Shown here: positions 1 to 64,000 of the stretch, in pieces
How positions within the stretch are numbered: position 1 is the stretch's first letter
How the letters are laid out: every line of letters begins with the position of its first letter
Origin: Chloroflexota bacterium
GTDB lineage: Bacteria > Chloroflexota > Dehalococcoidia > Lucifugimonadales > JADFKI01
Length of the DNA stretch: 64,000 nt
Direction of reading: 5' to 3'
Assembly: GCA_009840355.1 (NCBI GenBank)
Contig: VXNZ01000025.1
Span: 1-64,000 of the forward strand
Position numbers and translations under genes: made by a program
The notes under the pieces: generated by a model
What the model saw: only the letters and a program-made list of their open reading frames with translations
What the model was told of the DNA's origin: nothing
Database searches by the model: none

Positions 1-501
1 CCAAAGAACATTGCCCGTGTCTATGCCCCGCTGCGCGTCGCTCATAGAAGTTCGGAAGATGTAATCGCCTGCGTTGGCGATGTCCGGGTTTGTAGCCAAG
101 CCTGAGAACATCACCACGCCTTCTTCTTCGGCGAGCGGCGCTGCACCGAGCATCGCGCCGCTGCACGATGTGCCGAGGATAATCTTCACGCCGTCAACAT
201 CGGTCAGTTTTCTGTACGCGGTGATGGCATCCTGCGCGTTGCACTTCTCGTCTTCCACAATAAGCTCGATCATTCGTCCGTTCACGCCGCCGGCTGCATT
301 AATCTCATCCACCGCCATCTGCTTCGCCTGCACCGCGACATTGCCGTAAGTCTCACCTGGTCCGGTTACAGACTCCATGACGCCAATCCTGAACGGCTCA
401 TCACTTGCGACGCCGCCAATAGAGCCGCATGCCAAGACTGCGATGGACGAGAGCGCCACAAGCGCAATCACGAATGCCTGCCTGAAATATCCGACTGTCA
501 T
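1..501 (-). CDS. LivJ-like ABC substrate-binding lipoprotein (N-terminal part, cut by window edge)
   Basis: Reading leftward from an ATG at 499-501, this gives 167 residues that continue past base 1. The start has a signal sequence of about 20 residues ending in a lipobox (Leu-Ala-Cys-Gly), so the mature protein should be lipid-anchored outside the cytoplasmic membrane. The segment after the linker (ending FRIGVMESVTGPGETYG) and the later stretch VDEINAAGGVNGR are typical of the type I periplasmic binding fold (Peripla_BP_6) of branched-chain amino-acid or amide transporters. A GGAAAGGGG stretch precedes the start and acts as ribosome binding site. The ligand cannot be read from the sequence. 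The permease and ATPase genes, if linked, lie outside the window to the left. Confidence 0.85.
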   Translation of the reverse strand, partial: MTVGYFRQAFVIALVALSSIAVLACGSIGGVASDEPFRIGVMESVTGPGETYGNVAVQAKQMAVDEINAAGGVNGRMIELIVEDEKCNAQDAITAYRKLTDVDGVKIILGTSCSGAMLGAAPLAEEEGVVMFSGLATNPDIANAGDYIFRTSMSDAQRGIDTGNVLW

Positions 502-843
502 CTGGTCCCCTTTCCACGAAGCGCGTTTACAGATTCAACCACCTACGATTTCGTTAGTCAAGCGTCACTATGAGTCACACATAGCCATTAGACACATATC
601 CATTAATTTTACCATATACTACCCCTTACTAAGGTTATGCAATACCTTTTGCGTGCTTGACAGGCAAAAGAACGGGCGCGAATGGCATTTCCGCAGAGCC
701 TTGATACCTTGATGCATAGTAGCAAGCCTTGACGAATAAGGTTACAATTCACTGCGGGATAAAGGATGGACGGGCAGACTGCGTTCGCCGGAACGGTGAT
801 ATTCTTCCGCATCTGACCGCATCGAGACTACGCATCGTGGAGA
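502..843. other. Intergenic region between divergent genes
   Basis: This 342-base stretch separates the leftward LivJ-like gene from the rightward DUF502 gene. It is AT-richer than the genes (notably 590-650) and must hold both promoters, but I find no clearly spaced -35/-10 pair. A TTGACG at 729-734 and a TACAAT at 743-748 are only 8 bases apart, too close to form one promoter. Short open frames here have no family resemblance and are ignored. Confidence 0.5.
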
Positions 844-849
844 ATGCCA

Positions 850-1563
850 ATGCAAAATAGCGAGCCAGGCTCTGACGAGATCGTACATGAATCCAACATG
901 TTCAAGAAGATGGAAGGACATGTTCAGAGCAAGACACTCGCTGGGTTGATAGACCTCGTACCTATTCTGGTAACCGTCGCGGTCATCGTCTTCCTTGTGG
1001 AAAATACAGACTCCTTTGTGAGACCTATGCCGTTCGTCGCTGGCCAGCCATGGGACTTCCCCGGCGTCGGCTTGATTGTGATGATAGTGCTGTTCTACCT
1101 GCTAGGGCTGCTAATATCCACGACATTCGGGCGCAGGGTCTCAGGTTGGAAGGATAATGTGATCGAGGTCATTCCCGTCGTGCGGAACATCTTCGGCGTA
1201 ACGCGGCAGGTCATGACATCGTTCACATCGCAGTACACATTCAGCCGCGTCGTCTTCCTCGAATGGCCACGGGAAGGCATGATAGCCATGGGCTTTGTTA
1301 CGGGACGCGCCTTTTCCGCGCGAACCAAGGATTCGATGGCGCTGGTGTATGTGCCGACAATCCCCAACCCGACTTCAGGCAACTTGGCGCTCGTGATGGA
1401 AGACGACCTCATTGAGACCGACCTGGATGTGGACGACGCGATGAAGCTGGTGTTCTCCGGCGGCATCGTTCTGCCGGAAGTGCTCACATTTGCCCGCATA
1501 CCGCGCGACGGCAACGAGCAGATTGAAATCATCGGTAGGTTCGAAACAGAGCGGAAGGGATAA
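850..1563 (+). CDS. DUF502 family membrane protein
   Basis: The product (237 residues) matches the DUF502 pattern: an N-terminal hydrophobic segment (about 33-52), a second one about 25 residues later (GLIVMIVLFYLLGLLIS), then a conserved soluble part with VIPVVRNIFGVTRQV and a GMIAMGFVTG-like segment. Members are membrane proteins of unknown biochemical role found in many bacteria and in plants (LCV-like). An ATG lies two codons upstream at 844, but the purine-rich GTGGAG at 837-842 is at proper distance only from the ATG at 850, so that start was chosen. The gene stands alone, followed by 305 bases without a gene. Family assignment is by recognition of the pattern; function unknown. Confidence 0.8.
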   Translation: MQNSEPGSDEIVHESNMFKKMEGHVQSKTLAGLIDLVPILVTVAVIVFLVENTDSFVRPMPFVAGQPWDFPGVGLIVMIVLFYLLGLLISTTFGRRVSGWKDNVIEVIPVVRNIFGVTRQVMTSFTSQYTFSRVVFLEWPREGMIAMGFVTGRAFSARTKDSMALVYVPTIPNPTSGNLALVMEDDLIETDLDVDDAMKLVFSGGIVLPEVLTFARIPRDGNEQIEIIGRFETERKG

Positions 1564-1868
1564 TGATGCCGGAGGCGAAGAGCGTTGAATGAGTTTGCGA
1601 ACTAGGTTGCGGACTAGACTGATTTTACCTGTTGCGATCTTAAACTTCCCCCAAGGGCCCTCCCATGAACCTCACCTCAATGAGCGACTGAACTCTAACA
1701 ATTGAGGCTATATGGCTAAATTGAGACTATGCAGGTAAACCCTGCACGGGCAGCGGGCTTTGATATATCATGCAATATACCGAAATGCCACGAATGAAAT
1801 TCCGCTCATCATCCAAGAAGATTCGCTAAATCCGAAATCAACAGACATCCACCGCAAGGAGATTGCCA
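1564..1868. other. Intergenic leader before dxs
   Basis: These 305 bases hold no convincing gene. The right half is AT-rich and includes TTGATA at 1760-1765, but no well-spaced -10 follows it. The last part contains the AAGGAG ribosome binding site (about 1857-1862) of the next gene. No riboswitch motif is recognised. Confidence 0.4.
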
Positions 1869-3773
1869 ATGGGCAGCCCGATTCTGGAAAGAATAGACGC
1901 TCCAGGCGACCTCAAGCCGCTGACATACGACGAGATGACGCAGGTGGCGCAGGAAGCTCGCGACACCATTATCTCCGTCATCACACAGCGTGGCGGGCAT
2001 CTGGCGTCCAATCTCGGCGTGGTGGAACTCACGCTTGCGCTGCACCGCGTCTTCGACAGTCCCCAGGACAAGATTGTTTGGGACACGACAAATCAGCTCT
2101 ACACACACAAGCTAGTAACGGGCAGGCGCGACGAGTTCAAGAACATTCGGTTGCAAGGCGGACTGTCCGGCTTCGGCGAGCCAGGCGAAAGCGAGCACGA
2201 CACGCTTTGCGCGGGACACGCAGGCACCGGTCTGTCAGTCGCGCTAGGCGTCGCTCAAGGCGCAGTTAACCGCAACCTGGATTCGTGGACGATTGCCGTC
2301 GTCGGCGATGGCGCGATGACATCCGGATCCAGCTTCGAGGCGCTGAACAACATCGTGCATCTCAGCCCAGAGAAGATGATTGTCGTACTTAACGACAACG
2401 GCATGTCCATTTCCGAGAACATCGGCTTTCTGACGAACTGGCGCAAGCGGCTGATTACGCATCCACAGTACCAAGCGATGATTCGCCGAATGACCGCGCT
2501 GTCGAAGAAAGTGCCGACTGGCGAGCTAATCTACCAGCTGGTCAAGAGCATGAACGACGGCATCGAAAGTTTTATTCTGCCGACGATGTTTTGGAACGAG
2601 ATAGGATTCCGCTATCTTGGTCCGGTTGACGGGCACGATTTCAAGCAGTTGGAAGACACACTGCGGCAGGCGAAGCAAGCTGCCGGCGCGGTGCCAGTGG
2701 TGCATGTGGTTACCCACAAAGGGCACGGCTACGAACCTGCCGAAGACGATCCGGTGAAGTTCCACCAGCCAAGCTCGCCATTGGGCACGGGGTCCGGAGC
2801 ACCGACATACTCGAAGGTGTTCGCGCAGACTGTCAGCCGCCTGATGCGCGACGACGACGGGGTTGTGGGCATATCGGCGGCGATGCTGGAAGGCACGGGG
2901 CTTGAAGAAGTGCGGCAGGACTTCCCGGGCAGGGTGTTCGATGTGGGCATCGCGGAACAGCACGCGGTCAGCATGGCGGCGGGAATGGCGTCCACCGGGT
3001 TCAAGCCATTCGTATCGATATACTCCACATTCCTGCAGCGCGCGTTCGACCAAGTGATGCACGATGTGTGCCTTCAGAACTTGCCGGTGACGCTGATAGC
3101 AGACCGTGCGGGCATCGTGGGCGAAGATGGCAAAACGCATCATGGCGCGTTCGACATATCGTACCTGCGCTGCCTGCCCAATGCAGTCGTCGCCGCACCG
3201 ACGAACGAGAACGACCTGCAGCACCTCATCAATACCGCGTACAAGCACAACGGACCGTTCGCGATACGTATTCCAAGAGGTACCGCGACCGGCGTATCGC
3301 TGGATCCGGCGCTCAAGGAACTGCCGATTGGTAAAGGCTATAAGCTGCGCGAAGGGCGCGATGTCGCCATATTCGCCTTGGGCAAGCCTGCCGGACCCGC
3401 TCTCGAAGCGGCGGAAATCCTAGCCGACTTTGGCATCGATTGCGGTGTGATCAACCCGCTCTTTGTCAAGCCACTCGACACCGAACTGCTGCTAGACGCC
3501 GCGCGTAAGACCGGACGCATCGTAACCGTCGAGGAAAATGTGCTCGCAGGCGGATTCGGTTCAGCAGTGCTGGAAGTCATCGCAGAAGCAGGGCTGCAAA
3601 GCGTGGCAGTGCACCGCATCGGCATGCCGGACGCATTCGTAGAACACGGCACCGCGGACGCCCAGCGCCACGAACTTAACCTAGATGCTGAGGGCATAGT
3701 GAGGCAAGTGCTGTCCGCATTCTACCCCGGCGGCCAGCCATCGTCCCACACGCCAGTAGTCGCCGCAGACTAA
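1869..3773 (+). CDS. dxs: 1-deoxy-D-xylulose-5-phosphate synthase, divergent form
   Basis: A 634-residue thiamine-diphosphate enzyme that should condense pyruvate with glyceraldehyde 3-phosphate in the first step of the MEP isoprenoid pathway in the cytoplasm. Seen: RGGHLASNLGVVELTLALH (37-60) carrying the catalytic His, the ThDP/Mg motif GDGAM (147-151) with LNDNGMSIS (174-182), a central FDVGIAEQHAV motif starting the Pyr domain, DRAGIVGEDGKTHHG, and a C-terminal transketolase domain. Length fits DXS (about 620-640). The usual VGHQ motif after the first Trp-Asp pair is TTNQ here (73-76), and GHSSTS is GHAGTG (117-122), so the pocket is altered. ATG 1869 was chosen over an in-frame TTG at 1863 because AAGGAG sits 6 bases before it. 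DXS is the best call; a related transketolase-like synthase with another acceptor is possible. Confidence 0.85.
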   Translation: MGSPILERIDAPGDLKPLTYDEMTQVAQEARDTIISVITQRGGHLASNLGVVELTLALHRVFDSPQDKIVWDTTNQLYTHKLVTGRRDEFKNIRLQGGLSGFGEPGESEHDTLCAGHAGTGLSVALGVAQGAVNRNLDSWTIAVVGDGAMTSGSSFEALNNIVHLSPEKMIVVLNDNGMSISENIGFLTNWRKRLITHPQYQAMIRRMTALSKKVPTGELIYQLVKSMNDGIESFILPTMFWNEIGFRYLGPVDGHDFKQLEDTLRQAKQAAGAVPVVHVVTHKGHGYEPAEDDPVKFHQPSSPLGTGSGAPTYSKVFAQTVSRLMRDDDGVVGISAAMLEGTGLEEVRQDFPGRVFDVGIAEQHAVSMAAGMASTGFKPFVSIYSTFLQRAFDQVMHDVCLQNLPVTLIADRAGIVGEDGKTHHGAFDISYLRCLPNAVVAAPTNENDLQHLINTAYKHNGPFAIRIPRGTATGVSLDPALKELPIGKGYKLREGRDVAIFALGKPAGPALEAAEILADFGIDCGVINPLFVKPLDTELLLDAARKTGRIVTVEENVLAGGFGSAVLEVIAEAGLQSVAVHRIGMPDAFVEHGTADAQRHELNLDAEGIVRQVLSAFYPGGQPSSHTPVVAAD

Positions 3774-3849
3774 TCTTCGACGACTACTGGGGAAGTTCAG
3801 GATGGGGAGGCAGTGAAGTGCCCTCAGTCCAACGAGGCATTACTTGCCA

Positions 3850-5838
3850 CTACTTGCTGATCGACGCGGTCATACCCCAACGCAATCGCGGATCGATTCC
3901 GCTGATGCGTATGTCAGCGGAGTAGGTCACGGCGCCTTGCACTTCTTCACCAAAGCGGCTGATTCGCATAACCGTGCCGTTCATCTCGAGAGCGGGCAGC
4001 GCGTCGAAATTTATGCGAACGCTGTCGCCTTCGGACAGATGAATCACGCTGAGTTCGTCTAGGTCAACCGTTACCAACTCCCACTCGGATGCGTCCGCGA
4101 GGCTCATCAGGAATTGGCGCGGTGCGACTTCTTCGCCTGCGTCAACATTGGGTGCCACGATTACACCGCTGAACGGGGCGCGCAGTTCCATGTCGGCGAG
4201 CGCGAGCTGTGCCGACTGCCGCGCGGTCTCCGCCACCGTTACACGCGTTTCCGCGGCGATGATGCGCGCCTCCCTGCGCTCTTCGTCGAGCGGGTCTCTG
4301 CCCGCTTCCAACTTCTCGACGGCGAGTTGGGCATCTTCCATATGCTGCTGCGCGAGCGCGATGTCGTGGTCGTCGTGGTGCAAGTCATCGAGCGTCGCAA
4401 GCGCGACTTCAAGGTTCGCCTTCGCCTGCGCGACTTCCGCCTCGTCGGAGAAGTCTAACAGCGCCTCGAGTGCGGCGTTGGCCGCGTCCAACTCGGACTG
4501 TATGCTAGCCGCGCTTGCTTGCGGACGACCGGACTGGGCTATCTCAAGTGCGCGTTCTGCGTCCTCAAGGTGGTTCTGTGCCGTCAGCACTTTGCTCTCT
4601 GCGGCTTGCACTGCCGAGACGCCATTGGTCTCGGTGGTAATGTACGATGCGCGCGCGTCCGCGAATCCTTCCCACGCGTCGTCATACTCCTGCCTGATGC
4701 AACGCATGCCGGACGGCAGTGTGTTGACTTCGCTGCAAGTGGTCAGATGCGCGTTGAATGGGCTCAAGCCAAGCCTACCAAAGAGCTTCAGCTCGTCCCA
4801 ACGTGTTGCCGGGTCGTCTTGCAGCACGTCGTCCGGGAACGACAGGTGATCGCGGTCAAAAATCTTCTCAAAGTCGGCGCCCCACTCGACGAAGAGCGTG
4901 TCCGGGTCTTTGTGCAATTCAGCCGCCGTCAGGTCGATGCCCATGTAGTGCTGGTGTACCCCGCGCCATAGGAATTCGGCGTCGGAGTATGCTTCATTGG
5001 CGAGCCTGTTTGCCTCGGCAGAATCGACGACCGTAACCTCCAAGTCGCGCTCGGCATTGGTCAGAAGCACGGTCGCGACAGTTATCGCATCCTGCGCGTC
5101 CTGCACAATCTTGTCAATGTCTTCGGCGTCATCGAGGGCGTTCTGCAAGTCAACTATCGATAGTTGGGCGGCTGCGATACGCGCGTCCCGCTCGGCGATT
5201 CTCGCGCGGCTCTCCGCATCGGCGTCGATGCCGTCAACGCTAGCTACGCCCATCGCCTTCAGCAGCGCGTCTTCGGCTTGCTGCACGCCGAGTTCGGCTT
5301 TCGTCCTAGCCTCGATGTATCGCGCCTCAAGCAGTGCGCCCTCCGCGCTGACGGACGCGCCTGCCCTGAGATTCGCGCCGGACAGGTGCAGGTAGCGTTC
5401 TTCCGCCCTCTGCAAAGTGTGCCGCGCCTGCTCAAGCCTGCCTGGCCTTGTCTCGTCGTCGAGTTCGCGTTCCTTGGCAATGGAGATTTTCAGCGTCTCA
5501 ACTTCGGCGCGCGCGCTTGCCACAGCGTCCGCCGCGCGCTGCAACGCAATCTCCGCATCCGTCGTGTCCAGCATCACGAGGAGCTGCCCCTCCTCTACCG
5601 TGTCGTTCTCGCTCACCAGCACTTCGGTAACCGTGCCACCGCGCGGCATGCTGAGGCTGGCGCTGCGTAACGGCACGACCACCGCATCGGCGCGTACGGT
5701 AGGCGTTTCGTTCACGACTGCCGCGGATAGTTCACCGTCGTCCACATCGTCGTCGCGCAGGAAGAAAAAAAACACCGCCGCGATCACAATCGCAGCCACA
5801 ACGACGAACGCAATTATTCCCGCAACCAGTCTATTCAC
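3850..5838 (-). CDS. HlyD/MacA-like membrane fusion protein with long coiled coils
   Basis: 662 residues with one N-terminal membrane segment (about 5-27), a following acidic stretch, a first biotinyl-lipoyl half (PRGGTVTEVLVSENDTVEEG), long heptad-rich helices full of Ala/Glu/Arg, then the second half (ELRAPFSGVIVAPNVDAGEEV) and a beta-barrel domain. This is the order of periplasmic adaptor subunits of ABC or RND exporters. Between the helices, at roughly residues 290-400, is a non-coiled insert with two Cys, unusual for the family. Its length exceeds the usual 350-480. The GTG start at 5836-5838 has AAGGAG six bases upstream. No ABC permease, ATPase or outer-membrane factor is adjacent, and the gene converges on dxs, so its partner is unknown. 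Confidence 0.85.
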   Translation of the reverse strand: MNRLVAGIIAFVVVAAIVIAAVFFFFLRDDDVDDGELSAAVVNETPTVRADAVVVPLRSASLSMPRGGTVTEVLVSENDTVEEGQLLVMLDTTDAEIALQRAADAVASARAEVETLKISIAKERELDDETRPGRLEQARHTLQRAEERYLHLSGANLRAGASVSAEGALLEARYIEARTKAELGVQQAEDALLKAMGVASVDGIDADAESRARIAERDARIAAAQLSIVDLQNALDDAEDIDKIVQDAQDAITVATVLLTNAERDLEVTVVDSAEANRLANEAYSDAEFLWRGVHQHYMGIDLTAAELHKDPDTLFVEWGADFEKIFDRDHLSFPDDVLQDDPATRWDELKLFGRLGLSPFNAHLTTCSEVNTLPSGMRCIRQEYDDAWEGFADARASYITTETNGVSAVQAAESKVLTAQNHLEDAERALEIAQSGRPQASAASIQSELDAANAALEALLDFSDEAEVAQAKANLEVALATLDDLHHDDHDIALAQQHMEDAQLAVEKLEAGRDPLDEERREARIIAAETRVTVAETARQSAQLALADMELRAPFSGVIVAPNVDAGEEVAPRQFLMSLADASEWELVTVDLDELSVIHLSEGDSVRINFDALPALEMNGTVMRISRFGEEVQGAVTYSADIRISGIDPRLRWGMTASISK

Positions 5839-6175
5839 AGAGTTCTCCTTCTGATGCGCCGGCGAGATATGTCAGCCGCATCTGCCCTGGGAACGCGAAT
5901 TCAAAAGAACCTTGCGCCCATGCGAAATACAGAAACTAATCAATGTCTAGTTCGTGATTCAATCTTAAATGCCTGTTTGCCGCAAAGTAAATGTAATAAA
6001 TGAACCACAATCACTGAATATCATAATCCAAAACTGGATTCACATCTCACCGAAGCAGTAATTATCCGGTGGTAAGACTTTGACTGACCTCGTATAATTG
6101 CAATTAACTTCTCGTATAATTTGCAAAGGTCAAAGAGCAACCAGCCGCACAACTCAACCGACAAGGGGTGTACCG
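5839..6175. other. AT-rich regulatory region before pxpA with a tandem repeat
   Basis: 337 bases between the divergent HlyD-like gene and pxpA. The right end holds two near-identical blocks, CTCGTATAATTGCAA-like, at about 6089-6103 and 6111-6126, spaced by about 22 bases, i.e. two helical turns. Each contains a perfect -10 hexamer TATAAT (6093-6098 and 6115-6120) and the self-complementary core TTGCAA. A TTGACT at 6080-6085 is not correctly spaced from either hexamer. The block is best read as overlapping promoter and operator sites for pxpABC. The left part (about 5940-6060) is AT-rich without recognisable genes and presumably contains the promoter of the leftward gene. Confidence 0.5.
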
Positions 6176-6943
6176 ATGACTGCCAAAATCGATTTCAACT
6201 GCGACATGGGTGAGAGTTTCGGCATGTACAAGATGGGCTTCGATGAGGAGGTCATCAAGCACATCACATCCGCGAACATTGCGTGCGGCTTCCACGCGGG
6301 GGACCCAATGTGGATGCGGCACACGGTCGAACTCGCGGAGGCGCACGGCGTCGCCATCGGCGCGCACCCAAGCTTTCCGGACCTGAACGGCTTCGGCAGG
6401 CGCAATATGGTCGTGTCGCCGACTGAGGCGAAGAATGATGTTACATATCAGGTCGGCGCGCTGCAGGCGTTCACGGCGAGCAAGAAGCTGCAACATGTCA
6501 AGCCGCACGGCGCGATGTACAACATGGCGGTCAACGACGAATCGCTCGCGCAGGCGATCTGCGAGTCGGTGATGGATGTAGATCCGCAGATGATTCTGGT
6601 CGCGCTCGCAGGTTCACGCTGGATCGACATCGCGGAAGATATGGGCATGAAGGTCGCGCGAGAAATTTTCGCCGACCGCGCGCTGAATCCGGACGGCACG
6701 CTAGTTTCGCGCTCACAGCCCGGCTCTGTCATCCACGACACGAACGAGGTCGTGGAGCGCAGCCTGCGCATGGTAACGGAGGGCAAGGCAACAGCGATAA
6801 GCGGTGAAGAAATCGATGTGCAAGCGGACAGCCTCTGCCTGCACGGGGACACTCCCGGCGCCGTGGAGATGGCAGCCGAGCTCAAACGCGAACTCGAAGC
6901 GGCCGGCGTGGAAATACTGCCGCTCGGCAGGATTCTGGACTAA
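6176..6943 (+). CDS. pxpA: 5-oxoprolinase subunit A (LamB/YcsF family)
   Basis: 255 residues. PxpA opens the 5-oxoproline ring, or works on the phosphorylated intermediate, in the ATP-dependent PxpABC complex that turns 5-oxoproline into glutamate. The family signature is clear: an N-terminal IDFNCDMGESFG, then ANIACGFHAGDP, VAIGAHPSFPDLNGFGRR, and near the end CLHGDTPGAVEMA. The start at 6176 (MTAKIDFN) follows the purine-rich AAGGGGTG at 6163-6170; an upstream in-frame start at 6098 would add an atypical N-terminus. The gene is followed after four bases by the next subunit, so the three genes form one operon. Confident call from motif and gene order. Confidence 0.95.
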   Translation: MTAKIDFNCDMGESFGMYKMGFDEEVIKHITSANIACGFHAGDPMWMRHTVELAEAHGVAIGAHPSFPDLNGFGRRNMVVSPTEAKNDVTYQVGALQAFTASKKLQHVKPHGAMYNMAVNDESLAQAICESVMDVDPQMILVALAGSRWIDIAEDMGMKVAREIFADRALNPDGTLVSRSQPGSVIHDTNEVVERSLRMVTEGKATAISGEEIDVQADSLCLHGDTPGAVEMAAELKRELEAAGVEILPLGRILD

Positions 6944-6947
6944 CGCC

Positions 6948-7691
6948 GTGCTTTACGACAATCCTCGCTTCTTCCCCGCCGGCGATATGGCGCTCGTCGC
7001 CGAGCTTGGCGACGCCATCAGCCCGGCGATTAATCGCCGGGTGCGCAGTCTCACGGACGCGCTCGAAGAAGACGGCGTGCCCGGCGTCTTCGATTTCCTG
7101 CCGACATACCGATCAGTGCTCGTGTACTTCGACCCGCTTGTGGCAACTTCGGGCGAAGTTCAAGACAGCATTGAGCGGCTGCTGCAACGCGCGCAATCGA
7201 CCGACACGAGTACGCGAAATGTAGTGCATTTGCCCACGCTGTACGGTGGCGACTTGGGGCCCGACATCGCATTCGTTGCGCAACACAGCGGCATCGACGA
7301 ACAGGAAGTCATCCGAATGCACTCTGGCACTGATTACCTAGTCTATATGATGGGCTTCAGTCCGGGCTTCGCGTATCTTGGCGGCTTGGACGAACGCCTT
7401 GCCACGCCGCGCCTGCAATCTCCGCGCACCGAGATTCCGCCCGGCGCGGTGGGCATCGCCGAGACGCAGACGGGCGTGTACCCGGTGGCAAGCCCGGGCG
7501 GATGGCAGCTCATCGGCAGAACGCCGGTAAGACTGTTCGACCCGGCACGCGAGCGCCCTGTGCTGCTGAACGCGGGCGACTATGTGCGCTTCGTACCAAT
7601 CGAATCGCGCGAGCACTACGACGACATCTTTCGGCAGGTTGATGCAGGCGAATATGTAGTCGATGTAGAAACAGAAGCGGCCGAATCATGA
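6948..7691 (+). CDS. pxpB: 5-oxoprolinase subunit B (carboxyltransferase-like, AHS1/KipI type)
   Basis: 247 residues starting at GTG 6948 (VLYDNPRFFPAGDMALVAELG); this fits the usual start of PxpB (KipI-like), while a longer open frame beginning within pxpA has no family resemblance before this point. Motifs include LPTLYGGDLGPDI, the conserved MMGFSPGFAYLGGLD and PGAVGIAETQTGVYP followed by SPGGWQLIGRTP. PxpB and PxpC are thought to form the ATP-dependent part that phosphorylates 5-oxoproline before ring opening. In Bacillus the homologue KipI also inhibits a sporulation kinase, but nothing here suggests that role. Four bases separate it from pxpA and it overlaps pxpC by four (ATGA), indicating translational coupling. 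Confidence 0.93.
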   Translation: MLYDNPRFFPAGDMALVAELGDAISPAINRRVRSLTDALEEDGVPGVFDFLPTYRSVLVYFDPLVATSGEVQDSIERLLQRAQSTDTSTRNVVHLPTLYGGDLGPDIAFVAQHSGIDEQEVIRMHSGTDYLVYMMGFSPGFAYLGGLDERLATPRLQSPRTEIPPGAVGIAETQTGVYPVASPGGWQLIGRTPVRLFDPARERPVLLNAGDYVRFVPIESREHYDDIFRQVDAGEYVVDVETEAAES

Positions 7692-8854
7692 ACGGCCCAG
7701 CGCTGAAAATCATCCAGCCGGGGATGCTGTCCACCATTCAGGACCGAGGACGATACGGCTACCAACGATTTGGCATGCCCACAGCCGGCGCGATGGACAC
7801 CTTCGCCCTGCGCGCCGCCAACGCGCTGCTCGGAAACGACGACAACGCCGCGTGCATCGAAGCGACCGTACTCGGACCCCGCGTTGAGATTCTGGCGGCT
7901 ATACGCATCGCCATCACAGGCGCCGACCTGTCCCCGCGCTTGAACGGTGAGCCTCTGCCGATGTGGACGGCTGTACGCGCCGGAAAAGGTGACACGCTGG
8001 ACTTTGGAGGACCGGCAGACGGCGTGCGCGCCTATATCGCAGTGTCGGGCGGAATCGATGTTCCGCAGGTGATGGGCAGCAGGGCGACATATATGAAGGC
8101 TGCCATCGGCGGCATCGACGGCAAGCCGTTGCGCGCAGGCGATATTCTGAATGTTGACGGCACAGATTCTACCGGCGCAGACGCGGAAGAACGACCGGAC
8201 GGCAATATGCCGCAGGATGCGATTCCACAGTACGGCAGCGAGCATGTCGTCCGCGTGGTTCTTGGACCGCAGGACGCATCATTCACCGCAAAGGGCATCG
8301 ATACGCTGCTTAGCGCTCCATATACCGTGTCCATCAACTCCGACCGTATGGGATACCGACTCGAGGGCGATCCGATTGAACATGTGGACGGCGCGGATGT
8401 GATTTCGGACGGCACGCCATTAGGCACGATCCAGGTGCCGGGCGACGGTCAGCCGATAGTCCTGCTCGCGGACAGGGGCACCACCGGTGGCTACACGAAA
8501 ATCGCGACAGTCATCAGTCCGGACTTGAGCAAGATCGCGCAAGCGATGCCGGGACATACCATTTCCTTCAAGGCGGTTAGGGTAGAAGAGGCGCAGGCGG
8601 CATACCGCGCGCAGGAACGGCTGCTTGCATCGATACGCAGCGGTAGCGGCGTTACGGATGGCGCCGCTCCGCGCATCGCCTTAGTGATGGACGATTCTAT
8701 CTCTGATATACTGGACGGCGACGGCGAACCGCTGACGCTGCCAGCAGCGGCGGGCGAACAAGCAGGCAGTCGCAGTGGCACGGCGCGAATTGGCGGAGCG
8801 ACTTACGAGTTCGAAATAACGGTGAGGCGGATGGGCGATTCTGAGATTGATTAG
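7688..8854 (+). CDS. pxpC: 5-oxoprolinase subunit C (carboxyltransferase-like, AHS2/KipA type)
   Basis: 388 residues, slightly longer than the usual 310-340 because of a C-terminal extension rich in Ala/Gly and charged residues after about position 300. Core signatures are the N-terminal IQPGMLSTIQDRGRYGYQRF, GMPTAGAMDTFALRAANALLG and the later DRGTTGGYTKIATVI. The start codon overlaps the stop of pxpB. Function: with PxpB, ATP-dependent activation of 5-oxoproline, a spontaneous breakdown product of glutamine and glutathione, for conversion to glutamate. A degenerate pyrimidine-rich hairpin and an inverted-repeat element follow the gene at 8870-9046. Confidence 0.93.
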   Translation: MNGPALKIIQPGMLSTIQDRGRYGYQRFGMPTAGAMDTFALRAANALLGNDDNAACIEATVLGPRVEILAAIRIAITGADLSPRLNGEPLPMWTAVRAGKGDTLDFGGPADGVRAYIAVSGGIDVPQVMGSRATYMKAAIGGIDGKPLRAGDILNVDGTDSTGADAEERPDGNMPQDAIPQYGSEHVVRVVLGPQDASFTAKGIDTLLSAPYTVSINSDRMGYRLEGDPIEHVDGADVISDGTPLGTIQVPGDGQPIVLLADRGTTGGYTKIATVISPDLSKIAQAMPGHTISFKAVRVEEAQAAYRAQERLLASIRSGSGVTDGAAPRIALVMDDSISDILDGDGEPLTLPAAAGEQAGSRSGTARIGGATYEFEITVRRMGDSEID

Positions 8855-8912
8855 GGATGGGCAAATCACCCAATCCCGCCCCTTTCTCCATCAAGGGGCT
8901 AGGGATGCAGTT

Positions 8913-9046
8913 TAGGACATTTCGGTTGTCACCCTGAACGAAGTGAAGGGTCTAAAGTCGCCCTATGGAAACAAGCCCGTCCGAAGTCAACGCGTTTAGA
9001 TTTCTCGCTTCGCTCGAAATGGCATGAATAAACGAAAGACCCTAGG
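8913..9046 (+). repeat. MITE-like inverted-repeat element, copy 1
   Basis: About 134 bases between pxpC and the ketopantoate-reductase-like gene. The left end reads TAGGACATTTCGGTTGTC and the right end is its imperfect complement, ending CGAAAGACCCTA. Inside are two smaller hairpins, around CCCTGAACGAAGTGAAGGG and around TTTCTCGCTTCGCTCGAAA. Two related copies lie at 26592-26727 (same orientation) and 30155-30287 (opposite). The TA bases at both outer ends suggest TA target duplication, as for IS630/Tc1-mariner derived MITEs. No coding capacity. Confidence 0.75.
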
Positions 9047-9085
9047 ACACAGTAAACACGATAGGCAAGATTTAAGGAGATTACG

Positions 9086-10135
9086 ATGTCAAAGAGGATT
9101 GCCATTTTCGGCGCGGGCGCGGCTGGCAGCTACATCGGGGCGTTCCTGACGCGTGAGGGGCACGACATCACGCTCATCGATATGTGGGGCGAGCATGTGG
9201 ACGCGATGAACGCCAACGGGCTGCGCGCGTCCGGCAGTCAGGGCGATTTCACCGTCCCTGTCAATGCAGTCCATCTTGCCGACGCTTGGCAATTGGAGCA
9301 CAACTTCGACATCATTTTCCTGGCGATGAAATCCTACGATACCGAGTGGTCGAGCCACTTCGTCAAGCGCCTTCTCGCTTCCAACGGCGTGGTCGTCAAC
9401 AGCCAGAATTGCATGAACGACCAGCTCACGGCGTCCATCGTGGGCTTCGAGCGGCAGGTCGGTTGCATAATGTCCAGCATCACGGTCGCACTGTGGGAGC
9501 CGGCGCATGTTACGCGCGGGGGCACACCCGGTCGCGACCGCGGGCACGATGTTTTCCGCGTGGGCGAGCTGCATGGCAAGATTACGCCTCGCGTGCAAGA
9601 AATCGCCGAGATGCTGAGCTGCATTGACGGCTCACGCGCAACATCGAACATCTGGGGCGAACGCTGGTCAAAACTCACGACAAACTCCATCGGCAATCCT
9701 GTCGGCGCGATGACGGGGCAGGGTTCGCAGTCTTACGCGGCGAATCCGCGCACGCGGCTCATTCAGATTCAGATTGCTAAGGAATCGACGCAGGTCGGGC
9801 TGGCGCTGAACTACGACATCGAAAATATAAGCGGAGTAAGCGCGCAGACTTGGGCGAACGCCGATCAGGGCGATGTTTACGAAGAGTTGGACGCGATATT
9901 GCAGCCCAAGCCCGGCGCGGCGGACTGGAAATCGTCGATGGCGCAGGATGTGGCGAAGGGGCGGCGCACCGAGACGGCGTTCATGAACGGCTACATTGTG
10001 GCGCGCGGCCGCGAAGCCGGTGTGCACACTCCCATCAACGCGGCAATCGTCGAGGTGATGCACGGCATCGACAGTGGAGAAATCACGCCCGACCCGTCGA
10101 ATGTAGAGCGCGTACTGAGCATGGCAGGGCTGTGA
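9086..10135 (+). CDS. Ketopantoate reductase family (ApbA/PanE) dehydrogenase
   Basis: 349 residues, predicted cytosolic NAD(P)H-dependent 2-hydroxyacid oxidoreductase. The N-terminus has a Rossmann loop (IAIFGAGAAGSYIGAFLTR), then IIFLAMKSYDT and NSQNCMND, typical of the ApbA N domain, and WSKLTTNSIGNPVGAMTG, where Lys and Asn match the catalytic Lys and substrate Asn of PanE. The C-terminal part is helical with TPINAAIVEVMHGI. It is longer than E. coli PanE (303). A GGAGA ribosome binding site precedes the ATG. Because such genes are often paralogues acting on other 2-oxoacids, the exact substrate (2-dehydropantoate or another) is open and no symbol is given. No pan genes are adjacent. Confidence 0.85.
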   Translation: MSKRIAIFGAGAAGSYIGAFLTREGHDITLIDMWGEHVDAMNANGLRASGSQGDFTVPVNAVHLADAWQLEHNFDIIFLAMKSYDTEWSSHFVKRLLASNGVVVNSQNCMNDQLTASIVGFERQVGCIMSSITVALWEPAHVTRGGTPGRDRGHDVFRVGELHGKITPRVQEIAEMLSCIDGSRATSNIWGERWSKLTTNSIGNPVGAMTGQGSQSYAANPRTRLIQIQIAKESTQVGLALNYDIENISGVSAQTWANADQGDVYEELDAILQPKPGAADWKSSMAQDVAKGRRTETAFMNGYIVARGREAGVHTPINAAIVEVMHGIDSGEITPDPSNVERVLSMAGL

Positions 10136-10183
10136 GCATCAACCGCCGGCGCCTGATAAGCATGCCTGAATCATCAGACGACT

Positions 10184-10210
10184 CCACGCCAAGCGGTTCG
10201 CTCGGCGTGG
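10184..10210 (+). terminator. Hairpin after the ketopantoate-reductase-like gene
   Basis: Two 12-base arms (CCACGCCAAGCG and CGCTCGGCGTGG) pair with one A-C mismatch around a three-base loop, 48 bases past the stop codon. There is no T run behind it, so it is a terminator-like or mRNA-stabilising hairpin rather than a textbook intrinsic terminator. Confidence 0.5.
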
Positions 10211-10306
10211 GCACTCTCAATCTCTGCGCTCTTATCGCTAGTGTCTTTGAGCATGGCAGCTGCTCACAGGACATTACATCTGCGACTATCTCGCCTATGA
10301 TCGCCC

Positions 10307-10921
10307 ATGATTGAACTCGTCCGCGAATTATCGCACTGGATGGTCGGTTTCGCGGACAGCGAGTGGGCGATGGCTGTGCTCGCCGTGACCGCGTTCACCG
10401 AGTCGATATTCTTCCCGTTGCCGCCGGACCCGCTGCTGATAGGCATGTCGTTCGTGCACCCGCGCCTGGCGCTGCTGTTCGCCGCCATCACGACGGTCGC
10501 ATCTGTCGCAGGCGCGGTGGCAGGACGCTGGCTTGGCATGCGATACGGCAGACCGATACTAGACAGGTTTGTATCCGCCGACAAGGTTGACCGCGTGGAG
10601 GGGTTGTTCAATCGTTACGGCGTCTGGGCAATACTCATCGCCGCGATAACGCCGATCCCGTACAAAGTCTTCGCGTTGTCAGCCGGCGTGCTGAACATGC
10701 CCCTAACGCCCTTCGTCATCGCATCCATAATAGGACGCGGCGCAAGAATGTTCCTCATCGGCGCGCTGATATTCCTATTCGGTGAAGCAATCCAAGACTT
10801 CCTAGAGCACAGCTTTGAGCTTGTCATGATAGCGGCGGGCATAGGCACGGTATTGTGCGTCACGCTGTTCATGCTGTTCGTGCGGACGCGAAGGGCGAAG
10901 AGCGTGGCAGAGGTGGAATAG
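10307..10921 (+). CDS. DedA/YqaA-type membrane protein (VTT domain)
   Basis: 204 residues. An N-terminal segment is followed by FTESIFFPLPPDPLLIGMSF, the re-entrant loop signature of DedA/VTT proteins, then AGAVAGRWLGMRYGRPIL, an amphipathic charged stretch, and ITPIPYKVFALSAGVLNM, the second re-entrant loop with the conserved Pro, before FVIASIIGRGARMFLIGAL. Two or three more hydrophobic helices complete it. Members of this superfamily include lipid scramblases and undecaprenyl-phosphate flippases; the YqaA subgroup is not characterised. The ATG at 10307 starts a normal-looking N-terminus but has no strong ribosome binding site. The next gene converges from the other strand. Confidence 0.85.
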   Translation: MIELVRELSHWMVGFADSEWAMAVLAVTAFTESIFFPLPPDPLLIGMSFVHPRLALLFAAITTVASVAGAVAGRWLGMRYGRPILDRFVSADKVDRVEGLFNRYGVWAILIAAITPIPYKVFALSAGVLNMPLTPFVIASIIGRGARMFLIGALIFLFGEAIQDFLEHSFELVMIAAGIGTVLCVTLFMLFVRTRRAKSVAEVE

Positions 10922-10976
10922 CCCCATCGATGGGTGGGGCGAGTCGGAGAACGGTCAGCGTTAAGACGCGCCGGCA

Positions 10977-12518
10977 TCACTCCATCGCCTGCCTGTATTG
11001 CAGCGCCTCCGCGAGATGCGATACCTCAATCGTTTCGCTGCCTGACAAGTCTGCTATCGTTCGCGAGACCTTTAGTATGCGGTGGAAGCCTCTTGCGGAT
11101 AGACTCATGCGTTGCATTGCGGTCTGAATTAGATTCTTCGCGGGGTCGTCCATTGGGCAGAAATCCCAGACTTCGTTGGGGCCCATTTCGGAGTTGTTCA
11201 GCCTGCCGGTGCCCTTAAGCCGCTGACGCTGCGCAGAAATTGCCGCCTCCACGCGCTCGCGTACCTGCTCGGAGCGTTCGGCGTTGCTGGGCATCGTCAG
11301 CTTATCGTATTCCACGCGCGGCACATCGACAAACAGGTCTATTCTATCCAGCAAGGGCCCGCTGATGCGCTGGCTGTACCGGGAAATCTGGCTCGGCGTG
11401 CAGACGCACTGCTTGGCGATGTCGTTGCGGTAGCCGCACGGACACGGATTGCGCGCCGCGACCAGCATGAAATTCGCCGGGAATCTAATCGTCCCCTGAG
11501 CGCGGCTGATGGTAACCGTTCTGTCCTCGATGGGCTGTCGCAGTACCTCCAGCACATTGCGTCCGAACTCGGGCAATTCGTCGAGGAACAGCACGCCGCG
11601 GTGGCTGAGCGTGATTTCGCCCGGACGCGGTATCCTACCGCCGCCGACAAGTCCCGCATTCGAGATAGTGTAGTGCGGCGCGCGAAACGGCCGCTCTTCG
11701 ACGAAGGGCAGTGAACTCGACAGCAGACCGCTCACGCTGTAAATTTTCGTTACATCTATCGCTTCGTCGTAGGTCATAGCGGGCATGATTGACGGAATGC
11801 AGCGTGCGAGCAGCGTCTTGCCACTACCCGGCGGTCCCGTCATCAGCAGGTTGTGGCCTCCGCCTGCAGCGACTTCGAGCGCGCGCTTCGCATGCTCCTG
11901 ACCGCGCACATCCGCGAGATCGACTTCCCTGCCCTGCCTGTCTTCCGTAACGCGTTTGAGCGCCAAGCCGTTCGCGCCGGACATTTCTTCCGGCACGGGT
12001 TCGATGGCAGTCTGTTCGCGGAAATGCTGCACTAGCTGCCCCAACGCCTGCACGGGATACACACGGACGCCCTCGACCAAGGCGGCTTCCGCAGCGTCGC
12101 AAGCCGGAACGAACATCGACTCGACGCCCTCTTCGCGCGCGACGGCGACCATGGGCAGCATGCCGTTGGTGTGCCGCAGCGTGCCGTCGAGCGACAGTTC
12201 GCCCAAGAACATCGTGGATGACGGCGCGGGCGGAAGCTGACCTGAGCCAATCAGCACGGCAAGCGCGAGTGGCAGGTCGTAGGCGGGGCCGGCTTTGGGC
12301 AAGTCTGCCGGTGCCATGTTGGTCGTAATGCGTTGCATCGGGAACTCGCAGCCGGAGTTGCGTATTGCCGAGCGAACCCGCTCGCGCGCCTCTCGCACGG
12401 CGGCATCCGGCAAGCCAACAATTGTGAACTGCGGCAAGCCCGGCGATATGTCCACCTCGACTTGGATGGCATATCCTTCCAAGCCAACGACCGCACATGT
12501 CAGTGCTCTGGCAAGCAA
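10977..12518 (-). CDS. comM: Mg-chelatase-like AAA+ ATPase (YifB/ComM family)
   Basis: 513 residues with the usual ComM order: an N-terminal Lon-protease-like fold domain (VVGLEGYAIQVEVDISPGLP, then VGLPDAAVREARERVRSA), a Walker A GPPGSGKT at 228-235, the Cys motif NPCPCGY followed by a second Cys pair, an arginine-containing LLDRIDLFVDVPRV and the C-terminal Mg_chelatase_C helices. ComM is a hexameric branch-migration helicase aiding integration of incoming DNA in transformation. The start is TTG at 12516-12518 giving MLARALTC, the canonical N-terminus, with GGAGT upstream. It is the last gene of a leftward group with the propeller and YprB-like genes; the 12-base gap upstream suggests cotranscription. 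Confidence 0.93.
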   Translation of the reverse strand: MLARALTCAVVGLEGYAIQVEVDISPGLPQFTIVGLPDAAVREARERVRSAIRNSGCEFPMQRITTNMAPADLPKAGPAYDLPLALAVLIGSGQLPPAPSSTMFLGELSLDGTLRHTNGMLPMVAVAREEGVESMFVPACDAAEAALVEGVRVYPVQALGQLVQHFREQTAIEPVPEEMSGANGLALKRVTEDRQGREVDLADVRGQEHAKRALEVAAGGGHNLLMTGPPGSGKTLLARCIPSIMPAMTYDEAIDVTKIYSVSGLLSSSLPFVEERPFRAPHYTISNAGLVGGGRIPRPGEITLSHRGVLFLDELPEFGRNVLEVLRQPIEDRTVTISRAQGTIRFPANFMLVAARNPCPCGYRNDIAKQCVCTPSQISRYSQRISGPLLDRIDLFVDVPRVEYDKLTMPSNAERSEQVRERVEAAISAQRQRLKGTGRLNNSEMGPNEVWDFCPMDDPAKNLIQTAMQRMSLSARGFHRILKVSRTIADLSGSETIEVSHLAEALQYRQAME

Positions 12519-12530
12519 AAATTCTACTCC

Positions 12531-13688
12531 CTATACCGACCAGACGCCTATTGAGCCCGGTCCAATAAGCGCCGGCTCTTCTTGGCCGGTGGCGTCGGCG
12601 ATGTATATTGATGATGCTGACCTGTCCGGCAAGGGACCGCGCACCTCGAGGAGACCTAGCACACCGGCGAATAAGAACTTGTCGCTGTCCGGGGACCACA
12701 AGTTGTGGGACTGCGCGTACTGGTCAAAGAACATGAACATCGTCAGCTGCTCTTGGCTTGGTAGGAAGTCCGCAAGGTAGCGCACATTGCCGGTTTCGAC
12801 ACTCAGCACCGCCCAGCACACCGAGCCTTCCGCGTCTTTGGATGGCGTGATGTATGCGATCTTGTTGCCGTCGGGTGACCAGAAGAAGCACAGCATTGGT
12901 TCGTCGATGAGTTCGCGCTCGACGGTCGTGTCGGCATCCAGCAGCACCAGTCTGTCGTAGTATCCGCTGCTGCGGTCCAGACCGCTTGCCACGGCAATCT
13001 GCGAACGCCAAGGGCGCCACGCCAGCGCGGCTGAGCCTTCGACCTCGCCGACGACTTCTGCGCCGCCCTGAATTGTCGCTACGATAATGCCCTGCACCGT
13101 GTCGGACATCTCGCCGCACATGGCGATTCGCCCGTCGTGCTGACTGACTGACGGCGCTTGGTAGCCCAGGGATACGACCGGCACTTGCGCAGGTTCCGGG
13201 TCGCTGAGCTTAATCAGGTAGTGCAACTCGCGCGTATGCACCAGGATGTACTCGGAATCGAGCGACCAGCAGAAGTACAGGGGCGCGCCGTCCAGCAGGC
13301 GCTGCGGAGATGTCCCGCCATGCACATCCGTAACCATGAGCGACATACCGGCGTCCAGCGTTTGCGCGATGAATGCGACCTTCCGGCTGTCCGGCGACCA
13401 CATCAGATAGTGCGGCGTATTCTGCGCTATGGCGTCCGTGCCGGGTTCGTTTGTATAAATGGCGGTCGCAGGTTCGCCGGGCGGTCGTGAGATTACCCTG
13501 AATACGCCGTGCCCGTTGCTGCCAGCCGCGGGGTATGCCGAGTACACGACCATCCTACCGTCCGGCGACCAGACGGGCCAGGCACAGCGATGCTCGCGCG
13601 GCGATATGCGGAGATATGGTACACCCAGCACTTCCGAGCTGACCACGCGCACGCGCTCGTCGCCGCTGATGATGGCGATGCGGTTCAA
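12531..13688 (-). CDS. TolB/WD40-like beta-propeller protein
   Basis: 385 residues made of repeated blades with the PD40 core W-S-P-D-(S/G)-(R/N/K)-(K/M)-(I/V/F) seen at WSPDGRMVVYSAYP, WSPDSRKVAFIAQ, WSLDSEYILVHT, WSPDGNKIAYITP and WSPDSDKFLFAGV. No signal peptide or membrane segment, so it is likely cytosolic, unlike TolB itself. Propellers of this type are protein-binding platforms; the partner is unknown. Its ATG overlaps the stop of the YprB-like exonuclease gene by four bases, so the two are translationally coupled, and comM follows 12 bases downstream. The gene order suggests a link to nucleic-acid handling, but that is inference. Confidence 0.8.
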   Translation of the reverse strand: MNRIAIISGDERVRVVSSEVLGVPYLRISPREHRCAWPVWSPDGRMVVYSAYPAAGSNGHGVFRVISRPPGEPATAIYTNEPGTDAIAQNTPHYLMWSPDSRKVAFIAQTLDAGMSLMVTDVHGGTSPQRLLDGAPLYFCWSLDSEYILVHTRELHYLIKLSDPEPAQVPVVSLGYQAPSVSQHDGRIAMCGEMSDTVQGIIVATIQGGAEVVGEVEGSAALAWRPWRSQIAVASGLDRSSGYYDRLVLLDADTTVERELIDEPMLCFFWSPDGNKIAYITPSKDAEGSVCWAVLSVETGNVRYLADFLPSQEQLTMFMFFDQYAQSHNLWSPDSDKFLFAGVLGLLEVRGPLPDRSASSIYIADATGQEEPALIGPGSIGVWSV

Positions 13689-14542
13689 AACGCACTCCCC
13701 AGCCCGGACTTCGCGCGGGTCAGGTAATCTATCACATCAGTGTCGTATGGCAGGTCGATTTCGTGCCGGTGGGATGGCGGCAAGCGCGGCACATCTGCCT
13801 GCAAGCGATTCGTCAGGCGATTGTACGCAATCTCGGCGAGCGCGGGCAGCGATGCCACGTCCTCGGCATTGTACCTGATCAGCGTATCGCGCGCGCTGTC
13901 GCTGCCGTGCCGCTGCCACATTCGCCATAACAGCACCGCGTCATAGCCACTCAGCGCGCTCAATTCGGACGGTCTGCCAACACCGGAACGCTGCTCAATC
14001 GCCTTTAGCCCGCCTGAGAAGCCCGCGCGCTTTAGCGGGAAGCGCAGGTCGATGTGCGCCACATGCTTGAAGATGCTGCCGAAGTGGTATTCGATATACG
14101 GCAGGTCGAACGCCGCGCCGTTGAAGGTAATCACAAGGTCGTAATGCTCTAACGCTTCGCGGAAGTCCGCTAGATTGTCATCGTACACGTAAGCAGTGTA
14201 GCCGTCGGCATCCAGCACGCCTATCATCGTGATGATTCCGCGCTCCGGAGATAACCCCGTCGTCTCGATGTCCACGAATGCGGCACGCTCGCGGAAGTCC
14301 GCGTACAGCCGCCACTGCTCGCCCGGACGTAACACTTTGTCGAAGTAGGCGGCATCGCGCAAGTCGTAGTGTTCTTCGGAGCGCTGGATCAGCGACCGCA
14401 GGTGGCGCCGCTTGCCATGTATGCGCGACGGTAGCTGCTTCGCGTGCAGAAAGTCAGTCCAGCTGTCGATGCCCGCATCCCAGATTTCGGACTCCGTGAC
14501 CTTGCCCACTCTCGGCAGATGGATGAATGACTGTTTCAGCAA
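13685..14542 (-). CDS. YprB-like RNase H-fold (DEDD) exonuclease
   Basis: 285 residues. The catalytic acids of a DEDD exonuclease are visible: Asp91 and Glu93 in FVDIETTG, Asp146 in FNGAAFDLPYIE and Asp228 in YNAEDVASL, with a conserved His (AHIDLRFPL) between. This is the pattern of the YprB ribonuclease H-like domain, proposed to act on DNA or RNA ends. The N-terminal 80 residues are basic and helical (GKRRHLRSLIQRSEEHYDLRDAAYFDKVL) and resemble those of other YprB proteins. A TTG at 14540-14542 is the only plausible start because a stop lies eleven codons upstream. The stop overlaps the start of the propeller gene. Confidence 0.85.
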   Translation of the reverse strand: MLKQSFIHLPRVGKVTESEIWDAGIDSWTDFLHAKQLPSRIHGKRRHLRSLIQRSEEHYDLRDAAYFDKVLRPGEQWRLYADFRERAAFVDIETTGLSPERGIITMIGVLDADGYTAYVYDDNLADFREALEHYDLVITFNGAAFDLPYIEYHFGSIFKHVAHIDLRFPLKRAGFSGGLKAIEQRSGVGRPSELSALSGYDAVLLWRMWQRHGSDSARDTLIRYNAEDVASLPALAEIAYNRLTNRLQADVPRLPPSHRHEIDLPYDTDVIDYLTRAKSGLGSAF

Positions 14543-14584
14543 TGTTGCACTCGGCGGTTCGGGTTTGGCGGTCTATTTCAGTGT

Positions 14585-14607
14585 CTTTTCCCCAATAACG
14601 GGGAAAG
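14585..14607. repeat. Short CTTTTCCCC/GGGGAAAG hairpin
   Basis: A hairpin with eight- to nine-base arms around a short AT loop in the 193-base gap between the MFS exporter and the YprB-like gene. It has no U tract on the minus strand, so it resembles the pyrimidine-rich intergenic repeats also seen at about 8872-8905 and 37360-37400 more than a terminator. Confidence 0.4.
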
Positions 14608-14735
14608 GCTAGGATAGGCATGACAATACTACGGCCGTTAAGTCGCGCCACTTGCCATTTTACGAAAATGCCGTAGCGCAATCTTACCAGACGCCGCAGG
14701 AAATTGTAGGGTACAAGACTAGAACTTAGCGACAA

Positions 14736-16112
14736 CTAAGCGGGAGCCTGGGCGAGACGCGCTACTCCGCCGCCGTATATCGTGCGCATCGTCATGAAAA
14801 GGCTGCTTAGTTGGACGATGATGGCGAAGGAGAGTCCCGTAACTATCAGGACGAGCGGCGCGCCTAGGTAACTCGACAGCGCGCCATCCAACACATTCAT
14901 CAACACAGGTACGCCGACCAGGATGTCTGACAGCCAAGCGTTGAGCGCGTTCATCGACGCCATCATGCCGCCGATGTGCACCGAGTAGATTGCCCCAACG
15001 CGTCCGCGCACACCGTCCGGCACGATGGTCTGTATCATCGTGTGCGTTAGCGTCATGAATGCCGCCGTGCTGACGCCCATAATAATGGCGCTGGGCAGCG
15101 CGGTCGCCAGATTAGGCGAGAGTCCAAGTGCGAAAGAAGACAGCCCGGAGAACACGCCGAATATGAAGAAAAGCCGTCCTTTTGTCAGGTCGCTCTTGAT
15201 TCCGGCAAGAATGATCGCGGATGTAAGCGCGCCGGCACCAACCGCCATCATCAGCACGCTGAACCCGGCGCCCGATTCGTTCAGCAGCGCGGTCAAGCCG
15301 ACGAAGAAAGTGCCGCCGCCTTCGGACTCCAATAACTTGGTGGACAGCACCGGCAGCATCGACTCGAACGACATCACAAGCCCACAGTGGAATATCGCCA
15401 TCACGACTATGGAGAACAATATCGGCGTTCTGTACACATAGACCGCGCCTTCCGAGAAGTTGCGGATGAAACTCTGCCTTTGGTCAATGCGCCCTGTGGA
15501 TGCGGTGCGAAGTCGCATCGTCTGCACAAGGCTGATGAGGTAGAAGCCGGCGCATAGGAATATCGCGCCGGTCGTGCCAGTGGTGGCAAGCAATGGGATA
15601 ATCGCAAGCGGTCCCAGCAGGCGCGATCCGTGCATTGTCGCCTGATTGAGCGCGATGGCGTTCAGCAGCAATTCACGCGGTACGAGGTTCGGGATAAGCG
15701 CCTGACCTGCGGGCATCTGCGCGGCACGTGCTGATCCGTTGACGAACGACAGCACAACGATGTGCCATATCTCCGCGCTGCCGCTCAGCATCAGCCAGCC
15801 TAGCACAAGATTGTGCAGCGCGTTCAGGGCGAACATCGCGCGCAGCACAGTGCGTCTGTCGAATCGGTCGGACAGATAGCCGGTGAAGGGCGACACCACG
15901 ACACGCGGCACCATCGCGGCGAATGTTACGACGCCAACCCACAGCGACGAGTCCGAGAACTCGTACACAATCCAGCCACGAGCAACGATGAGCGCCCATG
16001 CCGCAGCACCGGCGAAGAAGTTCGCCGTCCACAGCGTCTGATAGTCGCCATACGCCAGCGCCGCCAGAAAGCGACTGCCAACGGCACGACCCCGTTTGGG
16101 TTCAACTGCCAT
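14736..16112 (-). CDS. MFS transporter (MFS_3 / enterobactin-exporter-like)
   Basis: 458 residues with about 12 hydrophobic segments. The N-terminus runs YGDYQTLWTANFFAGAAAW, as in the EntS/DHA3-like MFS_3 group, followed by the MFS loop signature GYLSDRFDRRTVL between helices 2 and 3. The end of the protein contains further helices and a short basic tail. Such proteins export drugs, siderophores or other small molecules by proton antiport; substrate unknown. Starts at ATG 16110-16112. It lies downstream of the molybdoenzyme gene but a strong hairpin intervenes, so it is probably its own unit. Confidence 0.88.
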   Translation of the reverse strand: MAVEPKRGRAVGSRFLAALAYGDYQTLWTANFFAGAAAWALIVARGWIVYEFSDSSLWVGVVTFAAMVPRVVVSPFTGYLSDRFDRRTVLRAMFALNALHNLVLGWLMLSGSAEIWHIVVLSFVNGSARAAQMPAGQALIPNLVPRELLLNAIALNQATMHGSRLLGPLAIIPLLATTGTTGAIFLCAGFYLISLVQTMRLRTASTGRIDQRQSFIRNFSEGAVYVYRTPILFSIVVMAIFHCGLVMSFESMLPVLSTKLLESEGGGTFFVGLTALLNESGAGFSVLMMAVGAGALTSAIILAGIKSDLTKGRLFFIFGVFSGLSSFALGLSPNLATALPSAIIMGVSTAAFMTLTHTMIQTIVPDGVRGRVGAIYSVHIGGMMASMNALNAWLSDILVGVPVLMNVLDGALSSYLGAPLVLIVTGLSFAIIVQLSSLFMTMRTIYGGGVARLAQAPA

Positions 16113-16174
16113 TAGTATTCTCTAATTGGCTCTGCCGAATTAAGCTATAGCCCGAATTTTTCGGGGCAGAACGA

Positions 16175-16223
16175 GGGTTGCGCAGGGCGAAGCTCCCAAT
16201 TTCTACGCCCTGCTCAGCAACCC
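16175..16223 (-). terminator. Long hairpin downstream of the molybdoenzyme gene
   Basis: Left arm GGGTTGCGCAGGGCG (16175-16189) pairs with CGCCCTGC plus GCAACCC (16206-16223) with a three-base bulge. It lies 52 bases past the stop of the sulfite-oxidase-like gene. A second small hairpin (GCCCGAA/TTCGGGGC, 16150-16167) with a T run in its loop follows on the minus strand. Probably the transcription end of the molybdoenzyme gene, although it could also be an intergenic repeat. Confidence 0.5.
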
Positions 16224-16274
16224 GCGATTGCCGGTGTTGCAGCGGTGATGCAATAGTGCAGCCCGTGCGGGCAG

Positions 16275-17378
16275 TCATTCCACCTCAATGCAAACGGGGC
16301 GCACGCCGTTGATGATGTAGCCAAGACTGTTCCAACGCGTTTCGAGCGGCTGCTCGTTGCCGTCTTCGTCGGTCGCTCTGGCAACCAGCGTGTATTTGCC
16401 CCTGGCTTTCGGCGTCCACGCGAAGTTCCACTGCTGCCACGAGTAGCGGTAACGTGGTCCTACGAGGTCTGCCGGATGCCATGTCTCGCCGCCGTCGTCG
16501 CTGACCTCGACTTTGGCGATGTGGGCGAAGCCTGACCACGCCATGCCGTTAACCATGTGAGGCTTGGCAGGCAGATGCATGTGTTCCGCAGGCCAGCTGA
16601 TGAGCGACTTAACATGCATCTGCGCGACCGGCACGGTCTCGCCGTCGTCGCCTTCGATGATGTAGCGGTCGGTCTGGAAGAAGCCGACAAATCTTTCCTG
16701 CAGCACGGTGATGCGCTTCAGCCACTTGACCGATGCCATACCGTACCAGCCCGGCACGATGAGACGCACAGGATAGCCGTGTTCTCTCGACAACGGTTCT
16801 CCGTTCATCTCGTAGGCGAGCAGCGTATCCGGGTGCATCGCCACATCGATAGGCAGACTGCGCAAGTATGGCTGATGGCTTTCGCCCGGCGCGGGTTCGC
16901 CGGAGTCGAAGCCTTCGAACAGCACTTCGACCGAGCCTTCATTGACGCCGGCGCGTTCGAGCAGATGTCGAAGTGGAGCGCCCGCCCATATCGCGGTACT
17001 CACTGCGCCGTTCTGGAAGGGGTTGCCCGGCACTGTGGGTTCGAGGTCGCTGCGGTTGTTGCCAGCGCACTCTAGCGTGATGGGCAGCGTCTGGATGGGG
17101 AAGCTGTGGAAGTCTTGCAGCGTGATAGACAGCGCGTCTTCCACATTTCCGTCAAGGGTTAGTTCCCAGTCGGAAACACCCTCAGGAATAGTGTAGTGAT
17201 TGCGGATGTAGAAGAGGGGGTTTGGGGTTAGCCAGCTTTTCAATATGGCCTGCGGGGTCTCACCGATAATCGGCTCTTCTTCGATAGTAACGAGACCCTT
17301 ACCTTCAGGCTGAGCACTCAGGGTTTCGCTCCTATCCCTGTCGGACTCAGCCTTGCTACACTTGCAGGTATTCATCAC
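16275..17378 (-). CDS. Sulfite-oxidase-family molybdopterin oxidoreductase
   Basis: 367 residues in two parts: an oxidoreductase molybdopterin-binding domain (about 45-245) with the Mo-ligating Cys104 in TLECAGNNR, NPFQNGAVSTAIWAGAPL and EHGYPVRLIVPGWYGMASVKW, then a Mo-co dimerisation domain (about 260-367) with VSDDGGETWHPA and W-T-P. These are diagnostic of the sulfite oxidase fold. There is no heme domain and no Tat signal; instead the N-terminus carries Cys5-Lys-Cys7. It should act in the cytosol with an unknown electron acceptor. Sulfite is the default substrate of the family but not provable here. Transcribed divergently from hemQ; the promoter region contains a dyad. Confidence 0.9.
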   Translation of the reverse strand: MMNTCKCSKAESDRDRSETLSAQPEGKGLVTIEEEPIIGETPQAILKSWLTPNPLFYIRNHYTIPEGVSDWELTLDGNVEDALSITLQDFHSFPIQTLPITLECAGNNRSDLEPTVPGNPFQNGAVSTAIWAGAPLRHLLERAGVNEGSVEVLFEGFDSGEPAPGESHQPYLRSLPIDVAMHPDTLLAYEMNGEPLSREHGYPVRLIVPGWYGMASVKWLKRITVLQERFVGFFQTDRYIIEGDDGETVPVAQMHVKSLISWPAEHMHLPAKPHMVNGMAWSGFAHIAKVEVSDDGGETWHPADLVGPRYRYSWQQWNFAWTPKARGKYTLVARATDEDGNEQPLETRWNSLGYIINGVRPVCIEVE

Positions 17379-17425
17379 AACCTCCGATATTTGTTATCGC
17401 ACCTAGCGTATCGTGCTTTTCGCAT

Positions 17426-17458
17426 ACTATACATATCTGCAACCACTTGCACAAGTGG
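17426..17458 (-). promoter_or_regulatory. Promoter with overlapping dyad for the molybdoenzyme gene
   Basis: On the minus strand a TATAGT -10 (17426-17431) lies 17 bases from a weak TTGTGC -35. The -35 falls inside an inverted repeat CCACTTG-N2-CAAGTGG (17443-17458), a likely repressor-type operator because binding there would block RNA polymerase. The start codon is 48 bases downstream with a GGAGG ribosome binding site. Confidence 0.5.
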
Positions 17459-17615
17459 ATTTTCTGCACTGACGCGCTTACAAGAATATTTCTTTTCCCC
17501 TTCTGCCTTCGCATTCCTCTTTCACCCTTTGATAAGATAAGAGGTTAGGATGGGGACAAAATATGGAGGGCTGGCGGAGTACCCCTGCCACACAACCGAC
17601 AACCGCCATCTGTGA

Positions 17616-17621
17616 TATGAT
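17616..17621 (+). promoter_or_regulatory. Extended -10 candidate for hemQ
   Basis: TATGAT preceded by TG one base upstream forms an extended -10 element 38 bases before the hemQ ATG. No good -35 is present at 17 bases. The gene also has a strong AGGAGG at 17646-17651. Confidence 0.4.
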
Positions 17622-17658
17622 TTCAGGCGAAAACACGCGCGTAAGAGGAGGCAGGTGA

Positions 17659-18369
17659 ATGGCAGAATCAAGCCGCAGGCAGTTCGTAAAGTACAGTTTC
17701 TTCAAGGTTGACCCGGAGTGGCGTCGGTTGCCCGAAGAACTTCGATTCGAGAGCAAGCGAAACTTCGCGCAAGCCGTTACGGAAATCTCCGAGGAGATGT
17801 TCACGCGCTCATTCAGCCTCGTGGGAATGCGCGGCGACTCCGACTTCTTCCTCCAGCAGGCAGCCGACACGCTGGAAGAGATCCAAGACTCCGCCGTTCG
17901 CCTGTGGTCCACCGATCTCGGCGCATATCTCACGCAGCCGCATTCCTATCTCGCAATGACGCGCCTATCCGAGTATGTCGGCAAGGGAAAGCACGAACAT
18001 GAGGGACAGGAGGGAACGGGCACTCGGCTTCGCCCGGTGGACGCCAAATACTTCATTGTTTATCCATTTCTCAAGACACGGGAGTGGTATCTGCTTCCGC
18101 AGGAAGAGCGCCAGAACATCATGACCGGGCACATTAGCGTGGGGCACAAGTACCCGTCCGTCAAAATTAACACCACCTATTCTTTCGGTCTCGATGACCA
18201 GGAATTCGTTGTTGGCTTTGAGACGGACAACCCGGGCGACTTCCTCGACTTGGTTATGGACCTGCGGACAACCAGAAGCAGCCTGTACACGCTGCGCGAC
18301 ACGCCTATTTTCACGGGCATCCACAAGACGATTGAGGACACGCTGGACGATTTGGGTGGGCGACCGTAG
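17659..18369 (+). CDS. hemQ: Coproheme decarboxylase (chlorite dismutase family)
   Basis: 236 residues. The final step of the coproporphyrin-dependent heme pathway: two propionates of Fe-coproporphyrin III are oxidatively decarboxylated to give heme b, in the cytoplasm. Seen: the N-terminal FVKYSFFKVDPEWRRLP of Cld-type proteins, the catalytic Tyr135 and Lys139 in YPFLKTREWY, and the proximal His158 in MTGHISVGHKYP, at the expected distances. Where Firmicutes enzymes have a distal Gln after the Val-Lys pair, this protein has Ile. True chlorite dismutases lack the Tyr/Lys pair, which argues against that role. Start at 17659 has AGGAGG upstream. No other heme genes are in the window. The neighbouring molybdoenzyme diverges from it. 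Confidence 0.88.
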   Translation: MAESSRRQFVKYSFFKVDPEWRRLPEELRFESKRNFAQAVTEISEEMFTRSFSLVGMRGDSDFFLQQAADTLEEIQDSAVRLWSTDLGAYLTQPHSYLAMTRLSEYVGKGKHEHEGQEGTGTRLRPVDAKYFIVYPFLKTREWYLLPQEERQNIMTGHISVGHKYPSVKINTTYSFGLDDQEFVVGFETDNPGDFLDLVMDLRTTRSSLYTLRDTPIFTGIHKTIEDTLDDLGGRP

Positions 18370-18493
18370 CGCGGGCGGCGTAAGGGACTGAAGTATAGCC
18401 CGCAACGGCAATTGATGTTACCATCGGTCTGGTAAACGGGCAGACAAATTAGTGTGGCAAATTAGACACGCAAGAATGGGAGGGCCTAAAAGC

Positions 18494-19840
18494 ATGGCTA
18501 CTACACTCAGCGGTGAACGGATCGAAGAACTGAAGCAGCAGGCGGCCGACCATTTCTGGCCGCACAACAACCCTGCTGGCAATATGGACGACGACGGCAT
18601 CAAGCTCGTGCAGAGCGGCAAGGGCGTGTGGGTCGAGGATGTCGAGGGCGAGCAGTGGTTCGACACGATGGCGGGCATGTGGCTGAAGAACATCGGTCAT
18701 GGTCGCAAGGAAGTCGCCGATGCCGTGTACAATCAGATGCTCGACATCAGCTACACTCCTGGCGGCACCGTTAGCCCGTCGACCGCGGAATTATCCGCCA
18801 GAATTGCCGGCCTCGCGCCCGACAAAGAAGCCCGCACCTACTTCGTCAGCGGTGGCTCCGAGGCAGTGGAAACCGCAATCAAGATGGCGAAGCAATACCA
18901 CAAGAACAACGGCGAGCCAACCCGCTGGAAAGTCATAAGCAGGCGCGGGTCGTATCACGGTGCCACGCATGCCTGCATGAGTCTGGGCGGAGGCGGTGTG
19001 AGCGCGCCCATCCATTTCGGACCGCTCATGCCCGGCAACATCCACATCGCCAACCCGGATAGCTACCGCAACAACGGCAACGACCTTCAATGCGCGCGCG
19101 ACCTGGAAATCGCCATACAGCACGAAGGTCCATCGACGGTCGCCGCCTTCATCGGCGAGCCAATCTCCGCCGCAGCCGGCATCCATGTGCCGCATCCCGA
19201 ATACTGGCCCACCATCCGCGAGATTTGCGACAAGTACGGCGTGATAATGATCTGCGATGAAGTCATCACCGGATTCGGTCGCACCGGCAAAATGTTCGCC
19301 ACCGAGCAATGGGGCATCAAGCCTGACATCTTCACGGTCGCCAAGGCGCTCACCAGTGGCTACATTCCCATCGGAGCGGCAGTCGCAAGCAAGAAGGTCT
19401 CCGAGGCATTCATGGGCGACGATTCCCAGTTCCGCCATCTGATTACCTTTGGCGGAAACCCGGTCGCCTGCGCCGCTGCCATGGCTAACCTCGACATCAT
19501 GGAAGGCGAAGGTATGGTCGAGAACTCCGCCGAGATGGGCAACTACATGTACGAGCAGCTTCAGACTCTTTACGAGCATCCCATCGTCGGCGATGTGCGC
19601 GGCGGAATGGGCTTGCTCTGCGCCGTCGAACTGGTCAAGGACCGAGACACCAAGGAGTCCTTCCCTGCCGAGGCAAAGCTCGCCGACAAGATCGCGCCGC
19701 TGATGAACGAGCACAACCTGCTCGGTAGGCCCGGCAACAGCATCTACCTCGCGCCGCCGCTCTGCATCACCAAGGACGAGGTTGACCATGTCGTTTCGCA
19801 GGTGGACAGCGTCATAACCAAACTGGAAGCACAACTCTAA
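18494..19840 (+). CDS. Class III PLP aminotransferase (omega-aminotransferase type)
   Basis: 448 residues with the fold-type I, class III pattern: DTMAGMWLKNIGHGRKEV near the N-terminus, YFVSGGSEAVETAIKMA for phosphate binding, the Asp of ICDEVITGFGRTGKMF that contacts the pyridine nitrogen, and Lys284 (VAKALTSGYIPIGA) as the Schiff-base lysine. The family transfers amino groups from omega-amino acids, diamines or beta-alanine to pyruvate or 2-oxoglutarate; the substrate is not readable. ATG 18494 (MATTLSG) is preferred over an upstream ATG at 18452 because a GGGAGGG precedes it. A hairpin follows about 60 bases after the stop. It stands alone, 124 bases after hemQ. Confidence 0.9.
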   Translation: MATTLSGERIEELKQQAADHFWPHNNPAGNMDDDGIKLVQSGKGVWVEDVEGEQWFDTMAGMWLKNIGHGRKEVADAVYNQMLDISYTPGGTVSPSTAELSARIAGLAPDKEARTYFVSGGSEAVETAIKMAKQYHKNNGEPTRWKVISRRGSYHGATHACMSLGGGGVSAPIHFGPLMPGNIHIANPDSYRNNGNDLQCARDLEIAIQHEGPSTVAAFIGEPISAAAGIHVPHPEYWPTIREICDKYGVIMICDEVITGFGRTGKMFATEQWGIKPDIFTVAKALTSGYIPIGAAVASKKVSEAFMGDDSQFRHLITFGGNPVACAAAMANLDIMEGEGMVENSAEMGNYMYEQLQTLYEHPIVGDVRGGMGLLCAVELVKDRDTKESFPAEAKLADKIAPLMNEHNLLGRPGNSIYLAPPLCITKDEVDHVVSQVDSVITKLEAQL

Positions 19841-19900
19841 CCCGCCCGGGTGGGAGGCTACAGCTCGCGGACCCCGCCGAACTGGTAGCCAAGCAAAAAC

Positions 19901-19934
19901 CTGTGGGCGGATGTCTATTGGCATCCGCCCACAG
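19901..19934. terminator. Strong hairpin after the aminotransferase gene
   Basis: Perfect 13-base arms, CTGTGGGCGGATG (19901-19913) and CATCCGCCCACAG (19922-19934), with an 8-base loop. On the plus strand only ATT follows; on the minus strand GTTTTTG follows, so the U tract favours the minus direction. It probably ends aminotransferase transcripts and blocks antisense transcription. Confidence 0.65.
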
Positions 19935-20001
19935 ATTGCTAAACCATCCTCCGCCTCAAAGTGAATAATGCTGAAACTCTTGGCGAAAGGCGGCAGGTAG
20001 A

Positions 20002-21087
20002 GTGTCGACTGAGGTCTTACGAAATTCAGTAGCCAAAAAATTCTTGCGCGCCGCGGAATTAGAGCAGCGAGGTGCCTCTCCCCTCTATGAACGCCTCTCG
20101 CTCGGCATTGCAAGAGACCCGACTTTGCTCAGATTAGCCGCTGAAGCTCGGCACGACCAACCTATACCCAACCTCTTCTTCGCAGCGGTCCATTTCTTGC
20201 TGCTGAGCGGCGTCCGGCATGAGCTTGCGAAGTTCTATCCGACCGTCACTGGCAGGCCCGGTTCCACCGCTGATCCGCTTCCTAACTTTCGCCGATTCTG
20301 CCTCGAATATTCAGATGAGATTAAACGGATCATCAAGGAACGGCGCGTGCAAACCAATGTCGTTGAACGTTGCGGCCTGCTTTTTCCTGCATTTGGAATC
20401 GCCGCCGAACGCGCCGACCACAAGCCCTTACATATGATCGAAATCGGCTGCAGCGCAGGACTGAATCTGTTGTGGGACAAATACTGCTACAGTTATGGCA
20501 CTGGCCGCAGCTACGGTAATAGCACGTCCCGGGTTCAGATTGACGTCGAGACACACGGGATGACCCCACCAACGCTGACCAATACGACTCCTCATGTATT
20601 GTCGAGAGTCGGCATAGACCTTGAGCCTATCGATGTAAATGACGACGAATCTATGCTCTGGTTGCGTGCACTGGTCTGGCCAGAAGACTACGCCCGTCTG
20701 CAACGAATGAACTCAGCTATATCGATTGCGCAGTCCAGCCCGCCAGCCATTTTCAAGGGCAATGCTTTAGAACTGCTTCCTGCAGAGTTGGCGGATGTGC
20801 CAAGCTATGCAACGCCGATAGTTTATCACACTCATACAGTCAACCAATTTTCGACTAGCGAACGGCAATTGCTGGACGATTTGCTTTCGGACGTAGGGCG
20901 TAGGCGTGACCTTTACTGGATTTCGAGCGAGTATCGCGCCAGCCCTCGTCGATGGCTGACCGATAAAGCGGAAAGCGTACGCCCCACATTGAAGCTCGTT
21001 TCCTTCGAGAGTGCCGTCCGTCGGGAACGCACGCTGGCGCGTTGCCACCATCACGGCCGTTGGATCGAGTGGTTGGATGACCAATGA
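20002..21087 (+). CDS. DUF2332 family protein
   Basis: 361 residues, GTG start at 20002 giving MSTEVLRNSVAKKFLRAAELEQRGASPLYERLS. The pattern of DUF2332 is clear: an N-terminal helical part with SPLYERLSLGIARDP and NLFFAAVHFLLLSG, then MIEIGCSAGLNLLWDKYCY, which looks like a degenerate SAM-binding glycine loop, and YHTHTVNQFS near the C-terminus. The family is uncharacterised but the glycine loop suggests a methyltransferase-like fold. The codon choice is visibly less GC-biased than in the neighbouring genes, hinting at a more recent arrival. It converges on the NIPSNAP genes and has no operon partner. Confidence 0.8.
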   Translation: MSTEVLRNSVAKKFLRAAELEQRGASPLYERLSLGIARDPTLLRLAAEARHDQPIPNLFFAAVHFLLLSGVRHELAKFYPTVTGRPGSTADPLPNFRRFCLEYSDEIKRIIKERRVQTNVVERCGLLFPAFGIAAERADHKPLHMIEIGCSAGLNLLWDKYCYSYGTGRSYGNSTSRVQIDVETHGMTPPTLTNTTPHVLSRVGIDLEPIDVNDDESMLWLRALVWPEDYARLQRMNSAISIAQSSPPAIFKGNALELLPAELADVPSYATPIVYHTHTVNQFSTSERQLLDDLLSDVGRRRDLYWISSEYRASPRRWLTDKAESVRPTLKLVSFESAVRRERTLARCHHHGRWIEWLDDQ

Positions 21088-21165
21088 ACCCTGAACAGGT
21101 CGGGTCAGTAATTCGGCCCGTTGGCACTGCCAATCGAGCAATGCCAACAGGCCGGATGATAGGAG

Positions 21166-21780
21166 TTACTGCAAAGGAGAAAACTCAGCAGGAAGAAGAA
21201 TCTTGCTCTCTTGCTGGAGAGGCCTAGCAGCGCCGGTGGGCGGCCAAATTCCCCTTTCGCGGGTCTCTTCCCGCACTTGCATACGCTGTTCGAAACTCTC
21301 GTATGCCCAGATATGAGTCCACCTGTTCATAGAACCAGCATCGGAGTAGAATGCCCCGACCAGCGGTGAATACTTCTCCCGCTCCTCGATGGCATCTCCC
21401 CAAGCATCAATCACTTTAGATATGTCGCCGGACCGGTAGGTGTACGTCCGCATCTCGTAGATAGGCCCAAATTCGGCTTCGCCGAGTGGACGCATGAACG
21501 GCGCTGGCAAGTATATGTCAGACTGCATGTTCACGAGGAACTCAGCACCCAGGCAGCCCCACACGTTTCTGGCGTTCATAAGTGCCCGCGACGCTGTGCG
21601 GTGTTCCATGTTCTCGTAAGGCCAGATGTGAATGATCTGGTTGAGCGGTCCGACTTCAGTATGCCAGAAGCCACCAAGTGGAGAGATTTCAAGTCTCGTC
21701 GGCAGCACTTCTGCCACTTGCCCTTCAAGTTCAGCAACGGCCCGAGGCTTCACGTCGTAGGTATGAATATCGTATAGCAT
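21166..21780 (-). CDS. NIPSNAP family protein, paralogue 1
   Basis: 204 residues made of two NIPSNAP-like ferredoxin-fold units: the first starts MLYDIHTYDVKPRAVAELE and includes PLGGFWHTEVGPLNQIIHIW, the second starts YEMRTYTYRSGDI and includes FYSDAGSMNRWTHIWAYES. The fold is a dimeric alpha/beta barrel; bacterial members are uncharacterised but often sit near catabolic genes. There is no signal peptide. The AAGGAGG ribosome binding site lies 8 bases before the ATG. It is very similar to the next gene upstream in its own transcription direction, so the two arose by tandem duplication. Each has its own leader, separated by 137 AT-rich bases. Confidence 0.88.
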   Translation of the reverse strand: MLYDIHTYDVKPRAVAELEGQVAEVLPTRLEISPLGGFWHTEVGPLNQIIHIWPYENMEHRTASRALMNARNVWGCLGAEFLVNMQSDIYLPAPFMRPLGEAEFGPIYEMRTYTYRSGDISKVIDAWGDAIEEREKYSPLVGAFYSDAGSMNRWTHIWAYESFEQRMQVREETRERGIWPPTGAARPLQQESKILLPAEFSPLQ

Positions 21781-21917
21781 ATCGAACCTCCTTATATTAT
21801 CTCTAACCTAGTTAAAGCATACTATATAAGCAATAGATACGCAACACTTTATTCATTGAGCCTTATGAACGTCGCCTCCTAAAGGCTTACATCTTTCTGT
21901 GAGACTTTACGAACGCC

Positions 21918-22532
21918 CTACTGCATTGGCGAGCACTCGGCAGGCAGTAGTATCTTGTTTTCCTGGTGAACTGGCGCGACCGGGCTGGCCGGTGGCCAAA
22001 CGCCCTTAGCGCGTGTCTCTTCGCGCACCTGCATGCGATGCTCGAAGCTCTCGTATGCCCACATGTGGACCCACTTGTTCAGCGCCCCTACATCCGAGTA
22101 GAACGCGCCTACTAGCGGGGAATACTTCTCGCGCTCTTCGATTGCGCCGCCCCAGGCCTCGATGACCTGCGGGATGTCGCCGGGTTTGTAGGTGTAGATG
22201 CGGATTTCATACACGGGTCCGACCTTGCGCTCGCCGAGCGGCTGCATGAACGGTGCAGGCAGGTAGAAGTCGGACTGCATATTGACCACAAACTCGCCCG
22301 TGTTAGGTGGCCATGCGCCCGCCGCCATTGCCTTGCCGCGCGTGTCGGTGCGGTGGTTCATGTCGTCGTAGGGCCAGATGTGCAGCACCTGATTGAGTGG
22401 ACCCGCTTCCGTGTGCCAGAGGCCCGCGAGCGGCGAGAACTCCAGTCTGCCGGGCAACTTATCGCCGAAGCGCTTCTCGAACTCAGGCACGCTTCGCGGC
22501 ACCAAGTCGTAGGTACGAAACTCATATAGCAT
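21918..22532 (-). CDS. NIPSNAP family protein, paralogue 2
   Basis: 204 residues, the same length and domain layout as the downstream paralogue: MLYEFRTYDLVPRSVPEFE with PLAGLWHTEAGPLNQVLHIW, then YEIRIYTYKPGDIPQVIEAW with FYSDVGALNKWVHMWAYES. Differences are clustered around residues 65-90, where this copy has RTDTRGKAMAAGAWPPNTG. AAGGAG lies upstream of the ATG. No catalytic residues are known for the family. The gene follows the branched-chain aminotransferase gene on the same strand by about 50 bases, so cotranscription with it is possible. A role in amino-acid or fatty-acid breakdown is inferred from context only. Confidence 0.88.
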   Translation of the reverse strand: MLYEFRTYDLVPRSVPEFEKRFGDKLPGRLEFSPLAGLWHTEAGPLNQVLHIWPYDDMNHRTDTRGKAMAAGAWPPNTGEFVVNMQSDFYLPAPFMQPLGERKVGPVYEIRIYTYKPGDIPQVIEAWGGAIEEREKYSPLVGAFYSDVGALNKWVHMWAYESFEHRMQVREETRAKGVWPPASPVAPVHQENKILLPAECSPMQ

Positions 22533-22583
22533 ATCCTGCTCCTTTGCTTATCCTTTCCATTCTGTCTATCGATGTTTGAATCC

Positions 22584-23549
22584 CTAATATACTCCGGTGC
22601 GCCATTCAGGATAGCGCGAATCTTTGCCTCTTACAACATCGTGGAAGAGTTGCTCCAATTGCGATACGGCCGGTCCGATTTCTCCGTCACCGATGGTATA
22701 GCCGTCGATGTTGCTGACGGCTTGCACTTCGGCGCCGGTGCCGCAGATGAACACTTCGTCGGCGATGTACAGCTCAGTGCGATCAACGTCGCGCTCTACG
22801 ACTGGGATGCCGAGTTCGTTCTCGAAGAGTTGGCGCACGACATCGCGGTTGATGCTTTCCAGAATGCCGGCGGACACCGGCGGCGTTATAGCCACGCCGC
22901 CGCGCACGATGTACAGGCAGGCGTACGAAATCTCCGACACCTTGCCTTGTGGATTGAGGATTATGCCGAAGTCATAGCCGTGCCGCGAGGATTCGTCCGC
23001 GACATAGCGACTGTTCTGGTAATTCGCGATCGCCTTGACTCGCGGCGGCATCACGTTGTCTGATATGCGTGTCCACGAGCTTACGCCACAGGTGACGGTG
23101 CGCCCTGAGCCTAGCACCGAACCAATCTGCCGATTGAAGATGGTGATGTCGCCGGGGCGCTCCGATACCGGCAGGTAGCCGGGCGTGGTACTGCCACCGA
23201 AGTACGCGAGCGGCTGCACATAGATGTCGTCGCGGAATTCGTTCGCCTGCACCAGCTTGACGATTTCAGACTTCAGCTCGGTGACGGACCACGGCGACGT
23301 CATGCGCATCACCTTCATTGAGCGCAGCAGGCGGTGAAGATGCAAGTCAAGATGGAAGATGTTTAGCTGCTCTTCCTCGGAGTTCCAATAGCCGCGTATC
23401 CCCTCGAAGACCATCGAAATCGCTGACCAACCAAGCGTCGATGAGTGCACCACCGCATCGTCCCACGCCACGAGATCACCGGACATCCATACATAGCTCG
23501 GGTCATCTCCGGTTGTCCCCAGCGTGTCCCTAATTCCTCTTGTTGTCAT
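22584..23549 (-). CDS. ilvE: Branched-chain-amino-acid aminotransferase family protein (PLP fold type IV)
   Basis: 321 residues. Fold-type IV signatures: an N-terminal VVHSSTLGWSAISMVFEGIR, the PLP lysine Lys172 in PPRVKAIANYQNSRYVADE, GYDFGIILNPQGKVSEIS and the C-terminal ADEVFICGTGAEVQAVSNID. It should transfer the amino group of Leu/Ile/Val to 2-oxoglutarate, the last biosynthetic or first catabolic step. The ATG at 23547-23549 follows AGAGGATG. Very close relatives include D-amino-acid aminotransferases and 4-amino-4-deoxychorismate lyase, but length and the GTGAEV motif favour IlvE. It lies upstream of the NIPSNAP genes on the same strand, and the DUF885 gene diverges from it. Confidence 0.88.
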   Translation of the reverse strand: MTTRGIRDTLGTTGDDPSYVWMSGDLVAWDDAVVHSSTLGWSAISMVFEGIRGYWNSEEEQLNIFHLDLHLHRLLRSMKVMRMTSPWSVTELKSEIVKLVQANEFRDDIYVQPLAYFGGSTTPGYLPVSERPGDITIFNRQIGSVLGSGRTVTCGVSSWTRISDNVMPPRVKAIANYQNSRYVADESSRHGYDFGIILNPQGKVSEISYACLYIVRGGVAITPPVSAGILESINRDVVRQLFENELGIPVVERDVDRTELYIADEVFICGTGAEVQAVSNIDGYTIGDGEIGPAVSQLEQLFHDVVRGKDSRYPEWRTGVY

Positions 23550-23743
23550 TGAAGCATCCTCTTGCGCTAAATCGGTCCACTAATGCAAATCAATGCGAAA
23601 AGAGTAACATGGGGCGAATGCCATGTGAACCTTTAAGCGGGGGCTTGTCTATTCCCCCTGCGGAGAAAGAGCAGTTCGCCGGCAGCCGTTTATAGTAAAA
23701 TATCCATGCCACACCAGCAAAACACTGTTTGCAGGAGCAACCC

Positions 23744-25393
23744 ATGACCAACAGCGCGAACCGTCTCTTCGACGCCACCAGCGATCGGATACTCTCGGAA
23801 ACCTGGGAGCACTACCCTAGCATGGCGTCGCGGCTTGGGTTGCACGAGTACGACGGCAGGCTACCGAGCGTATCGGCTCGTGCGATTGCCGCGCGCACGG
23901 GTCAGGTGAGAAATGGCTTAGCGGCGTTGGAGAGCATCGATACCACGGCGCTGAGCGCGCGCAGCTACTATGACCATCGCATTTTGACCGACAATCTGCG
24001 GCGCGAACTGCTGGAATTGACCGAACTGCGCTGGCACGAGACAAACCCGATGGAAATGCTGTGGCACATCGATATGAGTGCGTACATCCAGCGAGACTAC
24101 GCGCCGCTTGAACAGCGCGTCGAATCACTAACGCAGGCTCTCACCGGCGTGCCGACATTCATGGCAGAACTACGGTACGTGATGAGCGGCAGGCTGGCGT
24201 CACCCGTGCTTGAGGCAAGCATCGAAGCATTCGAGGGCATCATTGACTTCTACCAACAAGACCTTGTAGATGCGACAGACGCAGTGCGAGACGACGGCCT
24301 GCAAGCTAGATTCGAGGACGCGCGCAGCCTCGCAACTGTATCGGTGCGGGAGTTTGTGGAGCATCTGAAGGCGCTGCGTCCATATGCGGACGCGAGTTTT
24401 GCCATCGGCGGCAAGCGGTTCGCGGCGCTGCTCGAGTACGGTGAGATGGTGGATTTACAGCTTGAGCAGCTGCTCAACTTTGGCGAAGCGGACTTGAAGG
24501 CGAACATGGAGCGCTTCGTAGAAGTCGCTGCGCTTGTGGATGCGGACAAATCGCCGGCAGAAGTGATGGCGGAGATTGCCTCTGACCACCCTGCCGCAGA
24601 CGCGCTTATCCCGGAGACGCGCGACATGCTTGAAGACATCAGGCATTACATCATCTGCCACGACATCGTGAGCGTGCCGTCGGAAGTGCGCTGCCAAACC
24701 GTGCCCACGCCGTCGTTCATGCGCTGGGCATTCGCCGCGCTGGACTTCCCCGGACCGTATGAGCAGAGCGCGGACGAGACATTCTACTATGTAACGCCGG
24801 TCGAAGAGCATTGGAGCGACGACGAGAAAGAGCAGTGGATGACATCGTTCAACTACGCCACGCTGCGGGCGGTGTCCGTGCACGAGGCGTATCCGGGGCA
24901 CTACATCCACTACTTGCACACCATGAGCGCGGACTCGATGATAAGCCGCGCATTCGGCGCGTACTCGTTCTGGGAGGGCTGGGCGCACTATACAGAGCAG
25001 ATGATGGTGGAGGCCGGCTACCTGTCCGACCCGCGCAGTGAACTCGGTCAGCTGATGGAGGCGCTGATGCGAAACTGCCGGTACATCTGCGCCATCAAGA
25101 TGCACACGCAGGGCATGACAATCGATGAAGCGACGCGCTTCTTCATAGGCAACGCCTTCATGGAAGAGCTGCCAGCAAGCAAAGAAGCGATACGCGGCAC
25201 ATTCGACCCGATGTACCTGAACTACACGCTTGGCAAGCTTATGATCCTGAAGCTACGCGAAGACTACCGGCAAGCAAAGGGCGACGCGTACACGCTGCGC
25301 CAATTCCACGACGAATTCCTTTCACACGGTGCGCCGCCAATACCACTTGTGCGCGAGATGATGCTTGGCGAAGATTCCGGGGATGTGCTCTGA
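23744..25393 (+). CDS. DUF885 family putative metallopeptidase
   Basis: 549 residues. The family hallmark is present near the C-terminal third: His380-Glu381 and His386 in SVHEAYPGHYIHYL, followed by FWEGWAHYTEQMMVEAGY with a further Glu and His, a zinc-binding arrangement related to M3/M32 peptidases. The N-terminal two thirds are mostly helical and acidic. No signal peptide, so cytosolic, unlike several lipoprotein members of the family. ATG 23744 (MTNSANRLF) was chosen as GCAGGAG lies six bases before it; an upstream TTG at 23729 is unlikely. DUF885 proteins are thought to cleave small peptides; substrate unknown. It converges closely (22 bases) with a CaiB-type gene. Confidence 0.85.
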   Translation: MTNSANRLFDATSDRILSETWEHYPSMASRLGLHEYDGRLPSVSARAIAARTGQVRNGLAALESIDTTALSARSYYDHRILTDNLRRELLELTELRWHETNPMEMLWHIDMSAYIQRDYAPLEQRVESLTQALTGVPTFMAELRYVMSGRLASPVLEASIEAFEGIIDFYQQDLVDATDAVRDDGLQARFEDARSLATVSVREFVEHLKALRPYADASFAIGGKRFAALLEYGEMVDLQLEQLLNFGEADLKANMERFVEVAALVDADKSPAEVMAEIASDHPAADALIPETRDMLEDIRHYIICHDIVSVPSEVRCQTVPTPSFMRWAFAALDFPGPYEQSADETFYYVTPVEEHWSDDEKEQWMTSFNYATLRAVSVHEAYPGHYIHYLHTMSADSMISRAFGAYSFWEGWAHYTEQMMVEAGYLSDPRSELGQLMEALMRNCRYICAIKMHTQGMTIDEATRFFIGNAFMEELPASKEAIRGTFDPMYLNYTLGKLMILKLREDYRQAKGDAYTLRQFHDEFLSHGAPPIPLVREMMLGEDSGDVL

Positions 25394-25415
25394 GCGAAAG
25401 ATGGCGACACTCGCG

Positions 25416-26519
25416 CTATTGCAATTCCGCCAGAATCTCGTCCGTATGCTCGCCCAAAGCCGGCGCGTGGTGGCGGATTTCGCCTTCGCTTTCGTCTAGG
25501 TGCACCTGAATGCCGACCTGCCGCATTGTGCCTAAGGCGGCATCGTCGATTTGTGTAACGGCGCCCATTGCGGACGATTGCTCGGTGGCTAGCCATTCGT
25601 CCACGGTACGGCACATTGTGCATGGCACGCCCGCGTCATCCATAACTTGCTCCCATTCGAGGGCGGGACGGCTTCGCCAGATGGCTTCCAGCGCGTCAAT
25701 CCACAGGCGGCGGTCTTCAGGATGCGCGCGCAGGCTGTCCGTATCTAGCAGCGGCTCCGCCCATTCGGGATGCCCGAATGCTTGCACCATCGGAATCAGC
25801 GCGCGCGGATAGCCGGCGTTGATGTTCACCCATCGGCCGTCGCTGCACTCGTAGAAGCGCGCGACGGCCGGGTGTGGCTTAGCGTCGTCTGCATCGGGAG
25901 GCAGCACGACTGCCTGCGCACCCATCGCGCCGAACATTGCGTCGTACATCGGCAAGTCAATGCGCTGACCTTCGCCTGTTGCTTCCCTGTGCAGCAGCGC
26001 GGCAATGACTGCGGGCGCAGCGGTGATTGCGTCGAATATGCTCGCATGCGGAACGGCGATATAACTTGGCGCGCCTTCCCCTGTGCTTCCATCCGTGCCT
26101 CTAGTCGCGTAAATGCCGGTTGCGGCGGCGACAAGCGTCTCATGCGGCGGCAATGCAACGTTTGGATGTTCACTGCCAAATGCGGGCAAACAGACGGAAA
26201 TCAGGCGCGGATTGTTGGATTGTATATCGCTGACATACGCGCCGTATGGCAAGGCTTCGCCATCGCTCACCAGAATATCGGCTGACGCGGCGAGACGCGC
26301 GATAGTCTCAGAGACATCGTCGCTTGCGGCGTCAACGACAATGGATTTCTTGCTACGATTCCACACCGCGAACGGCGCATCGCCGCGCAGCGTGCTGCCT
26401 TCGGGCGGCTCAACCTTTACTACTTCCGCGCCTTGGTCGGCGAGAAGCATGCCGAGCATCTGCGATGCGATATAGTCGCCGAATTCTAGTACGCGGTAGC
26501 CTTCGAGTACGCCGCTCAA
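25416..26519 (-). CDS. CaiB/BaiF family CoA-transferase, short form
   Basis: 367 residues. Type III CoA-transferases move CoA between acyl groups through an Asp-bound anhydride. Seen: GYRVLEFGDYIASQMLGMLLADQGAEVVKVEPPEG at the N-terminus in pieces typical of the family, and the nucleophile Asp188 in GEGQRIDLPMYDAM. It is shorter than the usual 390-430 residues: the loop between about 60 and 90 is reduced, as is the region after 140. The C-terminal end has the family's GEHTDEIL. The gene points away from the other two CoA-transferases, separated by a MITE-like element. The acyl donor and acceptor cannot be deduced. Confidence 0.88.
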   Translation of the reverse strand: MSGVLEGYRVLEFGDYIASQMLGMLLADQGAEVVKVEPPEGSTLRGDAPFAVWNRSKKSIVVDAASDDVSETIARLAASADILVSDGEALPYGAYVSDIQSNNPRLISVCLPAFGSEHPNVALPPHETLVAAATGIYATRGTDGSTGEGAPSYIAVPHASIFDAITAAPAVIAALLHREATGEGQRIDLPMYDAMFGAMGAQAVVLPPDADDAKPHPAVARFYECSDGRWVNINAGYPRALIPMVQAFGHPEWAEPLLDTDSLRAHPEDRRLWIDALEAIWRSRPALEWEQVMDDAGVPCTMCRTVDEWLATEQSSAMGAVTQIDDAALGTMRQVGIQVHLDESEGEIRHHAPALGEHTDEILAELQ

Positions 26520-26591
26520 GTGTTATCCTCCTGACTGAATGGTCGCGGCAATTATAACATGTGAGGCTTTGCATCGATGAACGGGTTAAGG

Positions 26592-26727
26592 CCAGGATCT
26601 TTCGGCTGTCACCCTGAACGAAGTTAAGGGTCTAAAATCGCTGTGTGGAAACAAGCCTGTCCGTAGTCAGCGCGTTTAGATTTCTCGCTTCGCTCGAAAT
26701 GACATGAAAAGTCGAAAGATACTAGGG
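26592..26727 (+). repeat. MITE-like inverted-repeat element, copy 2
   Basis: About 136 bases between divergent CoA-transferase genes. Its left end AGGATCTTTCGGCTGTC and right end GTCGAAAGATACTAG are imperfect complements. The inner sequence closely follows copy 1 (8913-9046), including CCCTGAACGAAG and TTTCTCGCTTCGCTCGAAAT. It ends only about 14 bases before the promoter of the CoA-transferase pair. Confidence 0.75.
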
Positions 26728-26740
26728 TCAAGACAAGAGT

Positions 26741-26769
26741 AAGACAAATGGGACGGATAGGGTTATAAT
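26741..26769 (+). promoter_or_regulatory. Promoter of the CoA-transferase pair
   Basis: AAGACA (26741-26746) and a perfect TATAAT (26764-26769) are separated by 17 bases, 45 bases before the ATG. The -35 matches four of six consensus bases. The inverted-repeat element ends just upstream. Confidence 0.6.
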
Positions 26770-26814
26770 CTGCGGCAGTGTTCAACTGCATGAAGGTCTT
26801 GTGGAGACTGCGAT

Positions 26815-28086
26815 ATGACGGCTAATGGGTCGATGAACGGAGCAAAGGGTGCGCTTGCGCCGATACGGATATGCGACTTTTCGGGACAGCTGGCGGGCGC
26901 CGGCGCCACGCGGTTCTTCGCTGCGTTCGGCGCGCAGGTGATCCGCATCGAGGACAGGCTGAGCCAAGGCGGATGGGATATTTTTCGCGGCAATGGTCCC
27001 TACAAGGACGATCGGCGCGGCACGAACCTAGGCGGGATGTTCAATAACCACAATGTGGAAAAGCTGGGCATTACACTGAACGCGAAGAGCGAGCGTGGCA
27101 AGGAACTGCTGCGCGAGATTATCTCCATCAGCGATGTGGTTACCGAGAACTTCAGCGCGGGCGTGATAGAGCGCTGGGGCTTCCCGTACGAAGAGATGCG
27201 CCGCATCAAGCCGGACATCATCTATGTGTCAAACTGCGGCTTCGGGCATCGCGGTCCGTACACGCACTTCAAGACTTGGGGCCCCGTCGTGCAGGCAGTA
27301 TCGGGGCTGACATTCCAATCCGCGCTGCCGGACATGCCGCCCGCCGGCTGGGGATTTTCGCACATGGACCACACCGGCGGCTACTTCATGGCGATCGCGA
27401 TTCTGATGGCGCTGTATCACCGCAACAAGACCGGTGAAGGTCAGTACATCGACATGTCGTGCACAGACGCCGCGCTGACGCTAAACGGGCCCGCGCTGCT
27501 GGATTACACGGTGAACGGACGCCCGCTGCGTCGAGACGGCAGCCCACACAGCAACCGCAATGTTTTTCCGCCGATGTCGCCCCACGGCATATACAAGGCA
27601 AAGGGCGACGACAGATGGGTCGCAATATCGGCGCGCGACGATGCGGAATGGCACGCCGTCTGTGATGTCATCGGACAGCCTGAACTCACGGCGGACGCGC
27701 GGTTCGCCACGCTGCAATCACGCTTGGATGGCGAGAATCAGGATGCCTTGGACACCATCATCGAAGCCTGGACACGAGAGCGATCTGCATTCGAAGTGCA
27801 AGACAAACTACAGGCGAAGGGCGTTGCCGCCGCTGTCGTGCAGAAGCCGGAAGACCGTATGGACTTGGACGCTAATTCGCTTGCGTGGGACACATTCCCA
27901 GAGGTCAAGCATCTCGAAATGGGCGATGTGCGCGTCGAGGGCATCCCTATGAAGTTGTCCGAGACGCCGGCGAAAATCAAGAAGGGCGCGCCGGTACTAG
28001 GAGAAGATAACGATTTCTTCTATGACGAAATCCTGGTGGTGGACAAGGCTGAGCAGCAGGAATTGCACGACAGGGGGGTTATTTAG
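26815..28086 (+). CDS. CaiB/BaiF family CoA-transferase
   Basis: 423 residues. Family features: IRICDFSGQLAGAGATRFF, AQVIRIEDRLSQGGWD, the VENF-like ENFSAGVIERWGF, CGFGHRGPYTHFKTWGPVVQA and the nucleophile Asp213 in GEGQYIDMSCTDAAL; the C-terminus carries KIKKGAPVLGEDND. The combination resembles enzymes annotated as formyl-CoA transferase or L-carnitine/succinyl-type CoA-transferases, but such labels are weak. The first ten residues before the conserved core are variable; ATG 26815 was kept as it follows the promoter. The stop codon directly abuts the next ATG, so this gene and its neighbour are certainly cotranscribed and probably yield a heteromeric enzyme. Confidence 0.9.
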   Translation: MTANGSMNGAKGALAPIRICDFSGQLAGAGATRFFAAFGAQVIRIEDRLSQGGWDIFRGNGPYKDDRRGTNLGGMFNNHNVEKLGITLNAKSERGKELLREIISISDVVTENFSAGVIERWGFPYEEMRRIKPDIIYVSNCGFGHRGPYTHFKTWGPVVQAVSGLTFQSALPDMPPAGWGFSHMDHTGGYFMAIAILMALYHRNKTGEGQYIDMSCTDAALTLNGPALLDYTVNGRPLRRDGSPHSNRNVFPPMSPHGIYKAKGDDRWVAISARDDAEWHAVCDVIGQPELTADARFATLQSRLDGENQDALDTIIEAWTRERSAFEVQDKLQAKGVAAAVVQKPEDRMDLDANSLAWDTFPEVKHLEMGDVRVEGIPMKLSETPAKIKKGAPVLGEDNDFFYDEILVVDKAEQQELHDRGVI

Positions 28087-29337
28087 ATGGCATCTGTTCT
28101 CGACGATGTGCGGATTATCGAGTTAGGCGGCGCACTCGGTGGTTGGTGCGGCAAGCTACTGGCGGACATGGGCGCGAGCGTTATCAAAGTAGAACCGCCG
28201 GAAGGCGACGAGACGCGCGGCTATCCGCCGTTTCGCAATGACGAGCCGGACAAGAACAGCAGCCTGTATTTCTGGTACTACAATACCAGCAAGCAGAGCA
28301 TCACGCTGGACGTGGAATCCGAGACGGGCCGCGACCTGTTCCTGCGGCTTGTGGAGAACGCGGATGTGGTCATCGACAGCAACCCGCCGCAGTATCTCGA
28401 CTCGCTTGGACTGGGATACGAGCGAGTGTCGCAGGTCGCGCCGGGAATAGTATTCGCGGCGATAAGCCCGTTTGGGCAAAATGCGCCATACTGGGATCGC
28501 GCATCGACCGACTTGACGGCGCTGGCATTCGGCGGTCCGGCGTGGAGCTGCGGCTACGACGATCATTCGATTCCGCCGGTGCGAGGAGGAGGCAATCAAG
28601 CGTATCACACGACCTGCCACTTCGCCGCGATAGGCATACTGACGGCGCTAGTGCACAGGCAGTTCACTGGCGAAGGACAGTTCATCGATGTGAACATGCA
28701 CGCGGCTCAGAATGTAACGACCGAAGGCGCGGTGTACAACTGGCTGGTCGCGGGGGACACGGTGCAGCGGCAGACCGGACGGCATTCGTCTCCCGTGCCG
28801 ACTGCCGATGTGCAAATGCTCTGCGGCGACGGGCGATATGTGAACATCGGCTTCCCCGCGCGCACCGAAGACCAGTGGCTGCACCTGCTGGCATGGCTGG
28901 ACGAGCATGGATTAGTGGGCGACCTATCGAGGTACATAACGCCGCCGAGCCGCGCGGCGCTCATTCAGCGCGACCCGGATGCGATAAAGCAGATGGACGA
29001 GGTGATGAGCGCGGTCAGCGACCTGTGCATGGCGAACACGGCATACGACATTTTTGTGCGCGCGCAGGACATGGGCTTCCAGTGGGGCGTAGTGTATTCG
29101 CCCGAAGAAACGCTCGAAGACCCACACTTTGTAGAGCGCGGCATGCAAGTGCCCGTCGCGCACCCGGAGCTGGACGCCGAGTTCGTCTATGTAGGCGCGC
29201 CCTACGACTTCGAGGCAACCCCGTGGAGCATCCAGCGCCGCCCGCCCCTGCTAGGCGAAGACAACGGCAGGGTGTACGGCGAGATTGGCATCGATGCCGC
29301 AGAGCTTGAAGCGTTGAAGGCGGCGGGCGTGGTATAG
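28087..29337 (+). CDS. CaiB/BaiF family CoA-transferase, second of a pair
   Basis: 416 residues, beginning immediately after the stop of the previous CoA-transferase. Features: VRIIELGGALGGWCGKLLADM, ASVIKVEPPEGDETRGYPPF, VVIDSNPPQYLDSLGLGYE, ISPFGQNAPYWDRAS and the nucleophile Asp201 in GEGQFIDVNMHAAQ; C-terminal RRPPLLGEDNGRVYGE. The two paired proteins differ strongly in sequence, so they are not a recent duplication. Some type III CoA-transferases work as two different chains, which fits the coupled arrangement. No dehydrogenase or hydratase is adjacent that would reveal the acyl group. The 226 bases after the gene show nothing clear. Confidence 0.9.
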   Translation: MASVLDDVRIIELGGALGGWCGKLLADMGASVIKVEPPEGDETRGYPPFRNDEPDKNSSLYFWYYNTSKQSITLDVESETGRDLFLRLVENADVVIDSNPPQYLDSLGLGYERVSQVAPGIVFAAISPFGQNAPYWDRASTDLTALAFGGPAWSCGYDDHSIPPVRGGGNQAYHTTCHFAAIGILTALVHRQFTGEGQFIDVNMHAAQNVTTEGAVYNWLVAGDTVQRQTGRHSSPVPTADVQMLCGDGRYVNIGFPARTEDQWLHLLAWLDEHGLVGDLSRYITPPSRAALIQRDPDAIKQMDEVMSAVSDLCMANTAYDIFVRAQDMGFQWGVVYSPEETLEDPHFVERGMQVPVAHPELDAEFVYVGAPYDFEATPWSIQRRPPLLGEDNGRVYGEIGIDAAELEALKAAGVV

Positions 29338-29563
29338 CAAACGGCAGCAATCAGCGGCCAGAAAGCACCATGACAGAAAGCACATCAAGGGCTTCATACC
29401 AACCACTTGCCAAATCGAAAGCCTCCGGGCAACACGATGCTCGGATGCCTCGTCACTCTCGCTATTCCGACTCGGCAACTAACTGCTCATAGCAATTTCG
29501 TGCCAGCTGGCAAGGCAGTCGGCACGCCAAATGCGTCTGCGCATTGAATTACGCAGTCGCCAC

Positions 29564-30061
29564 TCACTTCACCGCAGCCGCCTGTTCCGCCCGCCACACT
29601 TCAAGATTCTCCCGCATTTGCTCAATGTGCTCGGGGACATGGCGCTCGTAGGTGTCAAGCCAGTCCTCTAGCGTGGTGTCGCCGTTTTCGGGGTGATACG
29701 ATGCATGCGCCCAGACGGATTCTGGCAGCGTCTTGATTAGCGTGTAGCTCTTGTGACGCAGCCATTTGAACAACGCCAGCGCGTCTTCGGTGCTCTGCTC
29801 ATGATAACCAAGCGTGGCGGTCCATTGGTTCTCGTCGTATGCCATCAGCGGCTCACCCTGCTCGGCGATGATGCGACGGCAGCGAATGTAGCTATTCGCC
29901 TCGCTGTCGGTGTTGTGAACTATGATCTCGTGGATGCTCCAGCCGCCGCGCTCGTCGCGGTACTGCCACATTTCGCGCGGGAACTCGTCTAGCGCGGCAA
30001 CCAATAGGGCATGTGCGTTGCCGTAGGACTCTATCTTGCTTGCGCGTTCTTCTGGCGTCAT
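29564..30061 (-). CDS. DinB-like four-helix protein
   Basis: 165 residues, all helical, starting MTPEERASKIESYGNAHALL. Features of the DinB/YfiT-like superfamily: WSIHEIIVHNTDSEANSY, carrying the first metal His, and the C-terminal DTYERHVPEHIEQMRENL with two more His in the usual H-x3-H spacing. This group includes divalent-metal-binding thiol transferases using mycothiol or bacillithiol, and proteins of unknown role. No neighbouring gene points to a specific thiol. The stop lies in a gap of 226 bases after the CoA-transferase; the genes converge. Upstream is the third inverted-repeat element. Confidence 0.85.
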   Translation of the reverse strand: MTPEERASKIESYGNAHALLVAALDEFPREMWQYRDERGGWSIHEIIVHNTDSEANSYIRCRRIIAEQGEPLMAYDENQWTATLGYHEQSTEDALALFKWLRHKSYTLIKTLPESVWAHASYHPENGDTTLEDWLDTYERHVPEHIEQMRENLEVWRAEQAAAVK

Positions 30062-30154
30062 TTCTGCGTTCCTCCCCTTTCCTTACGTGGAATTGTGATG
30101 TATTTCACATTTTAGTCTGGATTCCGGGCGCGCGCAAGGAACTCTGGCTGCCAT

Positions 30155-30287
30155 CTAGGATATTTCGGTTATTCATGCCATATCAAGCGAGGCGATAAAT
30201 CCAAACGCGTTGACTACGGGCAGGCTTGTTTCAACACAGCGACTTTAGACCCTTCACTTCGTTCAGGGTGACAACCGAAATGCCCTG
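30155..30287 (-). repeat. MITE-like inverted-repeat element, copy 3 (reverse)
   Basis: About 133 bases in the 404-base gap between the DinB-like gene and the TPP enzyme. Its ends, TAGGATATTTCGGTTATTC and GACAACCGAAATGCCC, are complementary with few mismatches and match the ends of copies 1 and 2. It is in reverse orientation to those. The interior resembling TTTCTCGCTTCGCTCG of the other copies is more diverged here (CAAGCGAGGCGATAAATCC). Confidence 0.75.
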
Positions 30288-30361
30288 GGCTGGCATCATT
30301 TCACTTTGCCCCCTAACGTTCCCCATCTGACTGAGGGAAGGGACTTTGCGCCGTCGCAAAA

Positions 30362-30390
30362 TTGACCATAGCATTTAGACTACTTATAAT
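30362..30390 (+). promoter_or_regulatory. Sigma-70-like promoter of the TPP enzyme genes
   Basis: TTGACC (30362-30367) and TATAAT (30385-30390) with a 17-base spacer, near-consensus, 75 bases before the ATG of the alpha subunit. Nothing else is seen in the gap apart from the repeat element to its left and a weak G/C-rich hairpin near 30307-30343. Confidence 0.75.
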
Positions 30391-30465
30391 TGCGGCTGAC
30401 GCAGTTATGCGCAGTTGACCGATTTGCGAGATACCCATTTCGGCAGGAAGCGGAAGGAGACAGTT

Positions 30466-30984
30466 ATGGTTCAGCAACAGCCGCAGATTTTGAGACCCGA
30501 GACTCTGGTGGAAGAGTTCAAGAAGAACGGCGTAACGCACATCATCACGATCCCGGACAGCGAGACGAACTACTTGTACGAGCTGATGCTGGAGCAGGAT
30601 TGGCTGGACGTCGTACCCGTGTCGCGCGAGGGCGAGACGATGGGCGTGGCGCTTGGGCTGAATGTGGCGGGCAAGGTGCCCGTATGCCTCATTCAGAACA
30701 CAGGCATGATGGAATCCGGCGACTCGATTCGCGGCATGGCGCTGGACAGCGGCTTTCCGCTGGTGATGGTCATCGGCTATCGCGGCTGGACGCGGTGGGG
30801 CAATACGCCGGACACGGCGGCGACATACACCGAGCCGTTCCTGAACGCATTCCGCATCAACTACTATCTGGTCGAGCACGACGAAGACGGCGACCGCATT
30901 TCCGAGGCATTCGCAGAGGCGCGGGATACGAACCGTCCAGTGGTCGTGCTAGTCGGCGACGAGTATCACGGATTCAACAGGTAA
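30466..30984 (+). CDS. TPP-dependent decarboxylase alpha subunit (sulfopyruvate/phosphonopyruvate type)
   Basis: 172 residues forming a Pyr domain of thiamine-diphosphate enzymes. Features: VEEFKKNGVTHIITIPDSE, the activating Glu in SREGETMGVALGLNVAGK, CLIQNTGMMESGDSIRGMA and VMVIGYRGWTRWGNTPDTA. Splitting into a small Pyr protein followed by a small PP protein is characteristic of ComDE sulfopyruvate decarboxylase and phosphonopyruvate decarboxylase relatives. The ATG at 30466 follows AAGGAG; an upstream in-frame start at 30415 lies before this and is less likely. The partner gene begins 119 bases downstream. Substrate is open: sulfopyruvate, phosphonopyruvate or another 3-substituted pyruvate. 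No neighbouring genes for coenzyme M or phosphonate metabolism are visible. Confidence 0.85.
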   Translation: MVQQQPQILRPETLVEEFKKNGVTHIITIPDSETNYLYELMLEQDWLDVVPVSREGETMGVALGLNVAGKVPVCLIQNTGMMESGDSIRGMALDSGFPLVMVIGYRGWTRWGNTPDTAATYTEPFLNAFRINYYLVEHDEDGDRISEAFAEARDTNRPVVVLVGDEYHGFNR

Positions 30985-31103
30985 GGCGATGTGTCACAGG
31001 GTGGCGAGGCGTCCGCGCATCCATCCTGCAATGCTCCCTACCCTACACATCTCAAAGCAGTCACATCGCGGCGAGAGACACGGCAATCTGACAAGGAGAC
31101 AAG

Positions 31104-31688
31104 ATGCTAGATCCAATTGATGTATTCAACACATTCGCGCCGCATCGCGGCAATGCAATCGTAACCTCGGCGGGCACGGCGGGCAGGCACTGGCAGGACG
31201 TCAGCGACCAGCCGGCGCGGGACATTGCGCTGGGCGGCGCGATGGGACACACCACATCCGCGGCGTTCGGGCTGGCGCTCGGACTGCCGGACGAGAAGAT
31301 TGTGCTGTTCGACGCGGAAGGCTCACTGCTGATGAATCTTGGCGTTATCGCGAGCATCGCAGGCAAGAAGCCAAAGAACTTCGTTCATTTCGTGCTGGAC
31401 AACGAGTGCTATGCGACCACAGGCGGGCAGCCCGTACCGAACTCTGCGGAGATCGACTACGCTGCGATGGCGAAAGGCGCCGGCTATACCGCGGCGTACA
31501 ACTTCGACGACCTCGAAGACTTCGCAACTAGCATCGAGGACATCATGAATGAAGAAGGTCCCGTTATGGTGTCCATCAAGATTCAGCCGGAAGTGCAGAA
31601 CCTGCCCATCGGCTTGCGCGAGCGCCGCGTAACCCGCAGCCGCGCCGAGACCATCGACGATCTGCGCGCGGAGCTTGGCATAAGCTAA
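31104..31688 (+). CDS. TPP-dependent decarboxylase beta subunit
   Basis: 194 residues forming the PP domain that binds the diphosphate of TPP. Features: ALGGAMGHTTSAAFGLALGL, the metal/TPP motif DAEGSLLMNLG where the usual Gly-Asp-Gly is Asp-Ala-Glu-Gly, and FVLDNECYATTGGQPVP in which Asn binds the metal. The last residues (about 165-194) form a charged helix. Together with the previous gene it should make an alpha/beta enzyme that decarboxylates a 2-oxoacid to an aldehyde. Start ATG 31104 with AAGGAG seven bases upstream. A very strong palindromic terminator follows 63 bases after the stop. Confidence 0.87.
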   Translation: MLDPIDVFNTFAPHRGNAIVTSAGTAGRHWQDVSDQPARDIALGGAMGHTTSAAFGLALGLPDEKIVLFDAEGSLLMNLGVIASIAGKKPKNFVHFVLDNECYATTGGQPVPNSAEIDYAAMAKGAGYTAAYNFDDLEDFATSIEDIMNEEGPVMVSIKIQPEVQNLPIGLRERRVTRSRAETIDDLRAELGIS

Positions 31689-31751
31689 CTGCCAGCCAAT
31701 AGTCCATCCTTCTTGACTTGGGAACAACCTGCGAGGCAAAGGGTCGAGATA

Positions 31752-31789
31752 GAAAAGCCCTTTACATTTCGAAATGTAAAGGGCTTTTC
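31752..31789. terminator. Perfect 38-base palindrome, bidirectional terminator
   Basis: The arms GAAAAGCCCTTTACATTTC (31752-31770) and GAAATGTAAAGGGCTTTTC (31771-31789) are exact complements with no central spacer. Transcribed either way it gives a long hairpin ending in GGGCUUUUC, with the T tract within the arm. It sits exactly between the rightward TPP genes and the leftward hypothetical gene, nine bases from the stop codon of the latter, so it should end both transcripts. Confidence 0.88.
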
Positions 31790-31798
31790 ATTTGTCCG

Positions 31799-32146
31799 CT
31801 AATGCGCCGAATCGCGGTCGGAGGCAAGCGGGCGTGGGCGGTAGTATATCCCCCAGCGCTGCATGGCTTCATACACGCGATCGTCCTGCATCTCGCAGAG
31901 TTCGCGGAAGAAACCGGCAAGCGAATGCACATGCAGCAATTCATCGCTGCAGACCCAATTCGCCTCACTGCGCACCACATAGACAATCCCGTTCTGGTGC
32001 TCACACTCCAACTCGATGCGCTTGCCATCGCTGTCGTGCTTAACCGTCAGTCCAAAGTTCGCCATGCAATGCTCCCTATTCTGCGCTTTCGCTTTCGCGC
32101 AGGCGAAATCATAGATTTTGGTTGTGGTTTCGTGTTCGGAGGTCAT
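31799..32146 (-). CDS. Hypothetical 115-residue protein
   Basis: I recognise no family. The ATG at 32144-32146 (MTSEHETTTKIYDFACAKAK) has GGAG seven bases upstream; a longer open frame reaching 32209 lacks such a site. The protein is soluble, acidic, with six Cys and several His and Trp, and a predicted mix of beta strands in the middle (IVYVVRSEANWVCSDELL) and helix (LAGFFRELCEMQDDRVYEAMQ). Third positions are GC-rich as in neighbouring genes, and a terminator sits directly behind the stop, both supporting a real gene. The opposite-strand frame covering this region runs through the terminator palindrome and is rejected. Confidence 0.6.
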   Translation of the reverse strand: MTSEHETTTKIYDFACAKAKAQNREHCMANFGLTVKHDSDGKRIELECEHQNGIVYVVRSEANWVCSDELLHVHSLAGFFRELCEMQDDRVYEAMQRWGIYYRPRPLASDRDSAH

Positions 32147-32236
32147 TTGTCGCTCCATTGGGTATTCAACCTCTGTGTGCGAACATTCACCCCCATCCAA
32201 CCTTTCCACGCTCCAACGAGAAAGGACTGATAAGAT

Positions 32237-32264
32237 TTGACGCGGCGTTGGGGGCTGATATAAT
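32237..32264 (+). promoter_or_regulatory. Strong promoter of the MBL-fold hydrolase gene
   Basis: TTGACG (32237-32242), 16-base spacer and an extended -10, TGATATAAT ending at 32264. The ATG follows 41 bases later after AGAGGAG. This is the best-formed promoter in the window. Confidence 0.8.
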
Positions 32265-32305
32265 TCCGTTTACGACACTATTTTATCAGACTTAGAGGAG
32301 TAGAT

Positions 32306-32953
32306 ATGCCGACGCCTCGCTATCAGGATGACAGCATTATTATCCATAAGATGGAATGTGGGCCCTACGCGAACAATATGTACCTCGTGGTGTGTCCGCA
32401 GACTAACGAGAGCATTCTCATCGACACGCCTGCGGATCCGGAGCCGATGATCGAGCTTGCGAAGACTACGGATGTCAAGGCAATCATCATCACGCACAAT
32501 CATATAGACCACCTGCTCGGTTTTGACGCTGTAACGGCGGCAATAGACGCGCCGGTGGGCATCAGCACGGAAGACGCAGACGAACTGCCGCGCCCGGCGG
32601 ACAGGCTGATTAGGGACGGCGATGTGATTTCCGCTGGGAAAGTCAACCTCACCGCGATGCTCACGCCCGGACACACGGCAGGTTCCGCCTGCTTCTACAC
32701 GCCGGGACACCTGTTTGCCGGCGATACGCTGTTCCCCGGAGGACCGGGCAAGACCTGGTCGCCGGAATCGTTCCAGGAGATAATAGAAAGCATAACGACG
32801 AAGCTGTTCAAACTGGACGACGACGACACCGTGTTCCCCGGACACGGCGGCGATGAGACCGATGTAAAGACTGCCAAGGCGGAATATGCGGATTTCGCCT
32901 CGCGCGAACATCCAGACGACATTTTCGGCGATGTGCTGTGGAAGGACGCGTAG
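32306..32953 (+). CDS. Metallo-beta-lactamase-fold hydrolase (glyoxalase II-like)
   Basis: 215 residues. The complete binuclear metal site is visible: His64, His66, Asp68, His69 in THNHIDH, His123 in LTPGHTAG, Asp140 in LFAGDTLF and His180 in FPGHGGD. This matches the glyoxalase II/RNase Z-like MBL superfamily; the size fits small hydroxyacylglutathione-hydrolase-like thioesterases. No signal peptide, so cytosolic. The actual substrate is unknown. Strong promoter and AGAGGAG precede the ATG. The downstream CPBP gene may start within its last 16 bases (GTG 32938), so the two are likely cotranscribed, with trpA and aroH possibly following. Confidence 0.88.
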   Translation: MPTPRYQDDSIIIHKMECGPYANNMYLVVCPQTNESILIDTPADPEPMIELAKTTDVKAIIITHNHIDHLLGFDAVTAAIDAPVGISTEDADELPRPADRLIRDGDVISAGKVNLTAMLTPGHTAGSACFYTPGHLFAGDTLFPGGPGKTWSPESFQEIIESITTKLFKLDDDDTVFPGHGGDETDVKTAKAEYADFASREHPDDIFGDVLWKDA

Positions 32954-33867
32954 GCGACGAAGACGGCACGAAAACGCGCTGCCCGGACAACGCCACGGAG
33001 TCGCAAGACGGCGGCGGGCTTATACCTGACGAGGCGCGCTACGATGTGCCGGTTGCGACTGGCGGCGACGCACTGCAAATTGGTGCCGAAACGCACTGCA
33101 ACGACCCAACGTCCGGCAGCGATGCCCTGTCCTGCAGCGACACCGGCAGCACAAGAATCGTACCGTGGTCGCTGCTTGATGTTGTCATCGCGTCCGTGCT
33201 GTTCGTGCCTGCGGGCGTCGCCGGCAGTATTGGCTTGGGATGGGCGCTGCTGTGGCTTGGAATCGTCGAAGACAGGCTGATGGCAGGCGTGCTGGGCAGC
33301 GCGCTTTTGCCGTCTGCGCTGGTAGCGGCGGGTTGGATATTCGGAGTGCGGCGGCACGGCGTATCGGCTGCGATGCTGGGATTCCGCCGCGCATCGCTGT
33401 TCGAGACGGCGTGGCTACCAGTTGTGGTGCTGGCGATTGGGCTGTCGGTTGCGATGGTGTACGCGCTCATCGTTAAGGCGCTGGGCATTGACATACTGCT
33501 GCCGGAGCAGAATCTCGACGAGTTGGCATCGTTCGACGGGCTTGCGCGAGTACCGGTATTCGCGGTTGTGAGCATACTCGCGCCGCTCGGCGAAGAAGTA
33601 TTTTTCCGCGCGTTCCTGCTCACCGCGCTCGTCGCGGCGATTGGCAGGCTGCGGGGAATGATACTTAGCGCAGCGATATTTTCGGTGGCGCACCTGGGCA
33701 TCGGCACGCTGTTTCCGATATTCGTGCTGGGTATGCTGCTCTCATGGCTGTACCTGCGAACAGGGTCGATATGGCCGCCATTCGTGGCGCACGCGGCACA
33801 GAACGCCTTGGCGCTAGTGGCGCTGGAATTACCGTTCGACACTCCGGCAGCACTAATTACGACATAA
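32938..33867 (+). CDS. CPBP family intramembrane metalloprotease
   Basis: 309 residues from a GTG at 32938; the true start is uncertain because the first about 75 residues are polar and low in family resemblance. Then follow roughly eight hydrophobic segments. The CPBP (Rce1-like, Abi) motifs are complete: Glu-Glu and Arg in LAPLGEEVFFRAFLL, His in FSVAHLGIGTLF, and a final TGSIWPPFVAHAAQNALAL with His and Asn. Members cleave prenylated proteins in eukaryotes and act in bacteriocin immunity or signalling in bacteria. Overlap with the upstream MBL-fold gene suggests coupling; no bacteriocin genes are near. Confidence 0.83.
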   Translation: MEGRVGDEDGTKTRCPDNATESQDGGGLIPDEARYDVPVATGGDALQIGAETHCNDPTSGSDALSCSDTGSTRIVPWSLLDVVIASVLFVPAGVAGSIGLGWALLWLGIVEDRLMAGVLGSALLPSALVAAGWIFGVRRHGVSAAMLGFRRASLFETAWLPVVVLAIGLSVAMVYALIVKALGIDILLPEQNLDELASFDGLARVPVFAVVSILAPLGEEVFFRAFLLTALVAAIGRLRGMILSAAIFSVAHLGIGTLFPIFVLGMLLSWLYLRTGSIWPPFVAHAAQNALALVALELPFDTPAALITT

Positions 33868-33900
33868 CTACGACACATCAGGGCTATGCAAAGGAAGGCT

Positions 33901-34695
33901 ATGACCAACCGCATCGATACGACACTGGCGGCGCTGAGGGCTGAAGACAAGTACGCGCTTGCGCCATTCGTTACTCTGGGATACCCGGATATGGCTACAT
34001 CGGAGGATATGGCTGCGTCCATTCTGGACGCCGGAGCAGATATGCTGGAACTGGGCATACCGTTCAGCGATCCTCTTGCCGACGGTCCGACCGTTCAGAT
34101 GACGAGTTTCTTGTCCTTGGAGAACGGGACGACACTCGTGAAGGCAATGGACGCTCTACGCAGGCTACGTGCCAAAGGTATAGACTCGCCATTAGTTTTC
34201 ATGGGTTATTTGAATCCATTCTTGAACTACGGGATAGAGAAGTTCGCTAAGGAAGCTTCGGATGCGGGCTTAGACGGAATCATCATCCCGGACTTGCCGC
34301 CTGAGGAAGCGCCGCCGTATCAGGCGATACTGGCGTCTCAAGGCATACATCTGATACCCCTTCTCGCGCCAACAAGCACCGAGTCGCGTATAGAGCAGGC
34401 TTGCAAACAGGCAAGTGGTTTCATATACTGCGTGAGCGTTACAGGGGTAACGGGCGCGAGATCGGAGTTATCGGGCGGCGTAGAAGGCCTGGCGCGGCGC
34501 ATACGCGAGCATAGCGACCTACCGATACTGGTGGGGTTCGGCGTGTCTAGGCGAGAGCATGTGGAGAACATTGCGCGCTTCGCCGACGGCGCGATAGTAG
34601 CAAGCGCAATGCTGGACAGCGTGAGCAGGGCGTCTAGCGAAGACGCGCCGGAGACTGCGGCTGCATTTGTGCGGCAGCTGCGTGGCGGCGATTAG
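33901..34695 (+). CDS. trpA: Tryptophan synthase alpha subunit
   Basis: 264 residues. It cleaves indole-3-glycerol phosphate to indole and glyceraldehyde 3-phosphate and passes the indole to TrpB. Seen: FVTLGYPD, the catalytic Glu50 in ADMLELGIPFSDPLADG and Asp61 in the same motif, FMGYLNPFLNYG, IIPDLPPEE, and the phosphate loop VGFGVSRREHV. An in-frame ATG at 33886 exists, but AAGGA (33891-33895) precedes the ATG at 33901, so the shorter form is preferred; this gives MTNRID. No trpB, trpC or trpF lies adjacent, which is unusual for trpA. The aroH gene follows after 70 bases. Confidence 0.93.
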   Translation: MTNRIDTTLAALRAEDKYALAPFVTLGYPDMATSEDMAASILDAGADMLELGIPFSDPLADGPTVQMTSFLSLENGTTLVKAMDALRRLRAKGIDSPLVFMGYLNPFLNYGIEKFAKEASDAGLDGIIIPDLPPEEAPPYQAILASQGIHLIPLLAPTSTESRIEQACKQASGFIYCVSVTGVTGARSELSGGVEGLARRIREHSDLPILVGFGVSRREHVENIARFADGAIVASAMLDSVSRASSEDAPETAAAFVRQLRGGD

Positions 34696-34765
34696 AGCGA
34701 CAATTCTCATTAGTCAGCAATAGATCACTCGAATTCCACTTTGAACAGAAAAAAGGTGCAGCAGG

Positions 34766-35140
34766 ATGTCCAAAGTCCGCGGCATAAGAGGGGCAACAAC
34801 GGCTCAAAGCAACGAAAAGGACGAAGTATTCAATGCGACGAGCGAGATGCTCGCTGAACTGGTGAAGGCGAACGATTTGGATGCGGACGATGTGGCGGCG
34901 GCGTTTTTCACCACTACGCCCGACTTGAACGCAGACTTTCCGGCAGCAGCGGCAAGGCTAATGGGCTGGACGCATGTAGCGCTGCTGGACGCAGTGGAGA
35001 TTGATGTGCCCGGCTCGCAATCCATGTGCATCCGCACGCTAATCTTGGTCAACACAGAAAAGCGCGCCGACGAACTGGTCAACGTGTATCTGCGAGAGGC
35101 AGCAAACCTACGCCAATGGCGCACCGAAGACAAAGATTAG
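34766..35140 (+). CDS. aroH: Monofunctional chorismate mutase, AroH type
   Basis: 124 residues. It turns chorismate into prephenate, the branch point to Phe and Tyr. The family start VRGIRGATTAQ carries Arg8, and the other active-site residues of the Bacillus subtilis enzyme are found at corresponding places: Glu78 in DAVEIDVPG, Arg90 in MCIRTLIL and Tyr108 in VNVYLREA. Trimeric cytosolic enzyme, no regulatory domain. The ATG follows GCAGGA. Together with trpA upstream it places one committed step from chorismate and the last enzyme of the Trp branch in one short rightward run. Confidence 0.93.
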   Translation: MSKVRGIRGATTAQSNEKDEVFNATSEMLAELVKANDLDADDVAAAFFTTTPDLNADFPAAAARLMGWTHVALLDAVEIDVPGSQSMCIRTLILVNTEKRADELVNVYLREAANLRQWRTEDKD

Positions 35141-35303
35141 CCTTCGGTCTCAGCATGCGCGATCCTATATCCTATATACCTTTTCCTCTTTACAAGTCTC
35201 AAACGATTAATCTTGCTCAGCAAGTTATATGGGAATATGTCCCTGTTTGCCATGGGGCATCTCACCCTGGGGAAGTTAGGCTAGAGAAAGAGCACGCAAC
35301 CCT

Positions 35304-35942
35304 TCACTTCGACCTTGCAATAACCACTGTGCTGTTCGTCTCACCGCCGTGTCCATGATGCCCATGCCCTTCGCCTTCGATGGGCGGCAGGTCTGCGACC
35401 TTCACGGCGCGCTCAATCTGCAGTTCCAGCCCTAATTCCAGAAGTTCCGCAGCGATTTCGTCTGCGTCTGTCAGAGTTGCTAAGTGCCCTTCTTCCGTCC
35501 AGCCTTCGATTGGCGTGGAACGGTCGTGGCTGACGAATAGCAGTCTGCCGCCGGGCTTCAATGCCCTGCATATATTGGCGAACATCGCAACCCTGCGCGC
35601 CGGTGGCAGCTGGATGTAGAACGATGTAATGAGATCGTAGGCGGTTTCCGGTCGATAGGTGGCGGCATCGGCTTCAATGAATTCGATGTCAACGCCGGCG
35701 TTGACGGCATTGCGTTTGGCGACATCAATACCGGCAGTCGAGAAATCCAGCGCGGTTACCCGCCAGCCTTGCTTCGCCAGCCAGATGGCGTCGCTTCCAT
35801 TGCCACAGCCTACTTCGAGCGAATTGCCCGGCGGCACATCCGTAAGCTCCGCTACAAGAATCGGGGACACTCTGAAGTGCGGCGAATCCTGCGATTCGTC
35901 TTGCCAGATTTCATCCCAGAACACTTTCGTATCGCCGTCCAT
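35304..35942 (-). CDS. Class I SAM-dependent methyltransferase (TehB-like) with His-rich C-terminus
   Basis: 212 residues. The SAM-binding motif I LEVGCGNGSDAIWLAKQGW, motif II VTALDFSTAGIDVAKRNA and ADAATYRPETAYDLITSFY with LKPGGRLLFVSHD are clear. The layout is close to tellurite/thiol methyltransferases of the TehB group. A histidine run, EGHGHHGHGGE, occurs just before the last beta strand (about 190-200), which could bind a metal such as nickel, zinc or tellurite-linked cofactor; this is inference. The ATG at 35940-35942 lacks a strong ribosome binding site. It is transcribed divergently from the MFS gene, and converges on aroH with about 160 bases between. Confidence 0.82.
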   Translation of the reverse strand: MDGDTKVFWDEIWQDESQDSPHFRVSPILVAELTDVPPGNSLEVGCGNGSDAIWLAKQGWRVTALDFSTAGIDVAKRNAVNAGVDIEFIEADAATYRPETAYDLITSFYIQLPPARRVAMFANICRALKPGGRLLFVSHDRSTPIEGWTEEGHLATLTDADEIAAELLELGLELQIERAVKVADLPPIEGEGHGHHGHGGETNSTVVIARSK

Positions 35943-35980
35943 CTAAATCTCCGTGTTGTTTCGCGCATTTCGTGTCGTGC

Positions 35981-36011
35981 TTGCTTATTCTTACGCCAAT
36001 TGTAGTATAAT
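35981..36011 (+). promoter_or_regulatory. Promoter for the second MFS gene, possibly leaderless
   Basis: TTGCTT (35981-35986), 19-base spacer, perfect TATAAT (36006-36011). Transcription would start at about 36018, only a few bases before the ATG at 36022, so the message would be nearly leaderless unless translation starts at the ATG at 36037. Confidence 0.6.
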
Positions 36012-36021
36012 CCGCGCCACT

Positions 36022-37299
36022 ATGCTGTCTGCCACTATGCGTTTCACCCGAAACTACATCATAAACCCGCCGCAGAGTCGCCGCTCGCTGTACTTTGGCT
36101 CCGGCACGCACATCGTGAGCGACCTGCACTTCGCGCTCTTGTATCCGTTGTTGCCTCTGATACAAAGAGACATGGGGTTGTCGTTCACGGAAATCGGCAT
36201 CCTGCGCGCATCCTTTAGCGGCGCGTCGGCAGTGCTGCAATTGCCGGCCGGCTGGATCGCCGATTACACTGGCGAGTTCTGGTTGCTGTTGCTCGGCAAT
36301 GTGTGGGTCTCGATTGGGTTAGTCGGGATGGCGCTCGCAACTACATTCCTGTGGCTGCTGATACTGAGCGTCGTGGGAGGTCTCGGCGGCGGATTCCAGC
36401 ATCCGTTGGCATCCGGCATGGTGTCGCGCGCATACGACGACAAGGGACGCTCTGCGGCTGTCGGCACGGTGAACTTCGCCGGAGACTTGGGCAAGCTGCT
36501 CGCACCGCCGATTGTAACCGCAGCAATCTGGGCGCATCCCCTCTTCGCAGCCCGGCTTGGGATAAACTTCGGGTGGCGGCAACTGCTGATCGTTGTCGGG
36601 TTGATAAGCCTCATACTTATGGCGCTGGCAACGCTGACGCGGCGCGCCGTGGACATCGGAAAACCCGTGCGAGAGACGGACGAACAGCAGAGCGCAGCGG
36701 CGAACAAAGCGCGGATGAACGGCTTCGTTACGCTAAGCGGCATAGGCGTACTGGATTCCATGGCGCGGGTCGGCGCGCTCACATTCATCCCGTTCGTACT
36801 CATATCCAAGGATGTTAGCGAACCGCAGGCGATTGGGATGATGACATTCGTGTTCGTTGGCGGCGCGATTGGCAAATTCACGGTCGGCTGGCTCGGCGAT
36901 AGGTTCAGCACGGTCAGCCTCATCTGGGCGACCAAAGGTTTGACTGCGGCGCTGATTGCACTCGCGCTGTACACACCCATGACGGTGGAGACAGCGCTGC
37001 TGCCCGGAGTACCGATACCCGTGATGGCGCCGTTGCTGGTGGCGCTCGGCATTGGGTTAAACGGCACATCGTCGATTCTGTACGCGACGGTGGCGGAGTA
37101 TGTGCCGGCTAGCAGACGCGGCAGGTTCTACGGCTCGTTCTACACGACCAACGAAATTGGCACGGTAATCGCGCCAATAGGCTACGGCAGGATAGCCGAC
37201 ATTTTCAGCCTTTCCAGCGCGATGCTCATTATGGGCGGGGCAACGGCACTGATTCTGCCGGTGAGCTTGCTGTTGCTGACACATAAGTTTAGTCGGTAG
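36022..37299 (+). CDS. MFS transporter
   Basis: 425 residues, about 12 membrane segments. An early SGTHIVSDLHFALLYPLLP helix and the loop ASAVLQLPAGWIADYTGEFW (helices 2-3) fit major facilitator proteins of the fosmidomycin-resistance/nitrate-type subgroup. The second half contains GKFTVGWLGDRFSTVSL, the matching loop. A cytosolic charged loop at about 210-230 (RETDEQQSAAANKARM) joins the halves. The ATG at 36022 is just after a TATAAT; an upstream in-frame ATG at 35953 would lie before the promoter and is rejected. Substrate unknown; it points away from the methyltransferase gene. Confidence 0.85.
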   Translation: MLSATMRFTRNYIINPPQSRRSLYFGSGTHIVSDLHFALLYPLLPLIQRDMGLSFTEIGILRASFSGASAVLQLPAGWIADYTGEFWLLLLGNVWVSIGLVGMALATTFLWLLILSVVGGLGGGFQHPLASGMVSRAYDDKGRSAAVGTVNFAGDLGKLLAPPIVTAAIWAHPLFAARLGINFGWRQLLIVVGLISLILMALATLTRRAVDIGKPVRETDEQQSAAANKARMNGFVTLSGIGVLDSMARVGALTFIPFVLISKDVSEPQAIGMMTFVFVGGAIGKFTVGWLGDRFSTVSLIWATKGLTAALIALALYTPMTVETALLPGVPIPVMAPLLVALGIGLNGTSSILYATVAEYVPASRRGRFYGSFYTTNEIGTVIAPIGYGRIADIFSLSSAMLIMGGATALILPVSLLLLTHKFSR

Positions 37300-37591
37300 C
37301 CGTTGACTCTTCAATGGCATAAGGCTAGGGCGAGCGCGCACCTTTTGGAAGCAATAGGCTTTCTTGCCCTATCCTACTTTCTCCCGAAGAGGGAAAGGAC
37401 ATATTGATGGAGAACAAAGGTGAGATGATATTTGAACGCCATACTGCATCAGAATTATGGCAGAAGGGAATGCGTGTCTGATATACTGCGAACACTTTGG
37501 GCGCAGGTAGAAAATCAGGGTTGAATTCGCTCTGCCCAACGCAGAAACCGGCGCGTAAATCACCGTGAATGGACGGCAAGGCCGAGGCACA

Positions 37592-38512
37592 ATGCGAATC
37601 GAGCGGGAGCTGGGACAGGCGCACATCGACAGGAACTCGGTGCTGACCATCGGCGTCTTTGATGGCGTGCATCTAGGGCATCAGAGCCTGATTACGAAGG
37701 TGATCGCCGAGGCGCGAGCGCAGAACGCCTCGGCGGGCGTACTGACTTTCCGCAATCATCCCGACTCGGTGCTGAATCCCAACTTTCAGCCACAGTACAT
37801 CACCAGCATTGAAGAACGCATTCGCCTCATCGAAAAACTTGGCGCAGACTTCGTTGTTCCGGTGTCATTCGATGAGGAAGTTGCGAGATTACGAGCGCGC
37901 AAGTTTGCCGAACTGCTGCGCGGTAAACTTAGAATGCACGGGCTTGTGGTGGGACCAGATTTCGCGATGGGATACAAACGCGAAGGCAATGTCGATACAC
38001 TGACCAAGATTGGCGCTGAACTCGGCTTCTCGGTGAGCGCTGTGGACCTGCTGTCCGAAGGCGGTACCGCGGTGCGCAGCACCAATATACGCAGGGCGCT
38101 CGTCGATGGCAGAGTTGCGGACGCGGCAAAGAAGTTAGGACGCAATTTCGCCATCATCGGGTCGGTTGTGCCGGGTGAGCAGCGCGGCAGAATACTAGGC
38201 TTTCCGACCGCGAACATCGAAGTACGACCGCACATGGCGATACCCGGCAACGGCATATACGCGACACGCGCATTCGTGAACGGCGAGCGATATATGGCTG
38301 CGACAAGCATCGGCACTCGCCCGACCTTCGATGGCAAAGGGCGTACTATCGAGGCGTACTTACTGGGATTTGACAGTAACCTGTATAATATGGAACTACG
38401 CTTAGAGTTCGTACAGCGTCTGCGCGACGAATTGAAATTCGACAGCGTAGATGCCCTGCTAGAACAGATGGAGCTGGATGTAGAACAGACGCGGACATTG
38501 CTTCAGGCATAG
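37592..38512 (+). CDS. ribF: Bifunctional riboflavin kinase / FAD synthetase
   Basis: 306 residues. It phosphorylates riboflavin to FMN and adenylates FMN to FAD. The N-terminal nucleotidyltransferase part shows IGVFDGVHLGHQ, LTFRNHPDSVL and the STNIRRALVDG motif; the C-terminal flavokinase part shows GRILGFPTANIEV, GIYATRA and the conserved RPTFDGKGRTIEAYLL. Length fits the family. ATG 37592 (MRIERE) was chosen over an in-frame GTG at 37565 based on the typical N-terminus. It heads a rightward run with a histidine kinase gene 35 bases downstream. No FMN riboswitch is seen in the 292-base leader, which contains only pyrimidine-rich repeat remnants. Confidence 0.93.
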   Translation: MRIERELGQAHIDRNSVLTIGVFDGVHLGHQSLITKVIAEARAQNASAGVLTFRNHPDSVLNPNFQPQYITSIEERIRLIEKLGADFVVPVSFDEEVARLRARKFAELLRGKLRMHGLVVGPDFAMGYKREGNVDTLTKIGAELGFSVSAVDLLSEGGTAVRSTNIRRALVDGRVADAAKKLGRNFAIIGSVVPGEQRGRILGFPTANIEVRPHMAIPGNGIYATRAFVNGERYMAATSIGTRPTFDGKGRTIEAYLLGFDSNLYNMELRLEFVQRLRDELKFDSVDALLEQMELDVEQTRTLLQA

Positions 38513-38547
38513 CGATTGCCCGAAGCCCAGAAATAAGGGGGTCTCTC

Positions 38548-40722
38548 ATGCAAGAACGCCCGGGCGAGCCTGGTCATACGACCGTAGAAGATGCCCCACG
38601 AAGTGCGAGCAGCGGCAATCGAGACGCCGTTGTAGAGGCTCGCCGCGTAGCGGCCGAGTACGCAATCTTCGCCGAGATAGGTCGCGTCATCAGCTCTTCG
38701 CCGGACATTCAGGAAGTCTATGAAGGCTTTGCGGCGCAGGTTCGCAACATTCTCCCGTTCGACCGGCTGGTCATCAACAGCGTGAACACCAATGCCGGCA
38801 CAGTCGTTACGCTCTATCAGTCCGGCGAGACCATTCAGGAATGGGCGCCGGGTCTTGTGCGAGGTCTTGCGAATTCGCCTACCGAATGGGTCGTGGAAAA
38901 TCGGCGCGGTCTGATTTTGACGCCTGCCACCGAACATCTTGTCGAAGAGCAGTTTCTGTTACAGACGCCCATCGCGCGCAAAGGGCTGCGATGGCTGCTC
39001 GCCGTGCCGTTGTTCTCGCGCAACGAAGTCATAGGCACGCTGCACTTCAGGTCGAGCGACCCGAACGCATATGACGAGAACTGCCTGGAATTAGCGGAGC
39101 GCGTCGCGTCGCAGATCGCAGGCGCGGTCGCCAATTCGCTACTCTATGCCAAGCAGATGGAAACGCAAGCCGCGCTAGAGGAGAGCGTGCGCTTCGAGCA
39201 CCGACTCGTTCAAGAGCAGACGCTGTTCGCCGAAATCGGCAGAATTATTTCGTCGTCGATAGAAATCAACGATGTCTATCAGGACTTCGCCAATCAAGTG
39301 CAGAAACTGTTGTCGTTCGACAGGATTTCGCTAAGCATCCTGAACAAAGACGAAGACATGCTGACCAACGCCTATGTGCTCGGGGAAGCGATGGAAGCAC
39401 GCGGCGTAGGCGAGACGTTTTCTATGCTCGGCACGCCCGCGGAAGACGCGATACTGACCGGTGAGACAATCTTAGTGCAAGGCAGTGCGGATGTGCTCCG
39501 TGCGCGATACCCGAGTATGGTGTTTCACCACATGCGCTCCATCGTTATGGCGCCGCTGGTATTTGAGAACGAGCCTATAGGCTTGCTGAACGTGCGCTCG
39601 CTCACGGAGAACGCCTACACGCAGCGCGACATAAACATGCTGACGCAAATAGCGCGGCAGATTGCGCCTGCGGTCGCCATTTCGCAATTACACGCCGAAC
39701 AGCGCAGGCTGGCGACATTCCCTCTGCACAACCCGAATCCGGTAATCGAGGCGAATCTCGACGGCAGCATCGCGTTCTGCAACCCGCTAGCAGAGCAGCG
39801 CTTCCCGAACCTGCACGACATGGGCCCGCGACATCCTATCATGGCGGAGATTGACGAGATTATCGAAGATCTCGCGGCAAGCGGCGGATTCCACTCTCGC
39901 GAGGTTGATGTCGGCGACGAGACATACCAACAGCGTATCGTCCACATTCCCGCTACGAACCAGATTCGCGTGTATTCGAACGACATCACGCCGCGCAAGA
40001 GAGCGCAGGAAAAACTGGCGCGCCAAGCGGACGAACTTGCGCGCTCCAACGCCGAGTTGCAGGAGTTCGCATACGTGGCGTCGCACGACCTGCAAGAGCC
40101 GCTGCGGGTCATATCCGGCTTCGTGCAGCTGCTGTCCGACAGGTACAGCGGCCAGATGGACGAGACGGCGGACGAGTTCATCGGCTATGTAGTGGACGGC
40201 ACCGAGCGGATGAAGATTCTAATAAACGACTTGCTGGAATACTCGCGCGTCGGCACGCGGGGACGTCCACTGGAGCCGGTCGAAAGCTCGAGTGCGCTGG
40301 AACATGCGCTTGCCAATCTGCGAGTCGCGATAAACGAATCGAACGCGAAGATTACGCACGATAGGCTGCCCAAAGTTCAGGGCGACATCAACCAGATCTC
40401 GCAGTTGTTCCAGAACCTCATCAGCAACGGTATGAAGTTCTGCAACGACGAGAAACCGGAGATTCACATATCGAGCGTGCGGCTGGGCGAGTCATGGGTG
40501 ATGTCGGTGTCGGACAACGGCATCGGTATTGACCCGGCGCACAATGACCGCATTTTCGGTATGTTCAAGCGGCTGCATGGGAGGGGCGAGTATCCGGGCA
40601 CCGGCATCGGCCTCGCGATATGCAGCAAGATTGTCGAGCGGCACATGGGAAAGATTTGGGTTGAATCCGAGGTTGGAAACGGGGCAACTTTCAGTTTCAC
40701 ACTGCCGGTTGCGGAGGATTAA
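38548..40722 (+). CDS. GAF-GAF-PAS sensor histidine kinase
   Basis: 724 residues, soluble, no membrane segment. Layout: first GAF about 35-200, second GAF about 215-395 (each begins EYAIFAEIGRVISSS or LFAEIGRIISSSIEI), a PAS-like unit about 395-470 (NPNPVIEANLDGSIAFCNPL), a short coiled coil, HisKA with His513 in VASHDLQEPLRVISGF, and HATPase with N box Asn623/Asn627, G1 SDNGIGID (655-662) and G2 GTGIGLA (684-690). The GAF units lack an evident bilin Cys, so the ligand is unknown. The kinase core is of the bacteriophytochrome (HWE-independent) type that pairs with stand-alone receivers. Two receiver genes follow directly, indicating a single signalling operon. Confidence 0.9.
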   Translation: MQERPGEPGHTTVEDAPRSASSGNRDAVVEARRVAAEYAIFAEIGRVISSSPDIQEVYEGFAAQVRNILPFDRLVINSVNTNAGTVVTLYQSGETIQEWAPGLVRGLANSPTEWVVENRRGLILTPATEHLVEEQFLLQTPIARKGLRWLLAVPLFSRNEVIGTLHFRSSDPNAYDENCLELAERVASQIAGAVANSLLYAKQMETQAALEESVRFEHRLVQEQTLFAEIGRIISSSIEINDVYQDFANQVQKLLSFDRISLSILNKDEDMLTNAYVLGEAMEARGVGETFSMLGTPAEDAILTGETILVQGSADVLRARYPSMVFHHMRSIVMAPLVFENEPIGLLNVRSLTENAYTQRDINMLTQIARQIAPAVAISQLHAEQRRLATFPLHNPNPVIEANLDGSIAFCNPLAEQRFPNLHDMGPRHPIMAEIDEIIEDLAASGGFHSREVDVGDETYQQRIVHIPATNQIRVYSNDITPRKRAQEKLARQADELARSNAELQEFAYVASHDLQEPLRVISGFVQLLSDRYSGQMDETADEFIGYVVDGTERMKILINDLLEYSRVGTRGRPLEPVESSSALEHALANLRVAINESNAKITHDRLPKVQGDINQISQLFQNLISNGMKFCNDEKPEIHISSVRLGESWVMSVSDNGIGIDPAHNDRIFGMFKRLHGRGEYPGTGIGLAICSKIVERHMGKIWVESEVGNGATFSFTLPVAED

Positions 40723-40740
40723 ATCAAAGGAGATGGATTC

Positions 40741-41253
40741 ATGACTACAGAGACGGCAGACAGGGCTATCGAGATACTGCTAGTGGAAGATAACCCGGCG
40801 GATGTGCGGTTGACGGAAGAGGTAATCAAGGGCTCGGAGCACGCCACGAACATCACCGTGGCTGAGGACGGCGTTGTGGCAATGGAGATTCTGCGGGGCG
40901 AGGGCGAGCATAGCGGCGCCACGCGTCCCGACCTGATTCTTCTTGACCTGCGGCTGCCGCGCAAGGACGGACCCGAAGTACTCGCGGACATCAACTCGGA
41001 CGAGAATCTAGTGAACATTCCGGTGATGATTCTGACCGGCACGGAGGCAGAGCAGAGCCTGCTGAACGCGTACAACATCCCGCCGAGCCGCTTTTGCCGC
41101 AAGCCCATCGAGTTGCAGCGGTTCAACAATGTGGTGACGCAGCTCAGCATGTTCAGCAGACAGCCGATCAGCCTCGGAGCGCCTGCGGGAGAGCAAGCAT
41201 CGCAAGAGTCGGGTGGCAAGCGGCGCTGGTGGTGGCCGTTCGGCGGCAGCTAG
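40741..41253 (+). CDS. Stand-alone response regulator (Rcp1-like) with aromatic basic tail
   Basis: 170 residues. One receiver domain with acidic pair Glu16/Asp17 (LLVEDNPADVRL), phospho-acceptor Asp69 (LILLDLRLP), Thr99 and Lys121. The core resembles cyanobacterial Rcp1, the partner of phytochrome kinases. After the receiver (from about 142) comes a linker and a C-terminal GGKRRWWWPFGGS, an unusual basic and Trp-rich end that could contact a membrane or a protein. No output domain. Lies 18 bases after the kinase gene and 45 before the second regulator, so both are expected to receive phosphate from that kinase. AAAGGAG ribosome binding site upstream. Confidence 0.9.
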   Translation: MTTETADRAIEILLVEDNPADVRLTEEVIKGSEHATNITVAEDGVVAMEILRGEGEHSGATRPDLILLDLRLPRKDGPEVLADINSDENLVNIPVMILTGTEAEQSLLNAYNIPPSRFCRKPIELQRFNNVVTQLSMFSRQPISLGAPAGEQASQESGGKRRWWWPFGGS

Positions 41254-41298
41254 GCTTCGCGCCGAATTCGCCATACGGAACAGTTAGAGTGATTCGAA

Positions 41299-41751
41299 AT
41301 GACTACGATATATAGAAGGCCTGCGAGCCGACCGTTGGAGATTCTGCTGGTGGAAGACAATCCGGCGGATGTGCGACTAATCCAGTTGATACTGGAAGAC
41401 GCTGAGTTCCATGTGAACTTCACGGTGGCGAACAACGGGCAAGAGGCGATGACAATACTCACGCGTGAAGGGGGATCTCCCGAAGCGCCGCGACCGGACA
41501 TGATTCTGCTCGACCTGAACATGCCAGTCATGGATGGCAGGGAAGTCCTAGCCGCACTGGAAACAATGCCGGAATTGGGCAGGATTCCCGTCGTGGTCCT
41601 GACGACCTCGCAGTCGCAGGAAGACCTTGAGTACGCGTACAGCAAATGCATCAGCAGCTACATCACGAAGCCAGTAGATGTGTTCCAGTTCAACGCCAAA
41701 GTTCGGGACTTGCTGAACTACTGGACGAATGTGGCTGTGTTGCCAGACTAG
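41299..41751 (+). CDS. Stand-alone response regulator (Rcp1-like)
   Basis: 150 residues, a single receiver domain. Acidic pair Glu19/Asp20 (ILLVEDNPADVRLIQL), phospho-acceptor Asp72 (MILLDLNMPVMDG), Thr102/Thr103 (VVLTTSQSQEDL) and Lys124 (YITKPVDVFQF). There is no output domain and no Trp-rich tail, in contrast to the preceding regulator. The arrangement kinase-regulator-regulator suggests branching of the signal. The stop lies 11 bases before the TTG start of tyrS, so the operon likely continues into this housekeeping gene. Confidence 0.9.
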   Translation: MTTIYRRPASRPLEILLVEDNPADVRLIQLILEDAEFHVNFTVANNGQEAMTILTREGGSPEAPRPDMILLDLNMPVMDGREVLAALETMPELGRIPVVVLTTSQSQEDLEYAYSKCISSYITKPVDVFQFNAKVRDLLNYWTNVAVLPD

Positions 41752-41761
41752 GAGCGCAAGA

Positions 41762-42976
41762 TTGTTGGCAGAGGCGATTAACGACGAAGGCGTGATGCGC
41801 CGCGTGTTGAAGCGCGGCGTGCACGATATTATCGTTGAGTCGGAGTTCGTGGAGCGGCTACAGGGCGGCAGACCGCTACGTCTGAAAATGGGCTTCGACC
41901 CGAGCGCGACCGACATTCACTTGGGGCACGCGGTAGGACTGCGCAAACTGCGGCAGCTGCAAGACCTGGGACACAAGGTTGTGCTAATCGTCGGAGACTG
42001 GACGGCGCAGATTGGCGACCCAAGCGGCAGGTCAGCGACGCGCCCGATGCTCACCGCCGAACAGGTGCGGGAGAACGCGGCGACATATATGGCTCAGTTC
42101 TTCAAGATTGTGGACCGCGACAGGACGGAAACGCGCTGGCAAAGCGAGTGGTTCGGCGAGTTCTCGCTGACGGATGTCATCGGACTGACCAGCCGGTTCA
42201 CGGTGGCGCAATTCCTAGCGCGCGACGACTTCGCGAACCGTTTCAAAGCAAACCAGCCCATCGCCATCACCGAACTGTTATACCCGCTGCTTCAGGCTTA
42301 CGACTCGGTGGCGATTGAGTCGGACGTAGAGTTCGGCGGCACTGACCAGATGTTTAACTTGCTGGTGGGTCGGGACTTACAGGGGATGGTAGGGCAGACA
42401 CCACAACAGTGCTTCCTGATGCCGCTGCTGCCGGGTACCGACGGCGTGCAGAAGATGAGCAAGAGCCTCGGCAACTACATCGGCATCGACGAGCCGCCGG
42501 ACGAAATCTACGGCAAAACGATGTCCCTGCCCGACGATCAGATCTTGCCGTATAGCGAATACTTGACCGACATAGCCGAAGACGAAATATCCGAGATGCG
42601 CACGGCGCTTGACGCCGGCTCCGTAAATCCTATGGAGTTGAAGAAGCGTCTGGCACGCGAACTGGTGGCTCAATTCCACGACGCGGATGCGGCGACTAAT
42701 GCCGAGCACAAATTCGAGCGCACCGTGCAAGGCGGGCAAATGCCGGACGATATGCCGGAATTTGCATTGCCCACGCCTGACGCGCTCGCAGGAATGCGGC
42801 TTAGCCGTCTGCTAGTTGATGCCGGACTAGCGAGCAGCGCCGGAGAGGCGAGGCGGCTGATCAGCCAAGGCGCGGTGCAGATAGACGGCGAGCGTGTGAG
42901 CGAGGACACGGCGAGCGTGCTGACTGTCGGCTCAGTGTTACGCGTGGGACGCCGCAGGTATGTGCGAGTGGTGTAG
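41762..42976 (+). CDS. tyrS: Tyrosine--tRNA ligase
   Basis: 404 residues. Class I synthetase with the HIGH-type motif (DPSATDIHLGHAV), the tyrosine/tRNA region GDWTAQIGDPSGRSATRPML, the class signature KMSKS in GVQKMSKSLGNYIG and a C-terminal S4 RNA-binding domain (LSRLLVDAGLASSAGEARRL). Start: TTG at 41762 preceded by AGGAG at 41750-41754. An ATG at 41729 inside the preceding regulator gene is in frame but without a ribosome binding site. It sits at the end of the ribF-kinase-regulator run. No T-box is seen. Well supported. Confidence 0.95.
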   Translation: MLAEAINDEGVMRRVLKRGVHDIIVESEFVERLQGGRPLRLKMGFDPSATDIHLGHAVGLRKLRQLQDLGHKVVLIVGDWTAQIGDPSGRSATRPMLTAEQVRENAATYMAQFFKIVDRDRTETRWQSEWFGEFSLTDVIGLTSRFTVAQFLARDDFANRFKANQPIAITELLYPLLQAYDSVAIESDVEFGGTDQMFNLLVGRDLQGMVGQTPQQCFLMPLLPGTDGVQKMSKSLGNYIGIDEPPDEIYGKTMSLPDDQILPYSEYLTDIAEDEISEMRTALDAGSVNPMELKKRLARELVAQFHDADAATNAEHKFERTVQGGQMPDDMPEFALPTPDALAGMRLSRLLVDAGLASSAGEARRLISQGAVQIDGERVSEDTASVLTVGSVLRVGRRRYVRVV

Positions 42977-43046
42977 AGATGGCAACATTATCCCACTTGG
43001 CTATACAAGAGACTGAGGCTCTTGGACTAGCAACGGCAAACAAAGC

Positions 43047-43071
43047 TCGTCCTTCGATAGGCTCAGGACGA
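43047..43071. repeat. TCGTCCT/AGGACGA hairpin
   Basis: Seven-base arms around CGATAGGCTC in the 126-base gap between the convergent tyrS and radical SAM genes. It resembles the hairpin at 44591-44617 (both carry TTCGAnAnGCTC between the arms), a widespread intergenic repeat motif. It may serve as the end of both transcripts. Confidence 0.5.
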
Positions 43072-43102
43072 ACAGGGTCCAGCACCGAGCCATAGCTGCA
43101 AA

Positions 43103-44470
43103 CTACGCCACCGCGCTGCCCGGATGGCCCGGGCTGCCGTAGAGTGGGCATCCTGCGCACGATGTGCCTGTGGCAGAGTTTCCGCAAGTTTCAGGACTGT
43201 ACGATGGCTGCGGTGTTGTCTGCGCTAGACCTAGCCGCGCCGCCTGTTCGCTCTTGCGGGCTTGCTTCGCGCCTTCGCCGAATAGATCGAGCTTGAGCTG
43301 CCTTGCGCGCGGCGGGCGGTGCCCCGGGAAGCGCAGAAATGGCCAGGCGCGTTTGCGCACTACGCCCATGGTCTGCAAATCGCGCCAGTTGTCGATACTA
43401 TGTGCCGAGCGATTGGCGATAATGCGATCAGCGGATGTGGGGCCTACGCCGGGAACGCGCAACAGCTGTTCCTTGTTCGCAGCGTTTACATCGAGCGGAT
43501 ATGCGTCGAGATTGTGCACAGCGATAGACTGCTTCGGGTCTTCGTCGTGCGGCAGGAAGCCGTCGGCGTCGTAGGCTAGGCGCATTTCGTCGTTTGTAAA
43601 CTTGTACACGCGCTTGAGCCAGTCCGTCTGGTAGAGGCGATGCTCTCGAATCATCGGCGTCGCCGGATGTTCCGCCAATGGCGTATGTCGAATGGGCTGA
43701 AACGGCGCATAATACACGCGCTTGAAGTTCCATTCGCGGTAGAGTTGCTCCATGCGCTGGAAGATGTCCCAATCGGATTCGTTCGCAGCGCCGACGACCA
43801 TTTGCGTGGCTTGCCCGATGGTCACGCCTCTTCCGTTGCCTCTATTGCGGCGCATCAGGTCCGCGACCCACTGCATCGGGTCGAGAATGTCGCGCTGCAT
43901 GTCCTTCATCGTGCTGAGGCGCTGCATCATTTCCACAGTGGGCGTCTCGATGTTGACCGACAACCGTGTGCCTAGCCGGTACGCTTCTTCGACCAGCGGA
44001 TAGTCCGTGCCGGGCATCACTTTCATGTGAATGTAGCCCTTAAAGCCGTGCTTGTTGCGAATGGCGTCCACGACCTTCAGCAGGCGTTCGGTCGTCTTCG
44101 ATCCGCTGCCCGCAATGCCGGAGCTGAGAAATAGTCCATCGACCGTATGCCGGCGGCGCAGTTCTATGAAGGTGTTGGCGAGCTCATCGACCTTGAAGGC
44201 GAAGCGCTTGCGCGGCACCCAGTGGCTGTTCGGGCAATAGAAGCAGTCCATCATGCAGAAGTCGGTGAACATCACGCGCATTAGATTGATGAACTTTCCG
44301 TTGGGCATCGCAGCCTTGTAAACGCCGGGCACCGGATTGCGCCGCGCAGAAGTGTACGGTGCGGGCGTGTTCCTGCCGGGCGCGGTGGGCCGCGAGAGTA
44401 TGTCGTCGCTTGCCATACCGCCGAGAATGTGCATCTTTTCGAATGTGTCCGGAGTGTGCTTGATTAACAT
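43103..44470 (-). CDS. Radical SAM protein with helix-hairpin-helix domain (UDG-linked type)
   Basis: 455 residues. The radical SAM cluster motif Cys72-x3-Cys76-x2-Cys79 lies in MFTDFCMMDCFYCPN. The following HWVPRKRFAFKVDELAN and FLSSGIAGSGSKTTE are characteristic of the family called putative DNA modification/repair radical SAM protein, often linked to a uracil-DNA glycosylase gene. A helix-hairpin-helix unit (VNAANKEQLLRVPGVGPTSA) at about 330-358 suggests DNA or tRNA binding. The last 27 residues hold Cys429, Cys438 and Cys441, a possible extra metal site. No glycosylase gene is next to it here. AGGTGAGG precedes the ATG. Substrate unknown; nucleic acid is likely. Confidence 0.87.
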   Translation of the reverse strand: MLIKHTPDTFEKMHILGGMASDDILSRPTAPGRNTPAPYTSARRNPVPGVYKAAMPNGKFINLMRVMFTDFCMMDCFYCPNSHWVPRKRFAFKVDELANTFIELRRRHTVDGLFLSSGIAGSGSKTTERLLKVVDAIRNKHGFKGYIHMKVMPGTDYPLVEEAYRLGTRLSVNIETPTVEMMQRLSTMKDMQRDILDPMQWVADLMRRNRGNGRGVTIGQATQMVVGAANESDWDIFQRMEQLYREWNFKRVYYAPFQPIRHTPLAEHPATPMIREHRLYQTDWLKRVYKFTNDEMRLAYDADGFLPHDEDPKQSIAVHNLDAYPLDVNAANKEQLLRVPGVGPTSADRIIANRSAHSIDNWRDLQTMGVVRKRAWPFLRFPGHRPPRARQLKLDLFGEGAKQARKSEQAARLGLAQTTPQPSYSPETCGNSATGTSCAGCPLYGSPGHPGSAVA

Positions 44471-44590
44471 CTGGCCTCACCTGTATAGAAAATATGTTCG
44501 CTTACATGATATTAGCACAGGCGAGCGAAATGTCAATGGAGAGACTGGCAGGATGTACGGTGTAGATGCGTTTGGGGAGTAGATTGCGGA

Positions 44591-44617
44591 TTCGTGGTTC
44601 GACAAGCTCACCACGAA
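44591..44617. repeat. TTCGTGGT/ACCACGAA hairpin
   Basis: Eight-base perfect arms around an 11-base loop (TCGACAAGCTC), 13 bases past the stop of the orphan permease and upstream of the radical SAM gene. Similar in plan to the hairpin at 43047-43071. No U tract follows on the minus strand; role as transcript end is possible. Confidence 0.5.
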
Positions 44618-44629
44618 CGGCTTGTTTCG

Positions 44630-45577
44630 CTAGAGGATTTGGCGGAGGCGGGTATCCCAGCGGTCGCGGAGCCAGTCGCCGATGAAGTTGAACGATAGGA
44701 CTGTGAGGAAGATAGCGAGACCCGGGAAGAGCGCGACCCACCACGAATTGGAGAGGTAGTTGCGTCCATCGGCGACCATCGCCCCCCAGGCGGCCGTTGG
44801 CGGTGGCACGCCGGCGCCAAGGTAGCCGAGTATGGATTCGGCGAGGATGATGCCGCCTACTTGCAACGTGGTCGCCACGACGAGCGTGTTCATCACGCCG
44901 GGCAGGATGTGCCGGTATAGGATACGGAAGTTCGAGGCGCCCGCGACTTTGGCGAGCGCTACATAGTCGAGCGTCTTCAGTTGCAGCGTCTGCCCGCGTA
45001 CAAGGCGCACGATTTCGGGCCAGCTCGCCAGCGCGAGCACGCCGATGATGACATAGATTTTCTGCCCTAGCACTACGACGATTATCAGCGCGAGCAGCAG
45101 GTATGGAATCGCGGAGGTGATGTCGGTGAGGCGCATTATGACTTCGTCTATGTACTTGCCGAAGTAGCCCGCGACTAAGCCAAGCGTAGCGCCGATAATC
45201 ATGCCGATGGCGATGCTGATTGCCGCAAGTGTCAGCGAGACGCGCGCGCCGTGAATTATGCGCGTCAGCACATCCCTGCCAAGCGGATCCGCGCCGAGAA
45301 TGTACTTGCCGCCCCTGCTGCAATAATCGCGATACGGCTTTTCTTCGCCAACGCACTGCGCGTACCAGAACGGCGCCGCCGTGCGGTCGCGCAAGTCTTG
45401 GCGATTGGGCAGGCTCGGTGAGATGTAGTCGGCGAATATGGCGCAGGCAACGAGCGTGCCAATTATGACGATGGGTATCAGAGGCCAGCGGCGCAGCACA
45501 TACAGCGCGCGCCTCACTGTCGATGGGCGCATGCGCCGCTGCATATCGACGAATGCGGTGCTGGTGCGTGTAGTCAT
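44630..45577 (-). CDS. Orphan DppC-type ABC permease
   Basis: 315 residues, six membrane helices. N-terminal ALYVLRRWPLIPIVIIGTL helix, then ADPLGRDVLTRIIHGARVSL, the EAA-type loop LDYVALAKVAGASNFRILYR and a C-terminal FNFIGDWLRDRWDTRLRQ. It is closely similar to the complete-operon DppC at 55053-56045, including the loop with paired Cys before GADPLGRD (Cys in FWYAQC and DYC). Such permeases need a DppB partner, a binding protein and ATPases, none of which is adjacent; the neighbours are NHL, DUF1501 and DUF1800 genes. The ATG at 45575-45577 lacks a clear ribosome binding site. A terminator-like hairpin lies upstream at 45630-45660, so it may have its own promoter. Confidence 0.88.
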   Translation of the reverse strand: MTTRTSTAFVDMQRRMRPSTVRRALYVLRRWPLIPIVIIGTLVACAIFADYISPSLPNRQDLRDRTAAPFWYAQCVGEEKPYRDYCSRGGKYILGADPLGRDVLTRIIHGARVSLTLAAISIAIGMIIGATLGLVAGYFGKYIDEVIMRLTDITSAIPYLLLALIIVVVLGQKIYVIIGVLALASWPEIVRLVRGQTLQLKTLDYVALAKVAGASNFRILYRHILPGVMNTLVVATTLQVGGIILAESILGYLGAGVPPPTAAWGAMVADGRNYLSNSWWVALFPGLAIFLTVLSFNFIGDWLRDRWDTRLRQIL

Positions 45578-45629
45578 GAAATGGGAACTGACATGGATGC
45601 ACAGGTTAAGCGGGATGGAGTGGCTGCGC

Positions 45630-45660
45630 AAAAGACAAGGGGCGGGTGATTTCCCGCCCC
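45630..45660 (-). terminator. Intrinsic terminator after the NHL gene
   Basis: On the minus strand GGGGCGGG and CCCGCCCC arms around a six-base loop (AAATCA) are followed by TTGTCTTTT. The hairpin is 38 bases past the NHL-protein stop codon. It should end the DUF1800-DUF1501-NHL transcript before the orphan permease. Confidence 0.8.
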
Positions 45661-45698
45661 TCGGATAAGCGTTTGACTGCGATGCCGTGCGAACCGGG

Positions 45699-46697
45699 CT
45701 AGGTCGTGAATAGCACCGGATTGCGCAAGGGCGGCGCAATCTCTTGTTCGTTGAGCGCGTAGGCTTCCTTCTTGTATATCTGGATGCGGTGCGAACCGAA
45801 GTCGCAGACATACAGCTTGCCCTCATCGTCCGTGCGCACGGTTAGCGGCGCGCGGAAGCGCTTGGTGGCTTCTAGGTCAGCCATCTCGCGCAGGCGCAGT
45901 GTAACCGGGTTGGCAAGGATGTACTCGCGCGCCGAGCGCGACAGGTTCGCGTCGCCGATGAACTGCTCGACGAATCTGCCCTCGCTGTCGAAGAGCTGCA
46001 CACGGTCGTTGCCCCAGTCGCAGACATATATGTCGCCGTCAGAATCAACGGTAACGCTGGTCGGGCGGTCGAACTCGCCCTTGTCGCCGCCGGGGGCGCC
46101 GATTTCCATCAGGAACTCGCCGTCGGGCGCGAACTTCTGCACGCGGTCGTTGCGCCAGTCGGCTACATAGATGTCGCCTTCGTCGTCAACGGTCAGGCCC
46201 CAGGGCATGTTCAGCTGCCCCTTGCCATCGCCGAACTCGCCGAACTGCGAGATGAACTCGCCTTCCCGGCTGTAAGTCTGAATGCGGTGATTGAGCGTGT
46301 CGGACAGGACGATGTTGCCGTCGTCGTCGAACGCCAATCCGGTCGGGCGGTTGAACTGCCCCGCGCCGTCGCCCTGCTCGCCCCAGCTATTCAGGAGCGT
46401 GCCTTCTCTGTCCAGCACGAAGACCTTGTTGTGCGCCTCGTCCGAGACATACAGCAGTTCGTCTTCGTCGCAGAGCAAGCCGGAGGGCCACTGGAATGTG
46501 CCGCCGCCGATGACGCCAAGATTGTCGTCCGCCCAGTTGATGCGCCGAATGTCCGTGCCGAGTCCGCCACGGCACAGGATGTAGATGCGGTCTTCCTTGC
46601 CGAACGCGATGTCAACAGCATTGGATGTTACGCGGCGCATGCCGAGCGTCATGTAATAGGGAAAGCCCGACCTGAGCAATGCGTATGGTCTGGCCAT
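45699..46697 (-). CDS. NHL-repeat beta-propeller protein
   Basis: 332 residues made of six NHL blades; repeats such as FDDDGNIVLSDTLNHRIQTY, VDDEGDIYVADWRNDRVQKF, VDSDGDIYVCDWGNDRVQLF and TDDEGKLYVCDFGSHRIQIY are about 46 residues apart and separated by GxFxxP(T/W)G-type turns. No signal peptide; the ATG at 46695-46697 (MARPYALL) follows GCGAGG. NHL propellers bind proteins, RNA or small ligands, or form the catalytic core of lyases, but no catalytic residues are seen. The third gene after DUF1800 and DUF1501 in the leftward run, 147 bases after the latter, in a gap with an 11-base repeat (see findings). Confidence 0.9.
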   Translation of the reverse strand: MARPYALLRSGFPYYMTLGMRRVTSNAVDIAFGKEDRIYILCRGGLGTDIRRINWADDNLGVIGGGTFQWPSGLLCDEDELLYVSDEAHNKVFVLDREGTLLNSWGEQGDGAGQFNRPTGLAFDDDGNIVLSDTLNHRIQTYSREGEFISQFGEFGDGKGQLNMPWGLTVDDEGDIYVADWRNDRVQKFAPDGEFLMEIGAPGGDKGEFDRPTSVTVDSDGDIYVCDWGNDRVQLFDSEGRFVEQFIGDANLSRSAREYILANPVTLRLREMADLEATKRFRAPLTVRTDDEGKLYVCDFGSHRIQIYKKEAYALNEQEIAPPLRNPVLFTT

Positions 46698-46853
46698 AAT
46701 TTGCACCTCGCTGGAGTTTTCAGTTTGTCGGTATTTCAGTTAGTCAATCTTTCAGCATAGTGAATCTACTTTGAGTCGGTCCTGTGCTATGCCGCAGTGG
46801 ATTCCTGCTTTCGTGCCGACGAACCGACTAACTGCCAGACCGACTAACTCTTT

Positions 46854-47993
46854 TTACTTGAATGGGGTAATCTGCTCGTACTTACCGTTCACGATGTCGG
46901 GGGAGTCGATGCCCATCCACTGCTCGAGCATCGTTGCGTAGATGCCGCGGAAGTCGATGGTGTGCTCCAGGTCTTCGCCCTTCGCCCAGTCCTTGGAATC
47001 GAGGGACGGGTACTCGGAGTACAGACCGCCCTTGACCGGCTCGCCGATAATGAACGCGCCGCCGCCCGAACCGTGGTCCGTGCCGCTGCCGTTGTCCTTG
47101 ATGCGTCTGCCGAATTCGGTGAAGACTAGCATCACCACATTGTCCGCCGCGTCGTGCTCGTTCAGGTCATCGAAGAAGTCACGGATTGCGCCGGACAGGT
47201 CTTGCAGCAGTTTCGGATGCGTTGGATTCTCGTTGGCGTGCGTATCGTAGCCGCCGTGGCTGGTGTAGAAGATGCGCGTGCCAAGCCCGGTCGTGTGCAC
47301 CCGTGCGATGTCGCGAAGGCTGTTAGCGATCGCGTTGTCGCCGTATTCTACCGTGGAGCTGTACTGCGCGGGGGCAGCTTTCAGCCTGTCCGCGCCGCGA
47401 AGCACATCCATGCCGGTACGCGACAGGTATTCCATAACGGGACCGGTGCCTATCGCTTGGGCGTACATGTCCTTGAAGATTTGCAGCGCCTGGTCGCGCT
47501 GTTCGTCCTCGCCGATGCCGGTCATCAGACCGTAGCTATCGAGATCGTTGACGGAAGTCACCGGAACGCCCGGCACTGCCATCGCGCGCGGCAGACCGAC
47601 GCCGAAGTTGATGCCTGTAAGTTCATCTTCGCCCTTGGGGTCGAGTTCGCGGAGCGCCTTGCCGACCCAGCCCTCTGTTACGACCTTGTCCGGCTCACAA
47701 GTGTGCCAGATGTCCATTCCTCGGAAGTGGGAGCGGTTGGAGTTCGGGTAGCCGATGCCCTGCACTACCGCAACCTTGCCCTCTTCGAACATTTCCTTGA
47801 TTGGGCGCGCGTTGGGGTTGAAGGCGAGGTCGTCGTTGATAGGCAGCACATCCTCGCGCTCGATCTTGACCAGCTTGCGGTTGTCGTAGTAGGTCGGGCT
47901 GTTGTACGGGATGAGCGTGTGCATGAAGTCGTTTCCGCCGGAGAGCTGCACTACGACCATGACCGGGTCTTTTCCGTTACCATTGGCTGGCAT
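46854..47993 (-). CDS. DUF1501 family protein (alkaline-phosphatase-like fold)
   Basis: 379 residues. The family pattern starts at VMVVVQLSGGNDFMHTLIPY, then LVKIEREDVLPINDDLAFN, VVQGIGYPNSNRSHFRGMDIW and near the end FTEFGRRIKDNGSGTDHG, with HGSGGGAFIIG. These metal-binding-type His/Asp positions follow the alkaline-phosphatase superfamily, related to sulfatases. Most DUF1501 proteins are secreted through a Tat signal; none is visible here since the N-terminus MPANGNGKDP is short and polar. AAGGAGG precedes the ATG. The gene directly follows DUF1800, the usual partner in Planctomycetes and other phyla. Function of the pair is not known. Confidence 0.9.
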   Translation of the reverse strand: MPANGNGKDPVMVVVQLSGGNDFMHTLIPYNSPTYYDNRKLVKIEREDVLPINDDLAFNPNARPIKEMFEEGKVAVVQGIGYPNSNRSHFRGMDIWHTCEPDKVVTEGWVGKALRELDPKGEDELTGINFGVGLPRAMAVPGVPVTSVNDLDSYGLMTGIGEDEQRDQALQIFKDMYAQAIGTGPVMEYLSRTGMDVLRGADRLKAAPAQYSSTVEYGDNAIANSLRDIARVHTTGLGTRIFYTSHGGYDTHANENPTHPKLLQDLSGAIRDFFDDLNEHDAADNVVMLVFTEFGRRIKDNGSGTDHGSGGGAFIIGEPVKGGLYSEYPSLDSKDWAKGEDLEHTIDFRGIYATMLEQWMGIDSPDIVNGKYEQITPFK

Positions 47994-48058
47994 CTCAATG
48001 CCTCCTTATGCTTGCTTGCCTGTAGATGTCAACGAAAAGTGTATCTATGTTCAGTGTA

Positions 48059-49471
48059 CTAGGCGAACTGGTACTCGCGGGTGGACACGATGAGCTGCAG
48101 CATTCTGCCGATGTGCGTGGCGCTGTCATTTGCCTCGCCTTCGGTGTCGAATGCGAGGGGCCCGGCCGCCTCCGCGTAACGCAGCAAGCCTTCGCGGGTT
48201 GCGTCGTCAACGGCAACATGACCGGCGAGTTCGAGCGACATTTCGACGAACTGCTCCGGCGCCAGCTTGCCGTCTTCGCTGCCATCGCCCATACGGGAAA
48301 CGATGTCCTGCACGCCGGGCTTTGACAGGTCATTGAGCTGGTTGACCGCAAAGTTGATGCGCTCGTTAAGCGTGCCGCCGTCAATCCACTCGTGTCCCGT
48401 GTGCCAGCCTTCGACCGTTGGCGGGTTCATCAGCTGTTGCCCCATCACGCCGGTCGCAGCGCTGAGCGCGCCGATATTCTCGTTCGGTTGCGGGAACTTG
48501 TAAGTGCCGACCAGTTTGATAGTGCCAGCGACGAGTTCGGACGGGCTCTTCACCTTCTTGAACATCGCTTCCTTGAAGAACGCTGAGTTGAAGAGCGTCT
48601 GCAGGATGGGGCGAATTTCGCCGTTGTTCTCGAAGTAGGCGCTGATGAGGATTTCCATCGCCTCAGGGTCGCGCGGCGGCTCGAGTTCCCATGCGGGTAC
48701 CTGCGGCTCGTCCGCGACGAAGAAGTTGTAGATGTGGCGGCAGATAAACGCTGCCGTGGCGGGCTGACGCACGATAATGTCGATAATATCCTCGCCGTTG
48801 AAGTTGCCAGTCTCGCCCAAGAAGGTCTTCTCGGATTCGTCGTGGTCTTCGGGAACATAGAGGAACTCGGCGTCGTAGCTGCCGAAGGGATACAGCGGTA
48901 TGGGCTGAGTGAATGTCCAGCCGGTAAATGCGCGAGACGCGTTCTTGATGTCCTCTTCGGAGTAGTGCCCGACGCCCATGGAGAACAGCTCGAGCAATTC
49001 CCTGCCCCAGTTCTCGTTGGGCTCGCCGCGGTGGTTTTCGCAGTTGTCCAGCCAATAGTTCATCGCCGGGTCTTTCGCGAGCTCGAGCAGAATTGTCCGC
49101 ATATCAGTCAAGCCGACTTCGCGGAATGTCTCGATCTGGCGGACGATGGACGGCACGTGCTCGCCCTTGTACCAAGCAGTGGCAAATACGTGGTGCCAGA
49201 GCAGCGCCATCTTCTCCTGAAGTGGCCGCTCCGAGTTGACCATGCGGTAAATCCAGCGTCCGGTGTGCGCGGGCAAAGAGTCCGTGTAGCTCAGTTCGAG
49301 GTTGTATCTCTTCCAGATGTCCTCTTCAAGCTCCGGAAAGCGTTCCGGATTCACGAGGTCATCGACGACCGCCTCGTAGCCCTTCTCTCCCAATTCGTCC
49401 AGCTCCGCCCGTGAGGCGCCGAAACCTGCGCGGCGCATCAGGTGGGCAATCTGGGCAACATCATTAGCCAT
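48059..49471 (-). CDS. DUF1800 family protein
   Basis: 470 residues, helical, starting MANDVAQIAHLMRRAGFGAS. Conserved family stretches: LMRRAGFGASRAELDELGEKG, LLWHHVFATAWYKG, MNYWLDNCENHRGEPNENWG with ELLELFSMGVGHYSEEDI, FTGWTFTQP and, near the C-terminus, PPTVEGWHTGHEWIDGGTL. No signal peptide is seen. AAGGAGGG lies before the ATG. The family is of unknown function and is nearly always next to DUF1501 in an operon. First gene of the leftward run; 65 bases before DUF1501. Its leader contains a TATAAT-like element at 49567-49572 on the minus strand. Confidence 0.9.
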   Translation of the reverse strand: MANDVAQIAHLMRRAGFGASRAELDELGEKGYEAVVDDLVNPERFPELEEDIWKRYNLELSYTDSLPAHTGRWIYRMVNSERPLQEKMALLWHHVFATAWYKGEHVPSIVRQIETFREVGLTDMRTILLELAKDPAMNYWLDNCENHRGEPNENWGRELLELFSMGVGHYSEEDIKNASRAFTGWTFTQPIPLYPFGSYDAEFLYVPEDHDESEKTFLGETGNFNGEDIIDIIVRQPATAAFICRHIYNFFVADEPQVPAWELEPPRDPEAMEILISAYFENNGEIRPILQTLFNSAFFKEAMFKKVKSPSELVAGTIKLVGTYKFPQPNENIGALSAATGVMGQQLMNPPTVEGWHTGHEWIDGGTLNERINFAVNQLNDLSKPGVQDIVSRMGDGSEDGKLAPEQFVEMSLELAGHVAVDDATREGLLRYAEAAGPLAFDTEGEANDSATHIGRMLQLIVSTREYQFA

Positions 49472-49849
49472 TCTCGCTCCCTCCTTAAGAAGTGAGTAGT
49501 TTTCAGTCGAATTGATACTCTAATTCGTGGTTAAACACCTTACATGCCGTGTACGGGTATCTTCACATTATACATCAGTGTGTATTTTACATCACACGGG
49601 AAAGGCGCACAACAGGCAGCGACTTCGCGTTATATCGCAGGGGTGTTCCATTCTCAGGGTCAGCCGAGGCTCCAGACAGGTTTTACATGGGAGCGTAAGG
49701 CAAAACACGTCCCGCACTATCTGCCCACGACATTTGCGGTAGGTTATGTATAAGTGTATAGATGTGGTAAAGTTCTCCGAGTGTTGTCTCCAAGAGTGAT
49801 AAGTTGGCGAGTAAACAGTCGGGAACGCAGAACAGCCCAACGGTATGAA
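49472..49849. other. Intergenic region before DUF1800 and the NCS2 remnant
   Basis: 378 bases. On the minus strand a TATAAT lies at 49567-49572 about 95 bases upstream of the DUF1800 start, with only a weak -35 (GTGATG) 17 bases from it. The remainder (49590-49849) has short open frames without resemblance to anything known, and a GAGGAGG/CCTCC dyad at the right end beside the pseudogene. No gene is called. Confidence 0.45.
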
Positions 49850-51562
49850 CTGAGGAGGCTTGTCCTCCGATTGTCGCATTGCTGGTCGGATTTCAGGGTG
49901 CCGCGCTCGTACTTGCGCCGACGGTGCTGAACGTGGCGATCGCGGTTCGATCTTCGGGGCTGGGCGACACCCACTTAACATGGAGCGTCTTCGCGGCAAT
50001 GTTGATATGTGCGGCAATCACGGCGTTGCAAGCGTTCCGACTACAGCGATTCGGCCGGGCACCTCGTGCTCGCATGGCCCGCTGCAATGTTCATTGCCGT
50101 CATGGTGTCTTCAATCTCTGCGGCTGGGCCCGGAATGTTCGCGACACTGATGGTGGTTTGCAGCTTAATTCAGGTCGCGCTCGCTTGGTGGTTGCCAATC
50201 CTACGGCGAATAATCACGCCGGTCGTCTCCGGCACGGTGACAATCCTGATCGCTGTCAGCGTGCTGCCCATAGCCTTCGATACCATTCAGGATCTACCCA
50301 GCAATGCTCCATCTATGGCAGGGCCGGCGATTGCGGGAATGACCTTGCTGGTATCGGTGATTGTGACTTTGCGCGTGAGCGGGCGCTGGCGCCTGGTAGC
50401 GCCGTTCATCAGCATCCTTAGCATCCTTGCCGGATGCGCTGTCGCTGTCGCATTCGGCGTTGTCGAAACAGACCGAATAGCCAAAGCCAGTTGGTTTGGC
50501 ATCCCCGAGATGCCCGCGCTTAGTTTCGAACTCACGCCGGGCAAGGAGTTCTGGGCTCTCTTGCCTTCGTTCGAGATTCTGACCTTAGTATTGGGTATCA
50601 AGACTATCAGCGACGGTGTGGTGATCCAGCAAGGCTCCCGGCAACTGCCACGAGCGATCGACTTCCGTCGGGTACAGGGCATGGTCAGCGTCAATGGCAT
50701 TGGATTGGGATGTTGCTCGCCGGCATCGCCGGCACGCTGCCCACAATGGCAAACGCCTCATACAGTCTCTACCTGATTAGCCTCACCGGAGTCGCCGCCC
50801 GTCGTGTCGGCATTGTGGTGGGGATTGTCATTGTGGCGCTGGCATTCTTCTCGAAGTTTACTGCCATCTTGCTAACTGTCCCCGGTCCCGTGTTGGGCGC
50901 TTACCTAATTCTCGCCATGGGAATGCTCTTCGTCAGCGGCTTGGCAGACTATCTTACGCGACGGACTCGACTCCAGGCGTATATTGGTGGTCGCGCTCGC
51001 GAGCGCACTGGGCTTGGGCATCCAAGGCCATCCCGTCACGCGGGACATTTTTGGTGATGAACTAGGCGCGTTACTCGGTAGTGGAGTTACCGTCGGGGCT
51101 ATCGTTGCCATCGGCATGACGCTACTGTTCGAAGCGACGAGTACACGCCACTCGCGCCTACAGACTACACTGAGCATGACTTCGCTCCCAGACATTGATG
51201 AATTTCTTACCCAGTTGGCATCTAGGCTGGGATGGAACGAAACCTCCACATTACGGTTGCGGTCCGCCGGCGAAGAAACGCTCGCCAGCCTACAGCTGCA
51301 AGAGGACGACTCTGGCGGCTCGGAGCAAAGGCGCCTAGTCATCAACGCAAGGCCGCAAGGAACGATGCTGGAGTTGGAATTCATCGCCACAATGCGTCAG
51401 GAGAACATCGAAGATCAGTTGGCTTATCTTGCCGACGAAGAGGCAGTGCCAACAGTCGATGATCTTTCGCTCAGGCTATTGCGATACCATTCCTCCGCTG
51501 TACGACATCAGAAATTCCATGGCGTGGACATCGTTACGGTGCAGGTCGAGGGCAGATTATAA
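49850..51562 (+). pseudogene. NCS2 (xanthine/uracil permease-type) transporter, frameshifted, with C-terminal regulatory domain
   Basis: Four in-order open segments in alternating frames read as one membrane protein: LLVGFQGAALVLAPTVLNVA (from about 49870), then SISAAGPGMFATLMVVCSLI up to about 50700, then GIAGTLPTMANASYSLYLIS to about 50960, then HPVTRDIFGDELGALLGSG and a soluble end. Each junction needs a frame change (near 50050, 50700 and 50970), and no good start codon exists since an in-frame stop lies at 49846-49848. The middle resembles solute-carrier-23/NCS2 permeases. The soluble C-terminus (about 51190-51562) with WNETSTLRLRSAGEETLASL looks like an anti-sigma-type HATPase domain. 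Decayed gene, or sequencing errors in the assembly. Confidence 0.72.
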
Positions 51563-51800
51563 TTCAAAGCCTGCCGGGCAGAATGCACTCAGGTCTGAAT
51601 TGGCTTCGTGGCCGAAATTGGGGGATTTCCCGGACAGGCTTGTTCGCACGGGACTGACTGCTTCGCAAGTTCTATGAATAGCATGGCGAGACCTCCGAAC
51701 AGACCGATTTACAACACTTCCAATCATGCGACGCTCTCGCCTTCTTCGATCCTTCGTCTATTCCAACACTTTCTTCAACGACGCCGATGGTCTCATCAAG

Positions 51801-51828
51801 TTGACATTGCGCGGGCGATTAGAATAAT
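51801..51828 (+). promoter_or_regulatory. Promoter of the first SBP-permease operon
   Basis: TTGACA (51801-51806), 16-base spacer and AATAAT (51823-51828), followed by 92 bases of leader to the ATG. The 358-base gap 51563-51920 holds nothing else recognisable; it is AT-rich only to the right of 51800. Confidence 0.7.
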
Positions 51829-51920
51829 ATGACCTGAATTCTGGAATGGGTGCAATGTTTCACAAATTTCTTAGAAGTTAGGGACATTTGGACACCTATA
51901 AAAAATTGGAGGGACGAGAA

Positions 51921-53942
51921 ATGACACAAGGCAAGAATGGAAGGTTCTTGTGGCTACTGCCTTTGGCGGCGCTGGTCGCTTTTGCCGCGATTGCTTGCGG
52001 TGGCGCAGCGCCCGCGCCCGAGGCACCCGAGCAGCAGCCTGCCGCACAGGCCCCAGCTCCTGCGGCTCCAGCGCAAACAGCGCCGACCGCAGCGCCTGCG
52101 CCGGCACAAGAAGCCCCCGCAGCAGCATCCGGCGAAGGCGCCACTCTAACAGTGGTGCTGGACAATGTCGGGTCTCCCCTTTATCGGAACGAGAAGGCGA
52201 CATGGCCCGACAATATGATGAACTACTACTACGGCTTCCAAGAACTGCTGGTTACATGGGAGCCTAACACTGCCGGCGACGGCGGCAAGGGCAAGGTGTC
52301 CGACGAGACCTGCGAAGCGCCTATGCTGGCGCTGAGCTGGGAGTACGACCTTCCTCCGAACTTCGACGACCCCGAAAATCAGGGGTCGGTCTCGGTTAAG
52401 TTGCGCGAAGGCGTGGACTTCTATGTTGCCTCGGGCAGGCACTCGGAATTCACCGCCGAGGACGCGGCATGGTCGTTCAACGACGCCGGTTCCAACAACC
52501 CCGCCGCCACGCACTCCAATGCGGGCGAGGCGGGCGACTGGTTCAAGCTCTGGGAAGCGACCGACAAGTACACGCTGAAGGGCACCTTCCGCAACTACAT
52601 CGCCGACTGGCTTAACGGCGGTGGCGCAGGCATCAGCAGCATGTGCGGCGATGCTATTGGCGTCGTGTCGAAGACGCTCTACGACGAAATCGGCGACGAA
52701 ATCTTGACGACCCCGCACGGCACGGGTCCTTTCTATGTGCAGGAGTGGCGTCCCAACGAGCTTATCGAGGCGACTTCGCGCGTTGACCACTGGAACAACA
52801 ACCCGAACTTCGCGTTCTTGAAGTTGCGGCAGGCAAGCGAGGCGGCACAGCGCACCGCTCTGCTCCAGACCGGGCAGGCAGACATATCCATGGTGTCTAT
52901 CCAGGATGTAGCGGACTTGCAGAACGAAGGCTTCAAGTTCCACGACGGGCTGAACCAGATTCTCGGTCAGTTCATCTACATGGCGGGCAACTACTGGTCG
53001 TACAAAGACCCGCAGACAGGCGACCCTGTAGAACTTCGCGAGGGCTTTTACCCTGACGATGAGCATCCATGGATTGGCGACCCGCGTATAGAGTGCGCGG
53101 ACGCCGACCGCTCGAACCCATCAGGTGCACTCGGCTCCGGCTGCGACGCCACCGGCTTCGACTACCAGGACACCGACAAGTTCTCTTACGAGACGGAGCA
53201 CATGATGAAGGCGAAAGCCTTCCGCGAGGCTCTGATATATGCGATAGACCGCGACCTCATCGGCGAGACGATTGTTTCCGGTTACGGTGGCGCAATCTAC
53301 GGCACGGGACATGGCGGCGGCATCGCCTTCCACCAGACGCATCCCGAGTATAAGGACAAGTGGGCAGCTCAGTTCGACCCGACAATCGCACAGCAAAAGC
53401 TGGCGGAGTCGGGTGTGGAGCCCGGATTCGAATTCGAGTACTACTGTCCGGCGGGCAACGGCACATCCATCGAGGTCTGCCAGGCTGTCGTAGGCATGTG
53501 GGAAGAGCATCTTGGCTTGAAGCCTTACATCGACAACACGGCATACTCGTCGCGTCGCCCGACAATGGTCGGACGCTCAATCAAGTCCGTGTGGCAGACG
53601 AGCTGGGGTCCTAACAGCGCGCAGGCGAAAGACCCGGGCGGAACCATTCCGGTCTGCTGCTTGTGGCCCATCGCTTCGGCGGGCGGCTATAACGCGGGCA
53701 TCGAGGACAACAACTTCTACAACGACTTCGACATCACTCGCATTCAGGATAAAGGCTCCGACGAGAACCTTTCTACGCGCGAGGAAATCATGGACCGCTG
53801 GTTCGACTTGAAGACCGGCACCGGCATCGTGGAAGTGCCGACTCTCATCGGCATGAACCCCGACACCGTGCAGGACTGGGACCTCAAGCCGTGGCGCTTG
53901 ACCAACAGCTTCGATACTGTGGTCTATCAGCCGCCTCAGTAG
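51921..53942 (+). CDS. ABC transporter substrate-binding lipoprotein, family 5 (first set)
   Basis: 673 residues. A signal sequence ends in the lipobox FAAIAC-Gly, followed by an Ala/Pro/Gln-rich linker to about residue 75 typical of anchored receptors. The mature part has the SBP_bac_5 pattern: VSVKLREGVDFYVASGRHSEF, a TAEDAAWSF-like motif, TTPHGTGPFYVQEWRP, and EALIYAIDRDLIGE. It is longer than usual (about 520-550) with several Cys scattered at about 135, 240, 390 and 510-560, suggesting disulfides. The ATG at 51921 has GGAGGG seven bases upstream. DppB and DppC follow on the same strand. Peptide or another amphipathic solute; no ATPase gene in the window. Confidence 0.9.
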   Translation: MTQGKNGRFLWLLPLAALVAFAAIACGGAAPAPEAPEQQPAAQAPAPAAPAQTAPTAAPAPAQEAPAAASGEGATLTVVLDNVGSPLYRNEKATWPDNMMNYYYGFQELLVTWEPNTAGDGGKGKVSDETCEAPMLALSWEYDLPPNFDDPENQGSVSVKLREGVDFYVASGRHSEFTAEDAAWSFNDAGSNNPAATHSNAGEAGDWFKLWEATDKYTLKGTFRNYIADWLNGGGAGISSMCGDAIGVVSKTLYDEIGDEILTTPHGTGPFYVQEWRPNELIEATSRVDHWNNNPNFAFLKLRQASEAAQRTALLQTGQADISMVSIQDVADLQNEGFKFHDGLNQILGQFIYMAGNYWSYKDPQTGDPVELREGFYPDDEHPWIGDPRIECADADRSNPSGALGSGCDATGFDYQDTDKFSYETEHMMKAKAFREALIYAIDRDLIGETIVSGYGGAIYGTGHGGGIAFHQTHPEYKDKWAAQFDPTIAQQKLAESGVEPGFEFEYYCPAGNGTSIEVCQAVVGMWEEHLGLKPYIDNTAYSSRRPTMVGRSIKSVWQTSWGPNSAQAKDPGGTIPVCCLWPIASAGGYNAGIEDNNFYNDFDITRIQDKGSDENLSTREEIMDRWFDLKTGTGIVEVPTLIGMNPDTVQDWDLKPWRLTNSFDTVVYQPPQ

Positions 53943-53957
53943 TCAAAGGCAATTGAA

Positions 53958-53988
53958 GCGCCCATTCCGGACTAATCCGGGTGGGCGC
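53958..53988 (+). terminator. Hairpin between the SBP and DppB genes
   Basis: GCGCCCATTCCGGA (53958-53971) pairs with TCCGGGTGGGCGC (53976-53988) apart from a bulge, followed by GCTTTCC. It lies 15 bases after the SBP stop. In SBP operons such hairpins commonly cause partial termination or protect the abundant SBP message so that permeases are made at lower level. Confidence 0.65.
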
Positions 53989-54088
53989 GCTTTCCACATC
54001 ATATCGACCTAACTCGCGCCGCTCATAAGACCACAAGGCACGGCGGCGCTTATTTACTCAAACCCCAGAGTAAGGACACTATGCCCCA

Positions 54089-55033
54089 ATGAAGACCTTC
54101 GTGCTTCGCAGGCTGTTCTTTACGATACTGTCCGTGATTGCGGCGACGCTGATAGTGTTCAGCATGTCGCGGCTTCAGGGCGATCCGCGCTATCTCTTTC
54201 TGGCGTCCGGCTACACCACGCAAGAGCAGTGGGACGCCTGGGGCAGAGAGTTTGGCTTGGACAAGCCGCTGGTCATGCAGTACTTCATCTGGCTGGGTAA
54301 AGCGTTGACCGGAGACTTCGGCAAGTCCTTGAAGTCAGGCTACGAATCCACGGAGATGCTGAGGATATTCGCGCCTGCGAGCTTGCAGTTAGGGCTTGCG
54401 GCGTGGGTGTTCGTGCTGATTACGGGGGTGCCGCTAGGCGTGCTCTCCGCGGTTAAACGCGGCTCTTTATGGGATCTGGTCGGAAGAACCTTCGCGGTGT
54501 TCGGGCAGGCGCTCCCCCCATTCTGGCTGGGCATTATGCTAATTCTCATATTCGCCGTTCAATTAGAATGGCTGCCGCCCGGAACACGTGGGGACGACGA
54601 CGAAACATTGCTATCACGCTTGAGATACTTCGTGTTGCCCTCGATAACATTGGGCTGGCTTGCCTCCGCCGGACTAATGCGCCTAGTGCGCTCGTCCATG
54701 CTGGAAGTGTTGGACTCCGAGTTTGTAAAGTTGGCACGCGCCAAGGGCGTGGGCAACGCCACGCTAATCTGGAAGCATGCGCTGAAGAACTCGCTTATTC
54801 CGCCTCTCACATTCTCGGCGCTAATAATGGCGGCATTTATCGCAGGCACAGTCGTAACCGAAACGGTCTTCGCCTGGCCCGGCCTCGGCTTCATGACGGT
54901 GCAGGCAATCATCAACAATGACTTCCCGGTGATGACCACAGCGGTGATGATGTTCACTATCCTATATGTGATGACCGTCTTCATCGTGGATATACTCTAC
55001 GCATTCATCGACCCGAGAATTCGGTACTCCTAG
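54089..55033 (+). CDS. DppB-type ABC permease (first set)
   Basis: 314 residues, six membrane helices. MKTFVLRRLFFTILSVIAAT starts the first helix, then FSMSRLQGDPRYLF, a GDFGKSLKSG motif, the EAA-type loop SEFVKLARAKGVGNATLIWK and the final DILYAFIDPRIRYS. Together with DppC it forms the membrane channel for the binding protein upstream. A three-codon open frame (ATG 54081, stop TGA overlapping this ATG) lies between the ribosome binding site TAAGGAC and this start, so initiation here may depend on reinitiation. DppC follows after 19 bases. Confident assignment to the oligopeptide-permease family. Confidence 0.92.
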   Translation: MKTFVLRRLFFTILSVIAATLIVFSMSRLQGDPRYLFLASGYTTQEQWDAWGREFGLDKPLVMQYFIWLGKALTGDFGKSLKSGYESTEMLRIFAPASLQLGLAAWVFVLITGVPLGVLSAVKRGSLWDLVGRTFAVFGQALPPFWLGIMLILIFAVQLEWLPPGTRGDDDETLLSRLRYFVLPSITLGWLASAGLMRLVRSSMLEVLDSEFVKLARAKGVGNATLIWKHALKNSLIPPLTFSALIMAAFIAGTVVTETVFAWPGLGFMTVQAIINNDFPVMTTAVMMFTILYVMTVFIVDILYAFIDPRIRYS

Positions 55034-55052
55034 ACTAGGAGCGGCAAATACG

Positions 55053-56045
55053 ATGGCACAAGCAGCGGCGGTAAACCTGGAGAGCATCGAGCGCGCCAAT
55101 CAGCAGACCTTGATAAGCAAGGTTCTGTATGTGTTGCGTCGCTGGCCGGTGTTCCCCATCTTCATCATCGTAACTCTGGTGGTTTCCGCCGTCTTTGCGC
55201 CTATCATCGCGCCGAACGAACCTATCAAGCAGGACTTACGCGCCAAAACGGACGCGCCCTTCTGGTATGAGACTTGCGGCACGAAGCAGAATCCGATAAA
55301 CAACACTGAGGTTCCCGAGGTGCCGTGGTTGGACAAGTGCCGTCAGACCGGCGAGAACTTCTACTTGCTGGGCGCGGACGCGCTCGGTCGCGGGCTGCTG
55401 ACGCGCATCATATATGGCGCGCGTGTGTCGCTCGTGCTCGCCGCGGTCGCAATTATCGTGGGAACTCTCGTAGGCACGGTTCTGGGCTTGTCTGCCGGCT
55501 ATTTCGGCGGCGTCCTCGACGAGCTGATAATGCGCCTGACGGATGTCGCGACGGCTATACCGTACCTGCTGCTCGCGCTGATTATCGTGATTGTGCTTGG
55601 GCAGAAAGTGCTAATCAACGGCGATGTGATAGTGTTGGTACTGGCATTGGCGAGCTGGCCCGGCATCGTGCGCCTCGTGCGCGGGCAGACGCTTCAGCTC
55701 AAGAGCCTGGACTATGTGGCATTAGCGCAGATTGCGGGCGCGTCCACATTCCGCATAATGTACCGCCATATCCTGCCGGGCGTAACAAATACCATCGTAG
55801 TGGCGACAACGCTTCAGGTGGGCAGCATCATTTTGGCGGAGTCTATACTCAGCTTCCTGGGCGCAGGCGTTCCGCCGCCGACGCCGACATGGGGTTCAAT
55901 GGTCGCTGACGGACGCGACTACCTCAGCTCTGCCTGGTGGGTGGCGTTCTTCCCCGGCATGGCGATATTCCTGACCGTGCTGGCGTTCAACTTCATCGGC
56001 GACTGGCTGCGCGACCGATGGGACCCGCGGCTGCGGCAGCTGTAA
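55053..56045 (+). CDS. DppC-type ABC permease (first set)
   Basis: 330 residues. The first helix at about 25-45 (VLRRWPVFPIFIIVTLVVSA), a periplasmic segment with TCGTKQNP ... KCRQTG holding two Cys, the motif LGADALGRGLLTRIIYGARV, the EAA-type loop LDYVALAQIAGASTFRIMYR and FIGDWLRDRWDPRLRQL at the end. It pairs with the DppB gene 19 bases upstream; AGGAG precedes the ATG. The orphan permease at 44630-45577 is a close paralogue. The Cys-bearing insert lengthens the usual loop by about 20 residues. Confidence 0.92.
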   Translation: MAQAAAVNLESIERANQQTLISKVLYVLRRWPVFPIFIIVTLVVSAVFAPIIAPNEPIKQDLRAKTDAPFWYETCGTKQNPINNTEVPEVPWLDKCRQTGENFYLLGADALGRGLLTRIIYGARVSLVLAAVAIIVGTLVGTVLGLSAGYFGGVLDELIMRLTDVATAIPYLLLALIIVIVLGQKVLINGDVIVLVLALASWPGIVRLVRGQTLQLKSLDYVALAQIAGASTFRIMYRHILPGVTNTIVVATTLQVGSIILAESILSFLGAGVPPPTPTWGSMVADGRDYLSSAWWVAFFPGMAIFLTVLAFNFIGDWLRDRWDPRLRQL

Positions 56046-56186
56046 ACAACAGCGCACATCGTCGGAAATCAGCCCGCCTTCAATTGGGAGGGAAGACAGG
56101 CTAGACTTCCGGACATAGGCGTTACGAAAAGGTGTGTGTCATTAGCACCGCCTTTTCTGGGTTGAGATATGTCAGTCCTGTCAGGC

Positions 56187-56215
56187 TTGACAATCTCAAT
56201 ATTATCAATTATAAG
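56187..56215 (+). promoter_or_regulatory. Promoter of the second SBP-permease operon
   Basis: Consensus TTGACA (56187-56192), 17-base spacer, TATAAG (56210-56215), in the 322-base gap between the first DppC gene and the second SBP gene. To its left an imperfect hairpin (about 56117-56155, GAAAAGG ... CCTTTTC) may terminate the first operon. The leader to the ATG is about 145 bases. Confidence 0.7.
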
Positions 56216-56367
56216 TTCACGCAAGACGCTGCGATTGTTCCACACATCATACGCATAAACCTCTCCCACACAGTGTTGGCAATTAGAGCACATGCCGTTT
56301 GTGCGGTGAGCCATCCTGTTACATGCAGTAGAATAATCGTGAATATATTTAGGAGGACGAAGCAAAG

Positions 56368-58137
56368 ATGCGGATTAGTCTTACACGAGCATTGTGCATT
56401 AGTTTCGCTCTGGCTGCGCTGATGGCGTTTGCCATTGCATGCGGAGGCGCAGCGCCCGACGCTGCTCCGGCGGCGCAGGTGCAGGCGACGGCGACATTCC
56501 CGCCGACCGTCGTGCCTCCCTCGATTCCAACCGCGGCACCGGCAGCCGCAGCGCCCGCGGCGCCCGCAGCCGCAATGGCTGACGGGGATGTCGTCAGGGG
56601 CGGTCATCTGCGAGTCATCAATGCGACATTCCCGCCGAAGTGGGACTTCTCGCAGACTAGCACCTGGATCTCACTCTTCCACTATGGCGGCAGAATGTAC
56701 AGCGGCTTGCTCCAGTTCTCGCCGCGCGACGGCATCGAGATTTGGCCCGACATGGCTGAGACATGGGAAGTCACAAACGACTCAAAGACGTTTACCTTCC
56801 ATATTGACGAGGACTTGACCCAGTGGAATGACGGAACTCCATTCGACGTCGATCACATCATCTATGCGATTGACAGGTGGCGCAATCCACCAGAGGGAAT
56901 CATTCAGCCTCGCGTGGGCGCTTTCGCGCTAATCGACACGATGAACAAGGTTGACGACAACACGCTAGAGATCAACCTCAAGGATTCCTTTGGCGACTTT
57001 ATCGCTGAGTCTGCTAACCAGTGGCATTCTCTGATTCCTCAGCATATCCTTGAAGCCAATGAGAACACGATCAATAAGTGGCAAGACGTAATCGGCACCG
57101 GACCATACAAGATTACCGACGCTGAGGACCAGGTCTCAGTTTCTTCTGAAAGAAACCCCGATTACTTCAGAGACGCGCCAGATGGATCCCCTTACCCTTA
57201 CTTGGACAATGTTACTTCCATCGTAATTATTGAGCCACAGGCGCAGATAGCCGCGATTCGAACGAAGCAGGCAGACGCTACGAAGCCGACATTTAGCCTG
57301 AGCCACGTCGAGTACAAGAATCTTCTCGACGACAACCCCGGACAGGCAACTTTCAAAGTGGAGCCGTTCGTGGACGTAGCGGCAATTCAGCTCAACAACC
57401 AGAAGCCTCCATTTGACAATGTTGATGCTCGCAGGGCCGTGTTCTATGGATTCTACAAGCAAGGCGTCATTGATGGTGAAGGTGCGGAGAACCCAGTGTT
57501 CCCAATAAGCTGGTTCAGCTATGTTTTCCCTGACCAGCAGGAGATACTGGACACCATACCCGGATACAAGCCGGAGAACCGAGAGGCAGAGCTTGCGATG
57601 GCGAAGGACTTCGCCGAGAAAGGCGGTCTGACGGAGTTCGAGGTCATTGCCGTGACCGCACGCACGCACCATGGAGAGTTGCTGCAGGCAGACATGCAGG
57701 AAATCGGAGTTGATGTCACGATTCGCGTTCAGGACTGGACGGCAATGATCGCGACGGTCGAGGGCAGGAACTACGAAGCGGCGACCGGCGGTACAGCTCC
57801 CAGCTACGGCGGAGTGGTTCCGGTTGCGGACATCATGTACAGTCCAGGCGGTGGACGTAACGGAGGTTGGGACCCGCCGGCTAATTACATGGAAGCGTGG
57901 AACTCCGCGCGGACACTTCCTGCAGGGCAGGAGCGCGATGAACTCTTCGGCGAAATGCACAGGATTATGAAAGACGAGTGGGTGCCCAGTGTGCCTTATA
58001 TGGCGGCTAACCAGAACAAGTTCCATTGGAACTATGTACACGGCTGGGACCTCGTAGTGCAGGAAATCTTCAGTAACAATAAGTTTGAGGATGTGTGGCT
58101 GGATTGCGACGCACCGAACCCGAGCTCCAGTTGTTAG
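56368..58137 (+). CDS. ABC transporter substrate-binding lipoprotein, family 5 (second set)
   Basis: 589 residues. Signal sequence with lipobox MAFAIAC-Gly, then an Ala/Pro-rich linker to about 75. Mature part: VRGGHLRVINATFPPKWDF, TFHIDEDLTQWNDGTPFDVD, HIIYAIDRWRNPPEG, IGTGPYKITDAEDQVSVSSE, and AVFYGFYKQGVID. The ligand pocket cannot be specified. AGGAGG at 56351-56356 precedes the ATG. Codons at the third position are less GC-biased here than in the surrounding genes. Followed by DppB and DppC with a long hairpin (58167-58204) after the stop. Confidence 0.9.
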   Translation: MRISLTRALCISFALAALMAFAIACGGAAPDAAPAAQVQATATFPPTVVPPSIPTAAPAAAAPAAPAAAMADGDVVRGGHLRVINATFPPKWDFSQTSTWISLFHYGGRMYSGLLQFSPRDGIEIWPDMAETWEVTNDSKTFTFHIDEDLTQWNDGTPFDVDHIIYAIDRWRNPPEGIIQPRVGAFALIDTMNKVDDNTLEINLKDSFGDFIAESANQWHSLIPQHILEANENTINKWQDVIGTGPYKITDAEDQVSVSSERNPDYFRDAPDGSPYPYLDNVTSIVIIEPQAQIAAIRTKQADATKPTFSLSHVEYKNLLDDNPGQATFKVEPFVDVAAIQLNNQKPPFDNVDARRAVFYGFYKQGVIDGEGAENPVFPISWFSYVFPDQQEILDTIPGYKPENREAELAMAKDFAEKGGLTEFEVIAVTARTHHGELLQADMQEIGVDVTIRVQDWTAMIATVEGRNYEAATGGTAPSYGGVVPVADIMYSPGGGRNGGWDPPANYMEAWNSARTLPAGQERDELFGEMHRIMKDEWVPSVPYMAANQNKFHWNYVHGWDLVVQEIFSNNKFEDVWLDCDAPNPSSSC

Positions 58138-58166
58138 TAAAATTACAACGATAGCAATAGAGTCAT

Positions 58167-58204
58167 CCACATCCCGACCGGAACGAATGCCCGTCGGGAT
58201 GTGG
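58167..58204 (+). terminator. Hairpin after the second SBP gene
   Basis: Perfect 12-base arms CCACATCCCGAC (58167-58178) and GTCGGGATGTGG (58193-58204) with a 14-base loop, 30 bases past the SBP stop and before DppB. No U tract follows. As in the first operon it likely stabilises the SBP message or attenuates transcription into the permeases. Confidence 0.65.
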
Positions 58205-58249
58205 GCTAGCATGGATATTTAGCTCTGACCTGCAGCGAAGGCTTGTGAT

Positions 58250-59293
58250 ATGTGGAAATACATAATACGCCGGTTGATGCTCATCATACCCACGGTGTTC
58301 CTGTCAGGCACGCTGGTGTTTTTCATGTTGCGCGTGCTTCCGGGTGATATCGTCAGCACGCTGACATCAGAGGGCGGCGCCACTCCGGAAACGAAGGCGA
58401 AGTTGCGGGAAGAGTTGGGGCTGAACAACCCAATAATCGTTCAGTATGCACACTGGCTGTGCGGAAATTGCGTCATACTGCGCGGCATTGGTTACCCTCC
58501 GCCTGATCTTGGCCGCGGGGAAGGGGAAGTGGGTTCATCTGCCGACGCCACCATAGGAGGCGTCATAAGTGGAGACTTCGGATACTCAAATTATCAGGAC
58601 AGATATGTAGGCCAAATCGTCAAGGACAAAATGGAGGCCACAGTAACACTGGCAATTCTTGCAATGATATTCTCATTGTTGCTCGCCTTCCCATTAGGTA
58701 TCTTATCGGCAATTACTAGAGGAAGTTGGTGGGACCAGAGCATAAGGATATTTACAGCGCTCTCATTAGCCGTTCCATCATTCTGGCTTGGCATCCTGCT
58801 CATCATATTCGCATCGCGGGTATTTAACTGGAGCCCGCCGTTGAACTACACTCCATTCTTTACGGATCCGGGCAGAAATCTGGCGCAGCTATTCCTGCCC
58901 GTCATCGCAACCGGGCTGACTTCGGCAGCGGTGCTGAGCAGGCTGGTCCGTTCGATGATGCTGGAAGTGCTGCGCGAAGACTATGTGCGTACTGCCCGCG
59001 CTAAGGGACTGCGTGAATTCATCGTGGTCGCGCGGCATACGGTTCGCAACGCCAGCATCCCGGTGCTGACAATGGCGGGCTATCACTTCGGCTTCATCAT
59101 CTCCGGCGTGGTAGTCATCGAGTTCGTATTCTCCATACCGGGACTGGGACAGCAGGTTCTGTTCTCAATCCTCGCGCGAGACTACGATATGGTTGTCGGC
59201 ATCGTCGTCATCCTGACAATAATACTCGCCGCATGGATACTGGTGGTTGACTTATTCTACTCGGTAGTCGATCCACGAATCAGATACTCGTAG
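58250..59293 (+). CDS. DppB-type ABC permease (second set), with extra periplasmic insert
   Basis: 347 residues, longer than the first DppB. Starts MWKYIIRRLMLIIPTVFLSG, then FFMLRVLPGDIVSTL, the EAA-type loop EDYVRTARAKGLREFIVVAR and the usual end LFYSVVDPRIRYS. Between QYAHWLCGNC and SGDFGYSNY there is an insert of about 30 residues (ILRGIGYPPPDLGRGEGEVG), absent from ordinary DppB, that contains two Cys at its start and faces outside. The weak GCGAAGG lies before the ATG. DppC follows after 52 bases. Partner binding protein is the preceding SBP. Confidence 0.92.
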   Translation: MWKYIIRRLMLIIPTVFLSGTLVFFMLRVLPGDIVSTLTSEGGATPETKAKLREELGLNNPIIVQYAHWLCGNCVILRGIGYPPPDLGRGEGEVGSSADATIGGVISGDFGYSNYQDRYVGQIVKDKMEATVTLAILAMIFSLLLAFPLGILSAITRGSWWDQSIRIFTALSLAVPSFWLGILLIIFASRVFNWSPPLNYTPFFTDPGRNLAQLFLPVIATGLTSAAVLSRLVRSMMLEVLREDYVRTARAKGLREFIVVARHTVRNASIPVLTMAGYHFGFIISGVVVIEFVFSIPGLGQQVLFSILARDYDMVVGIVVILTIILAAWILVVDLFYSVVDPRIRYS

Positions 59294-59345
59294 CGCAGAA
59301 TCAGCGTCAGGCGCTCGACTTTCCATTGAAGGAGTTTCCGACATT

Positions 59346-60302
59346 ATGAGCCAAGCAGGATTAAGCTTCCCAACAACCGAAGCTTCTGCCCAGAGCCTGT
59401 CACGAAGGGCAGGAACCGCCGTCGGTAGATTCTGGAGTCGATACCCGGCAGCGTCCGTAGCGTTAGTGGTACTCGCTATTGTGCTGGTATCGACGCTATT
59501 CTCCAATTTCGTCGCGCCTTTCGACCCATACGAGCGACAAGGCGTCCGATTCGCGGAGCCGTTTTCACCGTCTAAGGACGGGCGTATACACATACTCGGC
59601 ACGGACAGGATAACTCGTGACCTTTTCAGCCGCCTGCTACACGGGGGCAAGGTATCTCTAGTCGTTGGGTTGGTCGCTCCAACTCTTGGCATCACAGTGG
59701 GAGCGCTGTTTGGAATTACCGGCGCGTATTTCGGCGGCATTACGGACCTCATAATCCAGCGCCTGACGGACACCTTAATGGCCATACCCAGTATCATATT
59801 GGCTATGGCAATCATCATTCCGTTTGAACTCGAGGGGGAGTTGAACCTAATCTTCTTCGATATTGACTTAGCTGTGTTCTTGGTAATTGTCGCATTATCA
59901 ATCGCAATATCCCCTTACGCCTCTCGATTACTGCGCTCTCACGCGCTGGTGCTACGTAACATGCAGTATGTGGAGGCGGCGCGCGCGATCGGCTCTTCAA
60001 ACTTGCGGATAATTCTGCGCCACCTGGTTCCTAACTCGTGGGCGCCGTGGATTGTGATGCTAGCAGTAAATGTGGGCAACGCCATCGTGATCGAAGCATC
60101 CCTCAGCTACCTCGGCGTTGGGATTTCACCGCCTACGCCGTCATGGGGCAATCTGCTGACGGGTGCGGCGAACTACTTCGCGGACAACCCGCACTTGGTT
60201 TATGCGCCAGGGCTGATGATTACTATCGTGGTGCTTTGCTCGAATATCTTTGGGGATGCGCTGCGGGATATGCTCGATCCAAGGCTGCGCGGGGCTGACT
60301 AG
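59346..60302 (+). CDS. DppC-type ABC permease (second set)
   Basis: 318 residues, six helices, beginning with a polar tail of about 30 residues, then SVALVVLAIVLVSTLFSNFV. The motif ILGTDRITRDLFSRLLHGGK replaces the usual TDxxGRDxxSR with Ile-Thr at the Gly-containing site; LGITVGALFGITGAYFGGIT, the EAA-type loop MQYVEAARAIGSSNLRIILR and a C-terminal FGDALRDMLDPRLRG follow. No Cys-bearing insert, unlike the other two DppC proteins. GAAGGAG precedes the ATG. The lipoprotein gene after it starts 48 bases downstream and may belong to the same operon. Confidence 0.92.
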   Translation: MSQAGLSFPTTEASAQSLSRRAGTAVGRFWSRYPAASVALVVLAIVLVSTLFSNFVAPFDPYERQGVRFAEPFSPSKDGRIHILGTDRITRDLFSRLLHGGKVSLVVGLVAPTLGITVGALFGITGAYFGGITDLIIQRLTDTLMAIPSIILAMAIIIPFELEGELNLIFFDIDLAVFLVIVALSIAISPYASRLLRSHALVLRNMQYVEAARAIGSSNLRIILRHLVPNSWAPWIVMLAVNVGNAIVIEASLSYLGVGISPPTPSWGNLLTGAANYFADNPHLVYAPGLMITIVVLCSNIFGDALRDMLDPRLRGAD

Positions 60303-60349
60303 GATCGCGGCGCTTATACTTTAATATCGCCTTTCAGGCCAAATTACTT

Positions 60350-62428
60350 ATGCATGCATTCTTGAAGTGGTCCGCCGTCGCACTGGTTGTGGCGGCGGCT
60401 CCTTTTGCGCTCGCCTGCCAACGCAACGACGACGCAACCATAGAACCCGCCCCCGTCCCGGATGTCATACTTCCGTTCGTGAATGTTACGCAGGACGCGC
60501 TGAAAGGACTCAAGGAGTCATGGAATATCCGGCCGGGCGTGGTGGTATTCGACTATGATCGCGATGGCGATATGGACTTTTATGTGTCGAACGCCTATGA
60601 ATTCGGCAATTGGCTGTATCGCAACAACGGCGACGGCACATTCGAGAATGTCGCGGATGATGCCGGCGCTGCCCTGCGACAGTCTCACGGTACAGGCGTT
60701 GTCGCCTGCGACGTGAACAACGACGGCTTTCAGGACATATATGTCGGCGCGCAGGGTAGCCTTACGGACAGGCTGGACTATCGCTCGCAGCCCGAAGGCA
60801 GGCAGAATATCGATCGACTGCTGCTGAATATGCGCGACGGCACATTCAGCGACATCACGGAAGCGGCGTTCGGCGATGCTGCCAACGCGCGCACGGCGAT
60901 GAGCGCGACTTGCGCCGATGTCGATCGCGACGGCTGGGTGGACATCTATGTCGGCAATCTCGCGGAGGACGATTTCCGGGGCATGAGCGTGCCGTTCCAG
61001 AACGGGCAGTACAATGTGCTGTTTCGCAACAACGGCGACCTGACATTCACAGACATCAGCGAGAGTTCGGGCGTGCACGGGCAGCAGGTCTGGATGCGCG
61101 AGGGCGACGGCGAGCCGGTGCTGTACAAGGATGCCGAAACCGGGGACGAGTACGAAGGCTACGACCCCAATCTGCGCGACGACCTCGGCAGTCGCGTGGG
61201 CGATCCAAGCGGGCAGACTCAGGCGGTAACTTTTTTCGACTACGACAGCGACGGCGATTCCGACTTGTGGGTGGCGAATGACGGCGACAGGCTGCACGTG
61301 CTGCGTAACGACTCGTCGCCCGGAAATGTGCGCTTCACGAATGTGGCACGCGTCATGGGCGTGGATCAGGTAGGCGCGTGGATGGGCTTCGCCATCGGCG
61401 ACTACGACGGCGACGCGGACCTGGACATCTTCGTGTCGAATGTCGGCTTTCATCCGCGCCTTGCCGCGCCGCCGGACACGCCGATGCCGTTCTGCGCGTA
61501 CCACGAGCGCTTCGCCTGGGGCACTTGCCTGCACTATCTGCTGCGCAACGACGGTGTGCGCGATGTACCCGGCGCAGGAAGAATCGGCGCGTTCCACGAT
61601 GTCGCGCCATCGGTCGCGGTAACGCCGAGCCCGCTGATGCCACCCGATTCGCTTGATCCCGCCAACATTCACCCGGATCAAGTCGTACCAACAGGATTGA
61701 GCGCATACGACTTCGCGTTCGGCACGACATTCTTCGATTACGACAACGACGGCGACGAAGACCTGTACTGGCTCGGTTCGACGGTGGACAGAGGTGAAGC
61801 GCCGGGCGGCGAAGTGTTCCCATCGGCAGGAAGGATGATGCGCAATGTTGGCGGCGCGTTCGAGGACATCACGGTGCGCGCGCAGCTTGTCGATGTGCAG
61901 CGCGCGCGTTACGACAAGATTGACCCTGCCGACCCGAAGAAGAATGCAGGGCTGCACCGCATTGACCCAATGTTTCACGAGAACGGCAAGGGCGTGGCGC
62001 ACGGCGACCTTAACGGCGACGGTTACCTTGACCTGATTGGCACGAACAGCAAGGGCAGCCTGTGGGAGGACTCGCGGCAGGTGTCGTTCAGCGAGGCGGG
62101 CGGACCGATATTCGTGTGGATGAATCCGGGCGGCAACAACCGTTGGATTGCGCTGCGCCTCAAGGGCAGGATGGCAATCGACGGCACGGGCAGCAACGCC
62201 GACGGCATCGGCGCGCGCGTGTACGTCAGCGCGGGCGGGATGACACAGGTGCAAGAGGTTCGTGCCGGTTCGAGCTACCTATCTATGGACAGCGTGGAGC
62301 TGGAGTTTGGGCTGGGACGCTCCAACAGCGTTGACTGGATCGAGGTACACTGGCCAAGTGGTCGCACGCAGATGCTTGAAGATGTTGACGCCAACCAAGT
62401 GCTGGAAATAGTGGAGCCGGCACAGTAG
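60350..62428 (+). CDS. CRTAC1/FG-GAP (VCBS) repeat lipoprotein with ASPIC/UnbV domain
   Basis: 692 residues. A signal sequence ends in PFALAC-Gln, a lipobox, so it should be a surface lipoprotein. The mature part has at least seven calcium-binding loops of the D-x-D-x-D-G-x-x-D type (DYDRDGDMD, DVNNDGFQD, DVDRDGWVD, DYDSDGDSD, DYDNDGDED, DLNGDGYLD) in FG-GAP blades, then an ASPIC/UnbV domain from about 590 (RWIALRLKGRMAIDGTGSNA). This composition matches CRTAC1-family proteins, which act as extracellular calcium-dependent binding or adhesion modules. It closely follows the second ABC operon. The antisense strand also has a long open frame, which is a shadow. Confidence 0.9.
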   Translation: MHAFLKWSAVALVVAAAPFALACQRNDDATIEPAPVPDVILPFVNVTQDALKGLKESWNIRPGVVVFDYDRDGDMDFYVSNAYEFGNWLYRNNGDGTFENVADDAGAALRQSHGTGVVACDVNNDGFQDIYVGAQGSLTDRLDYRSQPEGRQNIDRLLLNMRDGTFSDITEAAFGDAANARTAMSATCADVDRDGWVDIYVGNLAEDDFRGMSVPFQNGQYNVLFRNNGDLTFTDISESSGVHGQQVWMREGDGEPVLYKDAETGDEYEGYDPNLRDDLGSRVGDPSGQTQAVTFFDYDSDGDSDLWVANDGDRLHVLRNDSSPGNVRFTNVARVMGVDQVGAWMGFAIGDYDGDADLDIFVSNVGFHPRLAAPPDTPMPFCAYHERFAWGTCLHYLLRNDGVRDVPGAGRIGAFHDVAPSVAVTPSPLMPPDSLDPANIHPDQVVPTGLSAYDFAFGTTFFDYDNDGDEDLYWLGSTVDRGEAPGGEVFPSAGRMMRNVGGAFEDITVRAQLVDVQRARYDKIDPADPKKNAGLHRIDPMFHENGKGVAHGDLNGDGYLDLIGTNSKGSLWEDSRQVSFSEAGGPIFVWMNPGGNNRWIALRLKGRMAIDGTGSNADGIGARVYVSAGGMTQVQEVRAGSSYLSMDSVELEFGLGRSNSVDWIEVHWPSGRTQMLEDVDANQVLEIVEPAQ

Positions 62429-62511
62429 TTTATCGCCGGCGAATATCTCAATTCACTGCGTTGTAACGCCATATTCAGACCGCCCTACGCCGCTGAATCA
62501 CTCGGTCAACC

Positions 62512-64000
62512 CTACTGTGCCAAGCGTGTTATTGTCTCGAAGTGGAGATCGGAAGACGTGCCGTTGGTGGGCTGCCAACCGATTAGGGTTTGCTTGACAG
62601 CGTAGGTGTCGTGCCGCCAGAAGATCGGGATTGCCCAGAACTCGGCGTATGTCTTGCGGTTCAACGCCTGCAGGGTCAGATTGCGCTCGTCGTCGTTGAC
62701 GGCGGCTTGTATCTGGTTGAGCATCGCGTCCGCAACGTCGGGCGCGTAGTAGGTCAGCATCGCGCCGTCCGCGCCGCTCATGTAGCGCCGGACACTGTTG
62801 ATGTCGCCTCCGGGCCGCGACGGCTGCGCGCCATGTAGCACCGGCGCAGGCGCAAAATCGTCGAAGAGCTGCGGTCGGGGCATGAATAGTGGTTGCACTG
62901 CGGGCCACTCCGTCGGCACGACTTCCGCATTGATGCCGACTTCGCGCCAGTCTTCAACAATCATCTCATTGATGAGCGGCATTTCAGATAGACCGTAGGC
63001 GACGAGGGAGATTAGCTTCACTGTCTCGCCCGCGTATCCGGATTGCGCCAATTGCGCTCGCGCTTCGTCCGGGTCGTATGGATATGTCGGCAGGTCTTCA
63101 ATGTAGCCGGGCGAAACCGGAGTGAAGAGCGCCGAACCCGTCGCCACGCTTGCGGCTTCCGGCGGGTACGCAGATGCGACAATCTCCGGCATGTTCACGC
63201 CGATTGCGAGCGCCTTGCGGAACTCTAGGCTGGATGTCAGGAAGTCGGTGTCGTAGCTCATGAAGAAGCGCAGCGCGGTGGACACTACATGCTTTGGACC
63301 GTCGATCCTGTAATCATTCTCTCTGACGTGCTCGAATGCGTCCGTGCCGATTGGCGCGATGTCAACGCTGCCAGCCTCTAACAGCGCGATTCGTTGTGGC
63401 TCTTCCGGCACCAGCGTGATGTCAAGCGTGTCGAACGGCGAGATGCGCTCGGCGTTCCAATATACCGCGTTGGATTCAAAGTGAACGGATTCGCCGAGCG
63501 ATTTTGAGCCGTAGAGCCAGGGACCGCTGCCAATCGGCGCGGTGTTCAGCGCGGAAGGATTGTCGCCCAGTACATGCGCGGGCAGCAGGGGCATGTCGCC
63601 CTCCACCGGCGCGAGCAAGCCCACAAACACCACATCGGGGCTGGCGAGGCGCAGCGTAACATTACGGTTGTCCACCACATCCACGCCTGCGACGGTGGTC
63701 TTCACGTTGCCGCACACGCCGCATGTCGCGTCCTCGCGGAAGTAATACTCGAGGCTGGTGCGCACATCCTCCGCGATGACAGGCTTGCCGTCGTGCCACT
63801 GCGCGTTCTCGCGGATAGTGAGCGTGAACGCATCGGCGGTCGGGCTTACCTCCCAATCGCTTATCAGCCCAAACCGGGTGTCCAGCCTGCCTTCGCCGTT
63901 AACGCCGGCTAGGTGATCGTAAAGATGCCCGTGATATTTCAATCCATCCTGATTATCCAGCGACGGGTCAAGGGTCTCCGCGCTGAACGATGACAGCGCC
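62512..64000 (-). CDS. ABC transporter substrate-binding protein, family 5 (N-terminus beyond the window)
   Basis: Runs from a stop at 62512-62514 to the end of the window on the minus strand, about 495 residues, with the in-frame part FSAETLDPSLDNQDG near the right edge, so its signal peptide and true start lie outside. SBP_bac_5 features: YHGHLYDHLAGV, LTIRENAQWHDGKPV, the TAEDV-like VIAEDVRTSLEYYF with a Cys pair (CGVCGNV), IGSGPWLYGSKSL and RKALAIGVNMPEI. The two Cys at the binding lobe are unusual. It is transcribed toward the CRTAC1-type gene, which stops 84 bases away. It probably belongs to a third transporter whose other genes lie right of the window. Confidence 0.88.
   Translation of the reverse strand, partial: ALSSFSAETLDPSLDNQDGLKYHGHLYDHLAGVNGEGRLDTRFGLISDWEVSPTADAFTLTIRENAQWHDGKPVIAEDVRTSLEYYFREDATCGVCGNVKTTVAGVDVVDNRNVTLRLASPDVVFVGLLAPVEGDMPLLPAHVLGDNPSALNTAPIGSGPWLYGSKSLGESVHFESNAVYWNAERISPFDTLDITLVPEEPQRIALLEAGSVDIAPIGTDAFEHVRENDYRIDGPKHVVSTALRFFMSYDTDFLTSSLEFRKALAIGVNMPEIVASAYPPEAASVATGSALFTPVSPGYIEDLPTYPYDPDEARAQLAQSGYAGETVKLISLVAYGLSEMPLINEMIVEDWREVGINAEVVPTEWPAVQPLFMPRPQLFDDFAPAPVLHGAQPSRPGGDINSVRRYMSGADGAMLTYYAPDVADAMLNQIQAAVNDDERNLTLQALNRKTYAEFWAIPIFWRHDTYAVKQTLIGWQPTNGTSSDLHFETITRLAQ

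Follow-up and report, generated by a model that had tools for sequence, protein, structure and literature searches.

The genes for a DUF1800 protein, a DUF1501 protein and an NHL beta-propeller in the genome of this marine-type Chloroflexota bacterium form a conserved module. Computational analysis finds that the module has a defined gene order, that its members have been duplicated together, that its DUF1800 proteins belong to a clade of their own and are remotely homologous to PSD1, that its DUF1501 protein is modelled with the alkaline-phosphatase (AP) superfamily fold, and that export signals are absent throughout. The module proteins apparently work inside the cell, unlike their well-known exported relatives, and thereby point to an enzyme system that has been overlooked.

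A recurrent three-gene unit

The window, the whole stretch of DNA analysed, comprises 64,000 nt of contig VXNZ01000025.1 (GCA_009840355.1). An initial annotation had described a leftward run of four genes, the first three sharing a terminator, and all four were found where it had placed them. The start of the NHL gene was corrected to 46697 and that of the permease to 45577; the mechanical ORF of the latter, which extends up to 45826, runs into the NHL gene. The first three genes form a leftward unit in which DUF1800 comes first, followed by DUF1501 and then the NHL propeller, and a hairpin at 45663-45636 does indeed sit between the NHL gene and the permease. The features are as follows:

48059-49471, minus strand: DUF1800 protein, 470 aa, leaderless (Pfam PF08811, E 5.9e-94; SD AAGGAGGG)
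46854-47993, minus strand: DUF1501 protein, 379 aa, leaderless (Pfam PF07394, E 1.4e-22; SD AAGGAGG)
45699-46697, minus strand: NHL beta-propeller, 332 aa, leaderless, of a module-specific subfamily (Pfam NHL, E 7.2e-39; SD GAGGTG)
45636-45663, minus strand: intrinsic-terminator-like hairpin closing the three-gene unit (11 pairs, 9 GC, T-rich tail; a pattern match only)
44630-45577, minus strand: DppC-like ABC permease, 315 aa, an orphan duplicate outside the module (BPD_transp_1, E 5.6e-29)
51888-56045, plus strand: ordinary SBP-DppB-DppC peptide-type ABC transporter genes, outside the module (Pfam/NCBIfam)

All three module proteins score above the cut-offs of their families. DUF1800 scores 316 bits against a Pfam gathering score of 26.1 and spans positions 1-418 of the 419 in the profile; DUF1501 scores 80.9 bits against a gathering score of 27, its best stretch covering only positions 229-381 of 390; and the NHL protein has four repeats (130 bits, cut-off 20) and PDB profile matches to NHL propellers. 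The module genes in the window have dN/dS values of 0.04-0.13, indicating purifying selection.

The source genome contains 14 DUF1800 genes, every one of them with an NHL neighbour of the matching subfamily and nine also with DUF1501. The NHL genes of this subfamily score 152-771 bits, the next NHL gene in the genome scoring 85 bits, and all 14 adjoin a DUF1800 gene. The initial annotation had called for a survey of co-occurrence. Among 80 related loci, picked by similarity and hence biased toward one clade, the NHL gene lies downstream of DUF1800 at all 77 that are readable, and DUF1501 is present at about 74; in five relatives with near-complete genomes, NHL follows about 50 of 54 DUF1800 genes. 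Such recurrence, at 14 genomic loci and at 77 of 77 readable related loci, argues that the association is beyond chance and upholds the earlier impression of an unusual leaderless unit. The DUF1501 hydrolase, on the other hand, is not obligatory, since it is missing at five of the 14 genome loci and at four of the 77 readable relatives; DUF1800 and NHL are the constant pair.

Paralogue distance matrices of the module genes are concordant (Mantel r 0.69-0.75, p <= 0.0003). The module DUF1800 proteins form a single leaderless clade (SH-aLRT 100, branch 1.09), separate from the often Tat-exported DUF1800-DUF1501 pairs of other Chloroflexota, and a module-type NHL gene was present at none of 20 outgroup DUF1800 loci. 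Nested members of the clade occur in Poribacteria, Latescibacteria, Entotheonella and Caldilineaceae. The types of gene flanking the 80 related loci, named by eye, include SDR-like (17/80), enolase-superfamily-like (13/80) and GMC-oxidoreductase-like genes (12/80), which offer weak hints of function.

The module proteins and their relatives

DUF1501 had been called phosphatase-like in the initial annotation, and its structural model (pLDDT 82, with residues ~155-184 of low confidence) bears this out. The model shares a fold with AP-superfamily enzymes (Foldseek prob 1.00), and VIA gives Z scores of 15-18 for NPP, PafA and sulfatases, the top score being 18.2 to NPP over 237 residues. Conserved Asp, Ser, His and Glu are also common to DUF1501 and the superfamily (NPP, PafA, sulfatases, LtaS), although the sequences are only ~10% identical. 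The residues D22, S88, H89, D250, H252, E293, D306 and H307 are invariant, and are the same in exported and leaderless forms; they constitute a candidate set of metal and nucleophile residues, as read from the alignment. That this set is retained complete suggests activity, and the model makes a metal-dependent AP-superfamily hydrolase or transferase, with phospho- or sulfo-ester chemistry, the most likely identity of DUF1501.

The AF2 model of DUF1800 (pLDDT 88, pTM 0.89) supports its description as a helical protein. A comparison of this model with the PDB gave no fold match (lowest Foldseek E 0.9; highest VIA Z 7.1). The VIA match lies in a small helical stretch at the C-terminal end that is similar to calmodulin-like proteins, and it is not above background. 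A sequence search of the PDB found only a weak N-terminal match (E 7e-4), to a protein of the phycobilisome-linker type. Remote homology connects DUF1800 with the Planctomycetes-type PSD1 core. HHalign aligned the two families with E 1.8e-7 and prob 94 when diverse sequences were used, and with prob 72 only from a narrow alignment; the C-terminal half gave E 1.2e-8 and the N-terminal half only E 0.005, while in controls the best of 30 shuffles reached 0.007 and the best of 26 unrelated families 0.04. The polar residues R14, N152-E153-N154, R157, E158, E161 and K215 of DUF1800 are invariant in exported and leaderless forms alike.

Two kinds of known gene pair resemble the module. The exported Tat-type DUF1800-DUF1501 pairs of Chloroflexota and Proteobacteria, of which a chitin-synthase-linked pair is an example (PMC5122149), share with it both families, the order DUF1800 then DUF1501, and the invariant residues; the module proteins differ in being leaderless, in their NHL gene, in forming their own clade and in being multi-copy. 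Genes of the PSCyt/PSD type have been described (PMC5615132), and in Poribacteria and PVC bacteria PSCyt2-PSD1 pairs have, like the module, an adjacent DUF1501, which adjoins the PSD1 gene at 10 of 16 loci examined. PSD1 proteins, however, are mostly larger, mostly have signal-peptide-like N-termini (judged by eye) and carry fused CxxCH cytochrome domains in 16 of the 16 examined, whereas the module proteins lack signals and the CxxCH motif occurs nowhere in the DUF1800, DUF1501 and NHL alignments. In Planctomycetes, DUF1501 has also been reported beside WD40 genes, a beta-propeller neighbour as in the module (PMC5587647).

The reading that we favour, with somewhat better than even confidence, is that of a cytoplasmic phospho- or sulfo-ester hydrolase-type module, probably a complex, whose genes were duplicated together to give many diverged paralogues. 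DUF1501 would be its hydrolase or transferase member, acting by phospho- or sulfo-ester chemistry. DUF1800, which is related to PSD1/PSCyt2 but lacks heme and has invariant polar residues of its own, would be the helical partner, and the NHL propeller a scaffold or ligand-recognition part. The module and the exported pairs would have a common ancestry, the module having a propeller and no Tat signals, and it would have been amplified in SAR202-type Dehalococcoidia to up to 14 copies per genome. We infer a physical complex, enzymatic activity and a role in organic-matter use; the copies perhaps act on diverse organic compounds after their uptake by the cell.

A less probable reading, which still deserves some weight, is that DUF1800 and NHL are the working core, with DUF1800 catalytic in the manner of PSD1/PSCyt2 and DUF1501 an accessory lost from some of the paralogous modules. 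The greater constancy of the DUF1800-NHL pair is consistent with this, as are the invariance of the DUF1800 polar residues in both forms and the fusion of cytochrome domains to PSD1 in all 16 proteins examined. DUF1800, however, has no known chemistry, no PDB fold match and no heme motif, and the intact invariant set of DUF1501 suggests that this protein is active.

Export signals and the downstream permease

The initial annotation saw no export signals in the three proteins, and corrected starts reveal none. With a simple rule in place of a trained predictor, Tat-like N-termini were found in 0/97 DUF1800, 0/83 DUF1501 and 0/91 NHL module proteins (0/271 in total), as against 12/30 DUF1800 and 16/30 DUF1501 proteins in a phylum-wide comparison set outside the module; the twin-arginine signal of the Tat-exported pair is thus lacking in the module proteins. 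Strong SD sequences at the starts of the DUF1800, DUF1501 and NHL genes lie immediately 5' of the domains, so that no signal peptide is masked by a misplaced start, and none was present in the segment 5' of each domain when scanned back to the preceding stop. Nor does loss of the Tat system account for the leaderless state, as TatC is present in all six genomes checked.

It is improbable that the proteins leave the cell through some unrecognised pathway or hitch-hike on a different Tat or Sec substrate. The retention of TatC would allow it, and 30 outgroup loci include about 10 where DUF1800 is leaderless but the DUF1501 next to it has an extended N-terminus, often Tat-like, which fits hitch-hiking. 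Against this, the starts are backed by their SD sequences, and with signals absent from all three module proteins there is no carrier partner inside the module.

A peptide ABC transporter gene lies near five of the 14 module loci of the source genome. The permease in the window was described initially as a near copy of the operon DppC at 55053, possibly exchanging with it. It is a duplicate of that gene according to the tree, probably derived from the SBP-DppB-DppC genes at 51888-56045, but the two are 69% identical, and exchange is rejected: in the tree the orphan copies from two species form one group (100/100), and their identity to each other is 78%, compared with 69% to the operon copy. 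Only the nearest relative has this permease as well. Between the permease and its L073 orthologue dN/dS is 0.11. As had been noted, no DppB, SBP or ATPase accompanies the permease; DppC is the sole transporter gene of the leftward run, which lacks the grouping of these components in one unit seen in Dpp/Opp importers. That the four genes make up a single system linked to transport, in which the orphan DppC is the membrane part, is very unlikely and already largely refuted. In its favour, a same-strand permease follows the module both here and in L073, and a few other modules of the genome (L056, L058, L063, L065) have peptide-type ABC operons nearby. Against it, a terminator separates the permease from the NHL gene, the permease follows the module in only one (L073) of 80 relatives, and it is a duplicate of the operon DppC with neither a DppB nor an ATPase of its own in the leftward run. 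A general link between the module and peptide ABC transporters is likewise unsupported, permease-type matches occurring at no more than three related loci besides L073.

Implications for SAR202-type bacteria

We take COG3391, COG4102 and COG5267 to be the NHL-type, DUF1501 and DUF1800 families. These COGs, termed uncharacterised, appear together among the 50 most abundant, correlated SAR202 COGs (Saw et al. 2020, PMC6946804), although the main text does not name them as a gene module or give a localisation or homology. The joint SAR202 abundance of what are probably the same families had thus been noted before (PMC6946804). We found no published account of the module, of where its proteins are located or of the PSD1 link.

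More speculatively, DUF1800 and PSD1/PSCyt2 may represent one unrecognised catalytic-core superfamily whose working partners are DUF1501 and a beta-propeller. In that case the leaderless form of SAR202-type bacteria would be an enzyme system of the cytoplasm that diversified within genomes to at least a dozen specialised copies, adding another catabolic expansion to those of enolases and flavin monooxygenases. It would also have spread to other phyla, where several of the carriers are known sponge symbionts.

The 14 modules amount to ~45 kb of coding sequence in a 3.3 Mb genome, all of it for function-unassigned proteins. The module recurs in SAR202-type Chloroflexota, which are thought to be important in the turnover of resistant dissolved organic carbon. 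Its recognition as one module provides a defined set of genes for joint expression, and purification may be easier with the leaderless proteins than with their exported counterparts. Through the link to PSD1/PSCyt2-DUF1501, the two separate puzzles of DUF1800 and of Planctomycetes-type PSD proteins become a single testable question.

Organisation and conservation of the module

The DUF1800, DUF1501 and NHL propeller genes (the module) form a leftward unit, with a permease gene lying past a terminator-like hairpin:

48059-49471, minus strand: DUF1800, module gene
46854-47993, minus strand: DUF1501, module gene
45699-46697, minus strand: NHL propeller, module gene
45663-45636, minus strand: terminator-like hairpin between the NHL gene and the permease
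44630-45577, minus strand: DppC-like permease

Nearby are a radical SAM protein gene (43103-44470, minus strand) of the TIGR03916 type (putative DNA modification/repair), scoring just below the cut-off (305 bits versus 343.5), and overlapping ORFs in different frames (49879-51562, plus strand) resembling, by eye, a broken nucleobase-permease-like gene.

The genome (3.28 Mb, 97% complete), whose closest named relatives are Dehalococcoidia of the SAR202 type, contains 14 DUF1800 genes. A protein search with the NHL as query returned 14 high-scoring genes (152-771 bits; the next at 85 bits), every one adjoining a DUF1800. DUF1501 is also present at nine of these 14 loci, including L061, counted after an over-long DUF1800 ORF was trimmed. 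The distance matrices of the DUF1800 paralogues correlate with those of NHL (r 0.75, 14 loci) and DUF1501 (r 0.69, 9 loci; p at most 0.0003 for each), as expected from the sequences of a unit duplicated together. One module, L064, is unusual in having a transporter within it: a gene that looks by eye like a sodium:solute symporter lies between DUF1501 and NHL (L064:4117-5742).

The order DUF1800, DUF1501, NHL on one strand is kept nearly throughout 80 related loci from named genomes. The NHL gene is indeed conserved beside the pair, being downstream of DUF1800 in 77/77 loci with enough sequence (contig ends cut L129, L138 and L148; the first DUF1800 of L098 was used for counting), while only four readable loci lack DUF1501. 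No other recurrent family occurs near the module in more than 17 of the 80. In five near-complete relatives, NHL lies at most 6 kb downstream of about 50 of 54 DUF1800 genes. DUF1800 is present in 24 of the 40 genomes of the relatives search, with 11-13 copies in each of the four same-genus relatives. DUF1800 genes or entire modules occur in tandem at L096, L098 and L135 (Caldilineaceae and Dehalococcoidia). Two DUF1800 genes of genome G004 (C1:15045-16451 and C4:723703-725109) have equal scores, as do their NHL partners, reflecting either recent duplication or an assembly artefact.

A leaderless clade

The initial annotation held that the module proteins lack export signals, and this stands: a good Shine-Dalgarno sequence immediately precedes the domains at all three gene starts, leaving no space for a signal peptide. 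None of 271 module proteins tested has a Tat-like N-terminus, versus 16/30 DUF1501 and 12/30 DUF1800 proteins (strict rule) at 30 Chloroflexota DUF1800-DUF1501 loci outside the module (the outgroup). TatC was found in all six genomes checked. In some outgroup loci (such as L205, L211, L213, L214, L215 and L220) a leaderless DUF1800 adjoins a DUF1501 whose N-terminus is longer and often Tat-like, an arrangement that would fit export of the two together as a preformed complex.

The module's DUF1800 proteins form a single group (SH-aLRT 100, stem 1.09) when 99 DUF1800 proteins are placed in one tree. Because the module sample was picked by similarity, it may lack intermediates between clades. Proteins from Poribacteria, Latescibacteria, Entotheonella and Caldilineaceae branch from within the Dehalococcoidia members of this group, a topology suggesting that the unit has been transferred. 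L148, from a record titled Alphaproteobacteria, carries a module-type DUF1800, through either transfer or mis-binning. Module-type NHL was absent from each of the 20 outgroup loci for which several kb of flanking sequence were available.

We take COG3391, COG4102 and COG5267 to be the NHL-type, DUF1501 and DUF1800 families. These COGs are jointly among the 50 most abundant in SAR202, as uncharacterised proteins (Saw et al. 2020, PMC6946804). DUF1800-DUF1501 operons have also been described (PMC5122149), in which DUF1501 bears a Tat signal, unlike that of the module. No literature was found on the three-gene module, its missing signals or DUF1800-PSD1 homology, in a search that covered few subscription journals and leaves novelty unproven.

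The neighbouring permease

The permease had been counted as part of the run, but the hairpin precedes it, and among relatives it directly follows the module only at L073, the nearest relative's locus. Described as a near copy of the operon DppC at 55053, it is by sequence a duplicate of that gene, although only 69% identical. The orphan copy at L073 groups with that of this genome (100/100) and is 78% identical to it, so the duplication is older than the species split; both are under purifying selection (dN/dS 0.11). Neither tree nor identities gave any sign of the suggested exchange with the operon DppC.

Structure, relationship to PSD1 and possible function

The view of DUF1501 as phosphatase-like is supported by its AlphaFold2 model (pLDDT 82), which matches sulfatases, LtaS and other alkaline-phosphatase-superfamily enzymes in Foldseek (probability 1.00) and, in VIA, nucleotide pyrophosphatase/phosphodiesterases and PafA at the top (Z 18.2, rmsd 3.2, 237 residues). 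Residues D22, S88, H89, D250, H252, E293, D306 and H307 are invariant in module and 30 outgroup proteins, one unread position aside. DUF1800 is, as anticipated, almost all helical in its predicted model (pLDDT 88, pTM 0.89), for which no convincing PDB match was found; R14, N152-E153-N154, R157, E158, E161 and K215 are invariant across leaderless and exported forms. Module NHL proteins share a conserved segment, GDA.LS..A...N......R, near the propeller end (about residues 248-270 of the window protein in the alignment), before or near which matches to other NHL proteins of the genome stop; it is a possible docking element.

DUF1800 is similar to PSD1 (DUF1553) over its middle and C-terminal part. 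When 99 DUF1800 proteins were compared by HHalign with 16 Poribacteria PSCyt2-PSD1 proteins, the probability was 94 (E 1.8e-7), with E 1.2e-8 for the C-terminal half only and a marginal 0.005, in the expected register, for the N-terminal half; the best controls reached 0.007 (30 column shuffles) and 0.04 (26 unrelated families). These profile comparisons make DUF1800 and PSD1 remote homologues. In Poribacteria (L184-L199) DUF1501 adjoins a PSCyt2-PSD1 gene with CxxCH motifs at 10 of 16 loci, and in Planctomycetes it is often a neighbour of WD40 genes (PMC5587647). Because of this likeness and these neighbourhoods, a set of helical core, DUF1501 and propeller may exist in two forms, the PSD1 form exported with cytochrome domains, the module leaderless and without them.

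The module proteins would form a cytoplasmic complex, in which DUF1501 would carry out phospho- or sulfo-ester chemistry and DUF1800 would serve as helical core or partner. DUF1800 may instead be the main catalyst, as the DUF1800-NHL pair is constant across loci and DUF1501 occasionally absent. The propeller would hold or recognise the substrate, and the module paralogues may have different substrates.
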